This document shows, one piece after another, positions 1 to 64,000 of a stretch of 64,000 nucleotides of DNA. Made by a program: the position numbers and the translations under genes. Origin of the DNA: Lachnospiraceae bacterium V9D3004 (GTDB taxonomy: Bacteria > Bacillota > Clostridia > Lachnospirales > Lachnospiraceae). The stretch spans positions 96,706-160,705 of the forward strand of contig KK211381.1 in NCBI GenBank assembly GCA_000621985.1, given 5' to 3'. The notes beneath the pieces are model-generated. The model searched no databases and was not told the origin of the DNA. It saw only the letters and a list, made by a program, of their open reading frames with translations. Each line of letters starts with the position of its first letter. Positions within the stretch are counted from its first letter, which is position 1.

Positions 1-563
1 AGAATATCTGGCTCGTTGTATTTATCGTGTTCGGTAGTGCTACAACTTCGCTTTACTGGACAAAATGGATGGGCAAGATCATCAGTCTGAGTCATAAGAC
101 AGGTGAGAAGCTTAAAGACATGTCAACGATAAGAGAGAATGCTTCAATGGGTATTCATGCTGTTCTGATGATCGTTGTGTGTGCATTGTTCCCGTTAGTT
201 TCAAATGTATTTGTAGGACCTATGCTTGTTGAGACATTCGGTAAAGAAGATCAGGTTCTTTCAACTGCAGTTCTTGTATTGCTCGTTGCAATAATATTAT
301 TCGTATTTGCTGTGCCGGCATTATCATATGTTTACGGACGCAGTGTTAAGATCAACAGAAAACTGTCTTATATGAGTGGTATTAACACGGGAGAAGACAG
401 GGAATTCACTGATTCATTCGGTGATTCCAAACAGCTGTGGCTTTCCAATATGTATCTTGAGGATATTGTGGGACAGAAGAAGCTTCTCGTTCCGTCACAG
501 GTATTCAGTCTGGCTGTTCTTCTTGTTATGTTAAGTCTTATAATAGGGGGTGTTCTTTCATGA
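1..563 (+). CDS. echA: Ech hydrogenase subunit A, C-terminal part (cut by window edge)
   Basis: The reading frame is open to the first base of the window, so this is the C-terminal end of a longer protein. About 187 codons are visible. Two hydrophobic helices around residues 45-70 and 80-105, plus a terminal helix just before the stop, fit the NuoL/antiporter-like ion-translocating subunit of energy-converting hydrogenases. It overlaps echB by 4 nt (ATGA), and echBCDEF follow in the canonical order, which is the main reason for the name. In the family, this subunit conducts ions across the cytoplasmic membrane as electrons pass from ferredoxin to protons. The antiporter core lies outside the window and cannot be checked. 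Confidence 0.85.
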   Translation, partial: NIWLVVFIVFGSATTSLYWTKWMGKIISLSHKTGEKLKDMSTIRENASMGIHAVLMIVVCALFPLVSNVFVGPMLVETFGKEDQVLSTAVLVLLVAIILFVFAVPALSYVYGRSVKINRKLSYMSGINTGEDREFTDSFGDSKQLWLSNMYLEDIVGQKKLLVPSQVFSLAVLLVMLSLIIGGVLS

Positions 564-1450
564 ATGATATAGTTATTAGGATAATCTTTGTAGCTGCATA
601 TCTGATACTGGCACCTTTTATCGGAGGCTTACTTGAGGGAATTGACAGGAAGATATCCGCTAGAATGCAAAGAAGAGTTGGACCGCCGGTATTGCAGCCT
701 TTCTACGATGTTGGAAAGTTATTCAAAAAGCAGGTTATCGCAGTTAACAAATCACAGATATTCCTGCTCATGTCATATTTTTTCCTGACGATACTTACAG
801 GTGCAATGTTCTTTTACGGAACTGATATACTGTTATGTTTCTTTGTATTGTCAACAGCAGCGACATTCCTTTATTTTGCAGCTGTTATGACCAGTTCACC
901 TTACAGTACTTTTGGAGCTTCGAGAGAACTCCTTCAGATGGTTTCTTATGAACCTGCAGTGCTTCTTGCATGTGTCGGATTCTATCTTGCTACTGAGGTT
1001 GGTGGACATGTCGGCTCATTCAAGGTAAGTGATATTGCGCAGGCTGATTACAGTGCGATCATGTATCTTCCGGGATTCTTCATTGCATTTGTATTCATAC
1101 TTACCATCAAGATGAGAAAGTCGCCGTTTGATACAGCTACATCGCATCATCCTCATCAGGAGCTTGTAAAGGGTCTTACCACTGAGTTTGGTGCAAGGAA
1201 CCTTGCTATATATACCATTACAGAGTGGTATGAGAATGTGTTCCTTATGGGTGTTGTTGGATTGTTCATAATCAATAATAATCCGATAAGTATTGCTGTT
1301 GCGGTCGTTGTACTTTTGCTTGTATATTTCCTTGAGATCCTCATTGATAATACAAGTGCCCGCGTAAAATGGATGACAATGCTTAAGGGTTCATGGTACG
1401 TAACTATAATAGCGGCCGGATTGAATCTGGTTATTCTTATGCTTTTGTAA
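560..1450 (+). CDS. echB: Ech hydrogenase subunit B (NuoH-like membrane subunit)
   Basis: A 296-residue, very hydrophobic protein with about eight membrane segments. It has the NuoH/HyfC-type N-terminal loop (residues 28-45, with RKISARMQRRVGPP) followed by FYDVGKLFKK. The cytoplasmic loop near residues 180-195 (MRKSPFDTATSHH) is the usual quinone-site-like loop of this family. It anchors the hydrophilic hydrogenase module to the membrane. The start ATG overlaps the end of echA by 4 nt, implying translational coupling. Length is normal for EchB (about 280-310 aa). Confidence 0.93.
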   Translation: MNDIVIRIIFVAAYLILAPFIGGLLEGIDRKISARMQRRVGPPVLQPFYDVGKLFKKQVIAVNKSQIFLLMSYFFLTILTGAMFFYGTDILLCFFVLSTAATFLYFAAVMTSSPYSTFGASRELLQMVSYEPAVLLACVGFYLATEVGGHVGSFKVSDIAQADYSAIMYLPGFFIAFVFILTIKMRKSPFDTATSHHPHQELVKGLTTEFGARNLAIYTITEWYENVFLMGVVGLFIINNNPISIAVAVVVLLLVYFLEILIDNTSARVKWMTMLKGSWYVTIIAAGLNLVILMLL

Positions 1451-1476
1451 GAATCATTATATAAGGAGGAAATAAG

Positions 1477-1944
1477 ATGGCAAAGGTTAGCAGATCCCCA
1501 TGGCTGTTACATTATGATGGAAGCAGCTGTAACGGATGTGATATAGAAGTGCTTGCGTGTCTTACACCGGTATACGATGCCGAGAGACTTGGTATAATCA
1601 ATACCGGAGATCCTATGCAGGCAGATATATTCTTGATAACGGGAGGCATTAATACTCAGAATCAGGCTGTTGTAAAGCAGTTATATGATCAGATGCCAAG
1701 ACCGAAGGTTGTTGTGGCAGTCGGTGTATGTGCATGTACCGGCGGAATATTCAAGGAATGCTATAATATTCTTGGTGGTGCTGATACCGTTATACCGGTT
1801 GATATATATGTTCCGGGCTGTGCGGCACGACCACAGGCTATAATTGATGGTATTGTCAAAGCTGTAGCATTGTTCCAGCAGAGGTCTGAGGAACATGACA
1901 GGCTTGTAAAAGAAGGCGGAAAGGGGGCAGCTGTCAATGGATAA
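1477..1944 (+). CDS. echC: Ech hydrogenase small subunit (NuoB-like)
   Basis: A 155-residue small [NiFe]-hydrogenase subunit. Cys18 and Cys21 (SSCNGCD), Cys85 (VGVCACTGG) and Cys115 (VPGCAARP) are the four ligands expected for the proximal [4Fe-4S] cluster, which passes electrons to the NiFe site in EchE. Additional cysteines (28, 87, 95) are present. An AGGAGG box (ataaggaggaaataag) precedes the ATG. The end overlaps the start of echD by 8 nt. The short form without extra clusters is typical of group 4 hydrogenases. Confidence 0.95.
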   Translation: MAKVSRSPWLLHYDGSSCNGCDIEVLACLTPVYDAERLGIINTGDPMQADIFLITGGINTQNQAVVKQLYDQMPRPKVVVAVGVCACTGGIFKECYNILGGADTVIPVDIYVPGCAARPQAIIDGIVKAVALFQQRSEEHDRLVKEGGKGAAVNG

Positions 1945-2311
1945 TAAATGTCCTGAAAATGTCCTTGAGGTGATTCAGACAAGCGAGCTGCTTGTTAAGG
2001 TAATGGAAAAGAAGAAGCAGGGACTTCGTCTTGCGCAGGCGTGCGCTGCCGTAACGGAAGGTCATACACAACTCAGCTATTCATTTGCAAATGATGAGGA
2101 TTTTGGCCTGACTACCCTTAGGATCGTTCTTGAAGATAATGAAGAAGTTCCAAGTATTACAGAGATAATTCCTTATGCATTTTTCTATGAAAATGAGATG
2201 AAGGAATTGTTCGGTGTGAATATTAAGATGATCAATCTTGATTACAATAATAAATTATACAGAATTGAGGAAGATACGCCATTTCTTCCAAAAGGAAAGG
2301 AGGAAGCGTAA
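1937..2311 (+). CDS. echD: Ech hydrogenase subunit D (NuoC-like)
   Basis: A 124-residue hydrophilic protein between the small and large subunit genes. The segment AFFYENEMKELFGVNIKMIN (residues 83-102) matches the conserved C-terminal region of NuoC/HycE-N-type subunits (EREI-x-DLFGI). It contributes to the peripheral arm that contacts the large subunit. It overlaps echC by 8 nt and is directly abutted by echE. No cofactor motif is expected in this subunit. Confidence 0.88.
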   Translation: MDNKCPENVLEVIQTSELLVKVMEKKKQGLRLAQACAAVTEGHTQLSYSFANDEDFGLTTLRIVLEDNEEVPSITEIIPYAFFYENEMKELFGVNIKMINLDYNNKLYRIEEDTPFLPKGKEEA

Positions 2312-3394
2312 ATGGGTAAAAGAAGTGTGATTCCATTTGGCCCGCAGCATCCGGTGCTTCCCGAACCGATCCATCTTGATCTGGTTGTGGAAGACGAGAA
2401 GGTTGTTGAGGCAATTCCTTCTGTCGGATTTGTTCACAGAGGTCTTGAGAGTCTTGTAACAAAAAAAGACTTCAATACAATGGCTTATGTTGCAGAGAGA
2501 ACATGCGGTATATGCAGTTTTATGCATGGAATGGGTTATTGTGAATGCGTTGAGAATATGATGGGGGTTGAGGTTCCGATAAGAGCCAAGTTCCTCCGTA
2601 CAATATGGAGTGAGATGTCAAGAGTACACAGTCATCTGCTTTGGCTGGGACTTCTTGCTGACGGTTTCGGACATGAGAACCTGTTTTACCAGTGTTGGAG
2701 AATCAGGGAAAGAATACTTGACATGCTTGAAATGACCACCGGTGGACGGTGTATATTCTCTGTTAATCAGGTCGGCGGAGTGCTTAAGGACATTCCGGAT
2801 GACATGCTTAAGAGCATTGAAGAAGCTATAACAGATATCGAGGCTGAACTTAAAGTTGTTCAGAAGACTTTATTGTATGATTATACTGTTAAATCAAGAT
2901 TATGTGGTGTCGGTATTCTTACAAAAGAACAGGCTCATGATCTTGGTACGGTAGGACCGTTTATGAGAGCCAGTGGTATTAAGAGCGATATGAGATTAAG
3001 AGGATATGATGCATATCCGTATCTTGATTTTGAACCGATAACAAGCGATGATTGTGACTGCTATGCAAGATGCGATGTAAGAACAAGAGAGATATTCCAG
3101 GCAATCGATCTTATAAGACAGGCAATCGCCAAGATGCCTTCGGAGACTGATCTTGCAGTTCAGGTTAAGGATAAGCCTTCGGGAGAATATTTCATGAGAG
3201 TTGAGCAGCCGCGTGGTGAGGCAGTGTACTATACCAAGGGTAACGGCAGTATGTTCTTGGATCGTATGAGAATCAGAACTCCTACCTTTGCTAACCTTCC
3301 GGGTCTGTGTGAGACACTTAAAGGTGCTGATCTTGCAGATGTTGGATTGCTTGTAATTACAATTGATCCATGTGTAAGTTGTACTGAGAGATAA
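2312..3394 (+). CDS. echE: Ech hydrogenase large [NiFe] subunit (NuoD-like)
   Basis: A 360-residue catalytic subunit that carries the NiFe(CN)2CO centre where protons are reduced or H2 is oxidised. The two nickel-binding motifs are intact: RTCGICSF with Cys65 and Cys68, and DPCVSCTER with Cys354 and Cys357. The protein stops at Arg360, directly after the second motif, so there is no C-terminal peptide for a maturation endopeptidase to remove. A strong GGAGG lies just upstream, inside the end of echD. Its partners are EchC, EchD and EchF, and the metal site is made by the Hyp proteins encoded downstream. Confidence 0.96.
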   Translation: MGKRSVIPFGPQHPVLPEPIHLDLVVEDEKVVEAIPSVGFVHRGLESLVTKKDFNTMAYVAERTCGICSFMHGMGYCECVENMMGVEVPIRAKFLRTIWSEMSRVHSHLLWLGLLADGFGHENLFYQCWRIRERILDMLEMTTGGRCIFSVNQVGGVLKDIPDDMLKSIEEAITDIEAELKVVQKTLLYDYTVKSRLCGVGILTKEQAHDLGTVGPFMRASGIKSDMRLRGYDAYPYLDFEPITSDDCDCYARCDVRTREIFQAIDLIRQAIAKMPSETDLAVQVKDKPSGEYFMRVEQPRGEAVYYTKGNGSMFLDRMRIRTPTFANLPGLCETLKGADLADVGLLVITIDPCVSCTER

Positions 3395-3441
3395 TAAGAA
3401 AGTTACATACTATTCAGATATTTAGGAAAGGAATTGTAGAT

Positions 3442-3915
3442 ATGGCTGATAAAAGATTTAGAATTATGAATTATGCTCCTGTAGCATTGAAGAATCTGTT
3501 CAGTAAGCCGGTAACTACCACATATCCGGCTGAGCCTTTTGTATATCCTGAAAGAAGCAGAGGTCATGTTGACATAGATATCGATGATTGTATCGGTTGC
3601 GGAATGTGTGTCAGATGTTGTCCTCCGGGTGCTCTCAGTGTCAACAAGAATGCCGGAACATGGACTATAGACAGATTCGATTGTATTGCGTGTGGATTCT
3701 GCGTTACCAAGTGCCCCAAGAAATGTCTTCATATAGTTCCCGGTTATCAGGAACCGGGTGGTGAAAAGACTGCGGTAACATATACAAAATCTCCGGAAGT
3801 TCTTGCTGCAGAAGCTAAGAAACGTGAGGAGATGGCAAAGAAAGCAGCTGAAGCCAAGGCTGCAAAAGAAGCAGCAGAGAAGGCAAAGGCAGCCGAAGCT
3901 ACAGAGAAAGCGTAA
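3442..3915 (+). CDS. echF: Ech hydrogenase polyferredoxin subunit F (NuoI-like)
   Basis: A 157-residue protein with two [4Fe-4S] motifs, CIGCGMCVRCCPPG (about residues 53-66) and CIACGFCVTKCPKK (about 82-95). These would relay electrons between ferredoxin and EchC. From about residue 118 the protein becomes an Ala/Lys/Glu-rich, probably helical tail of about 40 residues that is not part of the ferredoxin fold. After the TAA stop, DNA of similar composition continues as an 18-bp degenerate tandem repeat (separate entry). AGGAAAGGA precedes the ATG. Confidence 0.93.
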   Translation: MADKRFRIMNYAPVALKNLFSKPVTTTYPAEPFVYPERSRGHVDIDIDDCIGCGMCVRCCPPGALSVNKNAGTWTIDRFDCIACGFCVTKCPKKCLHIVPGYQEPGGEKTAVTYTKSPEVLAAEAKKREEMAKKAAEAKAAKEAAEKAKAAEATEKA

Positions 3916-4017
3916 ACTGCAGGGAACGTTTAAACTACAGATGAAGCATTAACAGCAGAGAATGTATAAACTGCAGATGACGCATATATTGTAGAAATAG
4001 TTTAAGCTGACTTGAGA
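3910..4017 (+). repeat. Decayed 18-bp tandem repeat after echF
   Basis: Six consecutive 18-nt units start in the last sense codon of echF and run almost to hypF. The approximate consensus is GYN TAA ACT GCA GAT GAA. The units are in frame with echF, and TAA occupies the second codon in units 1, 2, 4 and 6. Copies differ at several positions, so the array is old. Confidence 0.75.
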
Positions 4018-4033
4018 TACAGGACTTAAAATA

Positions 4034-6715
4034 ATGTATGAATATGTATCCTGTTCGGTTGAGATAACCGGACTTGTTCAGGGGCTTGGATTCAGACCTT
4101 ATGTAGCAGGGCTTGCCGAAGAACTTGGGCTTTGCGGCTGGGTCAGGAATTCGGGTGGTATTGTAACAGCAGAAATATGTGGAAATATCAAGGCGGTGGA
4201 AGAATGGTTCCACCGTCTTAAATCTATGCCCCCGAGGGGAGCAAGGATTGATGATATAAAGATCATTGAAAAAAAGGATTTTGAAAAATCAATAATATTA
4301 AATGGTTCAAAAGCAGGCTTAAAGAGTGGATTTGAGATCATACACAGTGATAATGATAATGAAACGGTATATATAGCTCCGGATCTCGCAACCTGCGATA
4401 GTTGTTATGCAGAGCTTGAAGATTCCTCAAACAGAAGATTCCGCTACCCATTTATAAGCTGTACTGCATGCGGTCCGAGGTACAGCATTATTGACAGGAA
4501 TCCTTATGACAGGATCAATACAAGAATGTCAGTGTTCAAAATGTGCGACAGCTGTAGAAAGGAATATGCTAAACCCGGTGATATAAGAAGACATGCACAG
4601 ACTATTGCCTGTTATTCCTGTGGTCCCGAATTGCAATTGTACATTAATGAAGCAGGAAAAGTGAGAAGAGTCAGTTTTGATGATATAAGCGGTTACATTG
4701 ATAAGAGTATAGAATATATCAGAGCCGGAAAGATCGGTGCGATCAAAGATATAGGCGGATATCATTTTGCCTGTCTGCCCGAATCGGAAACTGCTTTGAG
4801 GCTCAGAGAATATAAGAACCGTGAGAACAAGCCTTTTGCGATAATGTTTCCGGATATGGAGACCATTAAAGAGTATTGCGTTGTATCCGAAAAAGAGGAA
4901 GAATTACTTTGTTCCACTGCCAGACCGATAGTACTGCTTAATAGAAAAAATGATTTTGCAAAAGAAGTATGTGCTGCAAGCGACCGGATCGGAGCATTTC
5001 TTCCATGCAATCCCATTCAATATATGATATGTAAAGAAACAGGTCCGTTGATCATGACAAGCGGAAACCGTGGCGGAGAACCAATTATTACCGAAAATAA
5101 TATTATGATTGATTGTGTCACGGATGGTTTCCCTGACTTTGTATTATCACATGACAGGGACATTATTGAACCGCTTGAGGACAGTATATATCAGGTGACG
5201 AAGCTGGATCATGAAGGCATAACTGCAGTAGGCAGTGAGACTGCTCATGACAATGTGGTTTTTGAAGGCAACGAGGCTATTTATGACAGCATAACTTCAG
5301 AAAGCAGCAAGGTTTCCAGAAAAAGTATGGCATCAGAAAGCGGTAAGGCTTCCTGCGACAGCACGGTATTAGATAGTATCATGGTTTCTGAAGAAATTGA
5401 GCCTACTTATGACATAGTGACTTCAGAAGACTGCACAGAAGATGCTGTAGTTACACAACTTATCAGGAGAGCCAGAGGGCTGGTGCCTGAGCCGATAAGG
5501 ATATCAGAAAGAACAGATAAGGATATATTTGCGGCAGGCGGAGATCTTAAGAGTGTATTCGCATATTGCAGAGGAGATTATGTATATCCGGGAACTTATT
5601 ACGGCGATATGGAGGATTCTTATTCTCTTGACAAATATAATTATGCCAGAGAGAGAATGAGTTCACTTTTTGGATTTAAGCCGGAGATTATTGTTGCTGA
5701 CATGCATCCTGAATACTATTCTGCTAAAAATGTTAAAAGCTTTGCCTCTGAATCTGACAGAGTGATAAGAGTGCAGCATCATCATGCGCATATTGCTTCA
5801 GTGATCGCAGAACATGCTCTTAAGGGAAATGTACTTGGTCTTGCTTTTGACGGAACAGGCATGGGTGATGACGGAAGTATATGGGGTGGAGAATTCTTAT
5901 TATGCGAAGAAGATTCATATACCCGTGTCGGTTCACTTCTTCCTGTCAGTATGCCTTCATCCGATAATACGGCAAAAGATGCATTTGTGCCCGCATTTTG
6001 TTATATGTACAGGGCATATAAAGAAGGATATTTAAGCAAAGAGGAATTCGAAGAATTCAAGTCTTTTGAGACTGTAAAAGGTAATCGCGAAAATAATAAA
6101 TCTGATATTCTTGCGAAAGCGCTTGATAATAATTTCAGGGTGATCGGAAATTCTTCTATGGGAAGGTTATTCGATGCCGCTTCATATATATGCGGAATAT
6201 GCGATTTCAATTCGTACGAGGGCGAATGTGCGATAAGGCTTGAAAATGATGCAAAAAAATCTTTGGAAGCAGATGAATTATTATCAAAAAAACAGAATAT
6301 AAATAAACATACTATTAATTATCAGATTACTAAAAATGATGATATAGATAAAACATTTTTGGAAAAATATATTATAAGAACAGGAGAGACTGTAAATATA
6401 GATTCACCTGCGATAATTGCTGATCTGTACAGAAAAGTAAAGAACAAAGAAAAAAACGTATCGTTATATTTTCATGAATTGCTGACAGAGCTTATAATGT
6501 ACACAGTAAAATGTATATGTAAAGATTCAGTTAAGCAGATTGCCTTGTCCGGCGGAACGTGGTACAATCAGATAGTTTTAAGTCGTGTAATGATCGGTTT
6601 GAAAAAGGCCGGTTACAGTGTATATATAAATGAAAAGGTTCCTTCGGGAGATGGAGGATTATCGCTTGGACAGGCTTGGGTTGCTGTCATGAAAATTAAG
6701 AAAGAAGGACTGTAA
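4034..6715 (+). CDS. hypF: Carbamoyltransferase HypF, with inserted repeat linker
   Basis: An 893-residue protein that makes the cyanide ligand precursor for the [NiFe] site: it uses carbamoyl phosphate and ATP to load a thiocarboxamide onto HypE. The N-terminal acylphosphatase domain (residues 1-90) has the GLVQGLGFRPYV motif. Four CxxC pairs follow (CDSC, CTAC, CDSC, CYSC; about residues 118-197), then a YrdC-like domain (about 220-395). A Kae1-like domain (about 480-893) has HHHAH, DGTGMGDDG and LSGGTWYNQ motifs. The family is usually about 750 aa; the excess is largely a Ser/Glu-rich insert at about residues 397-470 between YrdC and Kae1 domains. The Shine-Dalgarno is weak. hypC starts 1 nt after the stop. 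Confidence 0.95.
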   Translation: MYEYVSCSVEITGLVQGLGFRPYVAGLAEELGLCGWVRNSGGIVTAEICGNIKAVEEWFHRLKSMPPRGARIDDIKIIEKKDFEKSIILNGSKAGLKSGFEIIHSDNDNETVYIAPDLATCDSCYAELEDSSNRRFRYPFISCTACGPRYSIIDRNPYDRINTRMSVFKMCDSCRKEYAKPGDIRRHAQTIACYSCGPELQLYINEAGKVRRVSFDDISGYIDKSIEYIRAGKIGAIKDIGGYHFACLPESETALRLREYKNRENKPFAIMFPDMETIKEYCVVSEKEEELLCSTARPIVLLNRKNDFAKEVCAASDRIGAFLPCNPIQYMICKETGPLIMTSGNRGGEPIITENNIMIDCVTDGFPDFVLSHDRDIIEPLEDSIYQVTKLDHEGITAVGSETAHDNVVFEGNEAIYDSITSESSKVSRKSMASESGKASCDSTVLDSIMVSEEIEPTYDIVTSEDCTEDAVVTQLIRRARGLVPEPIRISERTDKDIFAAGGDLKSVFAYCRGDYVYPGTYYGDMEDSYSLDKYNYARERMSSLFGFKPEIIVADMHPEYYSAKNVKSFASESDRVIRVQHHHAHIASVIAEHALKGNVLGLAFDGTGMGDDGSIWGGEFLLCEEDSYTRVGSLLPVSMPSSDNTAKDAFVPAFCYMYRAYKEGYLSKEEFEEFKSFETVKGNRENNKSDILAKALDNNFRVIGNSSMGRLFDAASYICGICDFNSYEGECAIRLENDAKKSLEADELLSKKQNINKHTINYQITKNDDIDKTFLEKYIIRTGETVNIDSPAIIADLYRKVKNKEKNVSLYFHELLTELIMYTVKCICKDSVKQIALSGGTWYNQIVLSRVMIGLKKAGYSVYINEKVPSGDGGLSLGQAWVAVMKIKKEGL
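5294..5437 (+). repeat. 36-bp degenerate tandem repeat inside hypF
   Basis: Four in-frame units of 12 codons begin at 5294, 5330, 5366 and 5402. Units 1 and 2 are clearly alike (TSESSKVSRKSM, ASESGKASCDST); units 3 and 4 are more diverged. The region encodes the Ser/Glu-rich linker between two HypF domains. Confidence 0.7.
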
Positions 6716-6716
6716 A

Positions 6717-6947
6717 ATGTGTGTTGCAAATTACGGAAAAGTGATCTCAATTGATGAAAAGACCGCACTGGTGGATTTTAATGGCAACAGGGTATCTGCC
6801 AGAACCGGCCTTGTAGAAGTAAAAGAAGGCGATTACGTGTTGGTTCATGCCGGATGTATACTTCAAAAAATGAATCAGAAAGATATGGAAGAAATAACTG
6901 AATTGATCAATGAAGAAGAGCAGGCTGTAAGGCAGCTGAGTATATAA
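6717..6947 (+). CDS. hypC: Hydrogenase maturation chaperone HypC
   Basis: A 76-residue HypC/HybG family protein. Cys2 (MCVANYGKV) is the invariant residue that, after Met removal, binds the iron of the Fe(CN)2CO precursor. The fold signature ALVDFNGN...GDYVLVHAGCILQKM is present. It acts with HypD as scaffold for ligand assembly and delivers iron to EchE. It lies 1 nt downstream of hypF and 20 nt upstream of hypD, consistent with one transcript. Length is standard. Confidence 0.96.
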   Translation: MCVANYGKVISIDEKTALVDFNGNRVSARTGLVEVKEGDYVLVHAGCILQKMNQKDMEEITELINEEEQAVRQLSI

Positions 6948-6967
6948 TACAGAAAGTGTATAAATGA

Positions 6968-8005
6968 ATGAATGTAGAACAGATTAAAGAGAAACTGATT
7001 AATTATGACGGACCGGAAGTTAATATAATGGAAGTGTGCGGAAGTCATACGGGAGCAATCGCAAAGAACGGTATTCCGGATCTTTTATCTAAAAAGATCA
7101 ATCTTATATCGGGACCCGGCTGCCCTGTATGTGTGACACCCTCTTCTTATATTGACAGACTTATTGATCTGGCAGTTAACGAAGGAAAAGTAATAGTAAC
7201 ATTCGGTGATCTTCTCCGTGTTCCCGGCAGCACAAAGACTTTAAGTCAGGCAAAAGGTGAAGGAGCGGATGTCAGAATGATATATTCACCTATGGACATT
7301 TTGAAGCCCGCTATGGAAGAACCCGAAAAGGAGTTTATATTTGCTGCTATAGGATTCGAGACTACAACACCTGTCTATGCACTTCTTCTTGAAGAGATAA
7401 TTGATAATGATCTGAGTAATGTCAAGCTTCTTACGGCGATCAAGACTATGCCTGAAGTAATAGACTACTTGTGTAGACAAAAAACCATTGTCAATGCATT
7501 TCTGGCTCCGGGTCATGTGTCGGTAATAATAGGCAGTAATGTATATATTCCTCTTGCCACGAAATATAATATCCCATTCGGAGTAGCAGGTTTTGAGGCT
7601 GAAGAGATTCTTGAGGCTATTTGCGGTATTGTAACAGAACAGGACGGGGGATCGGTAAGAAATTATTATGTCAAGGTTGTTACGGAAAAAGGAAATGAAA
7701 CAGCTACAGGTATTATTGAAAAATACTTTGAAAAAGGTGATGCTGTATGGCGAGGAATGGGTAATGTTCCCGATTCCGGCCGGTATATCAGACCTGAATA
7801 CGAACGATATGATGCCGGAAGCAGATTTCTTGATAATGATGTAAAGAAGAATAAGGCATGCTGTTGCGATAAGGTTTTGCTTGGCGTGATGCGGCCGAAT
7901 GAATGCCCTTTATTTGGAAAGGTATGTTCGCCGCTTAATCCTCAGGGAGCTTGTATGGTATCAACGGAAGGAAGTTGTTTTTCGTATTATTCGTACGGAA
8001 GATAG
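6968..8005 (+). CDS. hypD: Hydrogenase maturation scaffold HypD
   Basis: A 345-residue HypD. The conserved cysteine motifs are present: EVCGSHTGA (about residue 20), GPGCPVCVTP (about 47-56) and the C-terminal NECPLFGKVCSP. Two more cysteines near CCCDK belong to the cluster-binding end. HypD carries a [4Fe-4S] cluster and holds the iron with HypC while CN and CO ligands are attached. An overlapping ATG lies 4 nt earlier in another frame; the chosen ATG at 6968 gives the normal HypD N-terminus. Confidence 0.96.
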   Translation: MNVEQIKEKLINYDGPEVNIMEVCGSHTGAIAKNGIPDLLSKKINLISGPGCPVCVTPSSYIDRLIDLAVNEGKVIVTFGDLLRVPGSTKTLSQAKGEGADVRMIYSPMDILKPAMEEPEKEFIFAAIGFETTTPVYALLLEEIIDNDLSNVKLLTAIKTMPEVIDYLCRQKTIVNAFLAPGHVSVIIGSNVYIPLATKYNIPFGVAGFEAEEILEAICGIVTEQDGGSVRNYYVKVVTEKGNETATGIIEKYFEKGDAVWRGMGNVPDSGRYIRPEYERYDAGSRFLDNDVKKNKACCCDKVLLGVMRPNECPLFGKVCSPLNPQGACMVSTEGSCFSYYSYGR

Positions 8006-8130
8006 ATGTAACTGATACAAATAATCGCGGCTGTTTGGTACCCTTATTCACAGGAGAATAATGCTTTTTTTTGAGGGCGGAAACAGTAACGAATACTCAT
8101 AAGAATTTCTTGCAGGAGGTGGAGTTAGGA

Positions 8131-9189
8131 TTGTCTTCAGATATTATTACAATGGTTCACGGAAGTGGAGGAAGTGCTACTTCAGAACTTATAGAGAGTA
8201 TATTTGAGAAGAATTTTGATAATGATACGTTGTCTGAGATGGAAGACAGTGCTGTGGTTGAAGGGGCACCGAGATTTGCCGTGACGACCGACAGCTTTGT
8301 TGTAAAACCGCTGTTTTTTCAGGGTGGTGATATTGGCAGGCTAAGTATATGCGGAACAGTAAATGATCTGCTTATGAGAGGAGCTGTTCCAAAATACATC
8401 ACGTGCGGTATGATACTGGAGGAGGGTGCCTCGATTGACAATTTGCGCCGTATCACGGAATCGATGGCTGAGACTGCAAAAGAAGCAGGGGTTGAGATAG
8501 TTGCCGGTGACACCAAGGTGATCGAAGGAAATGGTGGAATAATAATTAATACCGCAGGAGTAGGATTTGTCGATGAGAAGCTTGATATTGCTTCAGGAAA
8601 TGCACGACCCGGTGATAAGATTATCGTATCAGGCAATATCGGAGAACATCATGCTGCAATACTTGCATCAAGATTGGGAATTGAAACGGATATAAAGAGT
8701 GACTGCGCGCCACTCGTGAAGATTGTGCACAATTTAATAGCACACCGGATAAGAATACACGTCTTAAGAGATGTTACAAGAGGAGGACTTGCCACTGTAT
8801 TAAAAGAAATAGCCGGAGCATGCGGTAATAATTTCATGATAAAAGAAGAGTTGCTGCCGGTCACATCAATGGTTAAAGAATTCTGCGGACTGTTAGGACT
8901 GGATCCGTTGTATATGGGTAACGAAGGAAAACTGGTCGCAATTGTTCATCCTGAAGATGAAGAAGCTGCTCTTGATATAATCAGACATTCAACGTACGGA
9001 CAGGATGCCGTATGCATAGGAGAAGTTGTGTCGGGTGGTGACAGTGCGTCAGGCAATGATCGTACTTCAGGTAATGACTGTACTTCAAGTAAGGATCACA
9101 CTTCAGGCAGCGTAATACTTGAAACATTAATAGGCGGCAGAAGAGAACTCGACGTTTTACAGGGCGAAGGCCTACCTAGGATATGTTAA
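8131..9189 (+). CDS. hypE: Hydrogenase maturation protein HypE (carbamoyl dehydratase)
   Basis: HypE dehydrates the carbamoylated C-terminal cysteine to thiocyanate and donates CN to the HypC-HypD iron. The protein starts MSSDIITMVHGSGG and ends GLPRIC, with the catalytic terminal Cys in place. I chose the TTG at 8131 because GCAGGAGG ends about 10 nt before it and family members start close to HGSGG; this gives 352 aa. The frame stays open upstream to a TTG at 8071. An 18-bp tandem repeat inserts SGNDRT-like units before the last strand (VILETLIGGRRELD). An 8-T run precedes the gene. No hypA, hypB or endopeptidase gene is adjacent. Confidence 0.9.
   Translation: MSSDIITMVHGSGGSATSELIESIFEKNFDNDTLSEMEDSAVVEGAPRFAVTTDSFVVKPLFFQGGDIGRLSICGTVNDLLMRGAVPKYITCGMILEEGASIDNLRRITESMAETAKEAGVEIVAGDTKVIEGNGGIIINTAGVGFVDEKLDIASGNARPGDKIIVSGNIGEHHAAILASRLGIETDIKSDCAPLVKIVHNLIAHRIRIHVLRDVTRGGLATVLKEIAGACGNNFMIKEELLPVTSMVKEFCGLLGLDPLYMGNEGKLVAIVHPEDEEAALDIIRHSTYGQDAVCIGEVVSGGDSASGNDRTSGNDCTSSKDHTSGSVILETLIGGRRELDVLQGEGLPRIC
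9031..9111 (+). repeat. 18-bp tandem repeat inside hypE
   Basis: Four 18-nt in-frame units (9031, 9049, 9067, 9085) and a half unit encode SGGDSA, SGNDRT, SGNDCT, SSKDHT and SGS. They lie between the conserved CIGEVV segment and the last strand of HypE. Units 2 and 3 differ at three positions, so the array looks younger than the one after echF. Confidence 0.85.
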
Positions 9190-9197
9190 ACAAGAGT

Positions 9198-9367
9198 TAC
9201 TATTCACAGACTACGTAATGACGTACTGATTCGTCGTGCTCGCACGTAAGAATCAGTATGACGTTACGTAGAAGGTTTCTGTGGAGCAGGAACCGCCCCC
9301 ACACCCACAGCCAAAAGCAGCGAAGCTGCGACGGAGCGAAGCGCCGGGCTGTGGGCTGTGAATAGTA
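9198..9367. repeat. Intergenic palindromic element bounded by 12-bp inverted repeats
   Basis: Perfect 12-bp inverted repeats (TACTATTCACAG at 9198-9209, CTGTGAATAGTA at 9356-9367) bound 170 bp of stacked secondary structure. Inside are a 61-nt near-palindrome (9211-9271) with apex CGTGCTCGCACG, a perfect 5-bp stem with GAA loop (GCAGC-GAA-GCTGC, 9317-9329), and a similar imperfect hairpin at 9333-9345. No transposase is encoded. Similar parts occur at 28365-28591, 51204-51229 and 58403-58502. The 320-bp hypE to xylanase gap holds this element and one terminator; I see no gene in it. Confidence 0.75.
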
Positions 9368-9381
9368 TATACAAAACAGGC

Positions 9382-9414
9382 CGGGCTTCATGCTTTGTTC
9401 AAGTATGAAGCCCG
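9382..9414. terminator. Probable bidirectional terminator between hypE and xylanase
   Basis: A perfect 10-bp stem, CGGGCTTCAT and ATGAAGCCCG, encloses a 13-nt loop. On the plus strand it is followed by ACTTAATTTTATT, and on the minus strand by GCCTGTTTTG. The genes on either side converge here, so it could end both transcripts. Confidence 0.65.
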
Positions 9415-9509
9415 ACTTAATTTTATTGTTGATAGATTTAGTAAGAAAGAATTGGAGAATATTATTAAATTGTTTAGTTATTAAATTATTAAGTTTTTAA
9501 ATTAATTGA

Positions 9510-11618
9510 TCAGTTGCAAGGCTCAAATATCCATTGCTGGTTTGCTGCTGAATAATATGACCATTGGATAACATTGCAACCATCGTACGAACCCCAGTCA
9601 TATACGTCAAGGGCGCGTTTGTTGTTAGATACTTTTGTTGTGATTCCGTAAGCATTGTTAGCCTCGGTTTTTGCTATCTGGAACTTTTGGGCGTCTGCTC
9701 CGTTTGCGGAATGTACCTGTATATTGGTTCCGTCCTCATTATTGCCGTAGTAAATATCTAACATGTAACTGTTTCTGTTTTTGAGAGTAACGTATCCGTT
9801 ACCGTCATTCTCAACATACCATTTCTGACCGTTGGAACCGTTGCCGGAACCGATGCATACGTTGGCATTCTCGCTGGTTGAATTGTTCTCAACCTGAAGA
9901 TATTTGTTTGAGTTGACATTCTTGATATAATACCATCCATTATTGATCGTACCGTCATTAATAGACTCAAATGTCCAGGTCTGATTGGATGTTGCTTTAT
10001 AAGACCACTGTAGAACGTTGGTTCCGTCACTCTGACCGAAATTGTTAACATCGAGCGCACGTGCATCTTTTGATACTTTGGTTGTGATTCCGTAAACACC
10101 ATTGGTATTGGTCTTGACAACCTTGAATCGCTGAGCGTCGGCACCGTTATCAGAATATGTCTGGATATTTGCTCCGTCATTATTTTCGCCGTACTGAACA
10201 TCAAGCATATACCCGAGACCGTTTTTAAGGGTCACATATCCGTTTCCTACATTAGTCAGATACCATCTTTGAGCATGCGCGCCTCTTCCTGTTGCAATCT
10301 CTACATTGGTGCTGTTGGCGCCGGTGTTGTTTGCTACCTGAAGGTATTTGTTTGAATTGGTGTTTTTGATATAATACCAACCGTTATTAAGAGTCTGATA
10401 ATTATTGTTGACGGTATTACCTGAGTTGTTCGATCCGCCTGAAGAACCACCGCCAACCGAAAGCCCTGAATCCGTATAAGCATCAAGAGCGCGGTAATAA
10501 GCATATTTTGCATTGCCTAATGTTGAGAACAGAAGCGGAGTATCATCATTGACCCATGATACATCGTCTGAAAGTCCCCAGAATGTAAGTCCGGTAATAT
10601 TGCCGCCGCTTTTCTTGATAGATATAATGTTTTTCATGAGCTGATAGACATAATTGGCCTGATCGATATTATTTTTCTTGTTCGCTATGTCAAGCTCTGT
10701 GATCTGAACTTCGAAGCCTGCATTAACAAATGCTCTGAGAGCCGAAGTATAATAATCAACACTTGGGAAAGTTGTTCCGACGTGAGACTGCATACCTACA
10801 CCGTTACAGATCTTTCCGCTGGAATTGATATAATTAACCAATGCGATTACATCGTTTACTTCCATATAGGTGTTGAAGTCATTATAAAACAGGCTGACTT
10901 TGTTCTTAAGTCCGAAGTAATCAATGCATTCGTAAGCATATCTGAATGCTCTTTTAATAAATGCCGGAGAGGTTCCGCCTTTGCCGTATACGGCTTCCCA
11001 TCCGGAGTTGGAAGCATGAAGATATTCATTTACAACATCCCATGCATAAACAACGCTTCCGTAAGGACTGGAGTATACATGATTGATCACGCTCTTGATA
11101 TAATATTCCATGCGTGCATCCATTACGCTCTGTGATACATATCCGTAATTAGTGGAATAACCGACTCTGAAAAACCATGCGGGAGTCTGTGCGTGCCAGA
11201 GAAGAGTATGGGCTCTCATGCCAAGTCCGTTTTCATAACATTTTTTCATAACACTGTCAACAGTGCTGAAATTAAGTTTGGGAAGATATGTCTCTGTACA
11301 TGATGACGGAACATAGTAGCCCTGCTTTTCGGCATCACTTTTTGAGATAAGATTCGGAGAATATCCCAAAATGGAATCAGGCTTCATTTCATTTTCAAGT
11401 GTTATGCTGTTATACTGTGATTTAACATGCGATAAGATACTTGAATTATTCAATTGCCAAGAGTTGATGCAGGTTCCGGAATGGCCTAACAGACTGCCGT
11501 AAGTATTAAGAAGTGTTGCCGTTGCGGCCTGTGATTTTGTCGGGATCACAATTGTGCCGAGAACAAGAGCGAACACGATAATACTGCCTGTAAGCCTTTT
11601 GAATATTTTAGTATTCAT
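9510..11618 (-). CDS. Secreted GH10 endo-1,4-beta-xylanase with two CBM13 (ricin-type) modules
   Basis: A 702-residue secreted enzyme. Start chosen at 11618 because CAGGAGG lies 8 nt upstream and a signal peptide (MNTKIFKRLTG..., hydrophobic core, cleavage near SQA-A) follows; the frame extends 20 codons further without a good site. Residues 32-375 form the GH10 barrel: acid/base Glu198 (WDVVNEY) and nucleophile Glu308 (QITELDI). A Gly/Ser/Asn linker (about 390-415) leads to two consecutive CBM13/ricin-type domains (about 420-560 and 570-702). Both start NNGWYYIKN, and W/F motifs such as QRWYL, QRFKV and QTWTF mark the trefoil repeats. The two modules are clearly an internal duplication. It would cut xylan chains and bind xylan or its side chains outside the cell. 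It is transcribed alone. Confidence 0.93.
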   Translation of the reverse strand: MNTKIFKRLTGSIIVFALVLGTIVIPTKSQAATATLLNTYGSLLGHSGTCINSWQLNNSSILSHVKSQYNSITLENEMKPDSILGYSPNLISKSDAEKQGYYVPSSCTETYLPKLNFSTVDSVMKKCYENGLGMRAHTLLWHAQTPAWFFRVGYSTNYGYVSQSVMDARMEYYIKSVINHVYSSPYGSVVYAWDVVNEYLHASNSGWEAVYGKGGTSPAFIKRAFRYAYECIDYFGLKNKVSLFYNDFNTYMEVNDVIALVNYINSSGKICNGVGMQSHVGTTFPSVDYYTSALRAFVNAGFEVQITELDIANKKNNIDQANYVYQLMKNIISIKKSGGNITGLTFWGLSDDVSWVNDDTPLLFSTLGNAKYAYYRALDAYTDSGLSVGGGSSGGSNNSGNTVNNNYQTLNNGWYYIKNTNSNKYLQVANNTGANSTNVEIATGRGAHAQRWYLTNVGNGYVTLKNGLGYMLDVQYGENNDGANIQTYSDNGADAQRFKVVKTNTNGVYGITTKVSKDARALDVNNFGQSDGTNVLQWSYKATSNQTWTFESINDGTINNGWYYIKNVNSNKYLQVENNSTSENANVCIGSGNGSNGQKWYVENDGNGYVTLKNRNSYMLDIYYGNNEDGTNIQVHSANGADAQKFQIAKTEANNAYGITTKVSNNKRALDVYDWGSYDGCNVIQWSYYSAANQQWIFEPCN

Positions 11619-11771
11619 TAATAAAACCTCCTGTGATATTTGGTTATATAAAAATACGGGTAGCATGTGAAATGTCACAACAATAATTCCGTTTCACCTC
11701 CGATCCATTGTGCAATATTTGCAACATTTCCAAAAAATTGAAATCATCTTTGTGGAATATTCCATAACTAA

Positions 11772-11800
11772 TTATTACTGTTTTTTATTTGTTTGGTCAA
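11772..11800 (-). promoter_or_regulatory. Sigma-A-type promoter of the GH10 xylanase
   Basis: On the minus strand TTGACC (11800-11795) is followed after 17 bp by TAATAA (11777-11772). This would leave a leader of roughly 150 nt before the xylanase ATG at 11618. Confidence 0.55.
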
Positions 11801-11921
11801 TTGGTTGTTTGTTAACTAAATATGCAAAAAAAATTTGATAACAAGCGTTACATATTGAGCGTTGCATAAAAAACAACAATAAATATATATAAAAAAGGTG
11901 CTTTGTAATGTCTCAAACCTA

Positions 11922-13449
<1,528 letters not shown>

Positions 13450-13478
13450 ATTTAAAGATATGATACACATAAAACTGA

Positions 13479-13502
13479 CAGCCGGAGAATAACCTCCGGC
13501 TG
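13479..13502 (+). terminator. Hairpin after guaB
   Basis: A perfect 9-bp stem CAGCCGGAG/CTCCGGCTG with a 6-nt loop lies 30 nt after the guaB stop. The following AAATCTTTATA is only weakly T-rich, so termination may be partial and the amidase gene may receive read-through. Confidence 0.5.
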
Positions 13503-13528
13503 AAATCTTTATACAGAAGGTGTAATAT

Positions 13529-14422
13529 ATGGAGAAGGATAACGGTACCAATCATAGCGGATACAGGAGTGGTACACGTAACAGATATAATGGCGGAAGC
13601 GGAAACAGTTCACGCGACAGATATAATAACGGAAGCGGAAGCAGTTCACATAACAGATATAATAACGGAAACGGAAGCAGTTCACGCGGCAGTTATAATT
13701 CCAGAAGCAGATACAGTGGCGGTAACAGGAGAAGACCACGCCGTAGGCGCAGGAATAATGTTTTTTTGTTTTTTGTGACCGGTGCAGTTGTTCTTGGAGT
13801 GCTGACTACGGTTTTTCTGCTGTTAAAGATAGTTCTGCCTGCTAATGAAAAGAAAGAACAGCCGGTAACCGTTCCTAAAACTGCTGCCGTAAATGTGGTT
13901 AAAGATTATCTTACCCCTAATCCTTATTCAAGACCGCAGGATCCCTTAACAAAAATAAACGGAGTGGTTGTTCATTACACTGCAAATCCGGGAACGGATG
14001 CAGAGGCAAACAGAAATTATTTTGAGGGTCTGGCGGAAGCGGCGGCCGGAAAGAGTAATCCCACATATGCAAGCAGTCATTATGTCATAGGTCTGGATGG
14101 AACGATAATACAATGTATACCGCTTACTGAGATATCTTATGCCTCAAATGACCGTAATGATGATACCGTGTCAATAGAGTGCTGTCATCCCGACAGTACC
14201 GGTAAATTTACGCCGGATACTTATCAGTCCCTTGTTAAGCTTGTTGCATGGCTTTGCGGTGAATACAATATTCATTCGGATGGAATTATAAGACATTATG
14301 ATGTGACGGGAAAGATGTGCCCGAAATATTATGTTGAACATGAAGATGAATGGGATTCATTTAAAATGGATGTAGAAGATTATATAGACAAAAACGGTAC
14401 AACGGCAACTCAAGCACCATAG
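13529..14422 (+). CDS. Membrane-anchored N-acetylmuramoyl-L-alanine amidase with repeat-rich cytoplasmic tail
   Basis: A 297-residue protein. Residues 1-72 are low complexity: three 12-residue RYNNGSGSSS-type repeats and then an Arg-rich block (RRRPRRRRR). One transmembrane segment (about 75-100, FLFFVTGAVVLGVLTTVFLL) follows, so the basic tail should stay inside and the catalytic domain outside. Residues about 145-280 are an Amidase_2 (PGRP-like) zinc amidase: VVVHYTA, SSHYVIGLDG, and IIRHYDVTGKMCPKY supply the His/His/Cys-type zinc ligands. It would cleave the bond between MurNAc and the stem peptide. AGAAGG precedes the ATG. Function of the repeat tail is unknown. Confidence 0.88.
   Translation: MEKDNGTNHSGYRSGTRNRYNGGSGNSSRDRYNNGSGSSSHNRYNNGNGSSSRGSYNSRSRYSGGNRRRPRRRRRNNVFLFFVTGAVVLGVLTTVFLLLKIVLPANEKKEQPVTVPKTAAVNVVKDYLTPNPYSRPQDPLTKINGVVVHYTANPGTDAEANRNYFEGLAEAAAGKSNPTYASSHYVIGLDGTIIQCIPLTEISYASNDRNDDTVSIECCHPDSTGKFTPDTYQSLVKLVAWLCGEYNIHSDGIIRHYDVTGKMCPKYYVEHEDEWDSFKMDVEDYIDKNGTTATQAP
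13583..13690 (+). repeat. 36-bp tandem repeat in the amidase gene
   Basis: Three in-frame 36-nt units (13583, 13619, 13655) encode RYNGGSGNSSRD, RYNNGSGSSSHN and RYNNGNGSSSRG. Units 2 and 3 are close to identical at the DNA level. The translated region is the cytoplasmic N-terminus. Confidence 0.85.
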
Positions 14423-14491
14423 AGAAATAAATATATCAGAAAACGTAAAGTTCATTGTCACTTATCTCAGATGGTTACGGGAGCTGATCAT

Positions 14492-14971
14492 TTAAAGATT
14501 GAGTACAATTGATTTTCCTGCTGAGGGATATGGAGTGATCTTTACGTTGGCTGCGCGCAACATGGTCTTTGCGGCGATTGTAGAGTCGGTTCCGGAATAT
14601 TTATCGCTGAGATATATCACTTCGGTGATACCTGATTGTATGATAGCTTTGGTGCACTCGTTGCATGGGAAGAGAGTAGTGTATATTCTTGAACCGCGTA
14701 TATCGGTTCCCGTGTAGTTGAGGATCGCATTAAGCTCGGCATGACACACGTAGAGATACTTTGTGTCGAGCGGATCGCCTTCGCGTTCCCATGGAAATTC
14801 ATCATCACTGCATCCGACAGGCATGCCGTTATAGCCGACAGATAAGATCTTATTGCTCTTGCTCACGATACAGGCACCGACGGAAGTGTTTGGATCCTTG
14901 CTTCTTTCAGCTGAGAGAAGAGCGATTCCCATAAAATATTCATCCCATTTCAAATAATCGTTTTTTTTCAT
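14492..14971 (-). CDS. Deoxycytidylate (dCMP) deaminase
   Basis: A 159-residue ComEB/dCMP deaminase family enzyme that converts dCMP to dUMP for thymidylate synthesis. The zinc site is complete: CHAELNAIL (His and catalytic Glu) and PCNECTKAI (two Cys). The N-terminal WDEYFMGIALLSAERSKDPNTSVGA is typical. On the minus strand GAGGTG lies 6 nt before the ATG. It lies downstream of rpsT on the same strand but the rpsT terminator separates them, so it probably has its own weak promoter or depends on read-through. Confidence 0.93.
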   Translation of the reverse strand: MKKNDYLKWDEYFMGIALLSAERSKDPNTSVGACIVSKSNKILSVGYNGMPVGCSDDEFPWEREGDPLDTKYLYVCHAELNAILNYTGTDIRGSRIYTTLFPCNECTKAIIQSGITEVIYLSDKYSGTDSTIAAKTMLRAANVKITPYPSAGKSIVLNL

Positions 14972-14986
14972 ACAGGCACCTCACAT

Positions 14987-15016
14987 AAAAGGGCTGCTAC
15001 AAAAATGTAACAGCCC
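14987..15016 (-). terminator. Rho-independent terminator of rpsT
   Basis: Read on the minus strand, GGGCTGTTAC and GTAGCAGCCC form a stem with one mismatch around a short T-rich loop, followed by TTTTA. It lies 28 nt after the rpsT stop. Confidence 0.8.
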
Positions 15017-15043
15017 GTAAGTGTTAAGAATAATATATCAAAA

Positions 15044-15307
15044 TTAAGCCATCTTATTAACAGCAACAGCCAATCTTGAAATCTTTCTTGAAGCAGTGTT
15101 CTTATGAAATACGCCTTTACGCTGAGCCTTGTCTATCTCTGAGATTGCATCTTTCAATGCAATTGCAGCCGCCTCAGAGTCTTTAGCAGCGATAGCAGCG
15201 TCTACTTTCTTGATAGCTGTCTTAACTTTTGAACGGATAGCCTTATTCTTGTTAGCTCTTGTTCTTGTTACGAGAATTCTCTTCTTAGCAGACTTGATAT
15301 TTGCCAT
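15044..15307 (-). CDS. rpsT: 30S ribosomal protein S20
   Basis: An 87-residue basic protein, MANIKSAKKRILVTRT..., with the standard S20 sequence pattern (NKAIRSKVKTAIKKVD; C-terminal HKNTASRKISRLA). The start at 15307 is preceded by GGGAGGTGG; a longer in-frame ATG five codons upstream overlaps that box and is rejected. S20 binds the 5' domain of 16S rRNA. It is divergent to lepA, and both have promoters in the shared gap, a gene pairing common in Firmicutes. Confidence 0.97.
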   Translation of the reverse strand: MANIKSAKKRILVTRTRANKNKAIRSKVKTAIKKVDAAIAAKDSEAAAIALKDAISEIDKAQRKGVFHKNTASRKISRLAVAVNKMA

Positions 15308-15384
15308 GATTCCACCTCCCATGTATCTGGATTCATAAGCGGCATGTAGGGAGACACGATAATCCTACTTATGCACACTTAGAT

Positions 15385-15414
15385 ATTTTATTATAAGAGG
15401 CATGTGTATGTCAA
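15385..15414 (-). promoter_or_regulatory. Promoter of rpsT
   Basis: On the minus strand TTGACA (15414-15409) is followed after 18 bp by TAAAAT (15390-15385). The mRNA leader to the rpsT ATG would be about 70 nt. Confidence 0.65.
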
Positions 15415-15477
15415 GTGGAAAAATAAAAAAACTTTTGGGGAAGTGTTGCTTGTGTTCTTTTCATTTGTTTTGAAATG

Positions 15478-15486
15478 TGTTATAAT
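15478..15486 (+). promoter_or_regulatory. Extended -10 promoter of lepA
   Basis: TGTTATAAT is a consensus extended -10 element. The sequence at the expected -35 distance (TTTTCA) is poor, as often seen when the TG extension is present. It is 41 bp upstream of the lepA ATG. Confidence 0.6.
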
Positions 15487-15527
15487 ATATCAGATTATAG
15501 CAATGGAAAACAGGAGGAACTTACCCG

Positions 15528-17345
15528 ATGGCAGATATAGACCAGAGCCATATCAGGAATTTTTGTATAATAGCACATATCGATCACGGCAAATCAACAC
15601 TTGCCGACAGAATTATAGAGAAGACAGGTCTTTTAACTGAGAGAGAGATGCAGGAACAGGTACTTGATAATATGGAGCTTGAGCGCGAGCGTGGGATCAC
15701 TATCAAGGCCCAGACTGTAAGAATCGTATATACCGCAAATGATGGAGAAGAATATATTTTCAACCTCATTGATACACCGGGACATGTGGATTTTAATTAT
15801 GAAGTGTCAAGAAGCCTTGCTGCATGTGAAGGAGCTATACTTGTAGTTGATGCGGCCCAGGGAATTGAGGCTCAGACGCTGGCCAATTGCTATCTTGCGA
15901 TCGATCATGATCTTGAGATCATGCCTGTGATCAATAAGATAGATCTTCCAAGCGCCGAACCTCAGAGAGTAATAAATGAGATAGAAGACGTTATCGGACT
16001 TGAAGCAGCCGATGCACCGTTAATATCTGCCAAGAACGGCATCAATATTGAACAGGTGCTCGAGAAGATAGTCGAAAAGATACCGGCACCTTCGGGGGAT
16101 CCTTGTGGGGCGCTTAAAGCACTCATTTTTGACTCATTATATGATTCGTATAAGGGTGTTATTGTATTTTGCCGCTTATTTGACGGACATGTTAAAAAAG
16201 GTACCAATATCAGAATGATGGCAACAGGAGCAACTGCAGAAGTTGTTGAAGTCGGAACTTTCGGCGCCGGACAGTTCATTCCGTGTGATGAATTGTCAGC
16301 GGGAATGGTAGGTTACATAACCGCAAGCCTTAAAGATGTATCGGGAACACGCGTGGGTGATACGATAACAGATAATGCAAGACCCTGCGAAAAAGCGCTT
16401 CCCGGATACAAGAAAGTACTTCCTATGGTTTATTGCGGCTTGTATCCCGCAGACGGAGCAAGATATGCAGATCTTCGTGATGCGCTCGAAAAGCTTCAGC
16501 TTAATGATGCCTCACTTCAATATGAAGCAGAGACTTCGGTGGCTTTGGGATTCGGTTTCAGGTGTGGTTTCCTTGGACTTCTCCATCTTGAGATCATACA
16601 GGAGAGACTTGAAAGAGAATATAATCTCGATCTTGTGACAACGGCACCGGGCGTTATATATAAAGTATACAAAACCGACGGTTCGGTGATCGAAGTGACC
16701 AATCCTTCGAACCTGCCCAATCCGTCGGAGATCAATTACATGGAAGAACCTGTTGTTGATGCCGAGATAATGGTTACGACGGAGTATGTGGGAGCCATTA
16801 TGAAACTCTGTCAGGAACGACGGGGAATATATGTCGGTATGGAATATATGGAGGAAACAAGAGCTCTGTTAAAATATATTCTGCCGCTTAACGAGATAAT
16901 ATATGACTTCTTTGATTCATTGAAGTCGCGATCAAGAGGATATGCTTCATTTGATTATGATATTAAGGGTTATCAGAAAGCCGAACTTGTCAAACTCGAT
17001 ATCCTGATCAATAAGGAAGAAGTGGACGCGCTGTCATTTATCGTACATGCCGATTCTACTTATGAACGTGGAAGAAAAATGTGCGAAAAGCTTAAAAAAG
17101 AGATTCCTCGCCACCTGTTTGAGATTCCGATTCAGGCGGCTATCGGAAGCAAGGTTATCGCAAGAGAGACTGTCAAGGCTGTCCGTAAAGATGTACTTGC
17201 CAAATGTTACGGCGGAGATATCACACGTAAGAAGAAACTTCTCGAGAAACAGAAAGAAGGAAAGAAGCGAATGCGCCAGATTGGCAATGTGGAGATACCG
17301 CAGAAAGCATTTATGAGCGTATTGAAGCTTGATGACGAAGGATGA
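15528..17345 (+). CDS. lepA: Elongation factor 4 (LepA GTPase)
   Basis: A 605-residue translation GTPase that back-translocates or remodels stalled ribosomes. All G motifs are present: [25 protein letters not shown]. The EF-G-like domains and the LepA-specific C-terminal domain ([18 protein letters not shown]) follow. Length matches the family (about 600). CAGGAGG precedes the ATG. Its stop overlaps the hemW start (ATGA), so lepA, hemW and probably the sirtuin gene form one operon. Confidence 0.97.
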
Positions 17346-18580
17346 TGAAAAAGAAGCTTGCCGTATATATCCATATACCGTTCTGTGTGAAAAAATGTGC
17401 ATATTGTGATTTTAATTCAGCCAAACCAAAGAACGGTCAGATCGATTTATATGTGTCATCACTTAAGAATGAGATAATAAGTATGGTGCCTTCATTGATG
17501 AAAATGTCGGATCATTCTGTTGATACGGTATATATCGGCGGCGGCACGCCATCAATGATAGATGCACACTTCATAGAAGATGTACTCGCAATATTGAAGG
17601 AAGCGTTTGAAAAAGAAACAGCAGGTTCATACAAACCTTCCGAGATAACGATAGAATGCAATCCGGGTACAGTTTTTGATAAAGAAGATAATTTTGTTAT
17701 ATACAGACGTGCGGGTATCAACCGTTTGAGTCTAGGACTTCAATCCGCTAATGAGGAGGAACTTGCAATACTCGGAAGGATACATACACGTGAAGACTGG
17801 AAGAGATCAGTAAAGCTTGCCAGATATGCCGGCTTTGATAATATTAATACCGATCTGATCTCTGGTATTCCGGGACAGACATGGGAAGATTTTAAAAGAT
17901 CGCTTGATACAGTGATTACTACAGGAGTAGAACATATTTCGGTCTACAGCCTGATGATTGAGGAAGGAACGCCTCTTTACGAGAGATATAAGCCGGAGAG
18001 TCTTACGGAAGAGGAACGCGACAGGCTTAATGAAAATGATCGTCTGATATATGATAATACCGGAAATGTACTGAAAATGGCAGGATACGAACGATATGAG
18101 ATATCCAATTACGCAAAACCGGGATATGAATGCAGACATAATATTGTCTATTGGAAGCGTGGAGATTATATCGGATTCGGCCTTGGTGCAGCATCGCTTA
18201 TTGGTAATATAAGATTTAAGAATACCGATTCATTAAGTGAATATATGAGAATGTATGACGGTTCGTGCCCGGATGATAAGTCATTTAGTGATAAATTATG
18301 TGCAAGTGTACCTGAATTCATGCTAAAAGGTAAAAATGAAGTTGAATGTATCGATAAGAACGGTCAGATGGCGGAATATGCATTTCTCGGACTTCGCATG
18401 ACAGAAGGTATATCCGAAGAAGGTTTCAGGAATGAATTCGGTATAAGCATTGATGATATATACGCAGATGTAATAAAGCGCTATGTAAACATGGGGATGC
18501 TTATAAGGAAAGACGGAATGATTCGATTGTCAAAAGAGGGTTTTAATGTAAGTAACCGGATCATGGCAGATTTTCTATAA
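17342..18580 (+). CDS. hemW: Heme chaperone / radical SAM protein HemW
   Basis: A 412-residue radical SAM protein. The motif [14 protein letters not shown] places the cluster ligands at Cys15, Cys19 and Cys22 from the first [11 protein letters not shown] and the C-terminal HemN-like domain ([15 protein letters not shown]) are typical. The fourth-cysteine version CxxxCxxCxF separates it from true HemN. HemW binds heme and is thought to deliver it to respiratory proteins. The lepA-hemW overlap is conserved in many Firmicutes. A second ATG three bases downstream could also serve. Confidence 0.93.
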
Positions 18581-18597
18581 AAGGGAGGTATTACATT

Positions 18598-19341
18598 ATG
18601 GGAACAGAAGATAGGATTGCCGAACTCGCAAAGATATTAAATGAAAGCAGTAGAATTGTATTCTTTGGAGGGGCGGGTGTATCCACGGCATCCGGAATAC
18701 CGGATTTTCGAAGCTCTGACGGGCTTTACAGTAAAAAATTAAGCAAACATTTCACACCTGAAGAGGCGGTGTCACACTCGTTTTTTGTAAGGCATACAGA
18801 AGAATTCTATGATTTTTACAAAAAGAATCTTGTATATCCCGATGCAAAGCCCAATGATTGTCATATAGCTCTTGCAAAGCTTGAAGAGATGGGAAAGCTT
18901 ACTGCGGTTGTTACACAGAACATCGACGGGCTTCATCAGGCTGCGGGAAGTAAGGTTGTATATGAACTCCACGGCTCCGTGCTTCGCAATTATTGTATGA
19001 AATGTCATGAATTCTATGATGATAAATATGTTACCGGTTCCGAAGGTATTCCTACATGCAAAAAATGTGGAGGGACTGTAAAACCGGATGTTGTTTTGTA
19101 CGAAGAAGGACTTGATGATTCGGTTATATCCGGTGCAGTAAGGGCTATCTCCGATGCGGATACGCTTATCATAGGCGGAACGTCGCTTATAGTATATCCC
19201 GCAGCGGGACTTATACATTATTTTAAGGGTAAGAATCTAGTGCTTATCAATAAGAGTAAGACTTCGGCTGACAGCAGTGCCGATCTGGTAATAAATGATG
19301 ATATTGCCATGGTCATGAGGGAGGCACTTGCACTTATGTAG
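18598..19341 (+). CDS. cobB: NAD-dependent protein deacylase (sirtuin, CobB/SrtN type)
   Basis: A 247-residue sirtuin. The NAD-binding signature FFGGAGVSTASGIPDFRS starts near residue 22; QNIDGLHQAAG and HGS contain the catalytic His. The zinc ribbon has CMKC and CKKC. IGGTSLIVYPAA binds the nicotinamide ribose side. It would remove acyl groups from lysines in the cytoplasm, consuming NAD+. AAAGGGAGG precedes the ATG 17 nt after hemW. Confidence 0.95.
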   Translation: MGTEDRIAELAKILNESSRIVFFGGAGVSTASGIPDFRSSDGLYSKKLSKHFTPEEAVSHSFFVRHTEEFYDFYKKNLVYPDAKPNDCHIALAKLEEMGKLTAVVTQNIDGLHQAAGSKVVYELHGSVLRNYCMKCHEFYDDKYVTGSEGIPTCKKCGGTVKPDVVLYEEGLDDSVISGAVRAISDADTLIIGGTSLIVYPAAGLIHYFKGKNLVLINKSKTSADSSADLVINDDIAMVMREALALM

Positions 19342-19383
19342 CACCCTATTGCTCCGTTGTGAGGCGTAAACAGGAGGGGGTTT

Positions 19384-21966
19384 ATGAGACAGAACAGAAT
19401 ATCTTTTTCTGATGCGATCAAAAGTTTTGGGATTAAGAGAATACTGATTTCAATGTTTAGCCTTATAGTGATCATAGGGCTTATCAACTTGTGCTTTTCT
19501 TTTATGTATTCGTCAGAAAAAGAGAATATATTGCTTAAAGGTGAACTCAGCGCAGAACATTCGATGGAGCAGTTTAACCGTTATATGACAGTTGCTACCA
19601 ATACTGTTAAAGCCTCAAAATTCAAGATTGAGAAGATCATTGACGAAGGTGGAGATAATGAAGAGATACTTGAATCGCTGAAAGAAGATACGAAGGCACT
19701 TGATGCACTTGGAATCGGCAAGTTTTCCGGACTATATGCATGCATTGACGGCAAATTCTTTGATGGATATGGCTGGGAACCCAAAGAGGGATTCGATCCC
19801 ACAAAACGTCCATGGTATGTGAAAGCCATTGAAAATGAAGGGGAATTAACGGTCATAGAACCTTATGAAGATGCCGAAACCGGTGAGATGATGGTATCTA
19901 TAGTGCTGACATTGAAGAACAAAAAAGATGTGGTTGCCATAGATGTATCATATGAAGTTATTCACTATATGCAGGAAAACGCTAATGATGATAACGATGA
20001 AAATAATGTTGCATGTGATTTCATAATAGACAAAGATGGCGGAGTTCTTGTACATTCGAACGAAAGTGAGATTGGAAAAAATTATAGGAAAGAGAAAGGT
20101 ACTTTAGGCTCGGAGGTAGTAAGAGAGCTGTTTTCCATAAATGATAATTATTTTGATCTGACATATGATGGAGTGACATATGTTGTATATGCTGTTCAGA
20201 TCAATGATGACTGGTTTAGTGTGTCTGTAGTTGATGCCGATAACAGTTACAGCCCGCTTAGGAGGATCCAGAATACCACGGTCATAATTACGATACTTGC
20301 GATTGTTCTTCTCATGCTTTTGTATTTTAATATAATCACAAAGCATCTTGCATCGGAAAGGTTAAATACTCAGCTGGCTGCAACTGCTGATATCTATTTT
20401 GCCGTTATTGATATTGATGTGATCAACGATATTGCTATACCTATAAGAAGTAGTCTGAAGATGAGTAAAGCAGACAGAAAGCAGTTCAAGTCGGCCAAGA
20501 ACGGTATGGGTATAATTGTTGACAGGATTGCGGCTGAGGACTATAAGGAAATGCTTCGTGAATTTGTTGAACTTGATACTTTGCAGGATCGTATGATTTC
20601 CAATACTATCACAATAGAATTCTTTAGTTTCAGTAATATTTGGTGTCGTGCAAGATTCATTGTATCAAAACGCACTCAGGACGGAAAGATATCCCGTGTA
20701 TTGTGGATGGTAGAGAGTATAGATGAAGAAAAAAGAAAAAGAGACGAGCTTCATGATATATCAGAGAAAGCAAAGGCGGCAAGTGATGCCAAGTCTGCAT
20801 TCCTGTCTAATATGTCTCATGAGATACGTACGCCTATCAATGCCGTTCTCGGAATGAATGAGATGGTTTTAAGAGAGAGTAATGATGAGACTATCATCAC
20901 GTATGCGGAGAATATACAGACAGCCGGAACTACTCTGCTAAGTCTTGTTAACGAGATACTTGACATATCCAAGATAGAAGCGGGCAGAATGGAGATAATA
21001 CCGGTTGAATATGATATATCATCCGGAATTAATGATATTGTCCATATGATACAGCCTAGAGCCGATGAGAAAGGATTGGTGCTTGAACTTGATATTGACA
21101 GCAATATCCCATGCAGGCTATACGGTGATGAAGTAAGAATAAGACAGATATTGACCAATATACTTACAAACGCAGTAAAATATACCGAAAAAGGTAAGGT
21201 TACATTCACGTTAGGTTTTGATAAGATTGAAAATGAACCTGACAGTATTATCATTAAAGCTTATATTAGGGATACCGGAATTGGTATTAAGAAAGAGAAC
21301 ATTCCTTTGATATTCTCCGAATATGAACGATTTGATGAAGAACGTAACCGTCATATAGAAGGAACCGGTCTCGGTATGCCGATAACACAGAAACTTCTTA
21401 ATATGATGGGCAGTACGCTTGAGATTGAGAGCGAGTATGGTAAGGGATCGGTATTCGGATTCAGATTAAAACAGAAGGTGGTAAATCATCAACCGCTCGG
21501 AGATTACCAGTTGTCATACAAAAAGAACCTTGCAAAACGTAAAAAATATAAAGCACAGTTCACAGCTCCCGATGCCAGAGTTCTTGTTGTCGATGATACC
21601 AAGATGAATCTGTTTGTGTTCAAGAGTCTGTTAAAACAGACTAAGGTTCAGATAGATACGGCAACAAGCGGTGATGAAGGAATAGCAGCTGCTGTAAAGA
21701 ATGAGTATGATATTATATTCCTCGATCACATGATGCCGAGAAAAGACGGTATTGAAACCTTAAAGGAATTAAAAGAGACAGATAATAATTCCAGCAAGGA
21801 TGCTGTGATAATCTGTCTGACAGCCAATGCAATATCCGGTATGCGTGATCAGTATATCAGCGCCGGTTTTGATGATTATCTTACAAAACCGATCGATTCA
21901 GTAAAACTTGAAGAGATGATGATGAGGTATCTTCCTGATGAGAAGGTACACAGGCAGGAAGATTAA
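19384..21966 (+). CDS. Hybrid sensor histidine kinase / response regulator
   Basis: An 860-residue membrane sensor. Transmembrane helices near residues 19-41 and 298-318 bracket an extracellular domain of about 255 residues resembling a double-Cache fold (PTKRPWYVKAIE is the usual Cache motif). A cytoplasmic region of about 120 residues (PAS-like) follows. The HisKA domain has phospho-acceptor His479 (SNMSHEIRTPIN). The HATPase domain has GTGLGMPIT. The C-terminal receiver has the phosphorylatable Asp781 (IIFLDHMMP). No DNA-binding output is present, so it must pass phosphate on or act through its receiver. AGGAGGGGG precedes the ATG. It lies 42 nt after the sirtuin gene and ends at a strong terminator. 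Confidence 0.9.
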   Translation: MRQNRISFSDAIKSFGIKRILISMFSLIVIIGLINLCFSFMYSSEKENILLKGELSAEHSMEQFNRYMTVATNTVKASKFKIEKIIDEGGDNEEILESLKEDTKALDALGIGKFSGLYACIDGKFFDGYGWEPKEGFDPTKRPWYVKAIENEGELTVIEPYEDAETGEMMVSIVLTLKNKKDVVAIDVSYEVIHYMQENANDDNDENNVACDFIIDKDGGVLVHSNESEIGKNYRKEKGTLGSEVVRELFSINDNYFDLTYDGVTYVVYAVQINDDWFSVSVVDADNSYSPLRRIQNTTVIITILAIVLLMLLYFNIITKHLASERLNTQLAATADIYFAVIDIDVINDIAIPIRSSLKMSKADRKQFKSAKNGMGIIVDRIAAEDYKEMLREFVELDTLQDRMISNTITIEFFSFSNIWCRARFIVSKRTQDGKISRVLWMVESIDEEKRKRDELHDISEKAKAASDAKSAFLSNMSHEIRTPINAVLGMNEMVLRESNDETIITYAENIQTAGTTLLSLVNEILDISKIEAGRMEIIPVEYDISSGINDIVHMIQPRADEKGLVLELDIDSNIPCRLYGDEVRIRQILTNILTNAVKYTEKGKVTFTLGFDKIENEPDSIIIKAYIRDTGIGIKKENIPLIFSEYERFDEERNRHIEGTGLGMPITQKLLNMMGSTLEIESEYGKGSVFGFRLKQKVVNHQPLGDYQLSYKKNLAKRKKYKAQFTAPDARVLVVDDTKMNLFVFKSLLKQTKVQIDTATSGDEGIAAAVKNEYDIIFLDHMMPRKDGIETLKELKETDNNSSKDAVIICLTANAISGMRDQYISAGFDDYLTKPIDSVKLEEMMMRYLPDEKVHRQED

Positions 21967-21977
21967 AGAAAGAATTT

Positions 21978-22040
21978 CCCCCTACACACGGATAGCAACA
22001 AAAGAAGTAATACAGATTGGCTAAGTGTGAGGGGGTTTTT
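21978..22040 (+). terminator. Terminator after the hybrid kinase gene
   Basis: CCCCCTACACAC (21978-21989) pairs with GTGTGAGGGGG (22025-22035) across a long loop and is followed by TTTTT. It lies 11 nt after the stop, between convergent genes. Confidence 0.75.
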
Positions 22041-22064
22041 GTAACAGTTATGAAACTGATAGTT

Positions 22065-24182
22065 TTATACTTCGAATAAAAGATCTCCGTAAGTAGGAAC
22101 GGGCCAGAATCTCTTGTCGACTATCATCTCGAGCTTGTCAATCGGAGAGCGAAGATCATCCATGGCCGTTCTTATCTCGTCTTTATAATAATTTGCCAGT
22201 TCGGCGCCGTCTTCACGTCCTTCTGCTTTTTTGGTCTTTTCTTCGAGAACTTTAAGAGCATCCTTGGCTTCACTCAGAAGATCACAGGCGGTTACGAGAA
22301 GTTCTTCCTGAACCGAGATGTTGGCTCCAATGCCGGTTTTCTTAATTGAGTTATAAGAATCGGCAAGTCTTGCACAGTATCTTATCGAAGCGGGAATATA
22401 TAACTTTGAAGCCATTTCGATCATGGTAAGTGCTTCAATGTGTATCATCTTTGAATATATCTCGTAATTGATCTCTTCGCGTGACTGCAATTCTTCTTCG
22501 GAATATACATTCTGTCTTGCGAACATTTCGATCGTTGAAGGAGCAGTATAATAAGCGGTGGCATCAACCATCGTTTTAATATTGGGGAGTCCGAGTTTTT
22601 CGGCTTCTTCTACCCATTCCTCCGAATAACCGTTACCATTGAATATAATATTCTTATTTTCAGTTAAAGTCTTATGTATGATCTCTTTGACTGCTTTGGT
22701 GAAATCATCGCCTGTCAGTCCCTCAAGAGAAGAATTCATTTTCTCGAGTGTATCAGCTACGATTGAATTGAGAACAGTGTTTGCATCTGATATCGACATC
22801 GATGAAGCAACCATTCTGAACTCGAATTTGTTACCGGTGAAAGCAAATGGTGAAGTACGGTTTCTGTCAGTTGCATCCTTCCTGAAGTTAGGCAGGGTGG
22901 TAACGCCGGTATTCATTCGTTCGCCGCGGATACTTGATGTGGCTTCTCCGGTGTTTATGATCTGCTCAACGATATCTTCAAGCTGTTCACCAAGGAATAT
23001 GGAAATGATGGCCGGAGGCGCTTCGTCGGCACCGAGTCTGTGATCATTACCGACATTTGAAGCTGACAGACGAAGCAGTGGCGCATATTCATTAACAGCT
23101 TTTATGATCGCGCTCAGTACATAAAGGAACAGAAGATTCTTATGCGGTTCTTTACCCGGATCGAGAATATTGATACCTGTATCTGTTATAAGAGACCAGT
23201 TGTCATGTTTTCCGGAACCGTTTACTCCCGCGAAGGGCTTTTCGTGAAGAAGACATTCAAGACCGTGTCTTCTTGCCACCTTCTTCATGGTTTCCATTAT
23301 GAGCTGATTGTGGTCGGTCGCAATATTGGCGGTACAGTATATCGGAGCAAGCTCGTGCTGGGCAGGAGCCACCTCATTATGCTGTGTCTTCGCAAGAATT
23401 CCAAGTTTCCATAATTCGATATTAAGTTCTTTCATATAAGAAGCAATATTCTCGCGAATGGCTCCGAAGTAATGGTCGCCGAGTTCCTGACCTTTTGGAG
23501 GCATTGCACCGAAAAGGGTTCGGCCGGAATATATAAGATCGTCTCTTTTCAGATATTTTTCGCGATCTATCAGGAAATATTCCTGTTCGGGTCCTACGGA
23601 ACATTCAACTTTTTTAACATCATCATATCCAAACAGATGCATGGTGTTAACGGCATGTTTGTTGATGGCTTCCATTGAACGAAGAAGAGGCGTCTTCTTA
23701 TCAAGCGCTTCTCCCGTATACGAACAGAATGCGGTTGGAATACAGAGTGTTACACCGGCTGCATCTTCACGAAGAAATGCCGGAGAGGTAATATCCCATG
23801 CCGTATAACCTCTCGCTTCGAAAGTGGCTCGAAGTCCGCCCGAAGGAAATGATGAAGCGTCAGGTTCACCTTTAATTAGCTCTTTGCCGGAGAATTCAAG
23901 AATTGCCCGGCTCTTTGAGGAAGCATTTAAAAATGAATCGTGCTTCTCAGCAGTGATTCCGGTCATTGGCTGAAACCAGTGTGAATAGTGAGTCGCCCCT
24001 CGTTCTACAGCCCATTCCTTCATGGCGTGAGCTATTACATTGGCGATCGTGATATCAAGTTCGCCTCCGTTTTCAACAATCTTCATAAATGATGCGTATA
24101 CATTTTTTGGAAGACGTTCCTGCATGACGGCATCATTGAAAACATCAGTGGCAAATACCTGCTTTAATATGTTTTGTTCCAT
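22065..24182 (-). CDS. glnN: Glutamine synthetase type III
   Basis: A 705-residue GSIII, far longer than GSI or GSII. It begins with the family-specific N-terminal region ([16 protein letters not shown]). The motifs [43 protein letters not shown] and [16 protein letters not shown] provide the metal and nucleotide sites. It makes glutamine from glutamate, ammonia and ATP in the cytoplasm. AAAGGA lies before the ATG on the minus strand. It is monocistronic, between convergent and divergent neighbours. I saw no glutamine riboswitch in the 231-bp upstream region. Confidence 0.96.
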
Positions 24183-24336
24183 TATATCTGTATCCTTTCT
24201 GAATGGTTATTAATATCCATAGTTTCTTTAATATAATTACATACTGTAACATATCATGTTATTTATTACAATACAATTTTGAATTGCACTTAAATTGCGA
24301 AAAAATCAACTCATTTGTCAGACTTTATTTTTCTTG

Positions 24337-24365
24337 TTGCCTTTTCCAAATAAAAGAGATAGAAT
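24337..24365 (+). promoter_or_regulatory. Candidate promoter of the carboxyltransferase/decarboxylase cluster
   Basis: TTGCCT (24337-24342), 17 bp, TAGAAT (24360-24365) lies 49 bp upstream of the first gene. The rest of the 231-bp gap to glnN is A/T-rich and holds a TTGTAT-17-TATGTT candidate for glnN on the other strand. No gene was seen there. Confidence 0.45.
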
Positions 24366-24413
24366 ATACTCTGAGTAATATTGTAATAAAAATTATAAAA
24401 TGGAGGGCTGATA

Positions 24414-25769
24414 ATGAGTAATGCAGCAAAATTGTCAGCAAGAGATAGAATCAATGCTCTTGTAGACGCAAACAGTTTTGTTGAGATCGGTGCTCTTGTT
24501 ACCAAGAGAAACACAGATTTTAACATGCAGGAAAAGTCAGTTCCCGGTGATGGAGTTGTTACCGGATACGGCTTGGTTGATGGCAGTGTTGTATATGTAT
24601 ACAGCCAGGATGCGGCTGCCATGGGTGGTTCAATCGGTGAGATGAACGCTATGAAGATCTGCAGAATGTATGATATGGCAATCAAGGCCGGTGCGCCTGT
24701 TGTCGGAATTGTCGATTGCGCTGGATTCAGACTTCAGGAGTCTGTAGATGCACTTGCGGCTTTTGGCAGAATATATGCAAAGCAGGCAGAGGCTTCAGGA
24801 CTTATTCCGCAGATTTCTGCAGTAGTAGGTACATGCGGAGGAGGTGTGGCAGTTTCTTCCGTAATGAGTGATTTCACATTCATGGAGGCAGGAGCTAAGT
24901 TATTTGTTAACTCACCTAATGCAATCGCAGGAAACTACATTGACAAATGCGATACGGGAAGTGCTGATTTCCAGAAGTCTGCCAATACGGTTGATTTCGT
25001 ATACGAAGGTGAAGAAGTATTATTTGAGAAGATGAGAGATTTCATTACCATGCTTCCATTTAATTGCGAAGATATGGCAATAAGCGAGTGCGATGACGAT
25101 CTTAACAGACTCGTTCCCGAGTTTGCTTCCGATATCGCAGATCCTGCAAAGGCACTTGCTGATATATCGGATGGTAATGAATTTGTTGAAGTTAAAGCAG
25201 GATACGCAAAAGAGATGGTAACAGGTTTCATTAAGCTTAATGGAATCACAATAGGTGCCGTTGCCAACAGAACAGCCGTTATCGGTGAAGACGGTAAGCC
25301 TGTAGAGAAGTTTGATTCTGTGCTTACTACAGCAGGATGCGGTAAAGCAGAAGACTTTATCGGTTTCTGTGATTCATTCGGTATTCCGGTACTCACTCTT
25401 ACGAATGTGACCGGATATGCGGCAACAATGGATGAAGAAAAGACCATCGCGGCTGCAGCAGCCAAGCTCACCGCAGCATTTGCATGCGCAGATATACCGA
25501 AGGTTAACCTTGTTACAGGCAAGGCTTACGGCAGTGCATATATTACCATGAATTCAAAGCATATCGGTGCAGACCTTGTATTTGCACTTGATAATGCCAA
25601 GATCGGAACAATGGATCCTTCACTTCTTGCAAAGCTTGTTGAAACAGACGGAGAGGCAGGTATGGATTCTGCTCCGGCTACAGCAGCGGCAAGAGGATAT
25701 GTTGATTCGGTTATCGACGCGGAATCAGCCCGCAAGCAGCTGGTATATGCATTTGAGATGTTATATTAA
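24414..25769 (+). CDS. Biotin-dependent carboxyltransferase (12S / MmdA type)
   Basis: A 451-residue crotonase-fold carboxyltransferase with fused beta-like and alpha-like halves. SVPGDGVVTGYG, GGSIGEM and the oxyanion-forming GTCGGGVAVSS lie in the N half; GEDGKPVEKFDS, TNVTGYAA and KAYGSAYITM lie in the C half. Family members move a carboxyl group between biotin and an acyl-CoA. It is shorter than most propionyl/methylmalonyl-CoA enzymes (about 510 aa), mainly at the N-terminus. The neighbours (OadG-like, biotin carrier, OadB) make a Na+-pumping acyl-CoA decarboxylase likely. Substrate cannot be fixed from sequence; methylmalonyl-CoA is one option. TGGAGGGC precedes the ATG. Confidence 0.82.
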   Translation: MSNAAKLSARDRINALVDANSFVEIGALVTKRNTDFNMQEKSVPGDGVVTGYGLVDGSVVYVYSQDAAAMGGSIGEMNAMKICRMYDMAIKAGAPVVGIVDCAGFRLQESVDALAAFGRIYAKQAEASGLIPQISAVVGTCGGGVAVSSVMSDFTFMEAGAKLFVNSPNAIAGNYIDKCDTGSADFQKSANTVDFVYEGEEVLFEKMRDFITMLPFNCEDMAISECDDDLNRLVPEFASDIADPAKALADISDGNEFVEVKAGYAKEMVTGFIKLNGITIGAVANRTAVIGEDGKPVEKFDSVLTTAGCGKAEDFIGFCDSFGIPVLTLTNVTGYAATMDEEKTIAAAAAKLTAAFACADIPKVNLVTGKAYGSAYITMNSKHIGADLVFALDNAKIGTMDPSLLAKLVETDGEAGMDSAPATAAARGYVDSVIDAESARKQLVYAFEMLY

Positions 25770-25787
25770 TATGTAAGGAGAGGCATT

Positions 25788-26735
25788 ATGAAAAAGAGAT
25801 TATTATCAATTCTTACAATCATTGCCTGTTTGTGTCTTGTATTTAACGTATCGGTTACGAATGTAAGTGCGACCGGCCAGGATGCAGATGCTTCCGGGGA
25901 TAATGTGGATGTAGCTGATGAGCCCGTTGATGACGCATCAGCAGATGCCGCAACACCGGACACTGATGCCGGTTCCGAAGATGATATGGTTAAAGAATCT
26001 GTAGCTTCACAGTTTGCAAGTATAGTTGATCCGTTTACAGAAGCATGGGTTTCGGGAATCTACAGCGATTTTGATTTCCTGAACAAATATAACAGACTTC
26101 AGTTCCAGAACCAGTACGGATTCAAGTATCATTATGACATTTCTGAAGAAGATTACAATTCCATGTTTGAATCATTAGGTGAATTCAAGAAAATGGAAAA
26201 GTTAAGCAAAGAAAATGTCGTGGCTGCAGATGATACGAAAATTGAAATTCAGATAAAGGCGATATTTGAGAATGACACCGTAGTTTTTGATTTTACATGT
26301 GATTTTGCAAAATATGAGATGGCATGGAAGACTTCACTGGAATCAGCAGGAGGAGCTGCTGCAACAGAGGCAGCTGATACTGCAAAAGCAGATTCCGACG
26401 AAGAAGATTCCGATATGGGAGATCTGGTTGCTAAAGCAGGTATGAACACTCTCATGGGAATGGGAACAGTATTTGTTGTTCTTATATTCATATCATTTAT
26501 CATATCGTTGTTCAAATTCATCAATAAAACAGGTAGCAAGAAGACAGCTGTAGAGCCTACACCTGTAGTTACACCGGCTGCTCCTGTTGCAGCCGATACA
26601 TCCGCAACAGATGATGATGAGATCGCAGCAGTTATCGCAGCAGCAATTGCCGCTTATGAGGCGGATGAGGAGATGTATGATGTTCCGGCAGACGGATTAT
26701 TCGTACGTTCCATCAGAAAAAGAGGATTTTGTTAA
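25788..26735 (+). CDS. OadG-family membrane subunit with extracellular domain
   Basis: A 315-residue protein that is much larger than classical OadG (about 85 aa). It has a signal-like first helix (residues 1-28), an acidic Asp/Ala-rich stretch (30-68) and an extracytoplasmic domain of about 120 residues. One membrane helix follows (about 224-246, MGMGTVFVVLIFISFIISLF), the segment typical of the Na+-decarboxylase gamma/delta subunit. The end DDDEIAAVIAAAIAAYE...FVRSIRKRGF is the usual OadG-like C-terminus. It should tether and assemble the carboxyltransferase with OadB. An AAGGAGAGG box lies before the ATG, 18 nt after the upstream gene. Confidence 0.8.
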   Translation: MKKRLLSILTIIACLCLVFNVSVTNVSATGQDADASGDNVDVADEPVDDASADAATPDTDAGSEDDMVKESVASQFASIVDPFTEAWVSGIYSDFDFLNKYNRLQFQNQYGFKYHYDISEEDYNSMFESLGEFKKMEKLSKENVVAADDTKIEIQIKAIFENDTVVFDFTCDFAKYEMAWKTSLESAGGAAATEAADTAKADSDEEDSDMGDLVAKAGMNTLMGMGTVFVVLIFISFIISLFKFINKTGSKKTAVEPTPVVTPAAPVAADTSATDDDEIAAVIAAAIAAYEADEEMYDVPADGLFVRSIRKRGFC

Positions 26736-26792
26736 ATAAAAAACATACAATTAATATAATAAGTTTAATTCAGGTTAAGGAGGATATAATTA

Positions 26793-27155
26793 ATGAAAAC
26801 TTATACAATTACCGTTAATGGAAATGTTTATGATGTTACAGTTGAAGCAGGCGAAGGTGGAGCAGCTCCTGCAGCAGCACCGAGAGCAGCAGCACCAAAG
26901 GCTGCAGCAGCACCTAAGGCAGCTCCTTCAGGAGCACAGGGCGGAGTTAAGGTTAACGCTCCGATGCCGGGTAAGATCCTTGCTGTTAAGGCAAGTGTAG
27001 GTCAGGCAGTTAAGCAGGGTGATGTACTTCTTATTCTTGAAGCTATGAAGATGGAGAATGAAGTTGTTGCACCACAGGATGGTACGGTTGCAAGCATTAA
27101 CGTTTCGGAAGGTGCTTCAGTTGAATCCGGTGATGTTTTAGCTACACTTAACTAA
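26793..27155 (+). CDS. Biotin carboxyl carrier protein of the decarboxylase
   Basis: A 120-residue carrier (1.3S/GcdC/MmdC type). The EAMKMENEV motif places biotin on Lys86. Before it lies a flexible Ala/Pro-rich linker (residues 22-50) that lets the biotin swing between active sites. The N-terminal strand MKTYTITVNGNVYDVTVE is standard. It is the only biotin-carrying domain in the cluster, so both carboxyltransferases (24414-25769 and 28634-30058) probably share it. GGAGG precedes the ATG. Confidence 0.92.
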   Translation: MKTYTITVNGNVYDVTVEAGEGGAAPAAAPRAAAPKAAAAPKAAPSGAQGGVKVNAPMPGKILAVKASVGQAVKQGDVLLILEAMKMENEVVAPQDGTVASINVSEGASVESGDVLATLN

Positions 27156-27192
27156 TTAATAGCTGTAAAAATAAACCGGGAGGTAATAATTA

Positions 27193-28356
27193 ATGGAATA
27201 TGTAACAGATACATTAGACAATCTGCTGCATCAGACAGCCTTCTTAAGCATAGGCTGGGGTAACTATCTGATGATCGCAGTAGCATGTTTGTTCTTATTT
27301 CTCGCCATTAAGAAAGGATATGAGCCGTTGCTTCTTGTACCGATAGCTTTCGGTATGCTTCTTGTTAACATCTATCCTGACATTATGGCAGAAGGAGTAA
27401 ACGGAAAAGGAGAGGGATTATTCCACTTCTTCTTCAGACTTGATGAGTGGTCAATTCTTCCGTCACTGATCTTCCTCGGTGTCGGTGCGATGACAGACTT
27501 TGGTCCGCTTATTGCCAATCCTAAGAGTTTCGTACTTGGTGCGGCTGCACAGTTTGGTATATTCACGGCATACCTTCTTGCTATCGGAATGAATGCTGCA
27601 TTCCCTGTACTTGACTTTAATGACAAGGCAGCTGCAGCAATATCGATTATCGGTGGTGCTGACGGACCTACTTCGATATTCCTTGCTGGTAAGCTTGGAC
27701 AGACCGGATTGCTCGGACCTATAGCGGTGGCGGCTTATTCATATATGTCACTCGTTCCGATCATTCAGCCACCTATTATGAAGTTGTTTACAACAGAGAA
27801 GGAACGTAAGATCAAGATGGAACAGCTTCGTCCTGTATCCAAACTTGAGAAGATCCTTTTCCCGATCATCGTTACTATCGTTGTATCAATGATCCTTCCT
27901 ACAACAGCACCGCTTATCGGTATGCTTATGCTCGGTAACCTGTTCAGAGAGTGCGGAGTTGTTAAACAGCTTGCAGAGACAGCTTCAAACGCACTTATGT
28001 ACATCGTAGTTATCCTTCTTGGTACTTCCGTAGGTGCTACTACCAGTGCCGAAGCATTCCTTAAGCCAACTACACTTGCTATCGTAGTTCTCGGACTTGT
28101 TGCGTTTGCAGTCGGTACCGCAGCCGGTGTACTGTTCGGTAAGATCATGTGTGTTGCTACCAAGGGTAAGGTTAATCCGCTTATCGGTTCAGCCGGTGTA
28201 TCAGCCGTTCCGATGGCAGCCCGTGTATCCCAGAAGGTTGGTTCGGAAGCAGATCCTACCAACTTCCTTCTCATGCATGCAATGGGACCGAACGTTGCCG
28301 GAGTTATTGGTACTGCGGTTGCAGCCGGAATATTCATGGCTATATTTGGAGTGTAA
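27193..28356 (+). CDS. oadB: Sodium-pumping decarboxylase beta subunit
   Basis: A 387-residue integral membrane protein with about nine to eleven helices. The signature GGADGPTSIFLA (about residues 154-165) contains the Asp known in the family to bind Na+ and the carboxyl group; SAVPMAARV lies near the C-terminus. It decarboxylates carboxybiotin and moves Na+ out of the cell. Length matches the family (375-435). GGGAGG precedes the ATG. A strong palindrome follows immediately (28365-28425). Confidence 0.93.
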   Translation: MEYVTDTLDNLLHQTAFLSIGWGNYLMIAVACLFLFLAIKKGYEPLLLVPIAFGMLLVNIYPDIMAEGVNGKGEGLFHFFFRLDEWSILPSLIFLGVGAMTDFGPLIANPKSFVLGAAAQFGIFTAYLLAIGMNAAFPVLDFNDKAAAAISIIGGADGPTSIFLAGKLGQTGLLGPIAVAAYSYMSLVPIIQPPIMKLFTTEKERKIKMEQLRPVSKLEKILFPIIVTIVVSMILPTTAPLIGMLMLGNLFRECGVVKQLAETASNALMYIVVILLGTSVGATTSAEAFLKPTTLAIVVLGLVAFAVGTAAGVLFGKIMCVATKGKVNPLIGSAGVSAVPMAARVSQKVGSEADPTNFLLMHAMGPNVAGVIGTAVAAGIFMAIFGV

Positions 28357-28364
28357 GTGATATA

Positions 28365-28425
28365 GGTTTTCAAAGTGTAATGCCTTTCGTGCTTGCACGA
28401 TAAAGGCATTTACACCTTGAAAACC
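28365..28425. repeat. 61-nt palindrome after oadB
   Basis: Long near-perfect arms (GGTTTTCAAAGTGTAA... and ...TTTACACCTTGAAAACC) meet at the apex CGTGCTTGCACG (28388-28399). It has the same total length and apex as the palindrome at 9211-9271, but unrelated arms. It could act as a transcription brake between oadB and the next gene, but no T-run follows. Confidence 0.75.
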
Positions 28426-28446
28426 GAACAGATATGAGCATGAAGC

Positions 28447-28463
28447 GATTTGCGAAGCAAATC
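28447..28463. repeat. GAA-loop hairpin
   Basis: GATTTGC-GAA-GCAAATC is a perfect 7-bp stem closed by GAA. The apex GCGAAGC is a sequence known to form an exceptionally stable DNA mini-hairpin. Confidence 0.65.
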
Positions 28464-28470
28464 AGCGGAA

Positions 28471-28591
28471 TGCGAATGTCTGTAGGATTGCGGGAGCAGC
28501 GAAGCGGCGCAGCAATCCGTATATCACGGGGAACTGCGAATGTCTGTAGGATTGCGGGAGCAGCGAAGCGGCGCAGCAATCCGTATATCAC
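28471..28591. repeat. Duplicated 57-bp palindromic unit
   Basis: Two identical 57-bp copies lie at 28471-28527 and 28535-28591 (64-bp period). Each is itself an inverted repeat (GGATTGC...GCAATCC) around a core with GCGAAGC. Identity without a single difference suggests recent duplication. The 277-bp gap between oadB and the next gene is almost entirely made of such elements. Confidence 0.85.
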
Positions 28592-28633
28592 TATAAAATA
28601 TTATATTTTGAAAATAATTAGGAGGTTAATATA

Positions 28634-30058
28634 ATGGCCGGAGAAAAAAGACCAGTTAAAATAACTGAAACAATACTTCGTGATGCTCATCAGTCTCTGA
28701 TCGCGACAAGAATGTCAACAGAGCAGATGCTGCCTATCATCGATAAGATGGATAAAGTTGGATATCACTCGGTAGAGTGCTGGGGTGGTGCAACATTTGA
28801 TGCCTCACTTCGTTTCCTTAAGGAAGATCCGTGGGTAAGACTTCGTAAGCTTCGTGACGGTTTCAAGAACACCAAGCTTCAGATGCTTTTCCGTGGACAG
28901 AATATTCTCGGATACAGTCATTATCCTGATGATGTAGTAGAGTATTTCGTACAGAAATCCATCTCAAACGGTATCGATGTTATCCGTATATTTGACTGTC
29001 TGAACGATATTCGTAACCTTCAGACAGCAGTTGATGCCACCAACAGATTCAAACAGCAGGAAGGAAGAGGACATGCACAGGTTGCTCTTTCTTATACATT
29101 AGGTGAAGCTTATACACTTGATTACTGGAGAGATATCGCACGTAAGATCGAAGAGATGGGTGCTGATTCAATCTGTATCAAGGATATGGCAGGTCTTCTT
29201 GTTCCTTATGAAGCTACAAGACTTGTAAAAGCTCTTAAGGAAGGCACCAAGCTTCCGATTCAGCTTCATACACATTACACATCAGGTGTGGCTGCCATGA
29301 CTTATTTGAAAGCTGTTGAGGCAGGATGTGATATTATCGATACTGCCATGTCACCACTTTCAATGGGTACCAGCCAGCCGGCTACTGAAGTTATGGTTAA
29401 GACTTTTGAAGGAACAGAATATGATCCCGGATATGATATGAATCTTCTTGCAGAGATCGCTGATTACTTCAGACCTCTTCGTGAGGAGTGGATCGCAAGC
29501 GGACGTTACAGTACCAAGGTTATGGGAGTTAACATTAATACTCTTCGTTATCAGGTACCGGGCGGTATGCTTAGTAATCTCGTTTCACAGCTTGCTGAGA
29601 TGAAGCAGGAAGATAAATTTGAAGCAGTACTTGAGGAAGTGCCAAGAGTCCGTAAAGATTTCGGTGAGCCACCTCTTGTAACACCTTCAAGTCAGATCGT
29701 TGGAACTCAGGCAGTTCTTAACGTTGTTCTTGGTGAGAGATATAAGCAGTTCACAAAAGAGAGTCGTGATCTTCTTGCAGGAAAATACGGTCAGACAGTT
29801 AAGCCTATGAATCCTGAAGTTCAGAAGAAGGCTCTCGGTGACGTTAAGCCTATCACACATCGTCCGGCTGATGATCTTGCTCCTGGACTTGATAAGTTTG
29901 AAAAAGAATGTGCTCAGTGGAAGAGACAGGATGAGGACGTTCTCTCATATGCTTTGTTCCCACAGGTTGCAAAAGACTTCTTCGAGTATCGTGAGACTCA
30001 GGAAAATGGTGTAGATCCTACACTTGCCAATAAGGCTGACAAGACTTATCCGGTTTGA
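28634..30058 (+). CDS. Oxaloacetate decarboxylase alpha / pyruvate carboxylase-type (5S) carboxyltransferase
   Basis: A 474-residue TIM-barrel carboxyltransferase. RDAHQSLIATRM (about residue 16) and LHTHYTSG (about 210) supply the metal ligands; the catalytic lysine region DSICIKDMAG is present. The C-terminal half is the PYC_OADA domain. It lacks the C-terminal biotin domain of full OadA (about 590 aa), so it needs the separate carrier at 26793. Family members transfer CO2 between biotin and pyruvate/oxaloacetate. TTAGGAGG lies before the ATG. Naming as oadA or pycB would be a choice of function that the sequence does not settle. Confidence 0.88.
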   Translation: MAGEKRPVKITETILRDAHQSLIATRMSTEQMLPIIDKMDKVGYHSVECWGGATFDASLRFLKEDPWVRLRKLRDGFKNTKLQMLFRGQNILGYSHYPDDVVEYFVQKSISNGIDVIRIFDCLNDIRNLQTAVDATNRFKQQEGRGHAQVALSYTLGEAYTLDYWRDIARKIEEMGADSICIKDMAGLLVPYEATRLVKALKEGTKLPIQLHTHYTSGVAAMTYLKAVEAGCDIIDTAMSPLSMGTSQPATEVMVKTFEGTEYDPGYDMNLLAEIADYFRPLREEWIASGRYSTKVMGVNINTLRYQVPGGMLSNLVSQLAEMKQEDKFEAVLEEVPRVRKDFGEPPLVTPSSQIVGTQAVLNVVLGERYKQFTKESRDLLAGKYGQTVKPMNPEVQKKALGDVKPITHRPADDLAPGLDKFEKECAQWKRQDEDVLSYALFPQVAKDFFEYRETQENGVDPTLANKADKTYPV

Positions 30059-30110
30059 TCTCAGGCAAGTTGATTCGCACGAAGTCAAAGTAAAGTTATG
30101 GTAATTTGGA

Positions 30111-30148
30111 ACGTCCGTGTTTTTTAGAGCATGGACGTTCTTTTTTAT
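30111..30148 (+). terminator. Terminator of the decarboxylase cluster
   Basis: GAACGTCCGTG (30111-30121) pairs with CATGGACGTTC (30132-30142) with one mismatch, followed by TTTTTT. It lies 53 nt after the stop codon. Confidence 0.9.
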
Positions 30149-30173
30149 CATTTATAATATAAAAAAAATCATT

Positions 30174-30202
30174 GCCCAACCTTTAATAATTTATTATAAT
30201 AA
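30174..30202 (+). promoter_or_regulatory. Promoter of the GH43 gene cluster
   Basis: TTGCCC (30174-30179), a 17-bp spacer and TATAAT (30197-30202) lie 47 bp upstream of the first GH43 ATG, directly after the preceding terminator. Confidence 0.65.
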
Positions 30203-30248
30203 TTTTGTATGCATAAATATTATATTACGAGGAGGTAATAAAAGGGGT

Positions 30249-32285
30249 ATGAAAAAGACATCAAAGTATATAGCAGCAGTTCTTACTGCATCTATGAGTT
30301 TGAGTTTGTTTGCGGGACTTACGTTAGTATCACCAAAGAAAGCAGAGGCTGTTAATCCTATTGTTCAGGATGTGTACACGGCGGATCCGGCACCTATGGT
30401 ATGCTCGGACGGAAGGTTATACGTCTACACATCTCATGATGAAGATGTAACAAAGAGCGGTTTCTTCACGATGGACAACTGGAAATGTTATTCAACAACA
30501 GACATGGTGAACTGGACTGATCATGGTACGATTCTCGGTTATGAAGATTTTTCATGGGCAAAGGATAATTCTTCATGGGCATGCCAGTGTGTTGAAAAAG
30601 ACGGACAGTTTTATATGTATGTTCCTATCAATGCAAAGAACGGAACAACTGCAATAGGTGTTGCAGTGGCTGATTCGCCTACGGGACCTTTTGAGGATCC
30701 GCTCGGCAAACCGCTTGTCGGACCTGCTGCCAATTATATTGATCCTACAGTATGGATCGATTCGGACGGACAGGCATACCTGTACTGGGGCAATCCGGAT
30801 CTTTTCTGTGTCAAGCTCAATGATGATATGATCAGTTACGACACAAGTCTTAACGAAGACGGTTTCGTTAACGGCATTAAGAGATGGGATCTTGAGACCA
30901 ATGATTTCAAGGAACTCGCAAGTATCAATAACAAATCCGATGTAAACAGCGGTGCTTATGCCGAAAATGTCAGTGATGAACTTAAGGCAAGACAGGCTGA
31001 GTTCGGTATCGGAGTCAGAGATGACAGCGGTAAGGTAAGAAGACCTACTCTGTACGAAGAGGGACCATGGTTCTACGGCAGAGACGGTCATTATTACATG
31101 ATATTCGCTGCCAACGGAATTCCTGAGAGAATAGATTATTCAATGGCTGACAGTCCGCTCGGACCTTGGGAATACAAAGGTATAATCCTTGATGAGAACA
31201 GGGAAGACGGTAAAGGAACCGGAAGTTTCACTAATCATTCCGGTATAGTTGATTACAAGGGACATTCATATATATTCTATCATACGGGACAGCTTTATGA
31301 CGGCGGCGGATATCACCGTTCGGTTGCTATAGAAGAGATCGAATATAATGATGACGGAACTATCGATACGGTTCCCATGACCGATAACGGCGTTGATCCT
31401 GTTGATACACTTAATCCGTATACAAGAGTAGAAGCTGAGACATTTGAATACAGCAATTCCACTAAGGCAAAATCTTCAGACAGACTTGGTACCTACGGAG
31501 TTGAGAAAGAACCTATCGAGAATGTCGATAAGGGTATTCGTGTTACAAAGATTGAAGATGGGGATTATCTTGCATTAAGAGATGTTGATTTCACGGAATA
31601 CGGTGCGATCAAATTCAATGCAACTGTATCTTCAGAGCTCGGAAGCAGCGATACGGCCGGAAAGATCAGCGTATATTTTGATGATATAGACAGTGATCCG
31701 GTAGCGGAATGTGATGTTAAAGGCACTTCCGGATCATGGGAAGAGATATCTGTTGATGTTGATAAGAATACAGCTACAGGAAAGCATAATATGTATATAG
31801 TATTCACCGGTGAAGGTGATGATAATCTGTTTGACTTTGACTTCTGGTCATTTACACAGAGTGAGATACCTGCAACTCCTACACCGGCAGTTACTTCTAC
31901 ACCTGTAGTAACAACTGCTCCGACAGTAACTACTGCTCCATCGGCACAGAATCCTACTGTTGCTCCTCAAACTTTTACGGATATACTTGTTCCGGCTGTT
32001 AAAGCTCCCGGTAAGGCAAAGATTACACTCAAAGCCGGCAAAGCAAAAGTTACCGTTAAGATCGGTAAGGTTAAGGGTGCTGCCGGATACAGAATATCTT
32101 ATTCTACCGACAAAAAGATGAAGAAGGGCGTTAAGAACGTTATAACCAAAAAACTCTCGGTTGTGCTTAAGAAGCTTAAGAGTCGTAAGGTATACTATGT
32201 CAAAGCTCAGGGATACGCGATCGATGCTGCGGGAAAGAAGATATTCGGTAAGTACGGTAAAGCGGTAAAGGTTAAGGTAAAGTAA
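30249..32285 (+). CDS. Secreted GH43 glycosidase with CBM6-like and Lys-rich C-terminal domains (1 of 3)
   Basis: A 678-residue secreted enzyme. The start at 30249 gives a signal peptide (MKKTSKYIAAVLTASMSLSLFAG..., cleavage near KAEA); the frame continues upstream through A/T-rich, promoter-containing DNA. The GH43 five-blade propeller covers about residues 37-390: base Asp46 (TADPAPM), Asp165 (YIDPTVWID) and acid Glu271 (YEEGPWFY). A CBM6-like sandwich (about 395-540, starting RVEAETFEYS), a Thr/Pro linker and a Lys-rich fibronectin-III-like domain (about 585-678) follow. GH43 enzymes act as arabinofuranosidases or xylosidases; which cannot be decided here. Compared with its two neighbours the propeller carries an insert of about 50 residues near 205-265. 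Confidence 0.9.
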   Translation: MKKTSKYIAAVLTASMSLSLFAGLTLVSPKKAEAVNPIVQDVYTADPAPMVCSDGRLYVYTSHDEDVTKSGFFTMDNWKCYSTTDMVNWTDHGTILGYEDFSWAKDNSSWACQCVEKDGQFYMYVPINAKNGTTAIGVAVADSPTGPFEDPLGKPLVGPAANYIDPTVWIDSDGQAYLYWGNPDLFCVKLNDDMISYDTSLNEDGFVNGIKRWDLETNDFKELASINNKSDVNSGAYAENVSDELKARQAEFGIGVRDDSGKVRRPTLYEEGPWFYGRDGHYYMIFAANGIPERIDYSMADSPLGPWEYKGIILDENREDGKGTGSFTNHSGIVDYKGHSYIFYHTGQLYDGGGYHRSVAIEEIEYNDDGTIDTVPMTDNGVDPVDTLNPYTRVEAETFEYSNSTKAKSSDRLGTYGVEKEPIENVDKGIRVTKIEDGDYLALRDVDFTEYGAIKFNATVSSELGSSDTAGKISVYFDDIDSDPVAECDVKGTSGSWEEISVDVDKNTATGKHNMYIVFTGEGDDNLFDFDFWSFTQSEIPATPTPAVTSTPVVTTAPTVTTAPSAQNPTVAPQTFTDILVPAVKAPGKAKITLKAGKAKVTVKIGKVKGAAGYRISYSTDKKMKKGVKNVITKKLSVVLKKLKSRKVYYVKAQGYAIDAAGKKIFGKYGKAVKVKVK

Positions 32286-32344
32286 TAGTAACTGATGTGC
32301 AAAACAGTTACTGATAATATAATTCAAAGGGGAGGTTTTATGGT

Positions 32345-34327
32345 ATGAAATTAAAAAAAGTATTAAGTGTTGCAATGGCAGTCGTAATGGCATTATCTAT
32401 GACAAGTGTTATGCCAAAGGAAGCAAAAGCCGATAATCCGGTTTCACAGACATGGTATACGGCTGACCCGTCGCCGATGGCAGTAGGTGATACGCTGTAC
32501 CTGTTTACAAGTCATGATGAGGACACACTTGAACAGAATAAGCCGACGGATGATTATCTTTTCTACACAATGAAGAACTGGAAATGCTTTTCAACAAAGG
32601 ATATGGTTAACTGGACCGATCATGGCTGTATCTTCGGACAGGCAACATTCTCATGGGGACACACATGGTGCTACAGAGCATGGGCATGTCAGTGTGTTCA
32701 GGGACTTGACGGAAGATTCTATCTGTATGTACCGATCCTTCGTAAAGCTCTCTCAAGCGGAACATATAAGGATAATCCGGTATATGACGAATCAAAGGAT
32801 GCTCCGGGTTACGGTATCGGTGTAGCGGTAGCTGATAAGCCGGAAGGACCGTATAAAGATGCACTTGGATATCCTCTTATTGAGGGTGATTGGAATGATA
32901 TCGATCCGACAGTATATATTGATGATGGACAGCCATATCTGTTCTATGGTCAGACATTAAAATATTGTCTGCTTAATGAAGATATGATATCTCTTAAGAC
33001 ACAGCCTACAAAATTCAATGTTCCAAATTATACAGAGGGACCTTGGTTTACAAAACATGACAACATGTATTACTTCATCTGGGCAGGTAACGGCGGTGCC
33101 GTATCAAGCGCTCATAAGGGTGGAGAGAATCTGCAGTATGCTTACTGTTCCGAACCTCTTGGTAGTTATACTTACGGAGGAATCCTTCAGGAGACAACAA
33201 GAGGTAACAGCTTCACAAACCATCCTGGAGTATGTGATTTCAAAGGACACTCATATCTGTTCTATCACACCAATGAACTTCCTGCAGGACAGAGTTATCA
33301 CAGATCCGTATGCTGTACTGAATTCCAGTACAACGGAGACGGAACAATATCCAACCTTGACGGTGCTAATGTAGTAGAAATGTCGGAAACAGTTGAGCCT
33401 CTTGCTGAACTCAATCCTTTTGAGAAGGTTGAAGCAGAGACGATAGCATGGGAAGAAGGAGTAAAGACCGGATGGGATAACGGCTGGCGTCCGGAACAAC
33501 CTGAATTAGAGCCTACAGAAGCTAATGACATGTATGTATACAATATGCATGAAGGTGACTTTATTAAGGTTAGAAATGTTGACTTCGGAAGTGAAGGAGC
33601 AGTTAAATTTACGGCTTCCGTTAAGGATGCCAAGGCTGATGCCGATGCTTCGATCGAAGTATACATCAGAGACAGAAGTAAGGAAGATACCGATGATAAT
33701 TATGAACTTATCGGTACCGCAAAAGTAGACAATACATCATCCGAGTGGAAAGATGTATCGGCAACTCTTACAAAGAAGATCACAGGTGTATATGATGTTA
33801 TGTTCGTATTCAGGGGAGCTTATGATAAGCCTGCATATGAACAGGATGAAGCTAACAAGAAGAAAGATACTGTAGCATTTGTAGATGCGGAAGATACAGG
33901 TATGTTCAAGTTCGATTCATGGAAGATGGAAGTTGAACCTAAGGCTACACCGGCTCCTACCGCAGCACCTACGACAGCAGTACAGGCTACTACAGCACCT
34001 GCAGTTCAGCCTTCTGCAGCACCCATTCAGGCTTCACCTGCACCTGCTGCTGAAGTTAGTGTTGCCAAGGTTAAGAGCATAAGCGTTAAGCGTAAAGGTG
34101 CCGGCAAAGTATATGTATCATGGAAGAAAGCTACAGGCGCCAAGAAGTATGAGCTTTATTACACAACCGACAAGAAGTTCAAGAAGGGTGTTAAGAAGAT
34201 CACTCTCAAGAAGACTTCGACAACTGTTAAGAAGTTGAAGAAGGGTAAGGTTTATTTCTTCAAGGTTCGCGGATTTGCAGGCAAGGTATTCGGCGGATAC
34301 TCTGCTGTTAAGAAGGCTAAGGCGTGA
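32345..34327 (+). CDS. Secreted GH43 glycosidase with C-terminal Lys-rich domain (2 of 3)
   Basis: A 660-residue secreted protein, starting MKLKKVLSVAMAVVMALSM with cleavage near KADN. Catalytic residues: Asp41 (TADPSPM), Asp187 (DIDPTVYID) and Glu231 (YTEGPWFT). After the propeller (to about 345) comes a CBM6-like domain (about 355-535), a Thr/Ala/Pro linker (about 540-570) and an 86-residue Lys-rich domain of which 27 residues are lysine. GGGGAGG precedes the ATG. It lies 59 nt after the first GH43 gene, so co-transcription is likely. Like the others it lacks LPXTG and dockerin signals, so the charged domain is the best candidate for holding it at the cell surface. Confidence 0.9.
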   Translation: MKLKKVLSVAMAVVMALSMTSVMPKEAKADNPVSQTWYTADPSPMAVGDTLYLFTSHDEDTLEQNKPTDDYLFYTMKNWKCFSTKDMVNWTDHGCIFGQATFSWGHTWCYRAWACQCVQGLDGRFYLYVPILRKALSSGTYKDNPVYDESKDAPGYGIGVAVADKPEGPYKDALGYPLIEGDWNDIDPTVYIDDGQPYLFYGQTLKYCLLNEDMISLKTQPTKFNVPNYTEGPWFTKHDNMYYFIWAGNGGAVSSAHKGGENLQYAYCSEPLGSYTYGGILQETTRGNSFTNHPGVCDFKGHSYLFYHTNELPAGQSYHRSVCCTEFQYNGDGTISNLDGANVVEMSETVEPLAELNPFEKVEAETIAWEEGVKTGWDNGWRPEQPELEPTEANDMYVYNMHEGDFIKVRNVDFGSEGAVKFTASVKDAKADADASIEVYIRDRSKEDTDDNYELIGTAKVDNTSSEWKDVSATLTKKITGVYDVMFVFRGAYDKPAYEQDEANKKKDTVAFVDAEDTGMFKFDSWKMEVEPKATPAPTAAPTTAVQATTAPAVQPSAAPIQASPAPAAEVSVAKVKSISVKRKGAGKVYVSWKKATGAKKYELYYTTDKKFKKGVKKITLKKTSTTVKKLKKGKVYFFKVRGFAGKVFGGYSAVKKAKA

Positions 34328-34369
34328 ACAGACAGGTAGTAAGGTAATTGATATTATAGGAGAAATACT

Positions 34370-36289
34370 ATGCAAGTCAGATTATTTGCAAAAAAGATTA
34401 TTACAGGTATTACAACAGCTTCCATGATGCTTGGTCTAGTGGGCGGAATATGTCTTACGGGTTCTGTTGAAGTTAAAGCTGAGAATCCTATCGTTCAGCA
34501 TATATTTGCTCCCGATCCGGCACCAATGGTTTACAATGATAAAGTATATCTGTATACAACCCATGATGAGGACGTTACAGTCGGCGGATTCTATACAATG
34601 CTTAACTGGCACTGTTTTTCGACCGAAGATATGGTCAACTGGACTTCACACGGACAGATACTTTCGCTGGATGACTTCAGTTGGGCCGAAGACCGTGCAT
34701 GGGCTGCACAGTGTGTTGAAAGAGACGGAACATTTTATCTCTATGTACCGATCCATAAGAAAAACGGTGGCGTATGTATAGGTGTTGCAACAAGCGATAA
34801 GCCTGAAGGACCGTTTAAGGCTGCTATTGAAACGCCTCTTGTAGATGAGGGAGACTGGAATGATATCGATCCTACCGTATATATTGATGATGACGGTCAG
34901 GCATATCTATATTTCGGTAATCCGGAACTTCGTTATGTGAAACTTAATGAAGATATGATATCTTATGACAAATCACTCGGTGTTCAGAAGATGGACATGA
35001 CAGCCGAAGCATTCGGACCGACCAGTTCATCAGAGAAGAGTTGTTCATATGCAGAGGGACCTTGGTTCTATAAGAGAAACGGATTATATTACATGGTATA
35101 TCCGGCATTCGGAGACGGCGGTTCTGAGAATATATCATATTCAACAAGCAAGTCACCGACCGGACCGTGGGAATTCGGCGGAATAATCCTTTCTCCGAAC
35201 AACTGTTATACGATCCATCCGGGCGTATGCGATTTCAAGGGGCATTCATATCTGTTCTATCATAACAATATGTTAGACAAGACTTCATCTTTCCACAGAA
35301 GCGTATGCCTCGAAGAATTCAAGTATAATGATGACGGATCCATAGATCCTGTAGATCAGACGCTTGCAGGTGTTAAGTCTGTTGCGAATCTTAATCCTTA
35401 TAAGAGAGTTGAAGCAGAGACTATATGCTGGGAGCGCGGAGTTGATGTTGAGAACAGAGAAGACGGAGGATGCAATCTTTTCAACATTCATAATAATAAC
35501 TTCGTTAAGATAAAAGATGTTGATTTTGGTGAAGGCGGTCCGATCGGAGTAAGTGTTAATGCTGCATGTGCCGGCGTTGATGCAGAAGGAACAGTGGAAT
35601 TCAGAATCGACTGTGACGAAGATCTGACAAGTGAGTCTTCTAATGAGAAGGAACTTTTTGCGGAAGGTTTCGATATCCATAATACTGATATAGATTATGG
35701 AGATATATTTGCAACTGTTGATATATCATCAACCGGTGGTGAGAACACATTTAAGGATTTTGAAGGTAAGATAACACAGAAGATCACAGGTGTTCACGAT
35801 GTGTTCGTATGCTTTGCGAGCAAATCAGGCAAGGAAGATAACGAATTGTTCAAGCTTGATTACTGGCAGTTCAAAGAAGAGCCAAAACCGGAACCGAGTC
35901 CGCAGGCAAGCACTGCACCCGCAACCGTTACGAACACCCCACCACAGCCTACAGCTGTAGTAAGCGTTTCTCAGGCTTCACCGTCACCTGTTGTATCTAC
36001 AGGAACAACAGCCGGTGTTAAAGTTGCCAAGGTTAAGGGTATAAGCGTTAAACGAAAAGGCGCAGGCAAGGTGTATGTATCATGGAAGAAGGCTTCAGGT
36101 GCCAAAAAGTATGAACTTCTTTATACAACGGACAAGAAGTTCAAGAAGGGTATCAAGAAGATAACGCTTAAGAAAACATCCGCAACTATCAAGAAGTTAA
36201 AGAAAGGTAAAACTTACTATTTTAAGGCACGGGGATTTGCCGGTAAGGTTTACGGAGGATATTCTGCGGTCAAAAACACAAAAGTATAA
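34370..36289 (+). CDS. Secreted GH43 glycosidase with C-terminal Lys-rich domain (3 of 3)
   Basis: A 639-residue paralogue of the two preceding genes. It has a signal peptide to about residue 37, catalytic Asp49 (APDPAPM), Asp167 (DIDPTVYID) and Glu229 (YAEGPWFY), and a CBM6-like domain (about 345-510). A Pro/Thr linker and a Lys-rich domain (about 555-639) complete it; the last domain is nearly identical to that of gene 2. It starts 42 nt after gene 2, and a terminator hairpin follows at 36300. Tandem triplication with divergence in the propeller suggests different side-chain specificities on arabinoxylan. Confidence 0.9.
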   Translation: MQVRLFAKKIITGITTASMMLGLVGGICLTGSVEVKAENPIVQHIFAPDPAPMVYNDKVYLYTTHDEDVTVGGFYTMLNWHCFSTEDMVNWTSHGQILSLDDFSWAEDRAWAAQCVERDGTFYLYVPIHKKNGGVCIGVATSDKPEGPFKAAIETPLVDEGDWNDIDPTVYIDDDGQAYLYFGNPELRYVKLNEDMISYDKSLGVQKMDMTAEAFGPTSSSEKSCSYAEGPWFYKRNGLYYMVYPAFGDGGSENISYSTSKSPTGPWEFGGIILSPNNCYTIHPGVCDFKGHSYLFYHNNMLDKTSSFHRSVCLEEFKYNDDGSIDPVDQTLAGVKSVANLNPYKRVEAETICWERGVDVENREDGGCNLFNIHNNNFVKIKDVDFGEGGPIGVSVNAACAGVDAEGTVEFRIDCDEDLTSESSNEKELFAEGFDIHNTDIDYGDIFATVDISSTGGENTFKDFEGKITQKITGVHDVFVCFASKSGKEDNELFKLDYWQFKEEPKPEPSPQASTAPATVTNTPPQPTAVVSVSQASPSPVVSTGTTAGVKVAKVKGISVKRKGAGKVYVSWKKASGAKKYELLYTTDKKFKKGIKKITLKKTSATIKKLKKGKTYYFKARGFAGKVYGGYSAVKNTKV

Positions 36290-36299
36290 AAAGTATTCG

Positions 36300-36333
36300 C
36301 CCTTCGGGAGCTGTCATGTTCCCAAAGGGTTTT
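36300..36333 (+). terminator. Terminator after the GH43 triplet
   Basis: CCCTTCGGGAGC pairs with GTTCCCAAAGGG apart from one C-A mismatch and one G-T wobble, around a 6-nt loop, and is followed by TTTTG. The cotH-family gene begins 37 nt later, so partial read-through is possible. Confidence 0.65.
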
Positions 36334-36369
36334 GATGCTTTGGGGAATTAATGAGGGGAGTTGTTATAT

Positions 36370-39300
36370 ATGATGAACAATATCAAACGATTTGGCTTGC
36401 TGCTTTCCGTATGTTTTGTATTGGCTTTTGCAGCTATAATTACACTTGGCGGCGGATTATTTACCAGTCAGGCAACAGGGGAGGAAGCAATAACATTCTC
36501 ACAGGAATCGGGAATATATACGAACAGTTTTAATCTTACAATGTCAGCTGCTGACGGCAGTACGATCTATTATACAACTGACGGCAGTGTTCCGACAGTT
36601 GAGAACGGTGTTGTAAAAGGAAGCACCAAAAAATATACCCAAGCGATAAATGTCACGAATCTTAAAGGCACGGCGCCGCTTCTTTCGTCTCAGGAAAACT
36701 CCAATAAGTATGGTGAGAGTGAATGGGGAGCATTTGCTCCGAATCAGAACAACCTTGACAGGGCATATATTGTCCGTGCGATCGCAGTGGATCCGGAAGG
36801 AACAGCGACCAAAGTATCTACAAGGACATATTTCGTTGGTAATAATATTAATACGAATTATAATGGCTGTGCCGTAATGTCCATCGTTACCGATCCCGAT
36901 AACCTTCTTAATGAAGACACGGGAATATATGTAAGAGGAAACGGATACAAGAACGGTGGTAATGATATAACCAAATCCAATTTTTGCCAGAAAGGAAAAG
37001 AATGGGAGAGAGCTGCCAATATGGAATTCTTTGACGGCAGTGGTGACAAGGCTGTTATATCAACAGGTATCGGTATAAGAATACATGGCGGTTATACAAG
37101 AAGAAATGCTCAAAAAAGCCTTAATATATATTTCCGTGAGGATTATGATTACGGAGCAAAGAATCTCAAGGGATACGAGCTTATCCCGGGAGCGACCTTA
37201 ACATATAAAAATGATAACGGAGTCAACGTCGCAGGACCGAAGACAAAGTACAGTAAGGTCATGATAAGAAACGGCGGTAATGATTCCGATTACGGTAAGT
37301 ACCAGGATGTATTTATTCAGAAAATGGTCGAAGACCGTGCATTTGGTACACAGTCTTCAAGACCGTGTATGGTATATCTGAACGGTGAATTCTGGGGCCT
37401 TTATAATCTTACAGAGAAATATTCAGACAGCTATCTCAGTGATGAATATGATGTCAAGAAGAGCAATGTATTAATGTATAAATGTTTTGAACTTGATGAA
37501 GGTGAAGATCCGGAAGGGGCTATGCTTGCTGAGTTTGAAGCACTTGGTGATCTTGACATGACCAATGAGGCAAATTACAAGAAGTTCCAGGATATGGTAG
37601 ACATTGACAGTTTTATAGATTATTACGCTACAGAGATCTATATCAATAACAATGACTGGTGGAGTGGATGTAATGATGAAACTCCGCGTAATAATATCCA
37701 GTTCTGGAGAGTTGTCGATCCCTCTCTTGAAGATCCTTCAAATCCTTATGCCGACGGTAAATGGCGTTATATGCTTTATGATACCGAGTGGTCAATGGGT
37801 ATATACGGTTCACAGGAAGCATCTGCAGAATATGATTCCATAAAGAATCACGCAATGGGTCTTGACAATGGCGGTAACGGTTCTAGTCTGTTCACTGCGT
37901 TAATGAAGAATGTAGATTTCCGTCAGAGGTTCACCAATACGCTTCTTGATCTTCGTAACTGGAATTATGAGTATGATCACAGTATGTCGGTACTGGAGAA
38001 CATTAAGAATGAATATACACCTCTTAATCAGAAGAACAGAGAAAGATGGAATGCGGGAGATGCATCGACGGCATATAATAACATCAAGAATTTCTTAAGT
38101 AAGAGAAGTCCTTATGTTCTTAAGATGCTTGAAGACGATATAACCGAGCTCAGTCAGGCAGACAGGGTTAATGTTAATGTGTCAGCCAATATTGCAGGAT
38201 CTGATCTGGTTAAGGTTAATACGATCACACCTGACATATCTTCAGGCTGGAGCGGAACATATTACAAGGATTATCCAATAACTGTAAAAGCACTTAACGC
38301 AGAAGGATATCAGTTCAGTCACTGGATCGTATCAGGCGCCGATATCGATAATGCATATTCATCCGAAGCAAAGCTTACGCTCACATCATCCAATGCACAG
38401 GTTCAGGCAATGTTTGTTAAGCCCGGCGAGGATGTTAAGATCGAATCAAGTGTAAATGAAGGATATATTGTTGAGTATATCATTCCATTCAATGCAAAGA
38501 AGAATGCAGGAGATAAGGTGGGATTCGAAGTTCAGGTAAATGATGCAACGACCGGACAGAGAAACGGAACACTTAATCTGTTCGCACAGGGTTCACCGTA
38601 TAACAGCGGTACTGAATTCGGAAAGATCCTTCTTACCGATGATACTTCAACTTCGTCCATATCAGACCGCAGTCTGTCTGCGATCAAGACGGATAAGCAG
38701 ATTGTTGCCGACGGACTTATTGAAGAAGCATGGAGTAAGGCTATGCCTGTAAAGCTTGATATATATCAGCGGGATCAGGGTGACAAGCATGCCGATGCAA
38801 CGGTCAAGTTCCTTTGGGACAGTGACAATCTGTATGTACTTACTGTTGTAGATGATAACGATATGTGTGTAAATACCGATACATACAGGTCGGATTCGGT
38901 TGAGATATTCTATGACGAAGATGCGGCTAATCCGAATGATTACGACAAAGATATGTTCCAGCATCGCACATTATTCAACGGAACGGCTGAATTCGGTAAG
39001 AGAAATAACGATCCGATAGAATACAATGTTGTATCTGCTGCAAGGATTGCCGGATATGTAGCGGAATATGCTATTCCATTTAAGATATCCACAGTTGACG
39101 GCGGAGATGGAACTGTAATGAAAATGACCGGAGATGACATCAGTTTCGAGATTCAGGTAATTGACAGTATATCTTCTTATACATCCGGAAGAATCGGCAA
39201 ATTAAACATGTTCGCAACCGGCTCGGCATATAATTACAGATCTCAGTTCGGTCTTGTATCACTTGTTAATAATTATCCGGGAGATTCGGCATGGACAGAC

Positions 39301-40749
39301 AATGATAAGTCATCAGCTTATGTGCTTAAGGCCGAAAAAGCTGTTAACGTAGACGGTTATATTGATGATGTCTGGATGGATGCGAAGCCGTTAACGCTTC
39401 CGTTATATACCGCCAAGAATATTGAGGGTGTTGACACAACCCAGAAGATCAATGCAACGGCAAGGCTTATGTGGGACGAAAAGAATATGTATGTACTTGT
39501 AGTGGTTGACGATCCCGATAAATGCAGGGTTGACGGTGAGAGTGACTGCGTTGAACTGTTCTTTGATGAAGATACATCTAAAAAAGATCAGACCGACTAT
39601 CCTGCTACGGCATTCCAGTACAGAGTATTTGCTGACGGAACCGAAGATGCGGAAGTGAGCAAGAATTATACTTCTTCGGGATACAATGTTAAATCAGGAT
39701 TTAAGTCGACAGCAAGTCTTTTAACAACATTTGAGACTCCGGAGATAGTTGCATCGCCATCACCTTCGCCGTCCGCATCAAAACCGCCGGTTAGTGATAA
39801 ATTCACAGTTAAGTTCAACAATAATCCGGATGTAAGCATTACAACTTATACTACCAAGGATTATACAAAAACCGATGGCATTCAGTATAACCAGACCGAA
39901 GCTTATGCGCGTAGTTCCGATACCGGAGAGATCGACGTAAGCGGAGACGGACAGGTTAACTTTACGATAGTACCAAAGACAGGTTGTGACATTACAGATG
40001 TTGTGGTTGAACCGGCAGGTTCATTTAAGAACAAAAAAGGGCCTGAAGATACAGGCATGGATAATACATACAGAATTACCAAGATCACAGGTGATCTTAC
40101 CGTAACGATCACAACTGTAAAGAGCGGTTCGCCGGGGGAAGCAACGGCTACTCCGACCGTTAAGCCTTCAACTGCTCCTACGGCAGCTCCGACAACAAAA
40201 CCTACTGCCGCACCTACTACGGCTTCGACAACGAAGCCTTCAGCCGCTCCTACGGCAAAACCGACAGACGAACCTAAAGTAACAGCAGATCCTAACGCCA
40301 CGGATAAGCCTGATCCGGTTGATCCTAATGCAACAGCAAAGCCGGGAGAAAGTAACGGTAATAATCCTTCTGCAACACAGACCCCGGGTTCGAATAACGG
40401 CACGCAGGCAACTTCTGCTCAAAATAACGGTAATAACGGACAGGCATCAGATTCCTCTTCGACACAAAATGCGGCAAAGAAACCGGGTAAGATCAAGAAT
40501 CTTAAGGTTAAGAAGAAGGGTGTGGGAATCGTTGGCTTATACTGGAAGAAAGCCAAGAATGCCAAGAAATACGAGATAAGATACACAACGGACAAGAGGT
40601 TTAAGAAGGGTGTTAAGAAGCTTGTTGTCAAGAAGAATAAGGCGACAGTTAAGAAACTTAAGTCCGGTAAGCAGTATTATTTCAAGGTAAGATGTGTATC
40701 CGGCAAATTATTCGGCAAGTATACTTCTGTTAAGAAGATACAATTATAA
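36370..40749 (+). CDS. Giant secreted CotH-family protein with CBM9-like and Lys-rich modules
   Basis: A 1459-residue protein. ATG at 36370 follows GAGGGGAG; a TTG three codons earlier overlaps that box. Domains in order: N-terminal membrane/signal helix (about 8-35); a chitobiase-C-like Ig domain (about 42-155, STIYYTTDGSVPT); a CotH kinase-like domain (about 160-595) with GIRIHGGYTRR, KVMIRNGGND, LNGEFWGLYNLTE and YDTEWSMG. A B-repeat-like domain (about 600-690) and CBM9-like modules (about 690-1130, some truncated) follow. A further beta domain (about 1150-1255), a long Thr/Pro/Ala/Asn linker and the Lys-rich domain (about 1376-1459) end it. CotH proteins can be extracytoplasmic kinases. 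The shared tail with the GH43 enzymes suggests a common surface location. Confidence 0.85.
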   Translation: MMNNIKRFGLLLSVCFVLAFAAIITLGGGLFTSQATGEEAITFSQESGIYTNSFNLTMSAADGSTIYYTTDGSVPTVENGVVKGSTKKYTQAINVTNLKGTAPLLSSQENSNKYGESEWGAFAPNQNNLDRAYIVRAIAVDPEGTATKVSTRTYFVGNNINTNYNGCAVMSIVTDPDNLLNEDTGIYVRGNGYKNGGNDITKSNFCQKGKEWERAANMEFFDGSGDKAVISTGIGIRIHGGYTRRNAQKSLNIYFREDYDYGAKNLKGYELIPGATLTYKNDNGVNVAGPKTKYSKVMIRNGGNDSDYGKYQDVFIQKMVEDRAFGTQSSRPCMVYLNGEFWGLYNLTEKYSDSYLSDEYDVKKSNVLMYKCFELDEGEDPEGAMLAEFEALGDLDMTNEANYKKFQDMVDIDSFIDYYATEIYINNNDWWSGCNDETPRNNIQFWRVVDPSLEDPSNPYADGKWRYMLYDTEWSMGIYGSQEASAEYDSIKNHAMGLDNGGNGSSLFTALMKNVDFRQRFTNTLLDLRNWNYEYDHSMSVLENIKNEYTPLNQKNRERWNAGDASTAYNNIKNFLSKRSPYVLKMLEDDITELSQADRVNVNVSANIAGSDLVKVNTITPDISSGWSGTYYKDYPITVKALNAEGYQFSHWIVSGADIDNAYSSEAKLTLTSSNAQVQAMFVKPGEDVKIESSVNEGYIVEYIIPFNAKKNAGDKVGFEVQVNDATTGQRNGTLNLFAQGSPYNSGTEFGKILLTDDTSTSSISDRSLSAIKTDKQIVADGLIEEAWSKAMPVKLDIYQRDQGDKHADATVKFLWDSDNLYVLTVVDDNDMCVNTDTYRSDSVEIFYDEDAANPNDYDKDMFQHRTLFNGTAEFGKRNNDPIEYNVVSAARIAGYVAEYAIPFKISTVDGGDGTVMKMTGDDISFEIQVIDSISSYTSGRIGKLNMFATGSAYNYRSQFGLVSLVNNYPGDSAWTDNDKSSAYVLKAEKAVNVDGYIDDVWMDAKPLTLPLYTAKNIEGVDTTQKINATARLMWDEKNMYVLVVVDDPDKCRVDGESDCVELFFDEDTSKKDQTDYPATAFQYRVFADGTEDAEVSKNYTSSGYNVKSGFKSTASLLTTFETPEIVASPSPSPSASKPPVSDKFTVKFNNNPDVSITTYTTKDYTKTDGIQYNQTEAYARSSDTGEIDVSGDGQVNFTIVPKTGCDITDVVVEPAGSFKNKKGPEDTGMDNTYRITKITGDLTVTITTVKSGSPGEATATPTVKPSTAPTAAPTTKPTAAPTTASTTKPSAAPTAKPTDEPKVTADPNATDKPDPVDPNATAKPGESNGNNPSATQTPGSNNGTQATSAQNNGNNGQASDSSSTQNAAKKPGKIKNLKVKKKGVGIVGLYWKKAKNAKKYEIRYTTDKRFKKGVKKLVVKKNKATVKKLKSGKQYYFKVRCVSGKLFGKYTSVKKIQL

Positions 40750-40773
40750 TATGTTTCAATTGTAAAATAAGCC

Positions 40774-40802
40774 TTGACACGCCTTGTATGATAGTATATA
40801 CT
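40774..40802 (+). promoter_or_regulatory. Sigma-A promoter of the ylxM-ffh operon
   Basis: TTGACA (40774-40779), exactly 17 bp, TATACT (40797-40802). It begins 25 bp after the stop codon of the CotH-family gene. Confidence 0.85.
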
Positions 40803-40835
40803 ACCACCTGTAAAGCAAATTACTTTACAGGTGGT
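40803..40835 (+). promoter_or_regulatory. Inverted repeat over the ylxM start region
   Basis: ACCACCTGTAAAG (40803-40815) and CTTTACAGGTGGT (40823-40835) are perfect 13-bp arms around CAAATTA. The repeat abuts the -10 box, spans the expected transcription start and contains the AGGTGG ribosome binding site of ylxM. It may be a DNA operator or an RNA hairpin that hides the ribosome binding site. Confidence 0.75.
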
Positions 40836-40844
40836 GTTTTGTTT

Positions 40845-41345
40845 ATGGAAGCTACTGATCACGCGCTACTGGAAACAAAATATGAATATACATTATTATT
40901 TGATTTCTACGGCGCATTGTTAAAGGATAAGAATTATTCCATATTCGAAGATTATGTGTGTAATGACATGTCGCTGTCGGAGATTGCCGAAGAACAGGGG
41001 ATCACAAGACAGGGCGTAAGGGACACGATAATAAGATCGATCAATAAGCTGACCGGATATGAAGAGAAGCTTGGACTGATAAAAAGATTTGATGCGGCAG
41101 GTAAGTCCGTCGAAAAGATCAAAGAACAGGTTAAAGAAGTAAGAGAATTATTAACTTGTGATATGCCATCAGATTCTGATGAAACCGTCGTTTATGAGAT
41201 TAATGATGATCGGGAACGGGCAGAAAGAGCGACAGAGGATGTGACAGAAAACATATCTCAGACGCGTTTGACGAAAAAAGATAAGATTCTACAAAAAATG
41301 GAAATGATTGAACAGATGGCAGACGGAATTATTGATAATATGTAA
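40845..41345 (+). CDS. ylxM: YlxM-type DNA-binding regulator of the SRP operon
   Basis: A 166-residue protein of the UPF0122/YlxM family, a sigma-like helix-turn-helix protein encoded before ffh in most Firmicutes. The HTH is MSLSEIAEEQGITRQGVRDTI (about residues 39-59). The last 60 residues are acidic/charged and variable. The start at 40845 gives MEATDHALLETKYEYTLLF, the normal N-terminus; a longer frame would begin inside the promoter. In other bacteria YlxM assists the signal recognition particle. ffh follows after 56 nt. Confidence 0.9.
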   Translation: MEATDHALLETKYEYTLLFDFYGALLKDKNYSIFEDYVCNDMSLSEIAEEQGITRQGVRDTIIRSINKLTGYEEKLGLIKRFDAAGKSVEKIKEQVKEVRELLTCDMPSDSDETVVYEINDDRERAERATEDVTENISQTRLTKKDKILQKMEMIEQMADGIIDNM

Positions 41346-41401
41346 ATACTATAAAATGTTAATACGTTATTATGTTGGACAGTTGGTTATAGGAGGTAAT
41401 T

Positions 41402-42748
41402 ATGGCATTTGACAGCCTTACAGCCAAATTACAGAATGTATTCAAGAATCTTCGAAGTAAAGGGCGCTTGACCGAGGAAGATGTCAAGGTTGCGCTTAAG
41501 GAAGTAAAGATGGCGCTTCTTGAAGCAGACGTTAACTTCAAGGTTGTTAAGAATTTTATAAAGGCGGTTCAGGAGAAAGCAACAGGGCAGGATGTACTTA
41601 CAAGCCTTACTCCCGGACAGACAGTGATCAAGTATGTTAATGAAGAGATGGTTGCTCTTATGGGCGGTGAGACAACTCCGCTGCAATTGCAACCCGCGGG
41701 TGAGATCACAGTTATTATGATGTGTGGTCTTCAGGGTGCAGGTAAGACGACTACGATAGCCAAGCTTGCGGGACAGTTAAAGTCAAAGGGAAGAACACCA
41801 TTACTTGTTGCATGTGATATATACAGACCGGCTGCTATCGATCAGTTGCAGAAGAACGGTGATAAGCAGGGCGTCCCGGTATTTTCCATGGGAACTAATA
41901 ATAAACCGCTTGATATTGCAAAAGCCGCTTATGAACATGCAAAGAAGAATAACAATAATGTAATGATCATCGATACCGCCGGACGTCTTCATATTGATGA
42001 AGACATGATGGGCGAGCTTGAAGAGATCAAGAATAATATAACAGTGCACCAGACAGTCCTCGTGGTTGATGCCATGACCGGTCAGGATGCGGTAAATGTT
42101 GCGACTACATTTAATGAAAAGCTTGATATTGACGGTGTGATACTGACCAAGCTTGACGGTGATGCAAGAGGCGGTGCTGCACTTTCCATCAGAGCCGTTA
42201 CCGGTAAACCGATATTGTATGTCGGTATGGGTGAGAAGTTATCGGATCTCGAACAATTCTACCCCGATAGAATGACCTCAAGAATTCTTGGTATGGGCGA
42301 TATACTTACTCTTATTGAGAAGGCAGAAGCCCAGATTGATGAAGAACAGGCGAGAGAGATGGAGAAGAAGTTCCGCAAAGCCGAGTTTAACTTCGAAGAT
42401 TATCTCGAGCAGATGCAGAATATGAAGAAGATGGGCGGACTGTCAAGCCTTATCTCGATGCTTCCGGGTATGGGTATCCCGTCGGACCTTGAAATTGATG
42501 ATTCGGCGCTTGTAAGAGTTGAATCGATCATATATTCCATGACAAAAGAAGAGAGACTTCGTCCTTCGATCCTTAATCCTTCAAGAAAGAAAAGGATCGC
42601 CAAAGGAGCAGGAGTAGACATAAGCGAAGTTAACAGACTTATAAAGCAGTTCGAACAGGGTAAGAAGATGATGAAACAGATGAATGGTATGATGTCCGGA
42701 AAGAAGGGCAAGCGCGGTCTGTTCGGCAAGATGCCGTTTGGCATGTAA
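41402..42748 (+). CDS. ffh: Signal recognition particle protein Ffh
   Basis: A 448-residue SRP54 homologue. N domain, then the GTPase: GLQGAGKTTTIAKLA, DTAGRLHID, TKLDGDARGG. The Met-rich M domain (about 300-430) binds SRP RNA and signal peptides; the end is short and basic. It targets nascent membrane and secreted proteins, relevant to the heavy secretome encoded nearby. GGAGG precedes the ATG. Confidence 0.97.
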   Translation: MAFDSLTAKLQNVFKNLRSKGRLTEEDVKVALKEVKMALLEADVNFKVVKNFIKAVQEKATGQDVLTSLTPGQTVIKYVNEEMVALMGGETTPLQLQPAGEITVIMMCGLQGAGKTTTIAKLAGQLKSKGRTPLLVACDIYRPAAIDQLQKNGDKQGVPVFSMGTNNKPLDIAKAAYEHAKKNNNNVMIIDTAGRLHIDEDMMGELEEIKNNITVHQTVLVVDAMTGQDAVNVATTFNEKLDIDGVILTKLDGDARGGAALSIRAVTGKPILYVGMGEKLSDLEQFYPDRMTSRILGMGDILTLIEKAEAQIDEEQAREMEKKFRKAEFNFEDYLEQMQNMKKMGGLSSLISMLPGMGIPSDLEIDDSALVRVESIIYSMTKEERLRPSILNPSRKKRIAKGAGVDISEVNRLIKQFEQGKKMMKQMNGMMSGKKGKRGLFGKMPFGM

Positions 42749-42822
42749 CTATGTGTGACATATGAGAAGATAATAATATCTCATTTCACTATACAGATTG
42801 AAAGAAAAGGGAGGTGACAATA

Positions 42823-43068
42823 GTGGCTGTTAAGATCAGATTAAAGAGAATGGGCAAGAAAAGAGCTCCTTTCTACAGAGTAGTTGTTGCAGATTCACGC
42901 TCACCGAGAGACGGAAGATTCATCGCTGAGATAGGAACTTATGATCCTAATCAGGAGCCTGCTATGTTCAAGGTTGATGAAGAAGAGGCTAAGAAGTGGA
43001 TGTCTAACGGTGCTAAGCCGACAGATACAGTTGCAAGATTATTCAAGCAGTCAGGAATAATCGGCTAA
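42823..43068 (+). CDS. rpsP: 30S ribosomal protein S16
   Basis: An 81-residue S16 ([26 protein letters not shown]). I chose the GTG at 42823, eight bases after AGGGAGG; another GTG at 42814 overlaps the ribosome binding site. The length is standard. It is part of the ffh-rpsP-khpA-rimM-trmD series. Confidence 0.96.
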
Positions 43069-43191
43069 TGTATTAAGACAGTATGTAAGGTGTCAATATA
43101 GTCGGAGCCGTGGGGGACTGTGAAAAGTAACATCATATCTCCGACAATGACATTTTACAACTGATATTCGAGGCTGAAAGGAATGAATAAT

Positions 43192-43419
43192 ATGAAAGAA
43201 TTAGTTGAAGTGATCGCAAGATCACTGGTTGATAATCCGGATGGTGTAGTAGTAAAAGAGATGGAAACCCCGAAAGGAACCGTGCTTGAGCTTACGGTTG
43301 ATCCTTCAGATATGGGTAAGGTTATCGGAAAACAGGGACGTATCGCCAAAGCACTTCGTACAGTTGTGAAGGCTGCGGCTTCAAAAGAAGATAAGAAAGT
43401 TATTGTTGAGATTCAATAG
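43192..43419 (+). CDS. khpA: KH-domain RNA-binding protein KhpA
   Basis: A 75-residue single KH-domain protein (YlqC family). The GxxG loop appears as GKVIGKQGRIAKALRT. The start MKELVEVIARSLV at 43192 places AAAGGA at a normal distance; the ATG three codons earlier is too close to it. KhpA pairs with KhpB/Jag in other Firmicutes and affects cell division and RNA stability. Its place between rpsP and rimM is conserved. Confidence 0.94.
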   Translation: MKELVEVIARSLVDNPDGVVVKEMETPKGTVLELTVDPSDMGKVIGKQGRIAKALRTVVKAAASKEDKKVIVEIQ

Positions 43420-43629
43420 ACAATATGTTTATTCTTAGTGAGAGTCTGGTGTATGAACATCCTTTTTATCAACAAATCGGGATAAATTATACATCGGGCT
43501 CCATTTTTATGTTGCACGTAGGTATAGTGAGGATATGTAAAAATGCGAATGTGTCAGCACACCGGCTCGGAAGAGTTCGCAAGAGATGCCGTTAATGTAT
43601 AAAGAATAATATTTAAATGGAGGAATAAT

Positions 43630-44247
43630 TTGGAAAAAAACAACAGGAATAAAGACTTAAAAAAAATGTGGAAAAATCCCAATGGGAAAAATGATGTGAA
43701 CAATAATGATAATATTGTAACTGACATTGATAAGGACGACCTTCTTCGTGTTGGAACATATGTCAATACACATGGCGTTAAAGGAGAGATTAAGGTTTAT
43801 CCTCATACCGATGATGTGGAAAGATTCCTTGATCTTGACAGTTTTTATATGGACACGAAAAAAGGTCTGATCAAATATGAGATAAATAATGTAAAATTCT
43901 TCAAGAATATGGCTATCTTGAAATTAAAAGGAATTGATAATATCAATGATATTGAGAAATATAAGGGAAGTGATCTGCTTATTACAAGAGATCAGGCTGT
44001 TCCTCTTGAAGATGATGAATATTTTATATGTGATATCATCGGGGCAAAAGTAATTGCTGACGGTGAAGAATTCGGAGTTGTAAAGGATGTGCTTATGACC
44101 GGGGCCAATGATGTATACGTAGTCAAAGCCAATAACGGTAAAGAAGTATTATTCCCTGTCATACCATCATGTATCACAGATATTGACGTTGAGAATCATA
44201 TTGTTACAGCTCATATTATGCCGGGACTTCTTGATCCGGTCGAATAG
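43630..44247 (+). CDS. rimM: Ribosome maturation factor RimM
   Basis: A 205-residue RimM, which helps assemble the 30S head through S19 and 16S rRNA. The N-terminal barrel has VGTYVNTHGVKGEIKVYPHTD; the PRC-barrel half has YFICDIIGAKV and GKEVLFPVIPSCI. It starts with TTG six bases after GGAGGA, and has an extra charged N-terminal stretch of about 35 residues (MEKNNRNKDLKKMWKNPNG...) not found in typical RimM (about 170 aa). It lies 9 nt before trmD. Confidence 0.94.
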   Translation: MEKNNRNKDLKKMWKNPNGKNDVNNNDNIVTDIDKDDLLRVGTYVNTHGVKGEIKVYPHTDDVERFLDLDSFYMDTKKGLIKYEINNVKFFKNMAILKLKGIDNINDIEKYKGSDLLITRDQAVPLEDDEYFICDIIGAKVIADGEEFGVVKDVLMTGANDVYVVKANNGKEVLFPVIPSCITDIDVENHIVTAHIMPGLLDPVE

Positions 44248-44256
44248 GAGGCTCAT

Positions 44257-45000
44257 ATGAATTATTATGTGCTTAGTTTATTTCCGGATATGATAGAATC
44301 CTGTATGAAAACAAGCATTACCGGACGTGCCATGGAACAGGGCTATATAACGCTTAATTCCATCAATATAAGAGATTATTCAAGACGTAAGCATAATCAG
44401 GTTGATGATTACCCGTACGGTGGCGGGGCAGGGATGGTCATGCAGGCTGAACCGATATGTCTTGCACTTGATGCTGTTAATGAGATGACAAAAAGCCGGG
44501 CGCGTGTTGTATATATGACACCCCAGGGAAAGACATTCGATCAGAACATTGCTAAGGAGCTGGCAAATGAAGAGGATCTTATCCTTTTGTGCGGTCATTA
44601 TGAAGGCATAGACGAACGTGTGATAGAAAGCAGGGTTACGGACTGTATATCGATAGGCGATTATGTGCTTACCGGGGGAGAGCTTCCGGCACTTGTTGTT
44701 ATGGATGCAGTGTCAAGAATGGTTCCGGGGGTACTGTCTAATAAGGAATCCGGTACGGATGAGAGTTTTGAAGGAGGTCTTCTTGAATATCCCCAATACA
44801 CAAGGCCTGAAGAATATGACGGTATGAAGGTGCCTGAGATATTGTTGTCCGGACATCATGCCAACATTGAGAAGTGGAGACACGAACAGGCGCTTTTAAG
44901 AACCGCAAAATGGCGTCCTGATCTGCTTGAAAATGCAGATCTGACCGAAGAAGAAAAGAAATTTTTGGCTGAATTTTTGGAAAAAAACACTTGCTATTAG
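44257..45000 (+). CDS. trmD: tRNA (guanine-N1-)-methyltransferase
   Basis: A 247-residue SPOUT methyltransferase that makes m1G37 in tRNA, which prevents frameshifting. The knot motifs LLCGHYEGIDERV and SIGDYVLTGGELPALV bind SAM; DDYPYGGGAGMVM is also conserved. AGGAGG precedes the ATG. The last codons lie inside a rho-independent terminator, so the mRNA ends at the gene. Confidence 0.97.
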   Translation: MNYYVLSLFPDMIESCMKTSITGRAMEQGYITLNSINIRDYSRRKHNQVDDYPYGGGAGMVMQAEPICLALDAVNEMTKSRARVVYMTPQGKTFDQNIAKELANEEDLILLCGHYEGIDERVIESRVTDCISIGDYVLTGGELPALVVMDAVSRMVPGVLSNKESGTDESFEGGLLEYPQYTRPEEYDGMKVPEILLSGHHANIEKWRHEQALLRTAKWRPDLLENADLTEEEKKFLAEFLEKNTCY

Positions 45001-45013
45001 CAAGTGTTTTTTG
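44981..45013 (+). terminator. Terminator overlapping the end of trmD
   Basis: AAAAAACACTTGCTA and TAGCAAGTGTTTTTT form a perfect stem. The last five trmD codons and the TAG stop lie in its 5' arm and loop, and the T-run follows directly. Confidence 0.92.
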
Positions 45014-45157
45014 TTATAATTATACTAGGTTTTTGCACCCCACCATGGTTCATCTGTACATTATGACAATGAGTCGGGATTGTGAACATATACTAAAGAT
45101 AATGCGTATAATAATACTTGGAAATGTTGGCTTTTGAATGAGGATTGGGGGTATTTT

Positions 45158-47209
45158 ATGAAGTTTAAGAAAATTAGTACAAGAATGTTGATATTTGTTG
45201 TGCCGGTTCTGATAATTTCCATGCTTGCACTTACTGTTATCAGTATATTTAACAGTCGCAGTGCAATAGAAGATCAGCTTAATTCCAGAATGCATGCTGA
45301 ACTGTCGTCCGCAAAGAACAGTATAGAAGAAAAGATAAAGGGAATAACCACAATGGCCAATACCATAACCAATATGGTGGCTGCAGATTATAAGAATACT
45401 TCCGCTGAAGAATATGAAAGTATTCTTGCAAGTATCATTCAGATCGATGATATGGTACTTGGAAGCGGACTTTGGTTTGAACCGAATGCTTATAAATCGG
45501 ATATGGAATATTTCGGACCGTATATATATAAAGACGGCGGCTCGATAGTTACGACTTATGAGTACAGTAATGCTGAATATGATTATTTTAATCAGGAATA
45601 TTATGCCAATGCGAAGAATTCCAAAAAACTCATGATCACTAATCCGTATTATGATCCCGTATCGGGAATCATTATGAGTACATGTTCGGCGCCTATTATG
45701 GTTGACGGTAATTATACAGGTTGTGTTACCGTTGATATTGAATTATCTTCAATAACCGATATGATAGCCGATATCAAGGTTGGTGAGTCGGGAAGCGCAG
45801 TAATGCTTGACAGTGTCGGAACATTTCTTGCCGGTGTAAGTGATGACCGTATCTCAGATGCAGTTGTGATCACTTCGGATCAGGATCAGGATCTTGCAAA
45901 GGCAGGTAATGATATTCTTGCTGCTGATGCCGGTGAGACGGAATATACTTCTGACAGCGGCAAAGAGAATGTGTATTTTACAACGATCCCTTCTACAGGA
46001 TGGAAGTTCTATATACATATTCTTCAAAGTGAGATAATGGGCCCTATAGTAAAACTGATGACATTGCTTATAATTGTGTCGGTTATAGCTCTTGTCTTAG
46101 AGATCGTAATAATGATCCTTATAATATCGGATATCTCGAGGAGGACTATTATTGTCAAGAACTTTGCTCTTGAACTTGCCGAAGGTAATTTTACAGTAAG
46201 TCCTCTCAAGTCAAAATCATCGGATGAGCTTGGAAGCATGAGTGATTCTCTTAATGATATGTACGGTAATAATAAGGAGATCATAAGCGGAATCGCGACG
46301 TATGCCGATTCGCTTGATACATCAGCCGGAAAACTCGGAGAAGCGTCTTCAAAACTTGAGCAGAGCTTTAATGAGATACGCAGTATGACCGGAAAAGTTA
46401 CAGACGAGATGAGCACTACATCATCTGCTACCGAAGAGCTCAATGCTTCTTCCGAAGAGGTTCTTTCAAGTGTTACCGTGTTGACAAGTGAGACAGAGAA
46501 TTCAATGAATATGAGTAATGAGATTCAGAAACGTGCTTCCGATATAGCAGATAAATCTCACCAGTCATTTGAAACAGCAAGGAATCTTACGGAACGTTAT
46601 GAGAAGCAGCTTGAAAAATGTATTGAAGGCGCCAAGGTTGTTGACAATGTCAGCTCGCTTGCCGATGTTATATCAAGTATTGCGGAACAGATCAATCTTC
46701 TTTCGCTCAATGCCTCAATAGAATCGGCAAGGGCAGGAGAAGCCGGACGCGGATTTGCGGTTGTGGCGAATGAGATCGGTACGCTTGCCGGCAACACATC
46801 ACAGACTATAGGTGCAATTCAGGAAACCATCACCGATGTGCAAAAGGCATTCAACGATCTTACCGATGCCGCCGGAGAGCTTCTTAATTTCCTGCAGGAT
46901 ACCGTTACGCCTGACTATCAGAATTTTGTTGAAGTTGCAAACCAGTACGGCAAGGATGCGATGAGTTTCAAGGAAAGCAGCGATAATATTACCGTAATGG
47001 CAGATAAGATCAAGATGGTCATTGGAGAAGTTACACTTGCAATAAGGGATATTGCTGATGCCACAACAGAGACTACAGAGATCACCAATCAGATCATGAA
47101 CAGTGTTGAACTTGTGTCCGATCACGTGACCGATGTTGCCAGGATGGCCGGCGAACAGCAGGATATATCCGATTCACTTACTGACACGGTAAGTAAGTTC
47201 AGGTTATAA
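45158..47209 (+). CDS. Methyl-accepting chemotaxis protein
   Basis: A 683-residue chemoreceptor. Helices near residues 12-33 and about 300-325 flank an extracellular double-Cache-type ligand domain. A HAMP-like stretch and a methyl-accepting signalling domain follow (hairpin tip about residues 515-545: EQINLLSLNASIESARAGEAGRGFAVVANEI). ATG at 45158 follows GGATTGGGGG; the frame opens 8 codons earlier with a TTG. It sits between trmD and rplS, which are adjacent in most Firmicutes, and is insulated by a terminator before it and a promoter after it. Ligand unknown. Confidence 0.92.
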   Translation: MKFKKISTRMLIFVVPVLIISMLALTVISIFNSRSAIEDQLNSRMHAELSSAKNSIEEKIKGITTMANTITNMVAADYKNTSAEEYESILASIIQIDDMVLGSGLWFEPNAYKSDMEYFGPYIYKDGGSIVTTYEYSNAEYDYFNQEYYANAKNSKKLMITNPYYDPVSGIIMSTCSAPIMVDGNYTGCVTVDIELSSITDMIADIKVGESGSAVMLDSVGTFLAGVSDDRISDAVVITSDQDQDLAKAGNDILAADAGETEYTSDSGKENVYFTTIPSTGWKFYIHILQSEIMGPIVKLMTLLIIVSVIALVLEIVIMILIISDISRRTIIVKNFALELAEGNFTVSPLKSKSSDELGSMSDSLNDMYGNNKEIISGIATYADSLDTSAGKLGEASSKLEQSFNEIRSMTGKVTDEMSTTSSATEELNASSEEVLSSVTVLTSETENSMNMSNEIQKRASDIADKSHQSFETARNLTERYEKQLEKCIEGAKVVDNVSSLADVISSIAEQINLLSLNASIESARAGEAGRGFAVVANEIGTLAGNTSQTIGAIQETITDVQKAFNDLTDAAGELLNFLQDTVTPDYQNFVEVANQYGKDAMSFKESSDNITVMADKIKMVIGEVTLAIRDIADATTETTEITNQIMNSVELVSDHVTDVARMAGEQQDISDSLTDTVSKFRL

Positions 47210-47224
47210 ATGATGAAAAAGTTC

Positions 47225-47253
47225 TTGCATAATATATTTAAATGTGATATATT
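47225..47253 (+). promoter_or_regulatory. Promoter of rplS
   Basis: TTGCAT (47225-47230), 17 bp, TATATT (47248-47253). It creates a leader of about 80 nt before rplS, which could hold an L19-type leader structure; I could not confirm the fold by eye. Confidence 0.7.
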
Positions 47254-47338
47254 ATATAGGCTGTGAAAAAAGATAGATGGTCCGCTGCCTCAGTGAATAC
47301 TGGTCATGAACATCAAGAATAATAAGGAGGATACACAG

Positions 47339-47686
47339 ATGAACGACATTATTAAGAAGATTGAAGATGCCCAGCTTAAGGCAGAGGTTGCCGACTTCCG
47401 TGTTGGCGATACCATTAAGGTATATGCTAAGATCAAGGAAGGTAACAGAGAGAGAATCCAGGTATTTGAGGGAACCGTTATTAAGAGACAGAACGGTGGA
47501 GCAAGAGAGACATTTACAGTTCGTAAGTTCTCAAACGGTGTAGGCGTTGAGAAGTCATGGCCGCTTCATTCCCCGATAGTTGAGAAGATCGAAGTAGTCA
47601 GACATGGTAAGGTAAGAAGAGCTAAGCTGTATTATCTGAGAGAACGTGTAGGTAAGGCTGCCAAGGTTAAAGAAAAGGTAAAGTAA
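47339..47686 (+). CDS. rplS: 50S ribosomal protein L19
   Basis: A 115-residue L19 ([14 protein letters not shown]...; [49 protein letters not shown]). The ATG at 47339 is eight bases after AAGGAGG; an upstream in-frame ATG at 47306 would read through that box and is rejected. L19 lies at the 30S-50S interface. It has its own promoter and terminator here. Confidence 0.97.
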
Positions 47687-47716
47687 TAATTTTTATTGAT
47701 CAATCAGACAATGCAG

Positions 47717-47741
47717 GGGGACATATGATTATGTCCCCTTT
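47717..47741 (+). terminator. Terminator after rplS
   Basis: GGGGACAT, 6-nt loop, ATGTCCCC, then TTT. The T-run is short. The signal peptidase gene begins 80 nt later. Confidence 0.65.
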
Positions 47742-47821
47742 AATGATATTTGCAGGTTATTGATGTAAAAGGCTGCAGGATAGTATGAATCGATAGTACC
47801 AATCGGGAAGAAGTGTGAAAT

Positions 47822-48421
47822 ATGAAAAGAAGAAGATTTCTTAATAAAAACAGAAAATATTCCACATTGATGAATAACAGTTCGGGTAAATCCCGAAGAA
47901 GAAACAGGATCATAATTGAGATTCTGCTGTATGCAGTTGAGCTGGCTGTTGTTGTCGGACTGGCTTATTTTATTATTCATTACGGATTGGTAAAAACAAC
48001 TATGGTCGGTGATTCAATGAATACAACATTGTCTAACGGAGACGAGGTTCTGATCAATAAACTTATATACAGGGTGGCCAGTCCCGCAAGAAATGACGTC
48101 GTTGCCTACAGTATTAATTCGGAACACAGTAATCTCGCTATCAAGAGAATAATAGGTCTTCCCGGTGAAAGGATACTCATTAAAGAGGGAGCGGTATATA
48201 TCAACAACAATAAACTTGAAGAAGATATTGAAGTTGAACCTATGAAGACCGGAGGGCTTGCAGAAGAAGAGATAAAGCTCGAAGATAATGAATACTTCCT
48301 GTTGGGTGACAATCGTAACAACAGTGAAGACAGTCGGTTTTCCGAGATAGGAACAATTGTTAAAAAAGATATTATTGGAAAAGTATGGATAAAAATGGAT
48401 AATTATTCATTTATTAAATAA
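47822..48421 (+). CDS. lepB: Signal peptidase I (first copy)
   Basis: A 199-residue type I signal peptidase: short basic cytoplasmic tail, one membrane helix (about 30-53), then the outside catalytic domain. The nucleophile is Ser65 (MVGDSMNTTL) and the general base Lys108 (LAIKRIIGLPGE). The box GDNRNNSEDSR is present. It cleaves Sec-type signal peptides such as those of the xylan-degrading enzymes in this window. The upstream ribosome binding site is weak. A second copy follows rbgA. Confidence 0.95.
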   Translation: MKRRRFLNKNRKYSTLMNNSSGKSRRRNRIIIEILLYAVELAVVVGLAYFIIHYGLVKTTMVGDSMNTTLSNGDEVLINKLIYRVASPARNDVVAYSINSEHSNLAIKRIIGLPGERILIKEGAVYINNNKLEEDIEVEPMKTGGLAEEEIKLEDNEYFLLGDNRNNSEDSRFSEIGTIVKKDIIGKVWIKMDNYSFIK

Positions 48422-48444
48422 ACAGAAAGTTTAGAGAAGAATTA

Positions 48445-49299
48445 ATGAATATACAATGGTATCCCGGTCATATGACCAAAGCGATGCGTATGATGCAGGA
48501 GAATATTAAACTTGTTGATGTTATTATTGAGATAATTGACACCCGAATACCCGTATCAAGCAGAAATCCGGACATCGCAAAACTTGCAAACGGTAAGATA
48601 AGGGTAATTGTTCTTAATAAATTTGATCTTGCCGATGACGTGGCTTCAAAGAAATGGAAAGCATATTTTGAATCAGAAGGTTATAACGTTGCAATAACCA
48701 ATTCCAAATCCGGAAAAGGAGTCAGGGCTGTTAATGATGTTATAATGAAAGCCTGTCATGAGAAGATTGAAAGAGATCGTAAACGCGGCATAATAAACAG
48801 ACCCGTGAGAGCAATGATCGTTGGAATACCGAATGTCGGCAAGTCCACATTTATTAACTCATTTGCCGGTAAAGCGTGTGCAAAGACAGGCGATAAACCG
48901 GGCGTTACAAAAGGAAAGCAGTGGATAAAGCTTAATAAGAATGTTGAACTGCTTGATACTCCGGGAGTACTGTGGCCTAAGTTTGAAGATGAAAAAACCG
49001 GGATCAATCTTGCGCTTATCGGTTCTATCAATGATGATATAATCCAGATAGAAGAGCTTGCTTATAAATTACTTGAAATATTGTCCGGTTCGTACAAAGA
49101 CAGACTGAAAGAATATCTGGGAAGTGAACCGGATGGGAGTCCGTACGAATTACTCGAAAGATTTGCGGTCAAAAGAGGCTGTATAGCAAAAGGTGATTCG
49201 CTCGATACAAACAGAGCTGCAATATTGCTTTTGGACGATTATCGTGCCGGAAAAATTGGAAGAATTACGTTGGAGGATGTGGAGGATATTAAAGATTAA
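48445..49299 (+). CDS. rbgA: Ribosome biogenesis GTPase RbgA (YlqF)
   Basis: A 284-residue circularly permuted GTPase: the G4 motif NKFD (about residue 54) comes before G1 GIPNVGKS (about 127-134) and G3 DTPG. It starts MNIQWYPGHMTKAMR, the family hallmark. It assembles the late 50S subunit. The gene sits between two signal peptidase genes, with 23 nt and 27 nt gaps. Confidence 0.96.
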   Translation: MNIQWYPGHMTKAMRMMQENIKLVDVIIEIIDTRIPVSSRNPDIAKLANGKIRVIVLNKFDLADDVASKKWKAYFESEGYNVAITNSKSGKGVRAVNDVIMKACHEKIERDRKRGIINRPVRAMIVGIPNVGKSTFINSFAGKACAKTGDKPGVTKGKQWIKLNKNVELLDTPGVLWPKFEDEKTGINLALIGSINDDIIQIEELAYKLLEILSGSYKDRLKEYLGSEPDGSPYELLERFAVKRGCIAKGDSLDTNRAAILLLDDYRAGKIGRITLEDVEDIKD

Positions 49300-49326
49300 T
49301 ATCCATATATGTCAGGGGGCAGTCCG

Positions 49327-50121
49327 ATGTATGACGAGAATAAGATCAAAGACAGTCTTGAATTTGTCGATCAGATAAAGATGTACTATAACTTCGATCC
49401 CGAACATATAAGGGATCGTTTTCCTGATGATGAAAAGTCTGATATTTCTTTAAACGATCATTCGGATGATCATCAGGGGAATTATCTGAAAAAAGACGAT
49501 GACAAGAAAGTTGAAGATCCGATATCGGTAGAAGACGAAGACAGTACTGTTTGTGAGTCCGTTGCGGAAGAGGATTCTGAGAACAGTGAAAAAACATCGG
49601 GGATTGCCGGTGATATTCTGTATATATTCGCATGTATGATCATTTCCATAATTGTTGCATTTGCATTTACAAGACTTGTTGCACATCATACCGTTGTAGA
49701 TGGCAATTCAATGACCAATACACTTGATGACGGCGACTGTCTTATAATTGAAAAGATATCTTATTACATGCATCCGCCCGAAAGATATGACATTATCGTA
49801 TTTCCTTTCTCAAGTGACACGAATTATATTAAAAGGATAATCGGTTTGCCGGGAGAAACGGTTCAGATCAAGGAAGGCTATGTATATATTAACGATAAAA
49901 AACTTACCGATGATATATACGGAAGAGAGACGATCAATAATCCCGGTCTGGCAGAATCACCGGTTAAGATCGGAGAAGATGAATATTTTGTTATGGGTGA
50001 CAACAGGAATTCCAGTTACGACAGCCGTAAATCGGATGTTGGTCTGGTTAAGAAAGAGGATATTGACGGTAAGGCGGTTTTCAGGCTGTGGCCGTTCGAC
50101 GGTTTTGGAACCGTAGAATGA
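49327..50121 (+). CDS. lepB: Signal peptidase I (second copy) with long acidic tail
   Basis: A 264-residue signal peptidase. Start at 49327 is eight bases after AGGGGG. Residues 1-90 are a charged, Asp/Glu-rich cytoplasmic extension, absent from the first copy. The helix is at about 93-115, nucleophile Ser128 (DGNSMTNTL), base Lys169 (YIKRIIGLPGE), then GDNRNSSYDSR. The two copies are clearly diverged. A rnhB gene, often found after rbgA in Firmicutes, is not here. A strong hairpin terminator follows. Confidence 0.94.
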   Translation: MYDENKIKDSLEFVDQIKMYYNFDPEHIRDRFPDDEKSDISLNDHSDDHQGNYLKKDDDKKVEDPISVEDEDSTVCESVAEEDSENSEKTSGIAGDILYIFACMIISIIVAFAFTRLVAHHTVVDGNSMTNTLDDGDCLIIEKISYYMHPPERYDIIVFPFSSDTNYIKRIIGLPGETVQIKEGYVYINDKKLTDDIYGRETINNPGLAESPVKIGEDEYFVMGDNRNSSYDSRKSDVGLVKKEDIDGKAVFRLWPFDGFGTVE

Positions 50122-50144
50122 ACTTAATAATGTGATGTAGAAAA

Positions 50145-50187
50145 AATAGCTTTTCTTTTGTGCAACATGCATAAAAGAAAAGCTATT
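50145..50187 (+). terminator. Terminator after the second lepB
   Basis: AATAGCTTTTCTTTT and AAAAGAAAAGCTATT form a perfect 15-bp stem; the loop itself contains a GTGCA/TGCAT pairing. ATTTGG follows. Confidence 0.8.
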
Positions 50188-50301
50188 ATTTGGTAAAAAC
50201 AAATATTCTATTGTTGTTTTTGTATAATTTGTGTTGGAATTTTTGTAAATCATTATGTTCTCTTTTTTGTTATGCTTTACAGTAAAAAAGGAGGATGATG
50301 T

Positions 50302-51201
50302 ATGGATTACAAAGAATTTGTTAATGAGATCATTAAAAACGTAAAGGAAAGGCTGGGTGAATACTATGATGTATCATACAATGAACTGACGAAGAATAAT
50401 TCCTGTTTATATACCGGAATAATTATAAGCAGTAAAAAGAAATATGGTAATAATTTTACTTCACCGGCTATCTATCTTGAGGAATACTATAAAATGTACA
50501 ATTCCGGTATGGCTCTTAATGTGATTACAGACAGGATAATCGCAGTTTACAGGGAATGCTGCAGATATGGTATGAAAATAAGTAAAAATGATATTACCAA
50601 AGACAAGCTTCCTGACAGAATATTCTACAGACTGGTCAATTACGAATTGAATCAGGATATGCTTAAGTATTCGCCGTATATTCCTTTTATGGATCTTGCC
50701 GTTACATTTCATTATCTTTGTTCGGGAAATGATAAAAATATCCAGAGCTTCAGGATAACTGACAGGTTAATGAATGAATGGAAGCTTGATATTGACGATA
50801 TGTATACGATGGCCGATAACAACATGAAACGCTTGTTCCCTGAAAAGATAATTGATCTTAAGACCATAATGCTGAGATTTCTTGGTCTGTCGGATTACAT
50901 GAATATCAGTGGACCAGAAATGTATGCATTAACCAATAAATATTGTCTTAACGGTGCGGCTACGATGTTATATACTACAAGCATTCAGGAAATGGCTGAA
51001 ATCAATAATACGGATGTGTTCATTTTGCCGAGCAGTATTCATGAGATCATAATAATCCCGGCTGAAAGAGAAGTTAACGGAGATAATCTGAGGAAAATGG
51101 TCATAGATATTAACAGAGAACATGTTGCAAAAGAAGAATGGCTTTCCAATAATGTTTACAGATACTCTCACGAAACCGGACAGATTGAGATCTTTGAATA
51201 A
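50302..51201 (+). CDS. DUF5688-like protein of unknown function
   Basis: A 299-residue soluble protein with no signal peptide or membrane segment. The N-terminus (MDYKEFVNEIIKNVKERLG, ...AIYLEEYYKMYNSG) resembles DUF5688 proteins that are frequent and often multi-copy in Lachnospiraceae. It has a helical middle, and a C-terminal region containing DVFILPSSIHEIIIIP and REVNGDNLRKMV. I recognise the family by pattern only, and no function is known. AAAGGAGG precedes the ATG. It is flanked by a terminator upstream and a repeat fragment downstream. Confidence 0.7.
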   Translation: MDYKEFVNEIIKNVKERLGEYYDVSYNELTKNNSCLYTGIIISSKKKYGNNFTSPAIYLEEYYKMYNSGMALNVITDRIIAVYRECCRYGMKISKNDITKDKLPDRIFYRLVNYELNQDMLKYSPYIPFMDLAVTFHYLCSGNDKNIQSFRITDRLMNEWKLDIDDMYTMADNNMKRLFPEKIIDLKTIMLRFLGLSDYMNISGPEMYALTNKYCLNGAATMLYTTSIQEMAEINNTDVFILPSSIHEIIIIPAEREVNGDNLRKMVIDINREHVAKEEWLSNNVYRYSHETGQIEIFE

Positions 51202-51203
51202 AA

Positions 51204-51229
51204 GTTACCATTTACAGTTCCCCACGCCC
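51204..51229. repeat. Solo end of the intergenic repeat family
   Basis: GTTACCATTTACAG followed by TTCCCCACGCCC resembles the end at 58403-58428 (TTATTCACGGTTTCCCACGCC) and the termini at 9194-9209 and 9356-9369. No inverted partner was seen nearby. Confidence 0.5.
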
Positions 51230-51246
51230 TTAACCCATAATATCAA

Positions 51247-51276
51247 TTGACAATGATTTAAAATAAGGTGTATAAT
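51247..51276 (+). promoter_or_regulatory. Promoter of galE
   Basis: TTGACA (51247-51252), 18 bp, TATAAT (51271-51276): both hexamers are perfect consensus. It lies 40 bp before the galE ATG. Confidence 0.85.
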
Positions 51277-51316
51277 TTAACAGTATGTATTTTGCTGAAA
51301 AAGGAGTTAATATTTT

Positions 51317-52330
51317 ATGTCAATTCTTGTTACAGGCGGTGCCGGATATATTGGTTCCCATACAGTGGTGGAATTACTTGATGCCGGTTATGAAGTGGTT
51401 GTACTTGATAATCTTGTCAACTCGAGCAGGGAATCATTAAAACGTGTTGAAGATATCACAGGTAAAAAAGTGACGTTTTATGAGGCGGATATAAGAGACA
51501 AAGAGGCCCTTTGCAATATTTTTGATAAAGAGAATATTGAATGTTGTATTCATTTTGCAGGACTTAAGGCTGTTGGTGAGTCTGTTGCAAAACCGATGTT
51601 ATATTATGAGAATAATATTAGCGGAACGCTCGTTCTTCTGGGTGTTATGGCTGATCATAACGTTAAGAATATTGTTTTCTCATCCTCGGCAACGGTTTAC
51701 GGTTCTCCGAAGGAGATTCCGATAACAGAGAACTGCCCGAAGGGGGATATAACCAATCCGTACGGACAGACCAAATCAATGCTGGAACAGATAATGACTG
51801 ATATACACACAGCCGATAATGAATGGAATGTAATACTGCTCAGATATTTTAACCCGATAGGTGCGCATCCTTCGGGAAAGATCGGAGAGAATCCTAACGG
51901 TATTCCCAATAACCTTATGCCGTATATTACCCAGGTCGCTGTCGGTAAGCTTGCATGCCTCGGTGTATTCGGTAATGATTATCCTACGCATGACGGAACC
52001 GGAGTACGTGATTATATACATGTTGTAGATCTTGCAAGGGGTCATGTCAAGGCACTGAGTAAGATTGAAGAGAATGCCGGATTGTGCATATATAATCTTG
52101 GAACCGGAAAAGGTTACAGTGTTCTTGATGTCGTTAAGAATTTTGAAGAAGCTTCGGGATGCCACATTCCGTATGAGATAAAACCGAGAAGAGCTGGCGA
52201 TATAGCCGAGTGTTATGCCGATCCCTCAAAAGCAAATGAAGAACTTGGCTGGAGGGCCGAATTCGGAATTGGAAAGATGTGCGAAGATTCATGGAGATGG
52301 CAACATAATAATCCAAACGGTTACGAATGA
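51317..52330 (+). CDS. galE: UDP-glucose 4-epimerase
   Basis: A 337-residue short-chain dehydrogenase-type epimerase interconverting UDP-glucose and UDP-galactose. NAD binding: [11 protein letters not shown]. Catalytic Tyr-x3-Lys: YGQTK, with SSSATVYG supplying the Ser/Thr. Substrate loop: [14 protein letters not shown]. Length standard (about 330-340). It may serve cell-surface polysaccharide synthesis or galactose use. No other sugar nucleotide genes are adjacent. Confidence 0.96.
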
Positions 52331-52504
52331 TCGTTTAAGGACCTGCCAAGTTTATGACAGATTTTATTATTAAGATACCTGTGTTTAGCACCCTATGAAA
52401 ACATAATTATTTCATATGAAAAGCAAACTTTTCCTACGAAATCTTCATGTTTACATTGGATGTTGAACATAAACATAATATAAAGAAAAGGAATGGCTTA
52501 AAAC

Positions 52505-54592
52505 ATGACAAAAAAAATGACTGGATTAATGACGGGAACGGGCGTATACGGTTTTGTTGGAAGAATAGGTTCATTGATGCTTGCGTCGGCTTTGTTCGTA
52601 TCGGGATTTGCCGGAACGGGAGTGGAAATTCCCGCTAAAGCAAAGGGCAAGGCAGCTTTAGCTTCTAAGAGAATGTCACTTAATGTTGGAAGTAAAAAGA
52701 CGATCAAGATCAAGAATAAGAATTCAAAATGCAGTTATACATTCTCTTCTAATAAGAAGAAGATCGCAACTGTTACAAAGAAAGGTGTTGTTAAGGGAGT
52801 TAAGCAAGGCACGGCTAACATTACCGTAAAGGAAAAGACTAAAGCGGGTAAAGCGACCAAACTCGGTGTTGTTAAGGTAACAGTCAATAAAAAGGAGAAA
52901 AAGGACAATACTGTCATTGTGAGCAGTTCACCTGTTGTCACTCAGGCTGTGCAGACCGGGACGAGTGGAATCATGCCTGCAGAAACACCGTCAGTGACAA
53001 CTGGTCCCGAGGCTACTGCAAGTCCGACTCCGTTATATCTGTCATTTGATTTTTCGGATCATGATATATCTATGTTCAAGGCGCAGGGAGACGGTGTGAA
53101 GATCGAATTGTCAAATGCCGGGTACAATGACGATGCATGCCTTAAAGCTGTCAATCGTACAGAAAGAAACAGTTGGACAGGGTGCGGTATGGCCATTGAT
53201 CTTTCAAAGTATCTTAAAGGCGGAAAACTGTATAATATCACATGTTATGTAATGTGTGATAAGGATGCCAATATTTCAATGAAGAGTATGAACGGTAACG
53301 GAGGCGGTGGCTTCTCATGGCCGTCACAGGTCGGTGAGAGCGTAAAAGTTACCGGCGGACAGTGGTCTGTTATGAAATCGATATATTCGACTCCGGACAG
53401 TATAGGCAACAGCCTTACTTTATTCTGGGATGCCGACAATACTGCAGATATGTATGTGGATTCAATCGAGATTGTTGAATCAGCCGGAATGGACAGCACT
53501 TTTAAAGATCTGTTCACTGAGATATTCGGCAACATAGGAACATGTAATACATATTCGCAGATGAGAGACAACAAGACATTCACAACTTCGCTTTATAACA
53601 GTGTAACTATGGAGAATGAGACCAAACCGAATACATTCATTAACGGAAGTAATTTTGGCGGTGGAATCAATCTGTCTTCAACTCTTCCTGACGGATATAT
53701 ACTTCCTGACAGCTATAAAGATTCAAAATATCCGGTGCTTAACTTCTCGGAATTTGATAACGTAATCAATACAGCATATGAATATGGTTTCAGAGTAAGA
53801 TTCCATGTACTTGTCTGGCATTCGCAGACACCGGGTGCTTTCTTCAGAAAAGATTACAACGGTGACAGCGGATATGTTAGTTCCGATGTGATGGATGGAA
53901 GAATGGAATATTATATTCGTAACGTGATCAATCATATATACAATACTGCTCATGGAAAAGATGTTGTGTATTGTATGGATGTAGTCAATGAATATTTCCA
54001 TAACTATGACAGTAACCAGAAATCACCGTGGAATTCGGTATATTATCCGGAAGAGAAGTCACAGAGTGACAGAACCAATAAGCCTGTATATGTCAAGAAA
54101 GCATTCCAGATAGCTTATGATGAACTTAAACAGTTCGGACTTGAGAATACTGTTAAGTTATTCTATAACGATTACAATACTTATGAAGTTGCCGAAGATA
54201 TTATTACTATGATCAATTATGTCAATGAAGACGGTAAAGTTTGTGCAGGTGTTGGAATGCAGTCCCATCTGGATGTCGGTTATCCAAATGTTGAAAAGAT
54301 CGAAAGAACCATAGATGCATTTGCAAGAGAAGGTTTCGAGATTCAGATCACCGAGCTTGATGTAACAGATTACAATAATTCCGGATTACAGCCGCAGTAT
54401 TATTATGATCTGATATATATGCTTGTAAGCAAGAAGAAGTCCGGAGTTAATATTACAGGACTTACATTCTGGGGCTTGTGTGATACCAATTCATGGAGAA
54501 GAGACGGCAAGCCGTTATTGTTCAGCGCATTGTTCAGTCCTAAGGATGCATATTACAAGGCTATAGAAGCAGCGAAGGCTGCATGGAAATAA
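52505..54592 (+). CDS. Secreted GH10 xylanase with N-terminal Big_2 and CBM22-like domains
   Basis: A 695-residue secreted enzyme. Signal/anchor helix about residues 12-40. A lysine-rich Big_2 Ig-like domain (about 53-130, SLNVGSKKTIKI ... ATVTKKGVVKGVKQGTANITV) comes first, followed by a Thr/Pro linker. A CBM22/CBM4_9-like sandwich lies at about 178-325. The GH10 barrel (about 330-690) has acid/base Glu496 (MDVVNEYFH) and nucleophile Glu617 (QITELDV). It differs in architecture from the first GH10 enzyme (9510-11618), which has C-terminal CBM13 modules. The esterase gene starts 22 nt later with a Big_2 domain of the same type, suggesting joint action on acetylated xylan. Confidence 0.93.
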   Translation: MTKKMTGLMTGTGVYGFVGRIGSLMLASALFVSGFAGTGVEIPAKAKGKAALASKRMSLNVGSKKTIKIKNKNSKCSYTFSSNKKKIATVTKKGVVKGVKQGTANITVKEKTKAGKATKLGVVKVTVNKKEKKDNTVIVSSSPVVTQAVQTGTSGIMPAETPSVTTGPEATASPTPLYLSFDFSDHDISMFKAQGDGVKIELSNAGYNDDACLKAVNRTERNSWTGCGMAIDLSKYLKGGKLYNITCYVMCDKDANISMKSMNGNGGGGFSWPSQVGESVKVTGGQWSVMKSIYSTPDSIGNSLTLFWDADNTADMYVDSIEIVESAGMDSTFKDLFTEIFGNIGTCNTYSQMRDNKTFTTSLYNSVTMENETKPNTFINGSNFGGGINLSSTLPDGYILPDSYKDSKYPVLNFSEFDNVINTAYEYGFRVRFHVLVWHSQTPGAFFRKDYNGDSGYVSSDVMDGRMEYYIRNVINHIYNTAHGKDVVYCMDVVNEYFHNYDSNQKSPWNSVYYPEEKSQSDRTNKPVYVKKAFQIAYDELKQFGLENTVKLFYNDYNTYEVAEDIITMINYVNEDGKVCAGVGMQSHLDVGYPNVEKIERTIDAFAREGFEIQITELDVTDYNNSGLQPQYYYDLIYMLVSKKKSGVNITGLTFWGLCDTNSWRRDGKPLLFSALFSPKDAYYKAIEAAKAAWK

Positions 54593-54614
54593 TATTCCGG
54601 TAAAGGAGATATAT

Positions 54615-56690
54615 ATGTTGTCAAAGAATTCAAAACGTTCTATCGGTATGGCTCTTACAGCTTCGCTTATTGCAGGGGTGGCTGTTCTTGGCTACAGGGC
54701 TGTTAAAGCAAAGAAATCGGCTGTAAGCAAAACAAACATAAGCCTGAAAGTAGGTAAGAGTAAAAGGGTATCTATTAAGAACAATAAGAGGAATTGCACA
54801 TATACTTTCAGGAGTAACAGACCCGGTGTTGCAATAGTTAACAGGAACGGTAAGATAACCGCACTAAAAAAAGGTGTTGCAAAGATCACTGTGTATGAGA
54901 TCAAAAATGGAAGAAAGAAGATTGTTGGCGTGATCAAAGTCACGGTTAATCCTATTGTGATCAAAGCATCTGATGATCCGGATGCAGATGTTTCTGATGA
55001 GGACGATCCGGATTCCGACACTTCGGATTCTCTTGCTTCGGTTGTCAGCGTTAATGATTTGAAGTCACATGTTTGCAGGATGATAGAACCGGCGATAGAA
55101 CCGGCATTCGGTTCGTACCGGTTTGATGGTTTTACGTTAAATGGCAGTTGCGTGATCCCTATGAACGGGCTGATGAAATACGGCGGAAAGTGTGAAGTCA
55201 GATTCAGGGCCGGACAGAGTTCGGGAAGCGACAAGGATATTTCCATTGGTTATTCCGGCAGCAAATACAGTAAGGGATTCGATAAGAATGGAGAGCGGTT
55301 TGTAGGACAGTCTGATACGATAACCGTAAGATCCGGTGAATCATTGGAATACAGTACCACACTTACTGTAGATAAGTATATGCTTGACTGTGTAATTAAT
55401 CTTTCGGCAGATGCCGGTACGGATATAGAGATATCTGATATCAATGTTACGACATATCCGTTTGACGGCGGTGATTATCAGACAATGATCGATGATTCAC
55501 TTATCAGCGTAGGTAACAATTCAAGACTTAAGAAGGTTATTAACAAAGCGCTTGCAGGTGAACATGTAACATTAGCATATCTTGGAGGATCCATTACGGA
55601 AGGCTGCGCAGCTACGGATGTGTCTGTGAATTCCGACTGTTATGCTGAAACTTCATATAAAGAATTCAGGCAAAAGTATGGTGCGGGCGATGGAAGCAAT
55701 GTTCATTTCATTAATGCGGGAATGAGCGGAACACCTTCATCATTAGGTGTTATAAGATTCCGGAATGATGTGCTTAATGAGATGGAATACGGTAAGTTCC
55801 CGGATGTTTTGTTCATAGAATTCGTTGTAAATGACCATGAGGAATGTACTCAGGGTGAAGGCATCGAGAGTCTCATCAGAATGGGACTTGAGCAGGGATG
55901 CGCTGTGTTCCTTGTTTTTTCACATACAGTTAATTTTGATACACATAAGCAGGAATATTATATTCATCTTGGTGAAAAATACGATCTACCTATGGTTAGC
56001 GTTAAGAATATGATGAAACCGCTTCTTGATCCGAATAATACGAGAGGTTGTGATGTGTCTGAGTGGTTTTTCTGGAATGACAGACTTCATCCGGATGTTA
56101 CAGGGCACAGATTCATGGCGGATATGATCATGAATGTATTTGACAAAGCTTATGAGGAGGAAGAAGATCCCGACTCTGTTATACTTGAAGAGACAGATCC
56201 TGTATACGGAGATTCATTTACAGGAATGACACTTATAGATTCAGATGTTGATATAGAAAAGATTGATGCTATTGAGTGGCTTTCTGTCGGAAGCTTTGGT
56301 GACAAAGACAGTAGCCAGAACATATTCCAATATAAGAAAGGCGGCAAGGAAGGAGTTGAGTGGTTTCCCAACTGCTGGATGCATCAGAAAGGCTTTGAGA
56401 GCTTCAGAGCGTCTGTCAAATGCAGCAATATGATGATCGCTTACAAACTTGCCAATGATCAGAATTTTGGAAAGGCTGAACTTTATGTTGACGGTATCCT
56501 GAAAGAGACAATGGATGGATATAGAAGCGATGGCTGGAATAACGCAACAGTGAGTGTTGTTTTTAAAGACAAAGATATTGCTTCGCATGAATTTGAGATC
56601 AGGATGACTGCCGGAAATGAGGACAAGAAGTTTACGATATATGCTATCGGTTATACCAATAGGGATGAATATAAGAGATCAATGGAATAA
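54615..56690 (+). CDS. Secreted SGNH-type esterase with Big_2 domain
   Basis: A 691-residue protein. N-terminal hydrophobic helix (about 11-30), then a Lys/Arg-rich Big_2 domain (about 38-115) and an acidic spacer (DDPDADVSDEDDPDSD). A beta-sandwich lies at about 150-285. The SGNH hydrolase domain (about 305-515) has nucleophile Ser326 (LGGSITEG), an Asn block (FVVNDHEE) and the Asp489-x-x-His492 dyad (DRLHPDVTGH). A C-terminal sandwich of about 130 residues ends the protein. Co-transcription with a GH10 xylanase points to acetylxylan or similar carbohydrate ester cleavage. CE family assignment is not possible by eye. AAAGGAG precedes the ATG. Confidence 0.82.
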   Translation: MLSKNSKRSIGMALTASLIAGVAVLGYRAVKAKKSAVSKTNISLKVGKSKRVSIKNNKRNCTYTFRSNRPGVAIVNRNGKITALKKGVAKITVYEIKNGRKKIVGVIKVTVNPIVIKASDDPDADVSDEDDPDSDTSDSLASVVSVNDLKSHVCRMIEPAIEPAFGSYRFDGFTLNGSCVIPMNGLMKYGGKCEVRFRAGQSSGSDKDISIGYSGSKYSKGFDKNGERFVGQSDTITVRSGESLEYSTTLTVDKYMLDCVINLSADAGTDIEISDINVTTYPFDGGDYQTMIDDSLISVGNNSRLKKVINKALAGEHVTLAYLGGSITEGCAATDVSVNSDCYAETSYKEFRQKYGAGDGSNVHFINAGMSGTPSSLGVIRFRNDVLNEMEYGKFPDVLFIEFVVNDHEECTQGEGIESLIRMGLEQGCAVFLVFSHTVNFDTHKQEYYIHLGEKYDLPMVSVKNMMKPLLDPNNTRGCDVSEWFFWNDRLHPDVTGHRFMADMIMNVFDKAYEEEEDPDSVILEETDPVYGDSFTGMTLIDSDVDIEKIDAIEWLSVGSFGDKDSSQNIFQYKKGGKEGVEWFPNCWMHQKGFESFRASVKCSNMMIAYKLANDQNFGKAELYVDGILKETMDGYRSDGWNNATVSVVFKDKDIASHEFEIRMTAGNEDKKFTIYAIGYTNRDEYKRSME

Positions 56691-56711
56691 TTGTAACTAA
56701 TGATAACTAAT

Positions 56712-56745
56712 ACAGCACCGGTTATATACATATAACCGGTGCTGT
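56712..56745 (+). terminator. Hairpin after the esterase gene
   Basis: ACAGCACCGGTTAT and ATAACCGGTGCTGT are perfect 14-bp arms with a 6-nt loop, 22 nt after the stop. The following TCATAAAA is not T-rich, so it could also be a processing stem. Confidence 0.65.
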
Positions 56746-56840
56746 TCATAAAACAAGAGTGTTATAAACAGCATATCATATGATTAAAGTCATCTGGTAT
56801 TGCATGATAAAGAAAAAAATATAAAGGGAGGTATGGACTT

Positions 56841-57614
56841 ATGGCAGATTATGCAGCAGGAACAGGAAAACAGTATCATATTCAATGTGGTGAAGGAGAT
56901 GTGGGAAGATATGTTATTCTTACCGGAGATCCGGGAAGAGTCAGTAAGATAGCAGAGAATCTTGAGAATGCAGTCCCGGTGGCATCTAACAGGGAGTATG
57001 TTACTTATACAGGCACGCTTAATGGGGAGAGAGTAAGTGTGACATCAACCGGAATAGGTGGTCCTTCTGCTTCGATTGCATTGGAAGAACTGGTAAAATG
57101 CGGGGCGGATACATTCATAAGAGTCGGAACGTGTGGTGGAATTGAACTTGATGTAATGGGCGGAGACGTTGTTATCGCAAATGCAGCTGTAAGGATGGAA
57201 GGAACAACAAAGGAATATGCACCTATTGAATATCCTGCAGTAGCTGATTTTAATGTTGTAAGTGCTCTGGCTGAGTCGGCAGCCAAACTCGGATACAGAC
57301 ACCACATAGGAGTATGCCAGAGTAAAGATTCTTTCTATGGTCAGCATAATCCTGAATTGATGCCGGTATATTATGAACTTGAAAATAAATGGGAGGCATG
57401 GAAGAGGATGGGATGCCTTGCATCCGAGATGGAGAACGCCGCATTATTTATTGCCGGAAGTTTTCTTCGTGTAAGAGTGGGTTCGGTTCTGCTTGCACTT
57501 GCAAATCAGGAGAGAGAAAAGCTTAACATGGAAAACAAACAATTCCATGACACAACAAGAGTTATTGAAACTGCTGTTGAAGCGATCAGAATACTGATTG
57601 AACATGATAAATAG
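56841..57614 (+). CDS. udp: Uridine phosphorylase
   Basis: A 257-residue nucleoside phosphorylase. Phosphate-binding GDPGRV (about residues 30-35), [23 protein letters not shown] and the MENA motif (SEMENAALF) that contacts ribose are all present. The overall pattern follows uridine phosphorylase rather than purine phosphorylases ([11 protein letters not shown]). It converts uridine and phosphate to uracil and ribose-1-phosphate. With cdd downstream it forms a cytidine-to-uracil salvage path. AAAGGGAGG precedes the ATG. Confidence 0.9.
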
Positions 57615-57785
57615 TTTTCATATAAATGTTTGGTGCTCCGCTTTATGTGCTCAGAAACAAAGAACCGGAGCAGAAGATGAGAATGATAATATTTGAATAT
57701 AATGTTTAAACAGGATATAACAAATAACCACTTGCGGGAATGCGAGAATCAAATGAGCCGAAAGTATGCAGTCTGAGAACATAAA

Positions 57786-57864
57786 GGTTGCACACAACCA
57801 ATAATTAAATTGCGCACAATCAAAATAAATATTGCGTGCAATCAATAATTGAATTGTGTACAAT
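57786..57864. promoter_or_regulatory. Array of four palindromic operator-like sites, 22-bp spacing
   Basis: Sites: GTTGCACACAAC (57787-57798), ATTGCGCACAAT (57809-57820), ATTGCGTGCAAT (57831-57842), ATTGTGTACAAT (57853-57864). Their centres are exactly 22 bp apart, with A/T-rich spacers (CAATAATTA-like). Consensus RTTGYRYRCAAY. The last site ends 5 bp before the -35 box of cdd. The remainder of the 346-bp udp-cdd gap shows no gene. Confidence 0.8.
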
Positions 57865-57869
57865 TTAAT

Positions 57870-57899
57870 TTGAATCACATACATCATGCGGCATATAGT
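57870..57899 (+). promoter_or_regulatory. Candidate promoter of cdd
   Basis: TTGAAT (57870-57875), 18 bp, TATAGT (57894-57899), directly downstream of the operator array and 61 bp before the cdd ATG. Confidence 0.55.
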
Positions 57900-57960
57900 T
57901 ATATCTTGAATTAATATTATTTGCAGAGGTAATATTATGCATTTAAAAGGGGGGCGCGAT

Positions 57961-58383
57961 ATGTCCGAAGAATTATTGACAGAAAAAGAACGTACATTAT
58001 TGATCAAAGAGGCATTTGAGGCGAGAGAGCGATCATATTCTCCATATTCCGGTTATAAGGTTGGAGCCGCGCTTCTTTGTGCGGACGGAACCATATTCAA
58101 GGGCTGCAATATTGAAAATGCTTCTTATCCTGCCGGCATTTGTGCTGAGAGAACTGCAATATTTTGCGCTGTAGCGTCAGGAAAAAGGGAATTTAAAGCC
58201 ATTGCGATAGCCGGCGGACATAAAGACGGAACTCCTGATATGTGTTACCCTTGCGGTATATGCCGCCAGGTAATGTCCGAGTTCTGTGCTCCGGATGGTT
58301 TTAAAATAATAGCGGCAACGGATACGGAACATTTTGAGATATATTCACTTGGTGAACTTCTGCCCAAATCTTTTGAACTTTGA
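57961..58383 (+). CDS. cdd: Cytidine deaminase
   Basis: A 140-residue homotetrameric-type cytidine deaminase. SPYSGYKVGAALL, the catalytic NIENASYPAGICAERTA (zinc Cys and Glu) and PCGICRQVM (two zinc Cys) are intact. It deaminates cytidine and deoxycytidine to uridine forms. The ATG at 57961 follows AAAGGGGGG by 6 nt; an in-frame ATG at 57937 lies before that box. The operator array upstream suggests specific transcriptional control. Confidence 0.95.
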   Translation: MSEELLTEKERTLLIKEAFEARERSYSPYSGYKVGAALLCADGTIFKGCNIENASYPAGICAERTAIFCAVASGKREFKAIAIAGGHKDGTPDMCYPCGICRQVMSEFCAPDGFKIIAATDTEHFEIYSLGELLPKSFEL

Positions 58384-58402
58384 TGTACCTTGCTAAATCA
58401 TT

Positions 58403-58502
58403 GGTTTTTATTCACGGTTTCCCACGCCTTTAAGTCATAGCCTGTCTGCTTCGTACCTGTTGCTGATTGACCGCTTGTGGCGCTGGGGCGTGGGGAGGTT
58501 CC
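58403..58502. repeat. Intergenic palindromic repeat after cdd
   Basis: TTATTCACGGTTTCCCACGCC at the left and GGCGTGGGGAGGTTCC at the right form an inverted pair (CCCACGCC/GGCGTGGG) over about 75 bp. Reverse-complemented, its right end GGAACC-n-CCCCAC aligns with 9289-9302. It probably belongs to the same family as 9198-9367. It may also end the cdd transcript. Confidence 0.55.
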
Positions 58503-58511
58503 AAAAATTAG

Positions 58512-58540
58512 TTGATTTATAACTATCTTTAGTATATAAT
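58512..58540 (+). promoter_or_regulatory. Promoter of the bactofilin-pyrH operon
   Basis: TTGATT (58512-58517), 17 bp, TATAAT (58535-58540), 40 bp before the bactofilin ATG. Confidence 0.75.
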
Positions 58541-58580
58541 TATTACATTGTGTGATCAAATATTAAGGAGGATACATATA

Positions 58581-59336
58581 ATGGGTTTTTTTAAGGATGT
58601 TGATGATTCATCAAATGAGGATCTGCTTGCAGAACTTGATTCAAAAATGGAGGCAATTGACAGTGATGAGCTGGATGTAGATGCTCAGATGGCGGATAGT
58701 CTTGCATCAGTTGATGATATAGATGCCGGAACGGAAGATGCAGATCTGCTTTCTGCTATTGAATCTGTTGGAGAAGAGGAGGCTGCTTCAGATACGGTTG
58801 AAGTTGCTCCTGAAGAACCGGCTGTTGTTGATAATAGATCTTTAGATGAACCGGTTTTGGCAGATACTCAGGAAAGCGGTTCTGACAGTAATATGGAAGT
58901 TACCGTTATTACCAAAGGAACAACAATTAAGGGCGGTATTTCCTCCGACTGCTCACTTGAAGTCATGGGTGTTATCACCGGTGATGTTGAATGTCAGGGT
59001 AAATTATCCGTATTCGGTTCGGTTAGCGGTAATGCGATCGCATCAGAGATATTTGTTAAGACTCCGGTTAAACTTGAAGGCGATCTTAACAGTACAGGAA
59101 GCGTTAAGATATCCGAAGATTCGGTTGTTGTCGGAAAGATAGTTGCTGTATCAGCTTATATTGCAGGTGCGATCAAAGGAGATATAGAAGTTCTTGGTTC
59201 TGTAGTTATTGACTCTACTGCAGTAGTTGTTGGTAATATCACTGCAAAGACTCTTCAGTTCAACAACGGTGCTATTGTTGAAGGTATATGTACTGTTGGT
59301 GAGATTCCTGCTGATATATCAAGCAAGTTTGAATAA
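58581..59336 (+). CDS. Bactofilin-family polymer-forming protein
   Basis: A 251-residue protein. Residues 1-110 are acidic and probably disordered (Asp/Glu/Ser/Ala-rich). Residues about 115-245 form the bactofilin (DUF583) beta-helix with regular short strands: TVITKGTTIKGGISSD, GVITGDVECQGKLSVFG, GDLNSTGSVKISE, GAIKGDIEVLGSVVID. Bactofilins self-assemble into filaments that organise cell envelope processes. ATG at 58581 follows AAGGAGG; the frame opens 11 codons earlier with a poor start. The long acidic N-terminus is unusual, since most bactofilins have a short tail. It lies 12 nt before pyrH. Confidence 0.88.
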   Translation: MGFFKDVDDSSNEDLLAELDSKMEAIDSDELDVDAQMADSLASVDDIDAGTEDADLLSAIESVGEEEAASDTVEVAPEEPAVVDNRSLDEPVLADTQESGSDSNMEVTVITKGTTIKGGISSDCSLEVMGVITGDVECQGKLSVFGSVSGNAIASEIFVKTPVKLEGDLNSTGSVKISEDSVVVGKIVAVSAYIAGAIKGDIEVLGSVVIDSTAVVVGNITAKTLQFNNGAIVEGICTVGEIPADISSKFE

Positions 59337-59348
59337 TAGGAGCATATA

Positions 59349-60053
59349 ATGGCTGAATATAAGAGAATTCTTTTAAAATTAAGCGGCGAAGCACTGGCCG
59401 GTGATGCGAAGAAAGGTTTTGATGAAAAAACATGCCTTGAAGTTGCCGGACAGATATCAAAGCTTTGCGATAAAGGTACCGAGATTGCCGTAGTTATCGG
59501 CGGAGGTAATTTCTGGCGCGGAAGAACCAGCGAGAATATTGACAGAACAAAAGCAGATCAGATAGGAATGCTCGCAACGGTTATGAATTGCATATATATG
59601 TCTGAGATATGCAGATCCATAGGGATTAAGACCGAGATAATGACTCCGTTTGAATGCAGTTCGTTCACTACCGTTTTCTCAAAAGATAAGGTTATGGATG
59701 CATTTGCATCCGGAAAAGTTGTATTCTTCGCGGGTGGAACGGGTCATCCTTACTTTTCTACTGATACGGCGACCGTTCTTCGTGCGGTTGAGATAGAAGC
59801 TGATATTATTCTTGCAGCTAAAGCTATCGACGGCGTGTACAGCGCTGATCCGAAGATCGATCCCTCGGCCGTAAAGTACGACAAGCTCAGTTTTGCTGAT
59901 GTTGTTGATAAGAAGCTCGGTGTGATCGATCTTGCAGCTTCGGTTCTTTGCCTTGAGAATAATATGCCTATGCTGATATTCGGGCTGAATGAAGAAGAAT
60001 CCATTGTAAGAGCTGCCGGCGGCAGTTCTGTGGGAACAATAATTACAGTATAA
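59349..60053 (+). CDS. pyrH: Uridylate kinase
   Basis: A 234-residue UMP kinase of the amino-acid kinase fold: KRILLKLSGEALAG, VVIGGGNFWRG, FAGGTGHPYFSTDT, AAKAIDGVYSADP. It makes UDP from UMP with ATP. TAGGAGC precedes the ATG. pyrH-frr-uppS-cdsA-dxr-rseP is a conserved series; the usual rpsB-tsf genes ahead of it are replaced here by the bactofilin gene. Confidence 0.97.
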   Translation: MAEYKRILLKLSGEALAGDAKKGFDEKTCLEVAGQISKLCDKGTEIAVVIGGGNFWRGRTSENIDRTKADQIGMLATVMNCIYMSEICRSIGIKTEIMTPFECSSFTTVFSKDKVMDAFASGKVVFFAGGTGHPYFSTDTATVLRAVEIEADIILAAKAIDGVYSADPKIDPSAVKYDKLSFADVVDKKLGVIDLAASVLCLENNMPMLIFGLNEEESIVRAAGGSSVGTIITV

Positions 60054-60083
60054 AACTATATAAGTTGAACGGAGGTTGAAATA

Positions 60084-60632
60084 ATGGAATTAAAGGATGT
60101 CGAAACAAGGATGGAAAAATCACTTGCAAGTCTTGAATCAGAGTACATGTCAATAAGAGCCGGACGCGCTAATCCGCATATTCTTGATAAGATAACTGTG
60201 GATTATTACGGGACAGCATCCAATCTCCAGTCTGTGGCCAACATATCAGTGCCTGAGGCCAGAGTGATCCAGATTCAGCCGTGGGAGAAAAGCCTTATCA
60301 AGGACATTGAGAAGGCAATAATGGCATCGGATATAGGAATTACTCCTTCAAACGACGGACAGATCATTCGTCTTGTGTTCCCTGAGCTTACCGAGGAACG
60401 CAGAAAAGATCTTGTTAAAGATGTCAAGAAAAAAGCGGAAGGTGCCAAAGTCGCAGTAAGAAATATCAGACGTGATGCCAACGATGCCGTAAAGAAACAA
60501 CAGAAAGCTAATGAGATATCAGAGGATGATGCAAAACAGCGTGAAGAAGAGATTCAGAAGCTTACCGACAAGTATATCAAGCTTGTTGATAAAGCTGTAG
60601 AAGCAAAATCCCAGGAGATATTAACTGTATAA
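60084..60632 (+). CDS. frr: Ribosome recycling factor
   Basis: A 182-residue RRF (normal about 185). [39 protein letters not shown] and [21 protein letters not shown] are canonical. Together with EF-G it splits post-termination ribosomes. CGGAGG precedes the ATG. Confidence 0.97.
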
Positions 60633-60813
60633 TATGTACGATCATTTTGTTTGTTAAGGATTATAATAAACGTAAATATTCAGTACCTGTGTTTCGTTGT
60701 CACTGTACGTAGTTGAACATAGTGGCTGAATGACTAATGATTTTAAGGGCAGTGAGGTAACAGATACTGCCCTTGAAAAATATAAAAAAGCATTTACTTT
60801 GAGGAGAATGCAA

Positions 60814-61521
60814 ATGTCAGACCAAACCGTGCCCAAACATGTGGCGATAATTCTTGATGGTAACGGCAGATGGGCAAAGAAGAGACTGCTTCCTCGCAAT
60901 GCAGGACATGCCCAGGGAAGTCGTGTTGTTGAGCAGATATGTGAAGATGCTCATGATCTTGGGATCAAGTATCTTACCGTATATGCATTTTCGACCGAGA
61001 ACTGGAAAAGACCAAAAGACGAAGTTGATGCATTAATGAAGCTGCTTAACAGATATCTTAAGAATTGTATCGAAAGAAGTAATAAAAACAATATGCGTGT
61101 CAGAGTTCTCGGTGAGATAAGCGCACTTGATGAATCACTTCGCAATAAGATCATCGAGCTTGAAGAGTGCTCTAAGAATAATACCGGACTTAATTTTCAG
61201 GTTGCACTTAATTACGGAGCCAGAGACGAGATAATCAGAGCTGTCAGAAAATGTGCAGCAGAGTGTGCTGCCGGAACAATATCTCCGGAAGATATTAATG
61301 AGCAAATGTTCGGAAGAATGCTTGATACAGATGATATTCCCGATCCGGATCTGCTTATCAGGACAAGCGGTGAGATAAGATTATCCAATTTCCTGCTATG
61401 GCAGTTAGCATATTCGGAATTCTATTTTACAGACGTTTTGTGGCCTGATTTTAATAAAAAAGAGCTTCAAAAAGCAATAGATTACTATGCATCCAGAAAC
61501 AGACGTTTCGGTGGTGTCTGA
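60814..61521 (+). CDS. uppS: Isoprenyl (undecaprenyl) diphosphate synthase
   Basis: A 235-residue cis-prenyltransferase making the lipid carrier for peptidoglycan and surface glycans. HVAIILDGNGRWAKKR contains the catalytic Asp; FSTENWKRP and DPDLLIRTSGEIRLSNFLLWQ are present. I chose the ATG at 60814, seven bases after GAGGAG. The frame opens at 60730, but that 28-codon extension has no ribosome binding site and contains a perfect 9-bp hairpin (AAGGGCAGT/ACTGCCCTT). The end abuts cdsA. Confidence 0.92.
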   Translation: MSDQTVPKHVAIILDGNGRWAKKRLLPRNAGHAQGSRVVEQICEDAHDLGIKYLTVYAFSTENWKRPKDEVDALMKLLNRYLKNCIERSNKNNMRVRVLGEISALDESLRNKIIELEECSKNNTGLNFQVALNYGARDEIIRAVRKCAAECAAGTISPEDINEQMFGRMLDTDDIPDPDLLIRTSGEIRLSNFLLWQLAYSEFYFTDVLWPDFNKKELQKAIDYYASRNRRFGGV

Positions 61522-61539
61522 GTGATCGGGAGGAAGGAC

Positions 61540-62352
61540 ATGTTTGTTAAAAGAACCATAAGCGGAGCGATACTTCTTGCTTTGATAATATGCGGCAATA
61601 TAATTGGGGGTGCTGCATGGTGGATATTTACGGGAATATTGTCGATCACTGCTGTATATGAATTGTTTAAGGTACTTTCGCTTCATAGAACAGCAATGTT
61701 TTATGTTACGCTTGGTATTGATTTTGCATTGTATCTGATCCTGTATCTCGGATACGGTGAATGGGTGCCTGCAATTGTAATGTTGTATTTTGTCTTGTTA
61801 ATGGGATTATATGTGATCAGATGGCCGGTATATGATGTAAAAATGATCTCAGAATCGTTGTTTGCTTTTGTATATGCAGGACTTTGCATGTCATTTTTGT
61901 ATCAGGTCAGGATTGAAGAATACGGAATATATTTTATATGGATCATATTCATAGTCTCATGGGGATGTGACACATTTGCCTATCTTACGGGAATTCTGAT
62001 TGGTAAGCATAAGCTTCCGACAACACTGAGTCCCAAGAAAACAATCGAAGGATGTATCGGCGGTGTGGTAGGTTCTGTTGTGATCGCTTTCTTCTATGGA
62101 CTGTATATATCCAATACACTTGATGAGAAGATTCCGTATTATATCGTGTTTCCGATAATATGCGGGATAGGTGCGTTAATGTCGCAGATAGGTGATCTTG
62201 CAGCTTCCGCTGTTAAACGTAATATGGATATCAAAGATTACGGTAAACTGATCCCCGGACATGGCGGGGTTATGGACAGATTTGACAGTGTCATATATGT
62301 CGCGCCGGTAGTATATTATCTTATGAAATTGTATACAGGAGGTATATTGTGA
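61540..62352 (+). CDS. cdsA: Phosphatidate cytidylyltransferase
   Basis: A 270-residue membrane enzyme with about eight helices that makes CDP-diacylglycerol for phospholipid synthesis. The signature SQIGDLAASAVKRNMDIKD...LIPGHGGVMDRFDS is complete near the C-terminus, and SPKKTIEGCIGG precedes it. ATG at 61540 follows GGGAGG; a GTG at 61522 is in frame but upstream of that box. It overlaps dxr by 4 nt. Confidence 0.95.
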   Translation: MFVKRTISGAILLALIICGNIIGGAAWWIFTGILSITAVYELFKVLSLHRTAMFYVTLGIDFALYLILYLGYGEWVPAIVMLYFVLLMGLYVIRWPVYDVKMISESLFAFVYAGLCMSFLYQVRIEEYGIYFIWIIFIVSWGCDTFAYLTGILIGKHKLPTTLSPKKTIEGCIGGVVGSVVIAFFYGLYISNTLDEKIPYYIVFPIICGIGALMSQIGDLAASAVKRNMDIKDYGKLIPGHGGVMDRFDSVIYVAPVVYYLMKLYTGGIL

Positions 62353-63494
62353 ATAATATATCAATTCTCGGATCAACCGGTTCAATAGGCACACAAACAC
62401 TTGATATTGTCAGGGATAACCCTGACGATTTTAATGTTGTTGCATTGGCGGTGAGATCTAACGCGGATATGCTTCTGAAACAGATTGAAGAATTCAAACC
62501 GTCACTTGTATGTGTATATGATGAGGCAGTTGCCGTTGACATAAAAGATCGTATTAAGGAGGATGTTACACTTGTTACCGGAATGGACGGTCTAATTGAG
62601 TGTGCCGTTATAGATTCGGCCGACATGGTAGTCGGAGCTGTGGTCGGAATGATAGGTGTAAGGCCGGTAATTGAAGCTATAAAAGCAGGTAAGGATATTG
62701 CTCTTGCCAATAAGGAATCGCTCGTTACGGCGGGACATATAATCATGCCGCTTGCTGAAGAAAAAAATGTATCGATCCTTCCGGTGGACAGTGAACATTC
62801 CGCAATCTATCAGGCACTTCACGGTGAGAACAGGAAAGCTTTGTCAAAGATACTTCTTACCGCATCGGGTGGACCTTTCAGGGGAAGAAAAAGAGAAGAA
62901 CTTGTTAATGTGAAGGTAGAGGATGCCCTTAATCATCCCAACTGGTCCATGGGCAAAAAAATAACCATAGATTCCGCTACAATGGTTAATAAGGGACTTG
63001 AGGTTATGGAGGCCGGATGGCTGTTTGATACTGATATTGATAATATTCAGGTTCTTATACAACCGCAGAGTGTCATACATTCAATGGTGGAGTTTGTTGA
63101 CGGTTCCATAATCGCACAGCTTGGAACTCCTGACATGAGACTTCCGATCCAGTATGCGATGTATTATGGACAGAGAGTGTATCTGAAGGGTGACAGACTT
63201 GATTTTGCGGCAATATCGCATATTGATTTTGAGGAACCCGATCCCGAGACATTCGAGGGACTTAAGCTTGCGTTCGAGGCAGCAAAACTTGGGGGAACCA
63301 TGCCGACTGTATATAATGCGGCGAATGAATATGCGGTCGCGAAGTTCCTTAACAGAGAGATCGGATTCTTAGACATAACATCAACGATCCGTAATATGAT
63401 GGACAGACATATAGTTATCGCAGATCCTGACGTTGACACTATACTGTCGGTTGAGCAGGATGTTTATTCAATGATAAACAATATGAAAGGATAG
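62349..63494 (+). CDS. dxr: 1-deoxy-D-xylulose 5-phosphate reductoisomerase
   Basis: A 381-residue enzyme, second step of the MEP isoprenoid pathway. NADPH site LGSTGSIGTQTLDIV; metal/substrate motifs LANKESLVTAG, PVDSEHSAIYQ, TASGGPFRG and NHPNWSMGKKITIDSATMVNKGLE. It starts with GTG overlapping the cdsA stop (GTGA). Its product feeds UppS encoded just upstream. Confidence 0.97.
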   Translation: MNNISILGSTGSIGTQTLDIVRDNPDDFNVVALAVRSNADMLLKQIEEFKPSLVCVYDEAVAVDIKDRIKEDVTLVTGMDGLIECAVIDSADMVVGAVVGMIGVRPVIEAIKAGKDIALANKESLVTAGHIIMPLAEEKNVSILPVDSEHSAIYQALHGENRKALSKILLTASGGPFRGRKREELVNVKVEDALNHPNWSMGKKITIDSATMVNKGLEVMEAGWLFDTDIDNIQVLIQPQSVIHSMVEFVDGSIIAQLGTPDMRLPIQYAMYYGQRVYLKGDRLDFAAISHIDFEEPDPETFEGLKLAFEAAKLGGTMPTVYNAANEYAVAKFLNREIGFLDITSTIRNMMDRHIVIADPDVDTILSVEQDVYSMINNMKG

Positions 63495-63500
63495 AGATAT

Positions 63501-64000
63501 ATGAACATAGTTTTAGCTTTATTGTTATTCAGTATAATCGTAATATTCCATGAGCTGGGACATTTTCTACTGGCGAGATATAACGGAGTATATGTAACTG
63601 AATTTTCACTTGGAATGGGTCCGAGGCTGATCACTTTCTGCAAGTCGGATAATGGAATGAGAGTAAAATTCTTCGCCTCGACCAATGCATGTAAAACAGC
63701 TCCGGGATGGGAAGGTCATACATTTTATTCGGTGAAGATACTTCCTTTCGGCGGATCATGTATCATGCTCGGTGAAGATGATATATCAGATTCGGATGAA
63801 GCATTCTGCAATAAAAGTGTATATGCGAGAATGTCCATAGTTTTTGCCGGACCTTTCTTCAATTTTATACTTGCTTTTGTGCTGGCACTTATCATCACGG
63901 GAGTTTCGGGAATAGACAGACCTGTGATCACTTCTGTTACAAGCGGTATGCCTATGGAGCAGGCCGGAGTAAAAGAAGGTGATGAGATCGTCGAGATCAA
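63501..64000 (+). CDS. rseP: Site-2 intramembrane metalloprotease RseP/RasP (cut by window edge)
   Basis: The first 166 codons of a site-2 protease. HELGH (about residues 18-22) in the first helix binds zinc. FSLGMGPRL, VKILPFGGSCIMLGED, the helix AGPFFNFILAF and the start of a PDZ domain (GVKEGDEIVEI) follow. About 27 extra residues (KSDNGMRVKFF...TAPGWEG) separate FSLGMGPRL and VKILPFGG compared with the B. subtilis protein. It lies 6 nt after dxr and has only a weak ribosome binding site. It would cleave anti-sigma factors or signal peptide remnants in the membrane. Confidence 0.93.
   Translation, partial: MNIVLALLLFSIIVIFHELGHFLLARYNGVYVTEFSLGMGPRLITFCKSDNGMRVKFFASTNACKTAPGWEGHTFYSVKILPFGGSCIMLGEDDISDSDEAFCNKSVYARMSIVFAGPFFNFILAFVLALIITGVSGIDRPVITSVTSGMPMEQAGVKEGDEIVEI

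Follow-up and report, generated by a model that had tools for sequence, protein, structure and literature searches.

A Four-Fold Palindromic Array Upstream of a Cytidine Deaminase Gene in a Lachnospiraceae Bacterium as a Candidate Operator of an OhrR-Type Regulator

The udp-cdd Locus and Its Palindromic Array

The stretch of DNA analyzed here (64 kb, hereafter the window) carries four RTTGYRYRCAAY palindromes between the genes for uridine phosphorylase (udp) and cytidine deaminase (cdd), with bactofilin and pyrH genes also in the neighborhood (Table 1). The start-to-start distances are 22, 22, and 22 bp, and both the positions and the exact spacing given for these palindromes in the initial annotation were confirmed, as was the placement of the last one 5 bp ahead of a -35 box; the promoter match itself is weak, and matches of equal quality number eight in 1.2 kb against 4.5 expected. 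The ATG at 57961 is the likelier start of cdd, judging by the purine-rich AAAAGGGGGG just ahead of it. None of the four array sites covers a -10 box, no RTTGYRYRCAAY site lies upstream of udp, and no structured RNA of an Rfam family reaches its gathering score in 56500-59500. A dispersed element was considered and rejected, 57615-57936 being single-copy in the genome.

Table 1. Coordinates of the genes, array sites, and promoter-related features (window positions unless stated otherwise).
Feature	Position	Strand	Details
udp, uridine phosphorylase	56841..57614	+	TIGR01718, 312.7 bits (curated cut-off 280.3)
Array site 1, GTTGCACACAAC	57787..57798	.	7.0 bits with the redox-site matrix; weakest of the four
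Array site 2, ATTGCGCACAAT	57809..57820	.	18.1 bits with the redox-site matrix
Array site 3, ATTGCGTGCAAT	57831..57842	.	15.6 bits with the redox-site matrix
Array site 4, ATTGTGTACAAT	57853..57864	.	19.2 bits with the redox-site matrix
OhrR-box-like stretch, TACAATTTAATTTGA	57859..57873	+	2 mismatches at 14 fixed positions of TACAATTNAATTGTA
Predicted promoter, TTGAAT-18-TATAGT	57870..57899	+	-35 box 57870-57875, -10 box 57894-57899, 18-bp spacer; 9/12 consensus positions, weak
cdd, cytidine deaminase	57961..58383	+	TIGR01354, 145.4 bits (cut-off 113.65); longest frame from 57937
OhrR-type MarR gene	G000:C3, about 64.9 kb (L043: probable ATG 4923, stop 5372)		Same contig, ~90 kb from the array

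The internal structure of the array bears on its origin. Units 1-2 and units 3-4 are 77% alike over 43 nt, so the array probably grew by duplication, and spacers 1 and 3 are identical at 9/10 bases; the regularity of the array may in part be owed to such an event. Taken to its limit, this reasoning would make the array a functionless, decaying 22-bp tandem repeat derived from a duplicated 44-bp stretch, akin to similar palindromic tandem repeats found in unrelated genomes. We consider this unlikely, as the outer bases covary (G...C in site 1, A...T in sites 2-4), a joint change which suggests that palindromy was kept while the repeat unit diverged, and as the array adjoins a predicted promoter and its fourth site equals a promoter-borne site of the same genome, described below. 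The DNA helix makes one turn per 10.5 bp; the proposal that all sites face the same side of the DNA thus holds only roughly, with a 22-bp spacing that drifts by ~34 degrees per step across the four sites. The strand of the array region folds better than its shuffles (z -3.3), a type of folding that palindromes force. Separately, a 15-nt inverted repeat (57641-57655 and 57772-57786, 93% complementary) has a right arm that stops exactly where the array starts.

Whether such an array could arise by chance, a question raised with its first description, can be answered in the negative. Under a chance model built from the first-order base statistics of the 64-kb window, 17 single RTTGYRYRCAAY sites are expected per genome and 25 are present in the 3.42-Mb assembly (10 for the reversed control pattern), and single sites with one mismatch number 10 in the window against 8.9 expected and are thus not rare; four sites at one fixed period, by comparison, are expected about 2e-15 times per genome. 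No 22-bp RTTGYRYRCAAY pair occurs outside the array anywhere in the 3.42-Mb assembly at 0 to 3 mismatches, the control likewise giving 0. The 25 sites comprise the four of the array, one at window position 8722, and 20 elsewhere, which by mechanical ORF calls are distributed as 17 within ORFs, one alone between ORFs (L045), and two in a cluster.

A Shared Site at an OhrR-Type Regulator Gene

Those two clustered sites, the only clustered RTTGYRYRCAAY copies besides the array, are separated by 24 bp and belong to the promoter region of a MarR gene of the OhrR type (Table 1). The first has exactly the sequence of array site 4, and the second, located inside the longest frame and upstream of the probable ATG, has that sequence in reverse complement; array sites 1, 2, and 3 differ from the promoter site that is identical to site 4. 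Because this operator sequence is shared, and because no other clustered copy was found in the genome, the OhrR-type protein is the best candidate for a regulator acting at the array.

The encoded protein matches Bacillus subtilis OhrR (PDB 1z91/1z9c) at 1.2e-39 and scores 53.3 bits with the Pfam MarR model (cut-off 24.6) and 181.4 bits with the NCBIfam OhrR model, under its cut-off of 200. The cysteine of its NQLCF motif aligns with the serine of NQLSF in the deposited 1z91 and with KQLCF in 3hrm; the 1z91 serine presumably occupies the position of the sensor cysteine, replaced in the crystal. The role of Cys15 is treated in the literature (PMC10458429). Judged by these alignments, the protein is a MarR winged-helix protein that matches OhrR closely and retains the N-terminal sensor cysteine.

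An OhrR box, TACAATTNAATTGTA, is given for B. subtilis and Agrobacterium in a published account (PMC6034001), and the array region contains a stretch resembling it. This stretch, TACAATTTAATTTGA, overlaps both site 4 and the weak predicted -35 box, and none of 200 single-base shuffles of 57760-57940 contained as good a match; further matches to the left have 3 and 4 mismatches (57844 and 57800, respectively), with none better in the region. For comparison, matches with 1 mismatch at the 14 positions occur in three glutathione peroxidase (gpx) promoters of relatives (G020, G031, and G039). Array site 2 is itself the reverse complement of the site that precedes the glutathione peroxidase gene in G031.

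The Same Palindrome at Redox Genes of Relatives

OhrR homologue loci were collected (30 in all), with the 16 strongest used, that of the present genome among them, and 14 weaker ones set apart. Within roughly 1.1 kb ahead of the genes at these 16 loci, ATTGNNNNCAAT occurs 14 times at 10/16 loci, a count that includes a site ~0.8 kb before ohrR at L065, where the segment taken was placed ~0.65 kb too far upstream; 200 shuffles of these regions gave a mean of 0.86 and a maximum of 5. The 14 weaker loci yielded one ATTGNNNNCAAT site in total. A second OhrR-type gene of the present genome, downstream of a gpx gene, has no ATTGNNNNCAAT site upstream, and its addition brings the count to 10/17 loci. 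Three pairs of OhrR-type sites show 24-bp spacing.

The recurrent unit ATTGYRYRCAAT was then listed, with all surroundings read, in G016, G020, G031, and G039, each of which has a close OhrR homologue, and in G298, giving 42 sites across the five genomes (control 17). The first four genomes contain 34 of these sites, 13 of them intergenic, and 10/13 stand ahead of ohrR or of genes for glutathione peroxidase, thioredoxin, or a thioredoxin-reductase-like protein, the families being checked for seven proteins concerned or adjoining and otherwise assigned by OhrR homology or by reading. Without the four ohrR-locus sites that had guided the search, 6/9 intergenic sites remain at redox genes. The three intergenic sites at other genes precede an unclassified ORF (L206), an aldolase-like gene assigned by reading (L211), and an FCD-GntR gene (L213); those at L211 and L213 have a TATA centre, a feature that, falling outside the redox set, seems to go with a different regulator. 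The intergenic ATTGYRYRCAAT sites of G298 are not at redox genes. By eye, 8/14 redox-promoter sites straddle the -10 box of a TTGACA-17-TACAAT promoter, the position expected of a repressor. In relatives, the palindrome seen in the array is a marker of peroxide and thioredoxin genes.

Two side observations accompany this listing. At L191:1995-2094 (G020), two redox-type sites lie 88 bp (4 x 22) apart ahead of a thioredoxin-reductase-like gene, which is itself preceded by a NUDIX gene. In addition, ATTGTATACAAT coincides with, or shortly precedes, the start of one kind of gene (aldolase-like, assigned by reading) in two genomes (L211:1565 and L215:1560) and ahead of an FCD-GntR gene (L213:1589), and may be a candidate GntR operator.

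A matrix of 13 redox sites, all taken from other genomes, with five looser OhrR-locus sites left out, ranks array sites 4, 2, and 3 second, third, and fourth in the window. The top score belongs to the site at 8722, within a gene-like stretch, so matrix score alone proves nothing; site 1 is matched or beaten by 21 other window positions.

Another reading assigns the array to a GntR regulator of the FCD type or to one of the LacI type. TTGTATACAA-type sites do lie near FCD-GntR genes in other bacteria (L100, L129, and L213), and a 22-bp ATTGTGCGCAAT / ATTGCGCACAAT pair precedes a LacI-type gene in G298. Either protein is nonetheless quite unlikely as the binder, since the TATA centre of the GntR-linked sites is absent from the array, and since 0/5 GntR-type and 0/2 LacI-type genes found in the present genome are preceded by RTTGYRYRCAAY. 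In one GntR gene of this genome (L143), ATTGTTCACAAT falls just within the frame.

Conservation at cdd and Arrays in Other Genomes

Relatives of cdd were found in 48/61 genomes (own included), and 30 cdd loci (own and 29 others) were compared over 500 bp upstream of each. The conservation at cdd orthologues for which the initial annotation had called was not found: the array is absent from 29/29 other loci, and a RTTGNNNNCAAY site occurs in 0/29 of these 500-bp regions. Looser TTGNNNNCAA sites, outside arrays, are present at two cdd loci (L023 and L029). Even G020, where cdd (61%) and the OhrR-type gene (61%) each have a close homologue, has a cdd without a site upstream. Among nine congeners, the best OhrR match has an E value of 1.6e-6, none being close, and the closest cdd has 56% identity; given congeners without a close OhrR homologue or a closer cdd, this lineage may have gained both genes recently and on its own.

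The 22-bp pair is similarly confined. Only the present genome has it among 61 relatives, and within 397 family genomes it appears in four including this one (3/396 others; 1 for the reversed control pattern). None of the pairs in the three other family genomes is at cdd: besides the G298 pair mentioned above, one lies ahead of the gene gap (G375) and one in a terminator-like stretch (G354), both assigned by sequence reading.

A wider search for three-unit arrays across 84,980 genomes returned 51 stretches of mixed character, including many simple tandem repeats, some operators (promoter-borne GntR sites), and some in-gene repeats. Together with 6 further loci these made 57 stretches with arrays or pairs, drawn from other genomes and from viruses, or 55 distinct places (L056 equals L099, and L057 lies within L142), in which tblastn detected no relatives of cdd, udp, OhrR, gpx, or trxA, while positive controls were found. 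As these stretches are mixed and contain no cdd or OhrR relative, motif shape alone does not identify a system, whereas gene context does.

Several of these arrays merit description in their own right. In Prevotella-labelled records (L092/L108, L104, L122, and L135), RTTGYRYRCAAY-like palindromes, many of them spaced by 24 bp, form long arrays immediately ahead of two genes, one encoding a ParA-like ATPase and the other small and lacking any Pfam match (families tested for L135 only); each such array is a possible centromere or operator. A gene with a DnaB_2 (replication initiation) domain contains 21-bp palindromic repeats at L131:192-243, which are translated as a repeated peptide and may constitute a replication origin within the gene. 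A Phocaeicola genome has TTTGTGCACAAA-type arrays with 23-bp spacing at nine of the places retrieved (L095, L105, L107, L109, L121, L123, L127, L136, and L139).

The ParA-associated and DnaB_2-associated arrays offer a parallel for an iteron function, in which the array would belong to a replication or partition origin. Such a function is highly improbable here, in agreement with the initial annotation, which had ranked it as the less likely alternative: the array is single-copy and flanked by metabolic genes, no replication or partition gene adjoins it, and its 22-bp pair occurs nowhere else in the assembly. No plasmid record matches 57600-58400, and viral contigs contain no cdd relative, with the exact three-unit pattern in 2 contigs only.

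Interpretation and Outlook

With a probability of roughly 0.4, the array serves a peroxide sensor of the OhrR type as a cooperative operator, with repression likelier than activation. The dimeric, winged-helix protein encoded at L043, of the OhrR kind of MarR regulators that sense organic peroxides, would most likely be the binder; its reduced dimers, side by side on the four palindromes, would keep the cdd promoter low, with the last dimer extending into the -35 box, and oxidation of the sensor cysteine would then release the dimers and raise cdd expression. Four features of the array argue against this proposal, namely the poor first site, the C at position 5 (in 3/4 sites), the spacing of 22 rather than 24 bp, and the lack of coverage of the -10 box.

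A somewhat less likely alternative is a dimeric regulator of another kind, which might be an activator of pyrimidine salvage specific to this lineage that touches RNA polymerase from upstream. It is suggested by the spacing and the position-5 C, both unlike OhrR-type pairs, by the lack of an array at other cdd genes, and by the location of all sites upstream of the predicted -35 box; that udp and cdd adjoin the array would also suit such a protein. It would have to be reconciled, however, with a 22-bp pair at no other gene of the assembly, with a udp gene that lacks a site, with 0/29 other cdd loci, and with clustered sites that, among regulator genes, were found at the OhrR-type one alone (for the looser TTGYRYRCAA, among the matches listed, 50/65).

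These considerations modify the picture drawn at the outset, in which a cooperative regulator of pyrimidine salvage, probably an activator, was proposed. The array does look like an operator for a dimeric, probably cooperative protein. A dedicated pyrimidine-salvage role was not supported, in view of the siteless udp, the 0/29 cdd loci, and the absence of cdd and udp relatives from the 57 stretches; the lack of conservation at cdd orthologues speaks against a regulator of salvage in general, and a lineage-specific one may exist. As for activation, the sites do lie upstream of the -35 box, but the OhrR-box-like stretch at 57859-57873 runs into that box.

More doubtful still is the further step by which an OhrR-type sensor was rewired in one lineage to pyrimidine salvage through a four-fold phased operator. 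If so, the benefit might perhaps lie in clearing oxidized cytosine nucleosides or in adjusting nucleotide supply under oxidative stress, and peroxide sensing would be linked to nucleoside salvage. The array would also offer a natural four-site graded series for measuring cooperative binding of MarR-family dimers. ATTGYRYRCAAT is useful in its own right as a sequence-searchable marker of a peroxide and thioredoxin gene set in the family and order of the window. No published description of this gene set was found, a weak negative given that subscription journals lie mostly outside the search; the array 12-mers appear in the literature in part as primers, the remaining hits being judged by title, with no link to cdd found.

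Comparison with Known Systems

DeoR, CytR, and PyrR control nucleoside genes, including pyrimidine nucleoside genes; we take the motif and geometry of the array not to fit any of the three. Among redox regulators, AsrR of Enterococcus faecium is OhrR/OspR/MgrA-like, and the accessible part of its description neither mentions a four-site array nor spells out the binding sequence (PMC3410868). A likeness also exists to the OhrR box of B. subtilis and Agrobacterium, which is likewise an AT-rich inverted repeat targeted by a dimeric peroxide sensor of the MarR family. The present system differs from it in that the recurrent unit, ATTGYRYRCAAT, has its arms in the reverse order, as though formed where two boxes meet, in that four copies follow one another at 22 bp, and in that the gene downstream encodes cytidine deaminase and not a peroxide defence protein.
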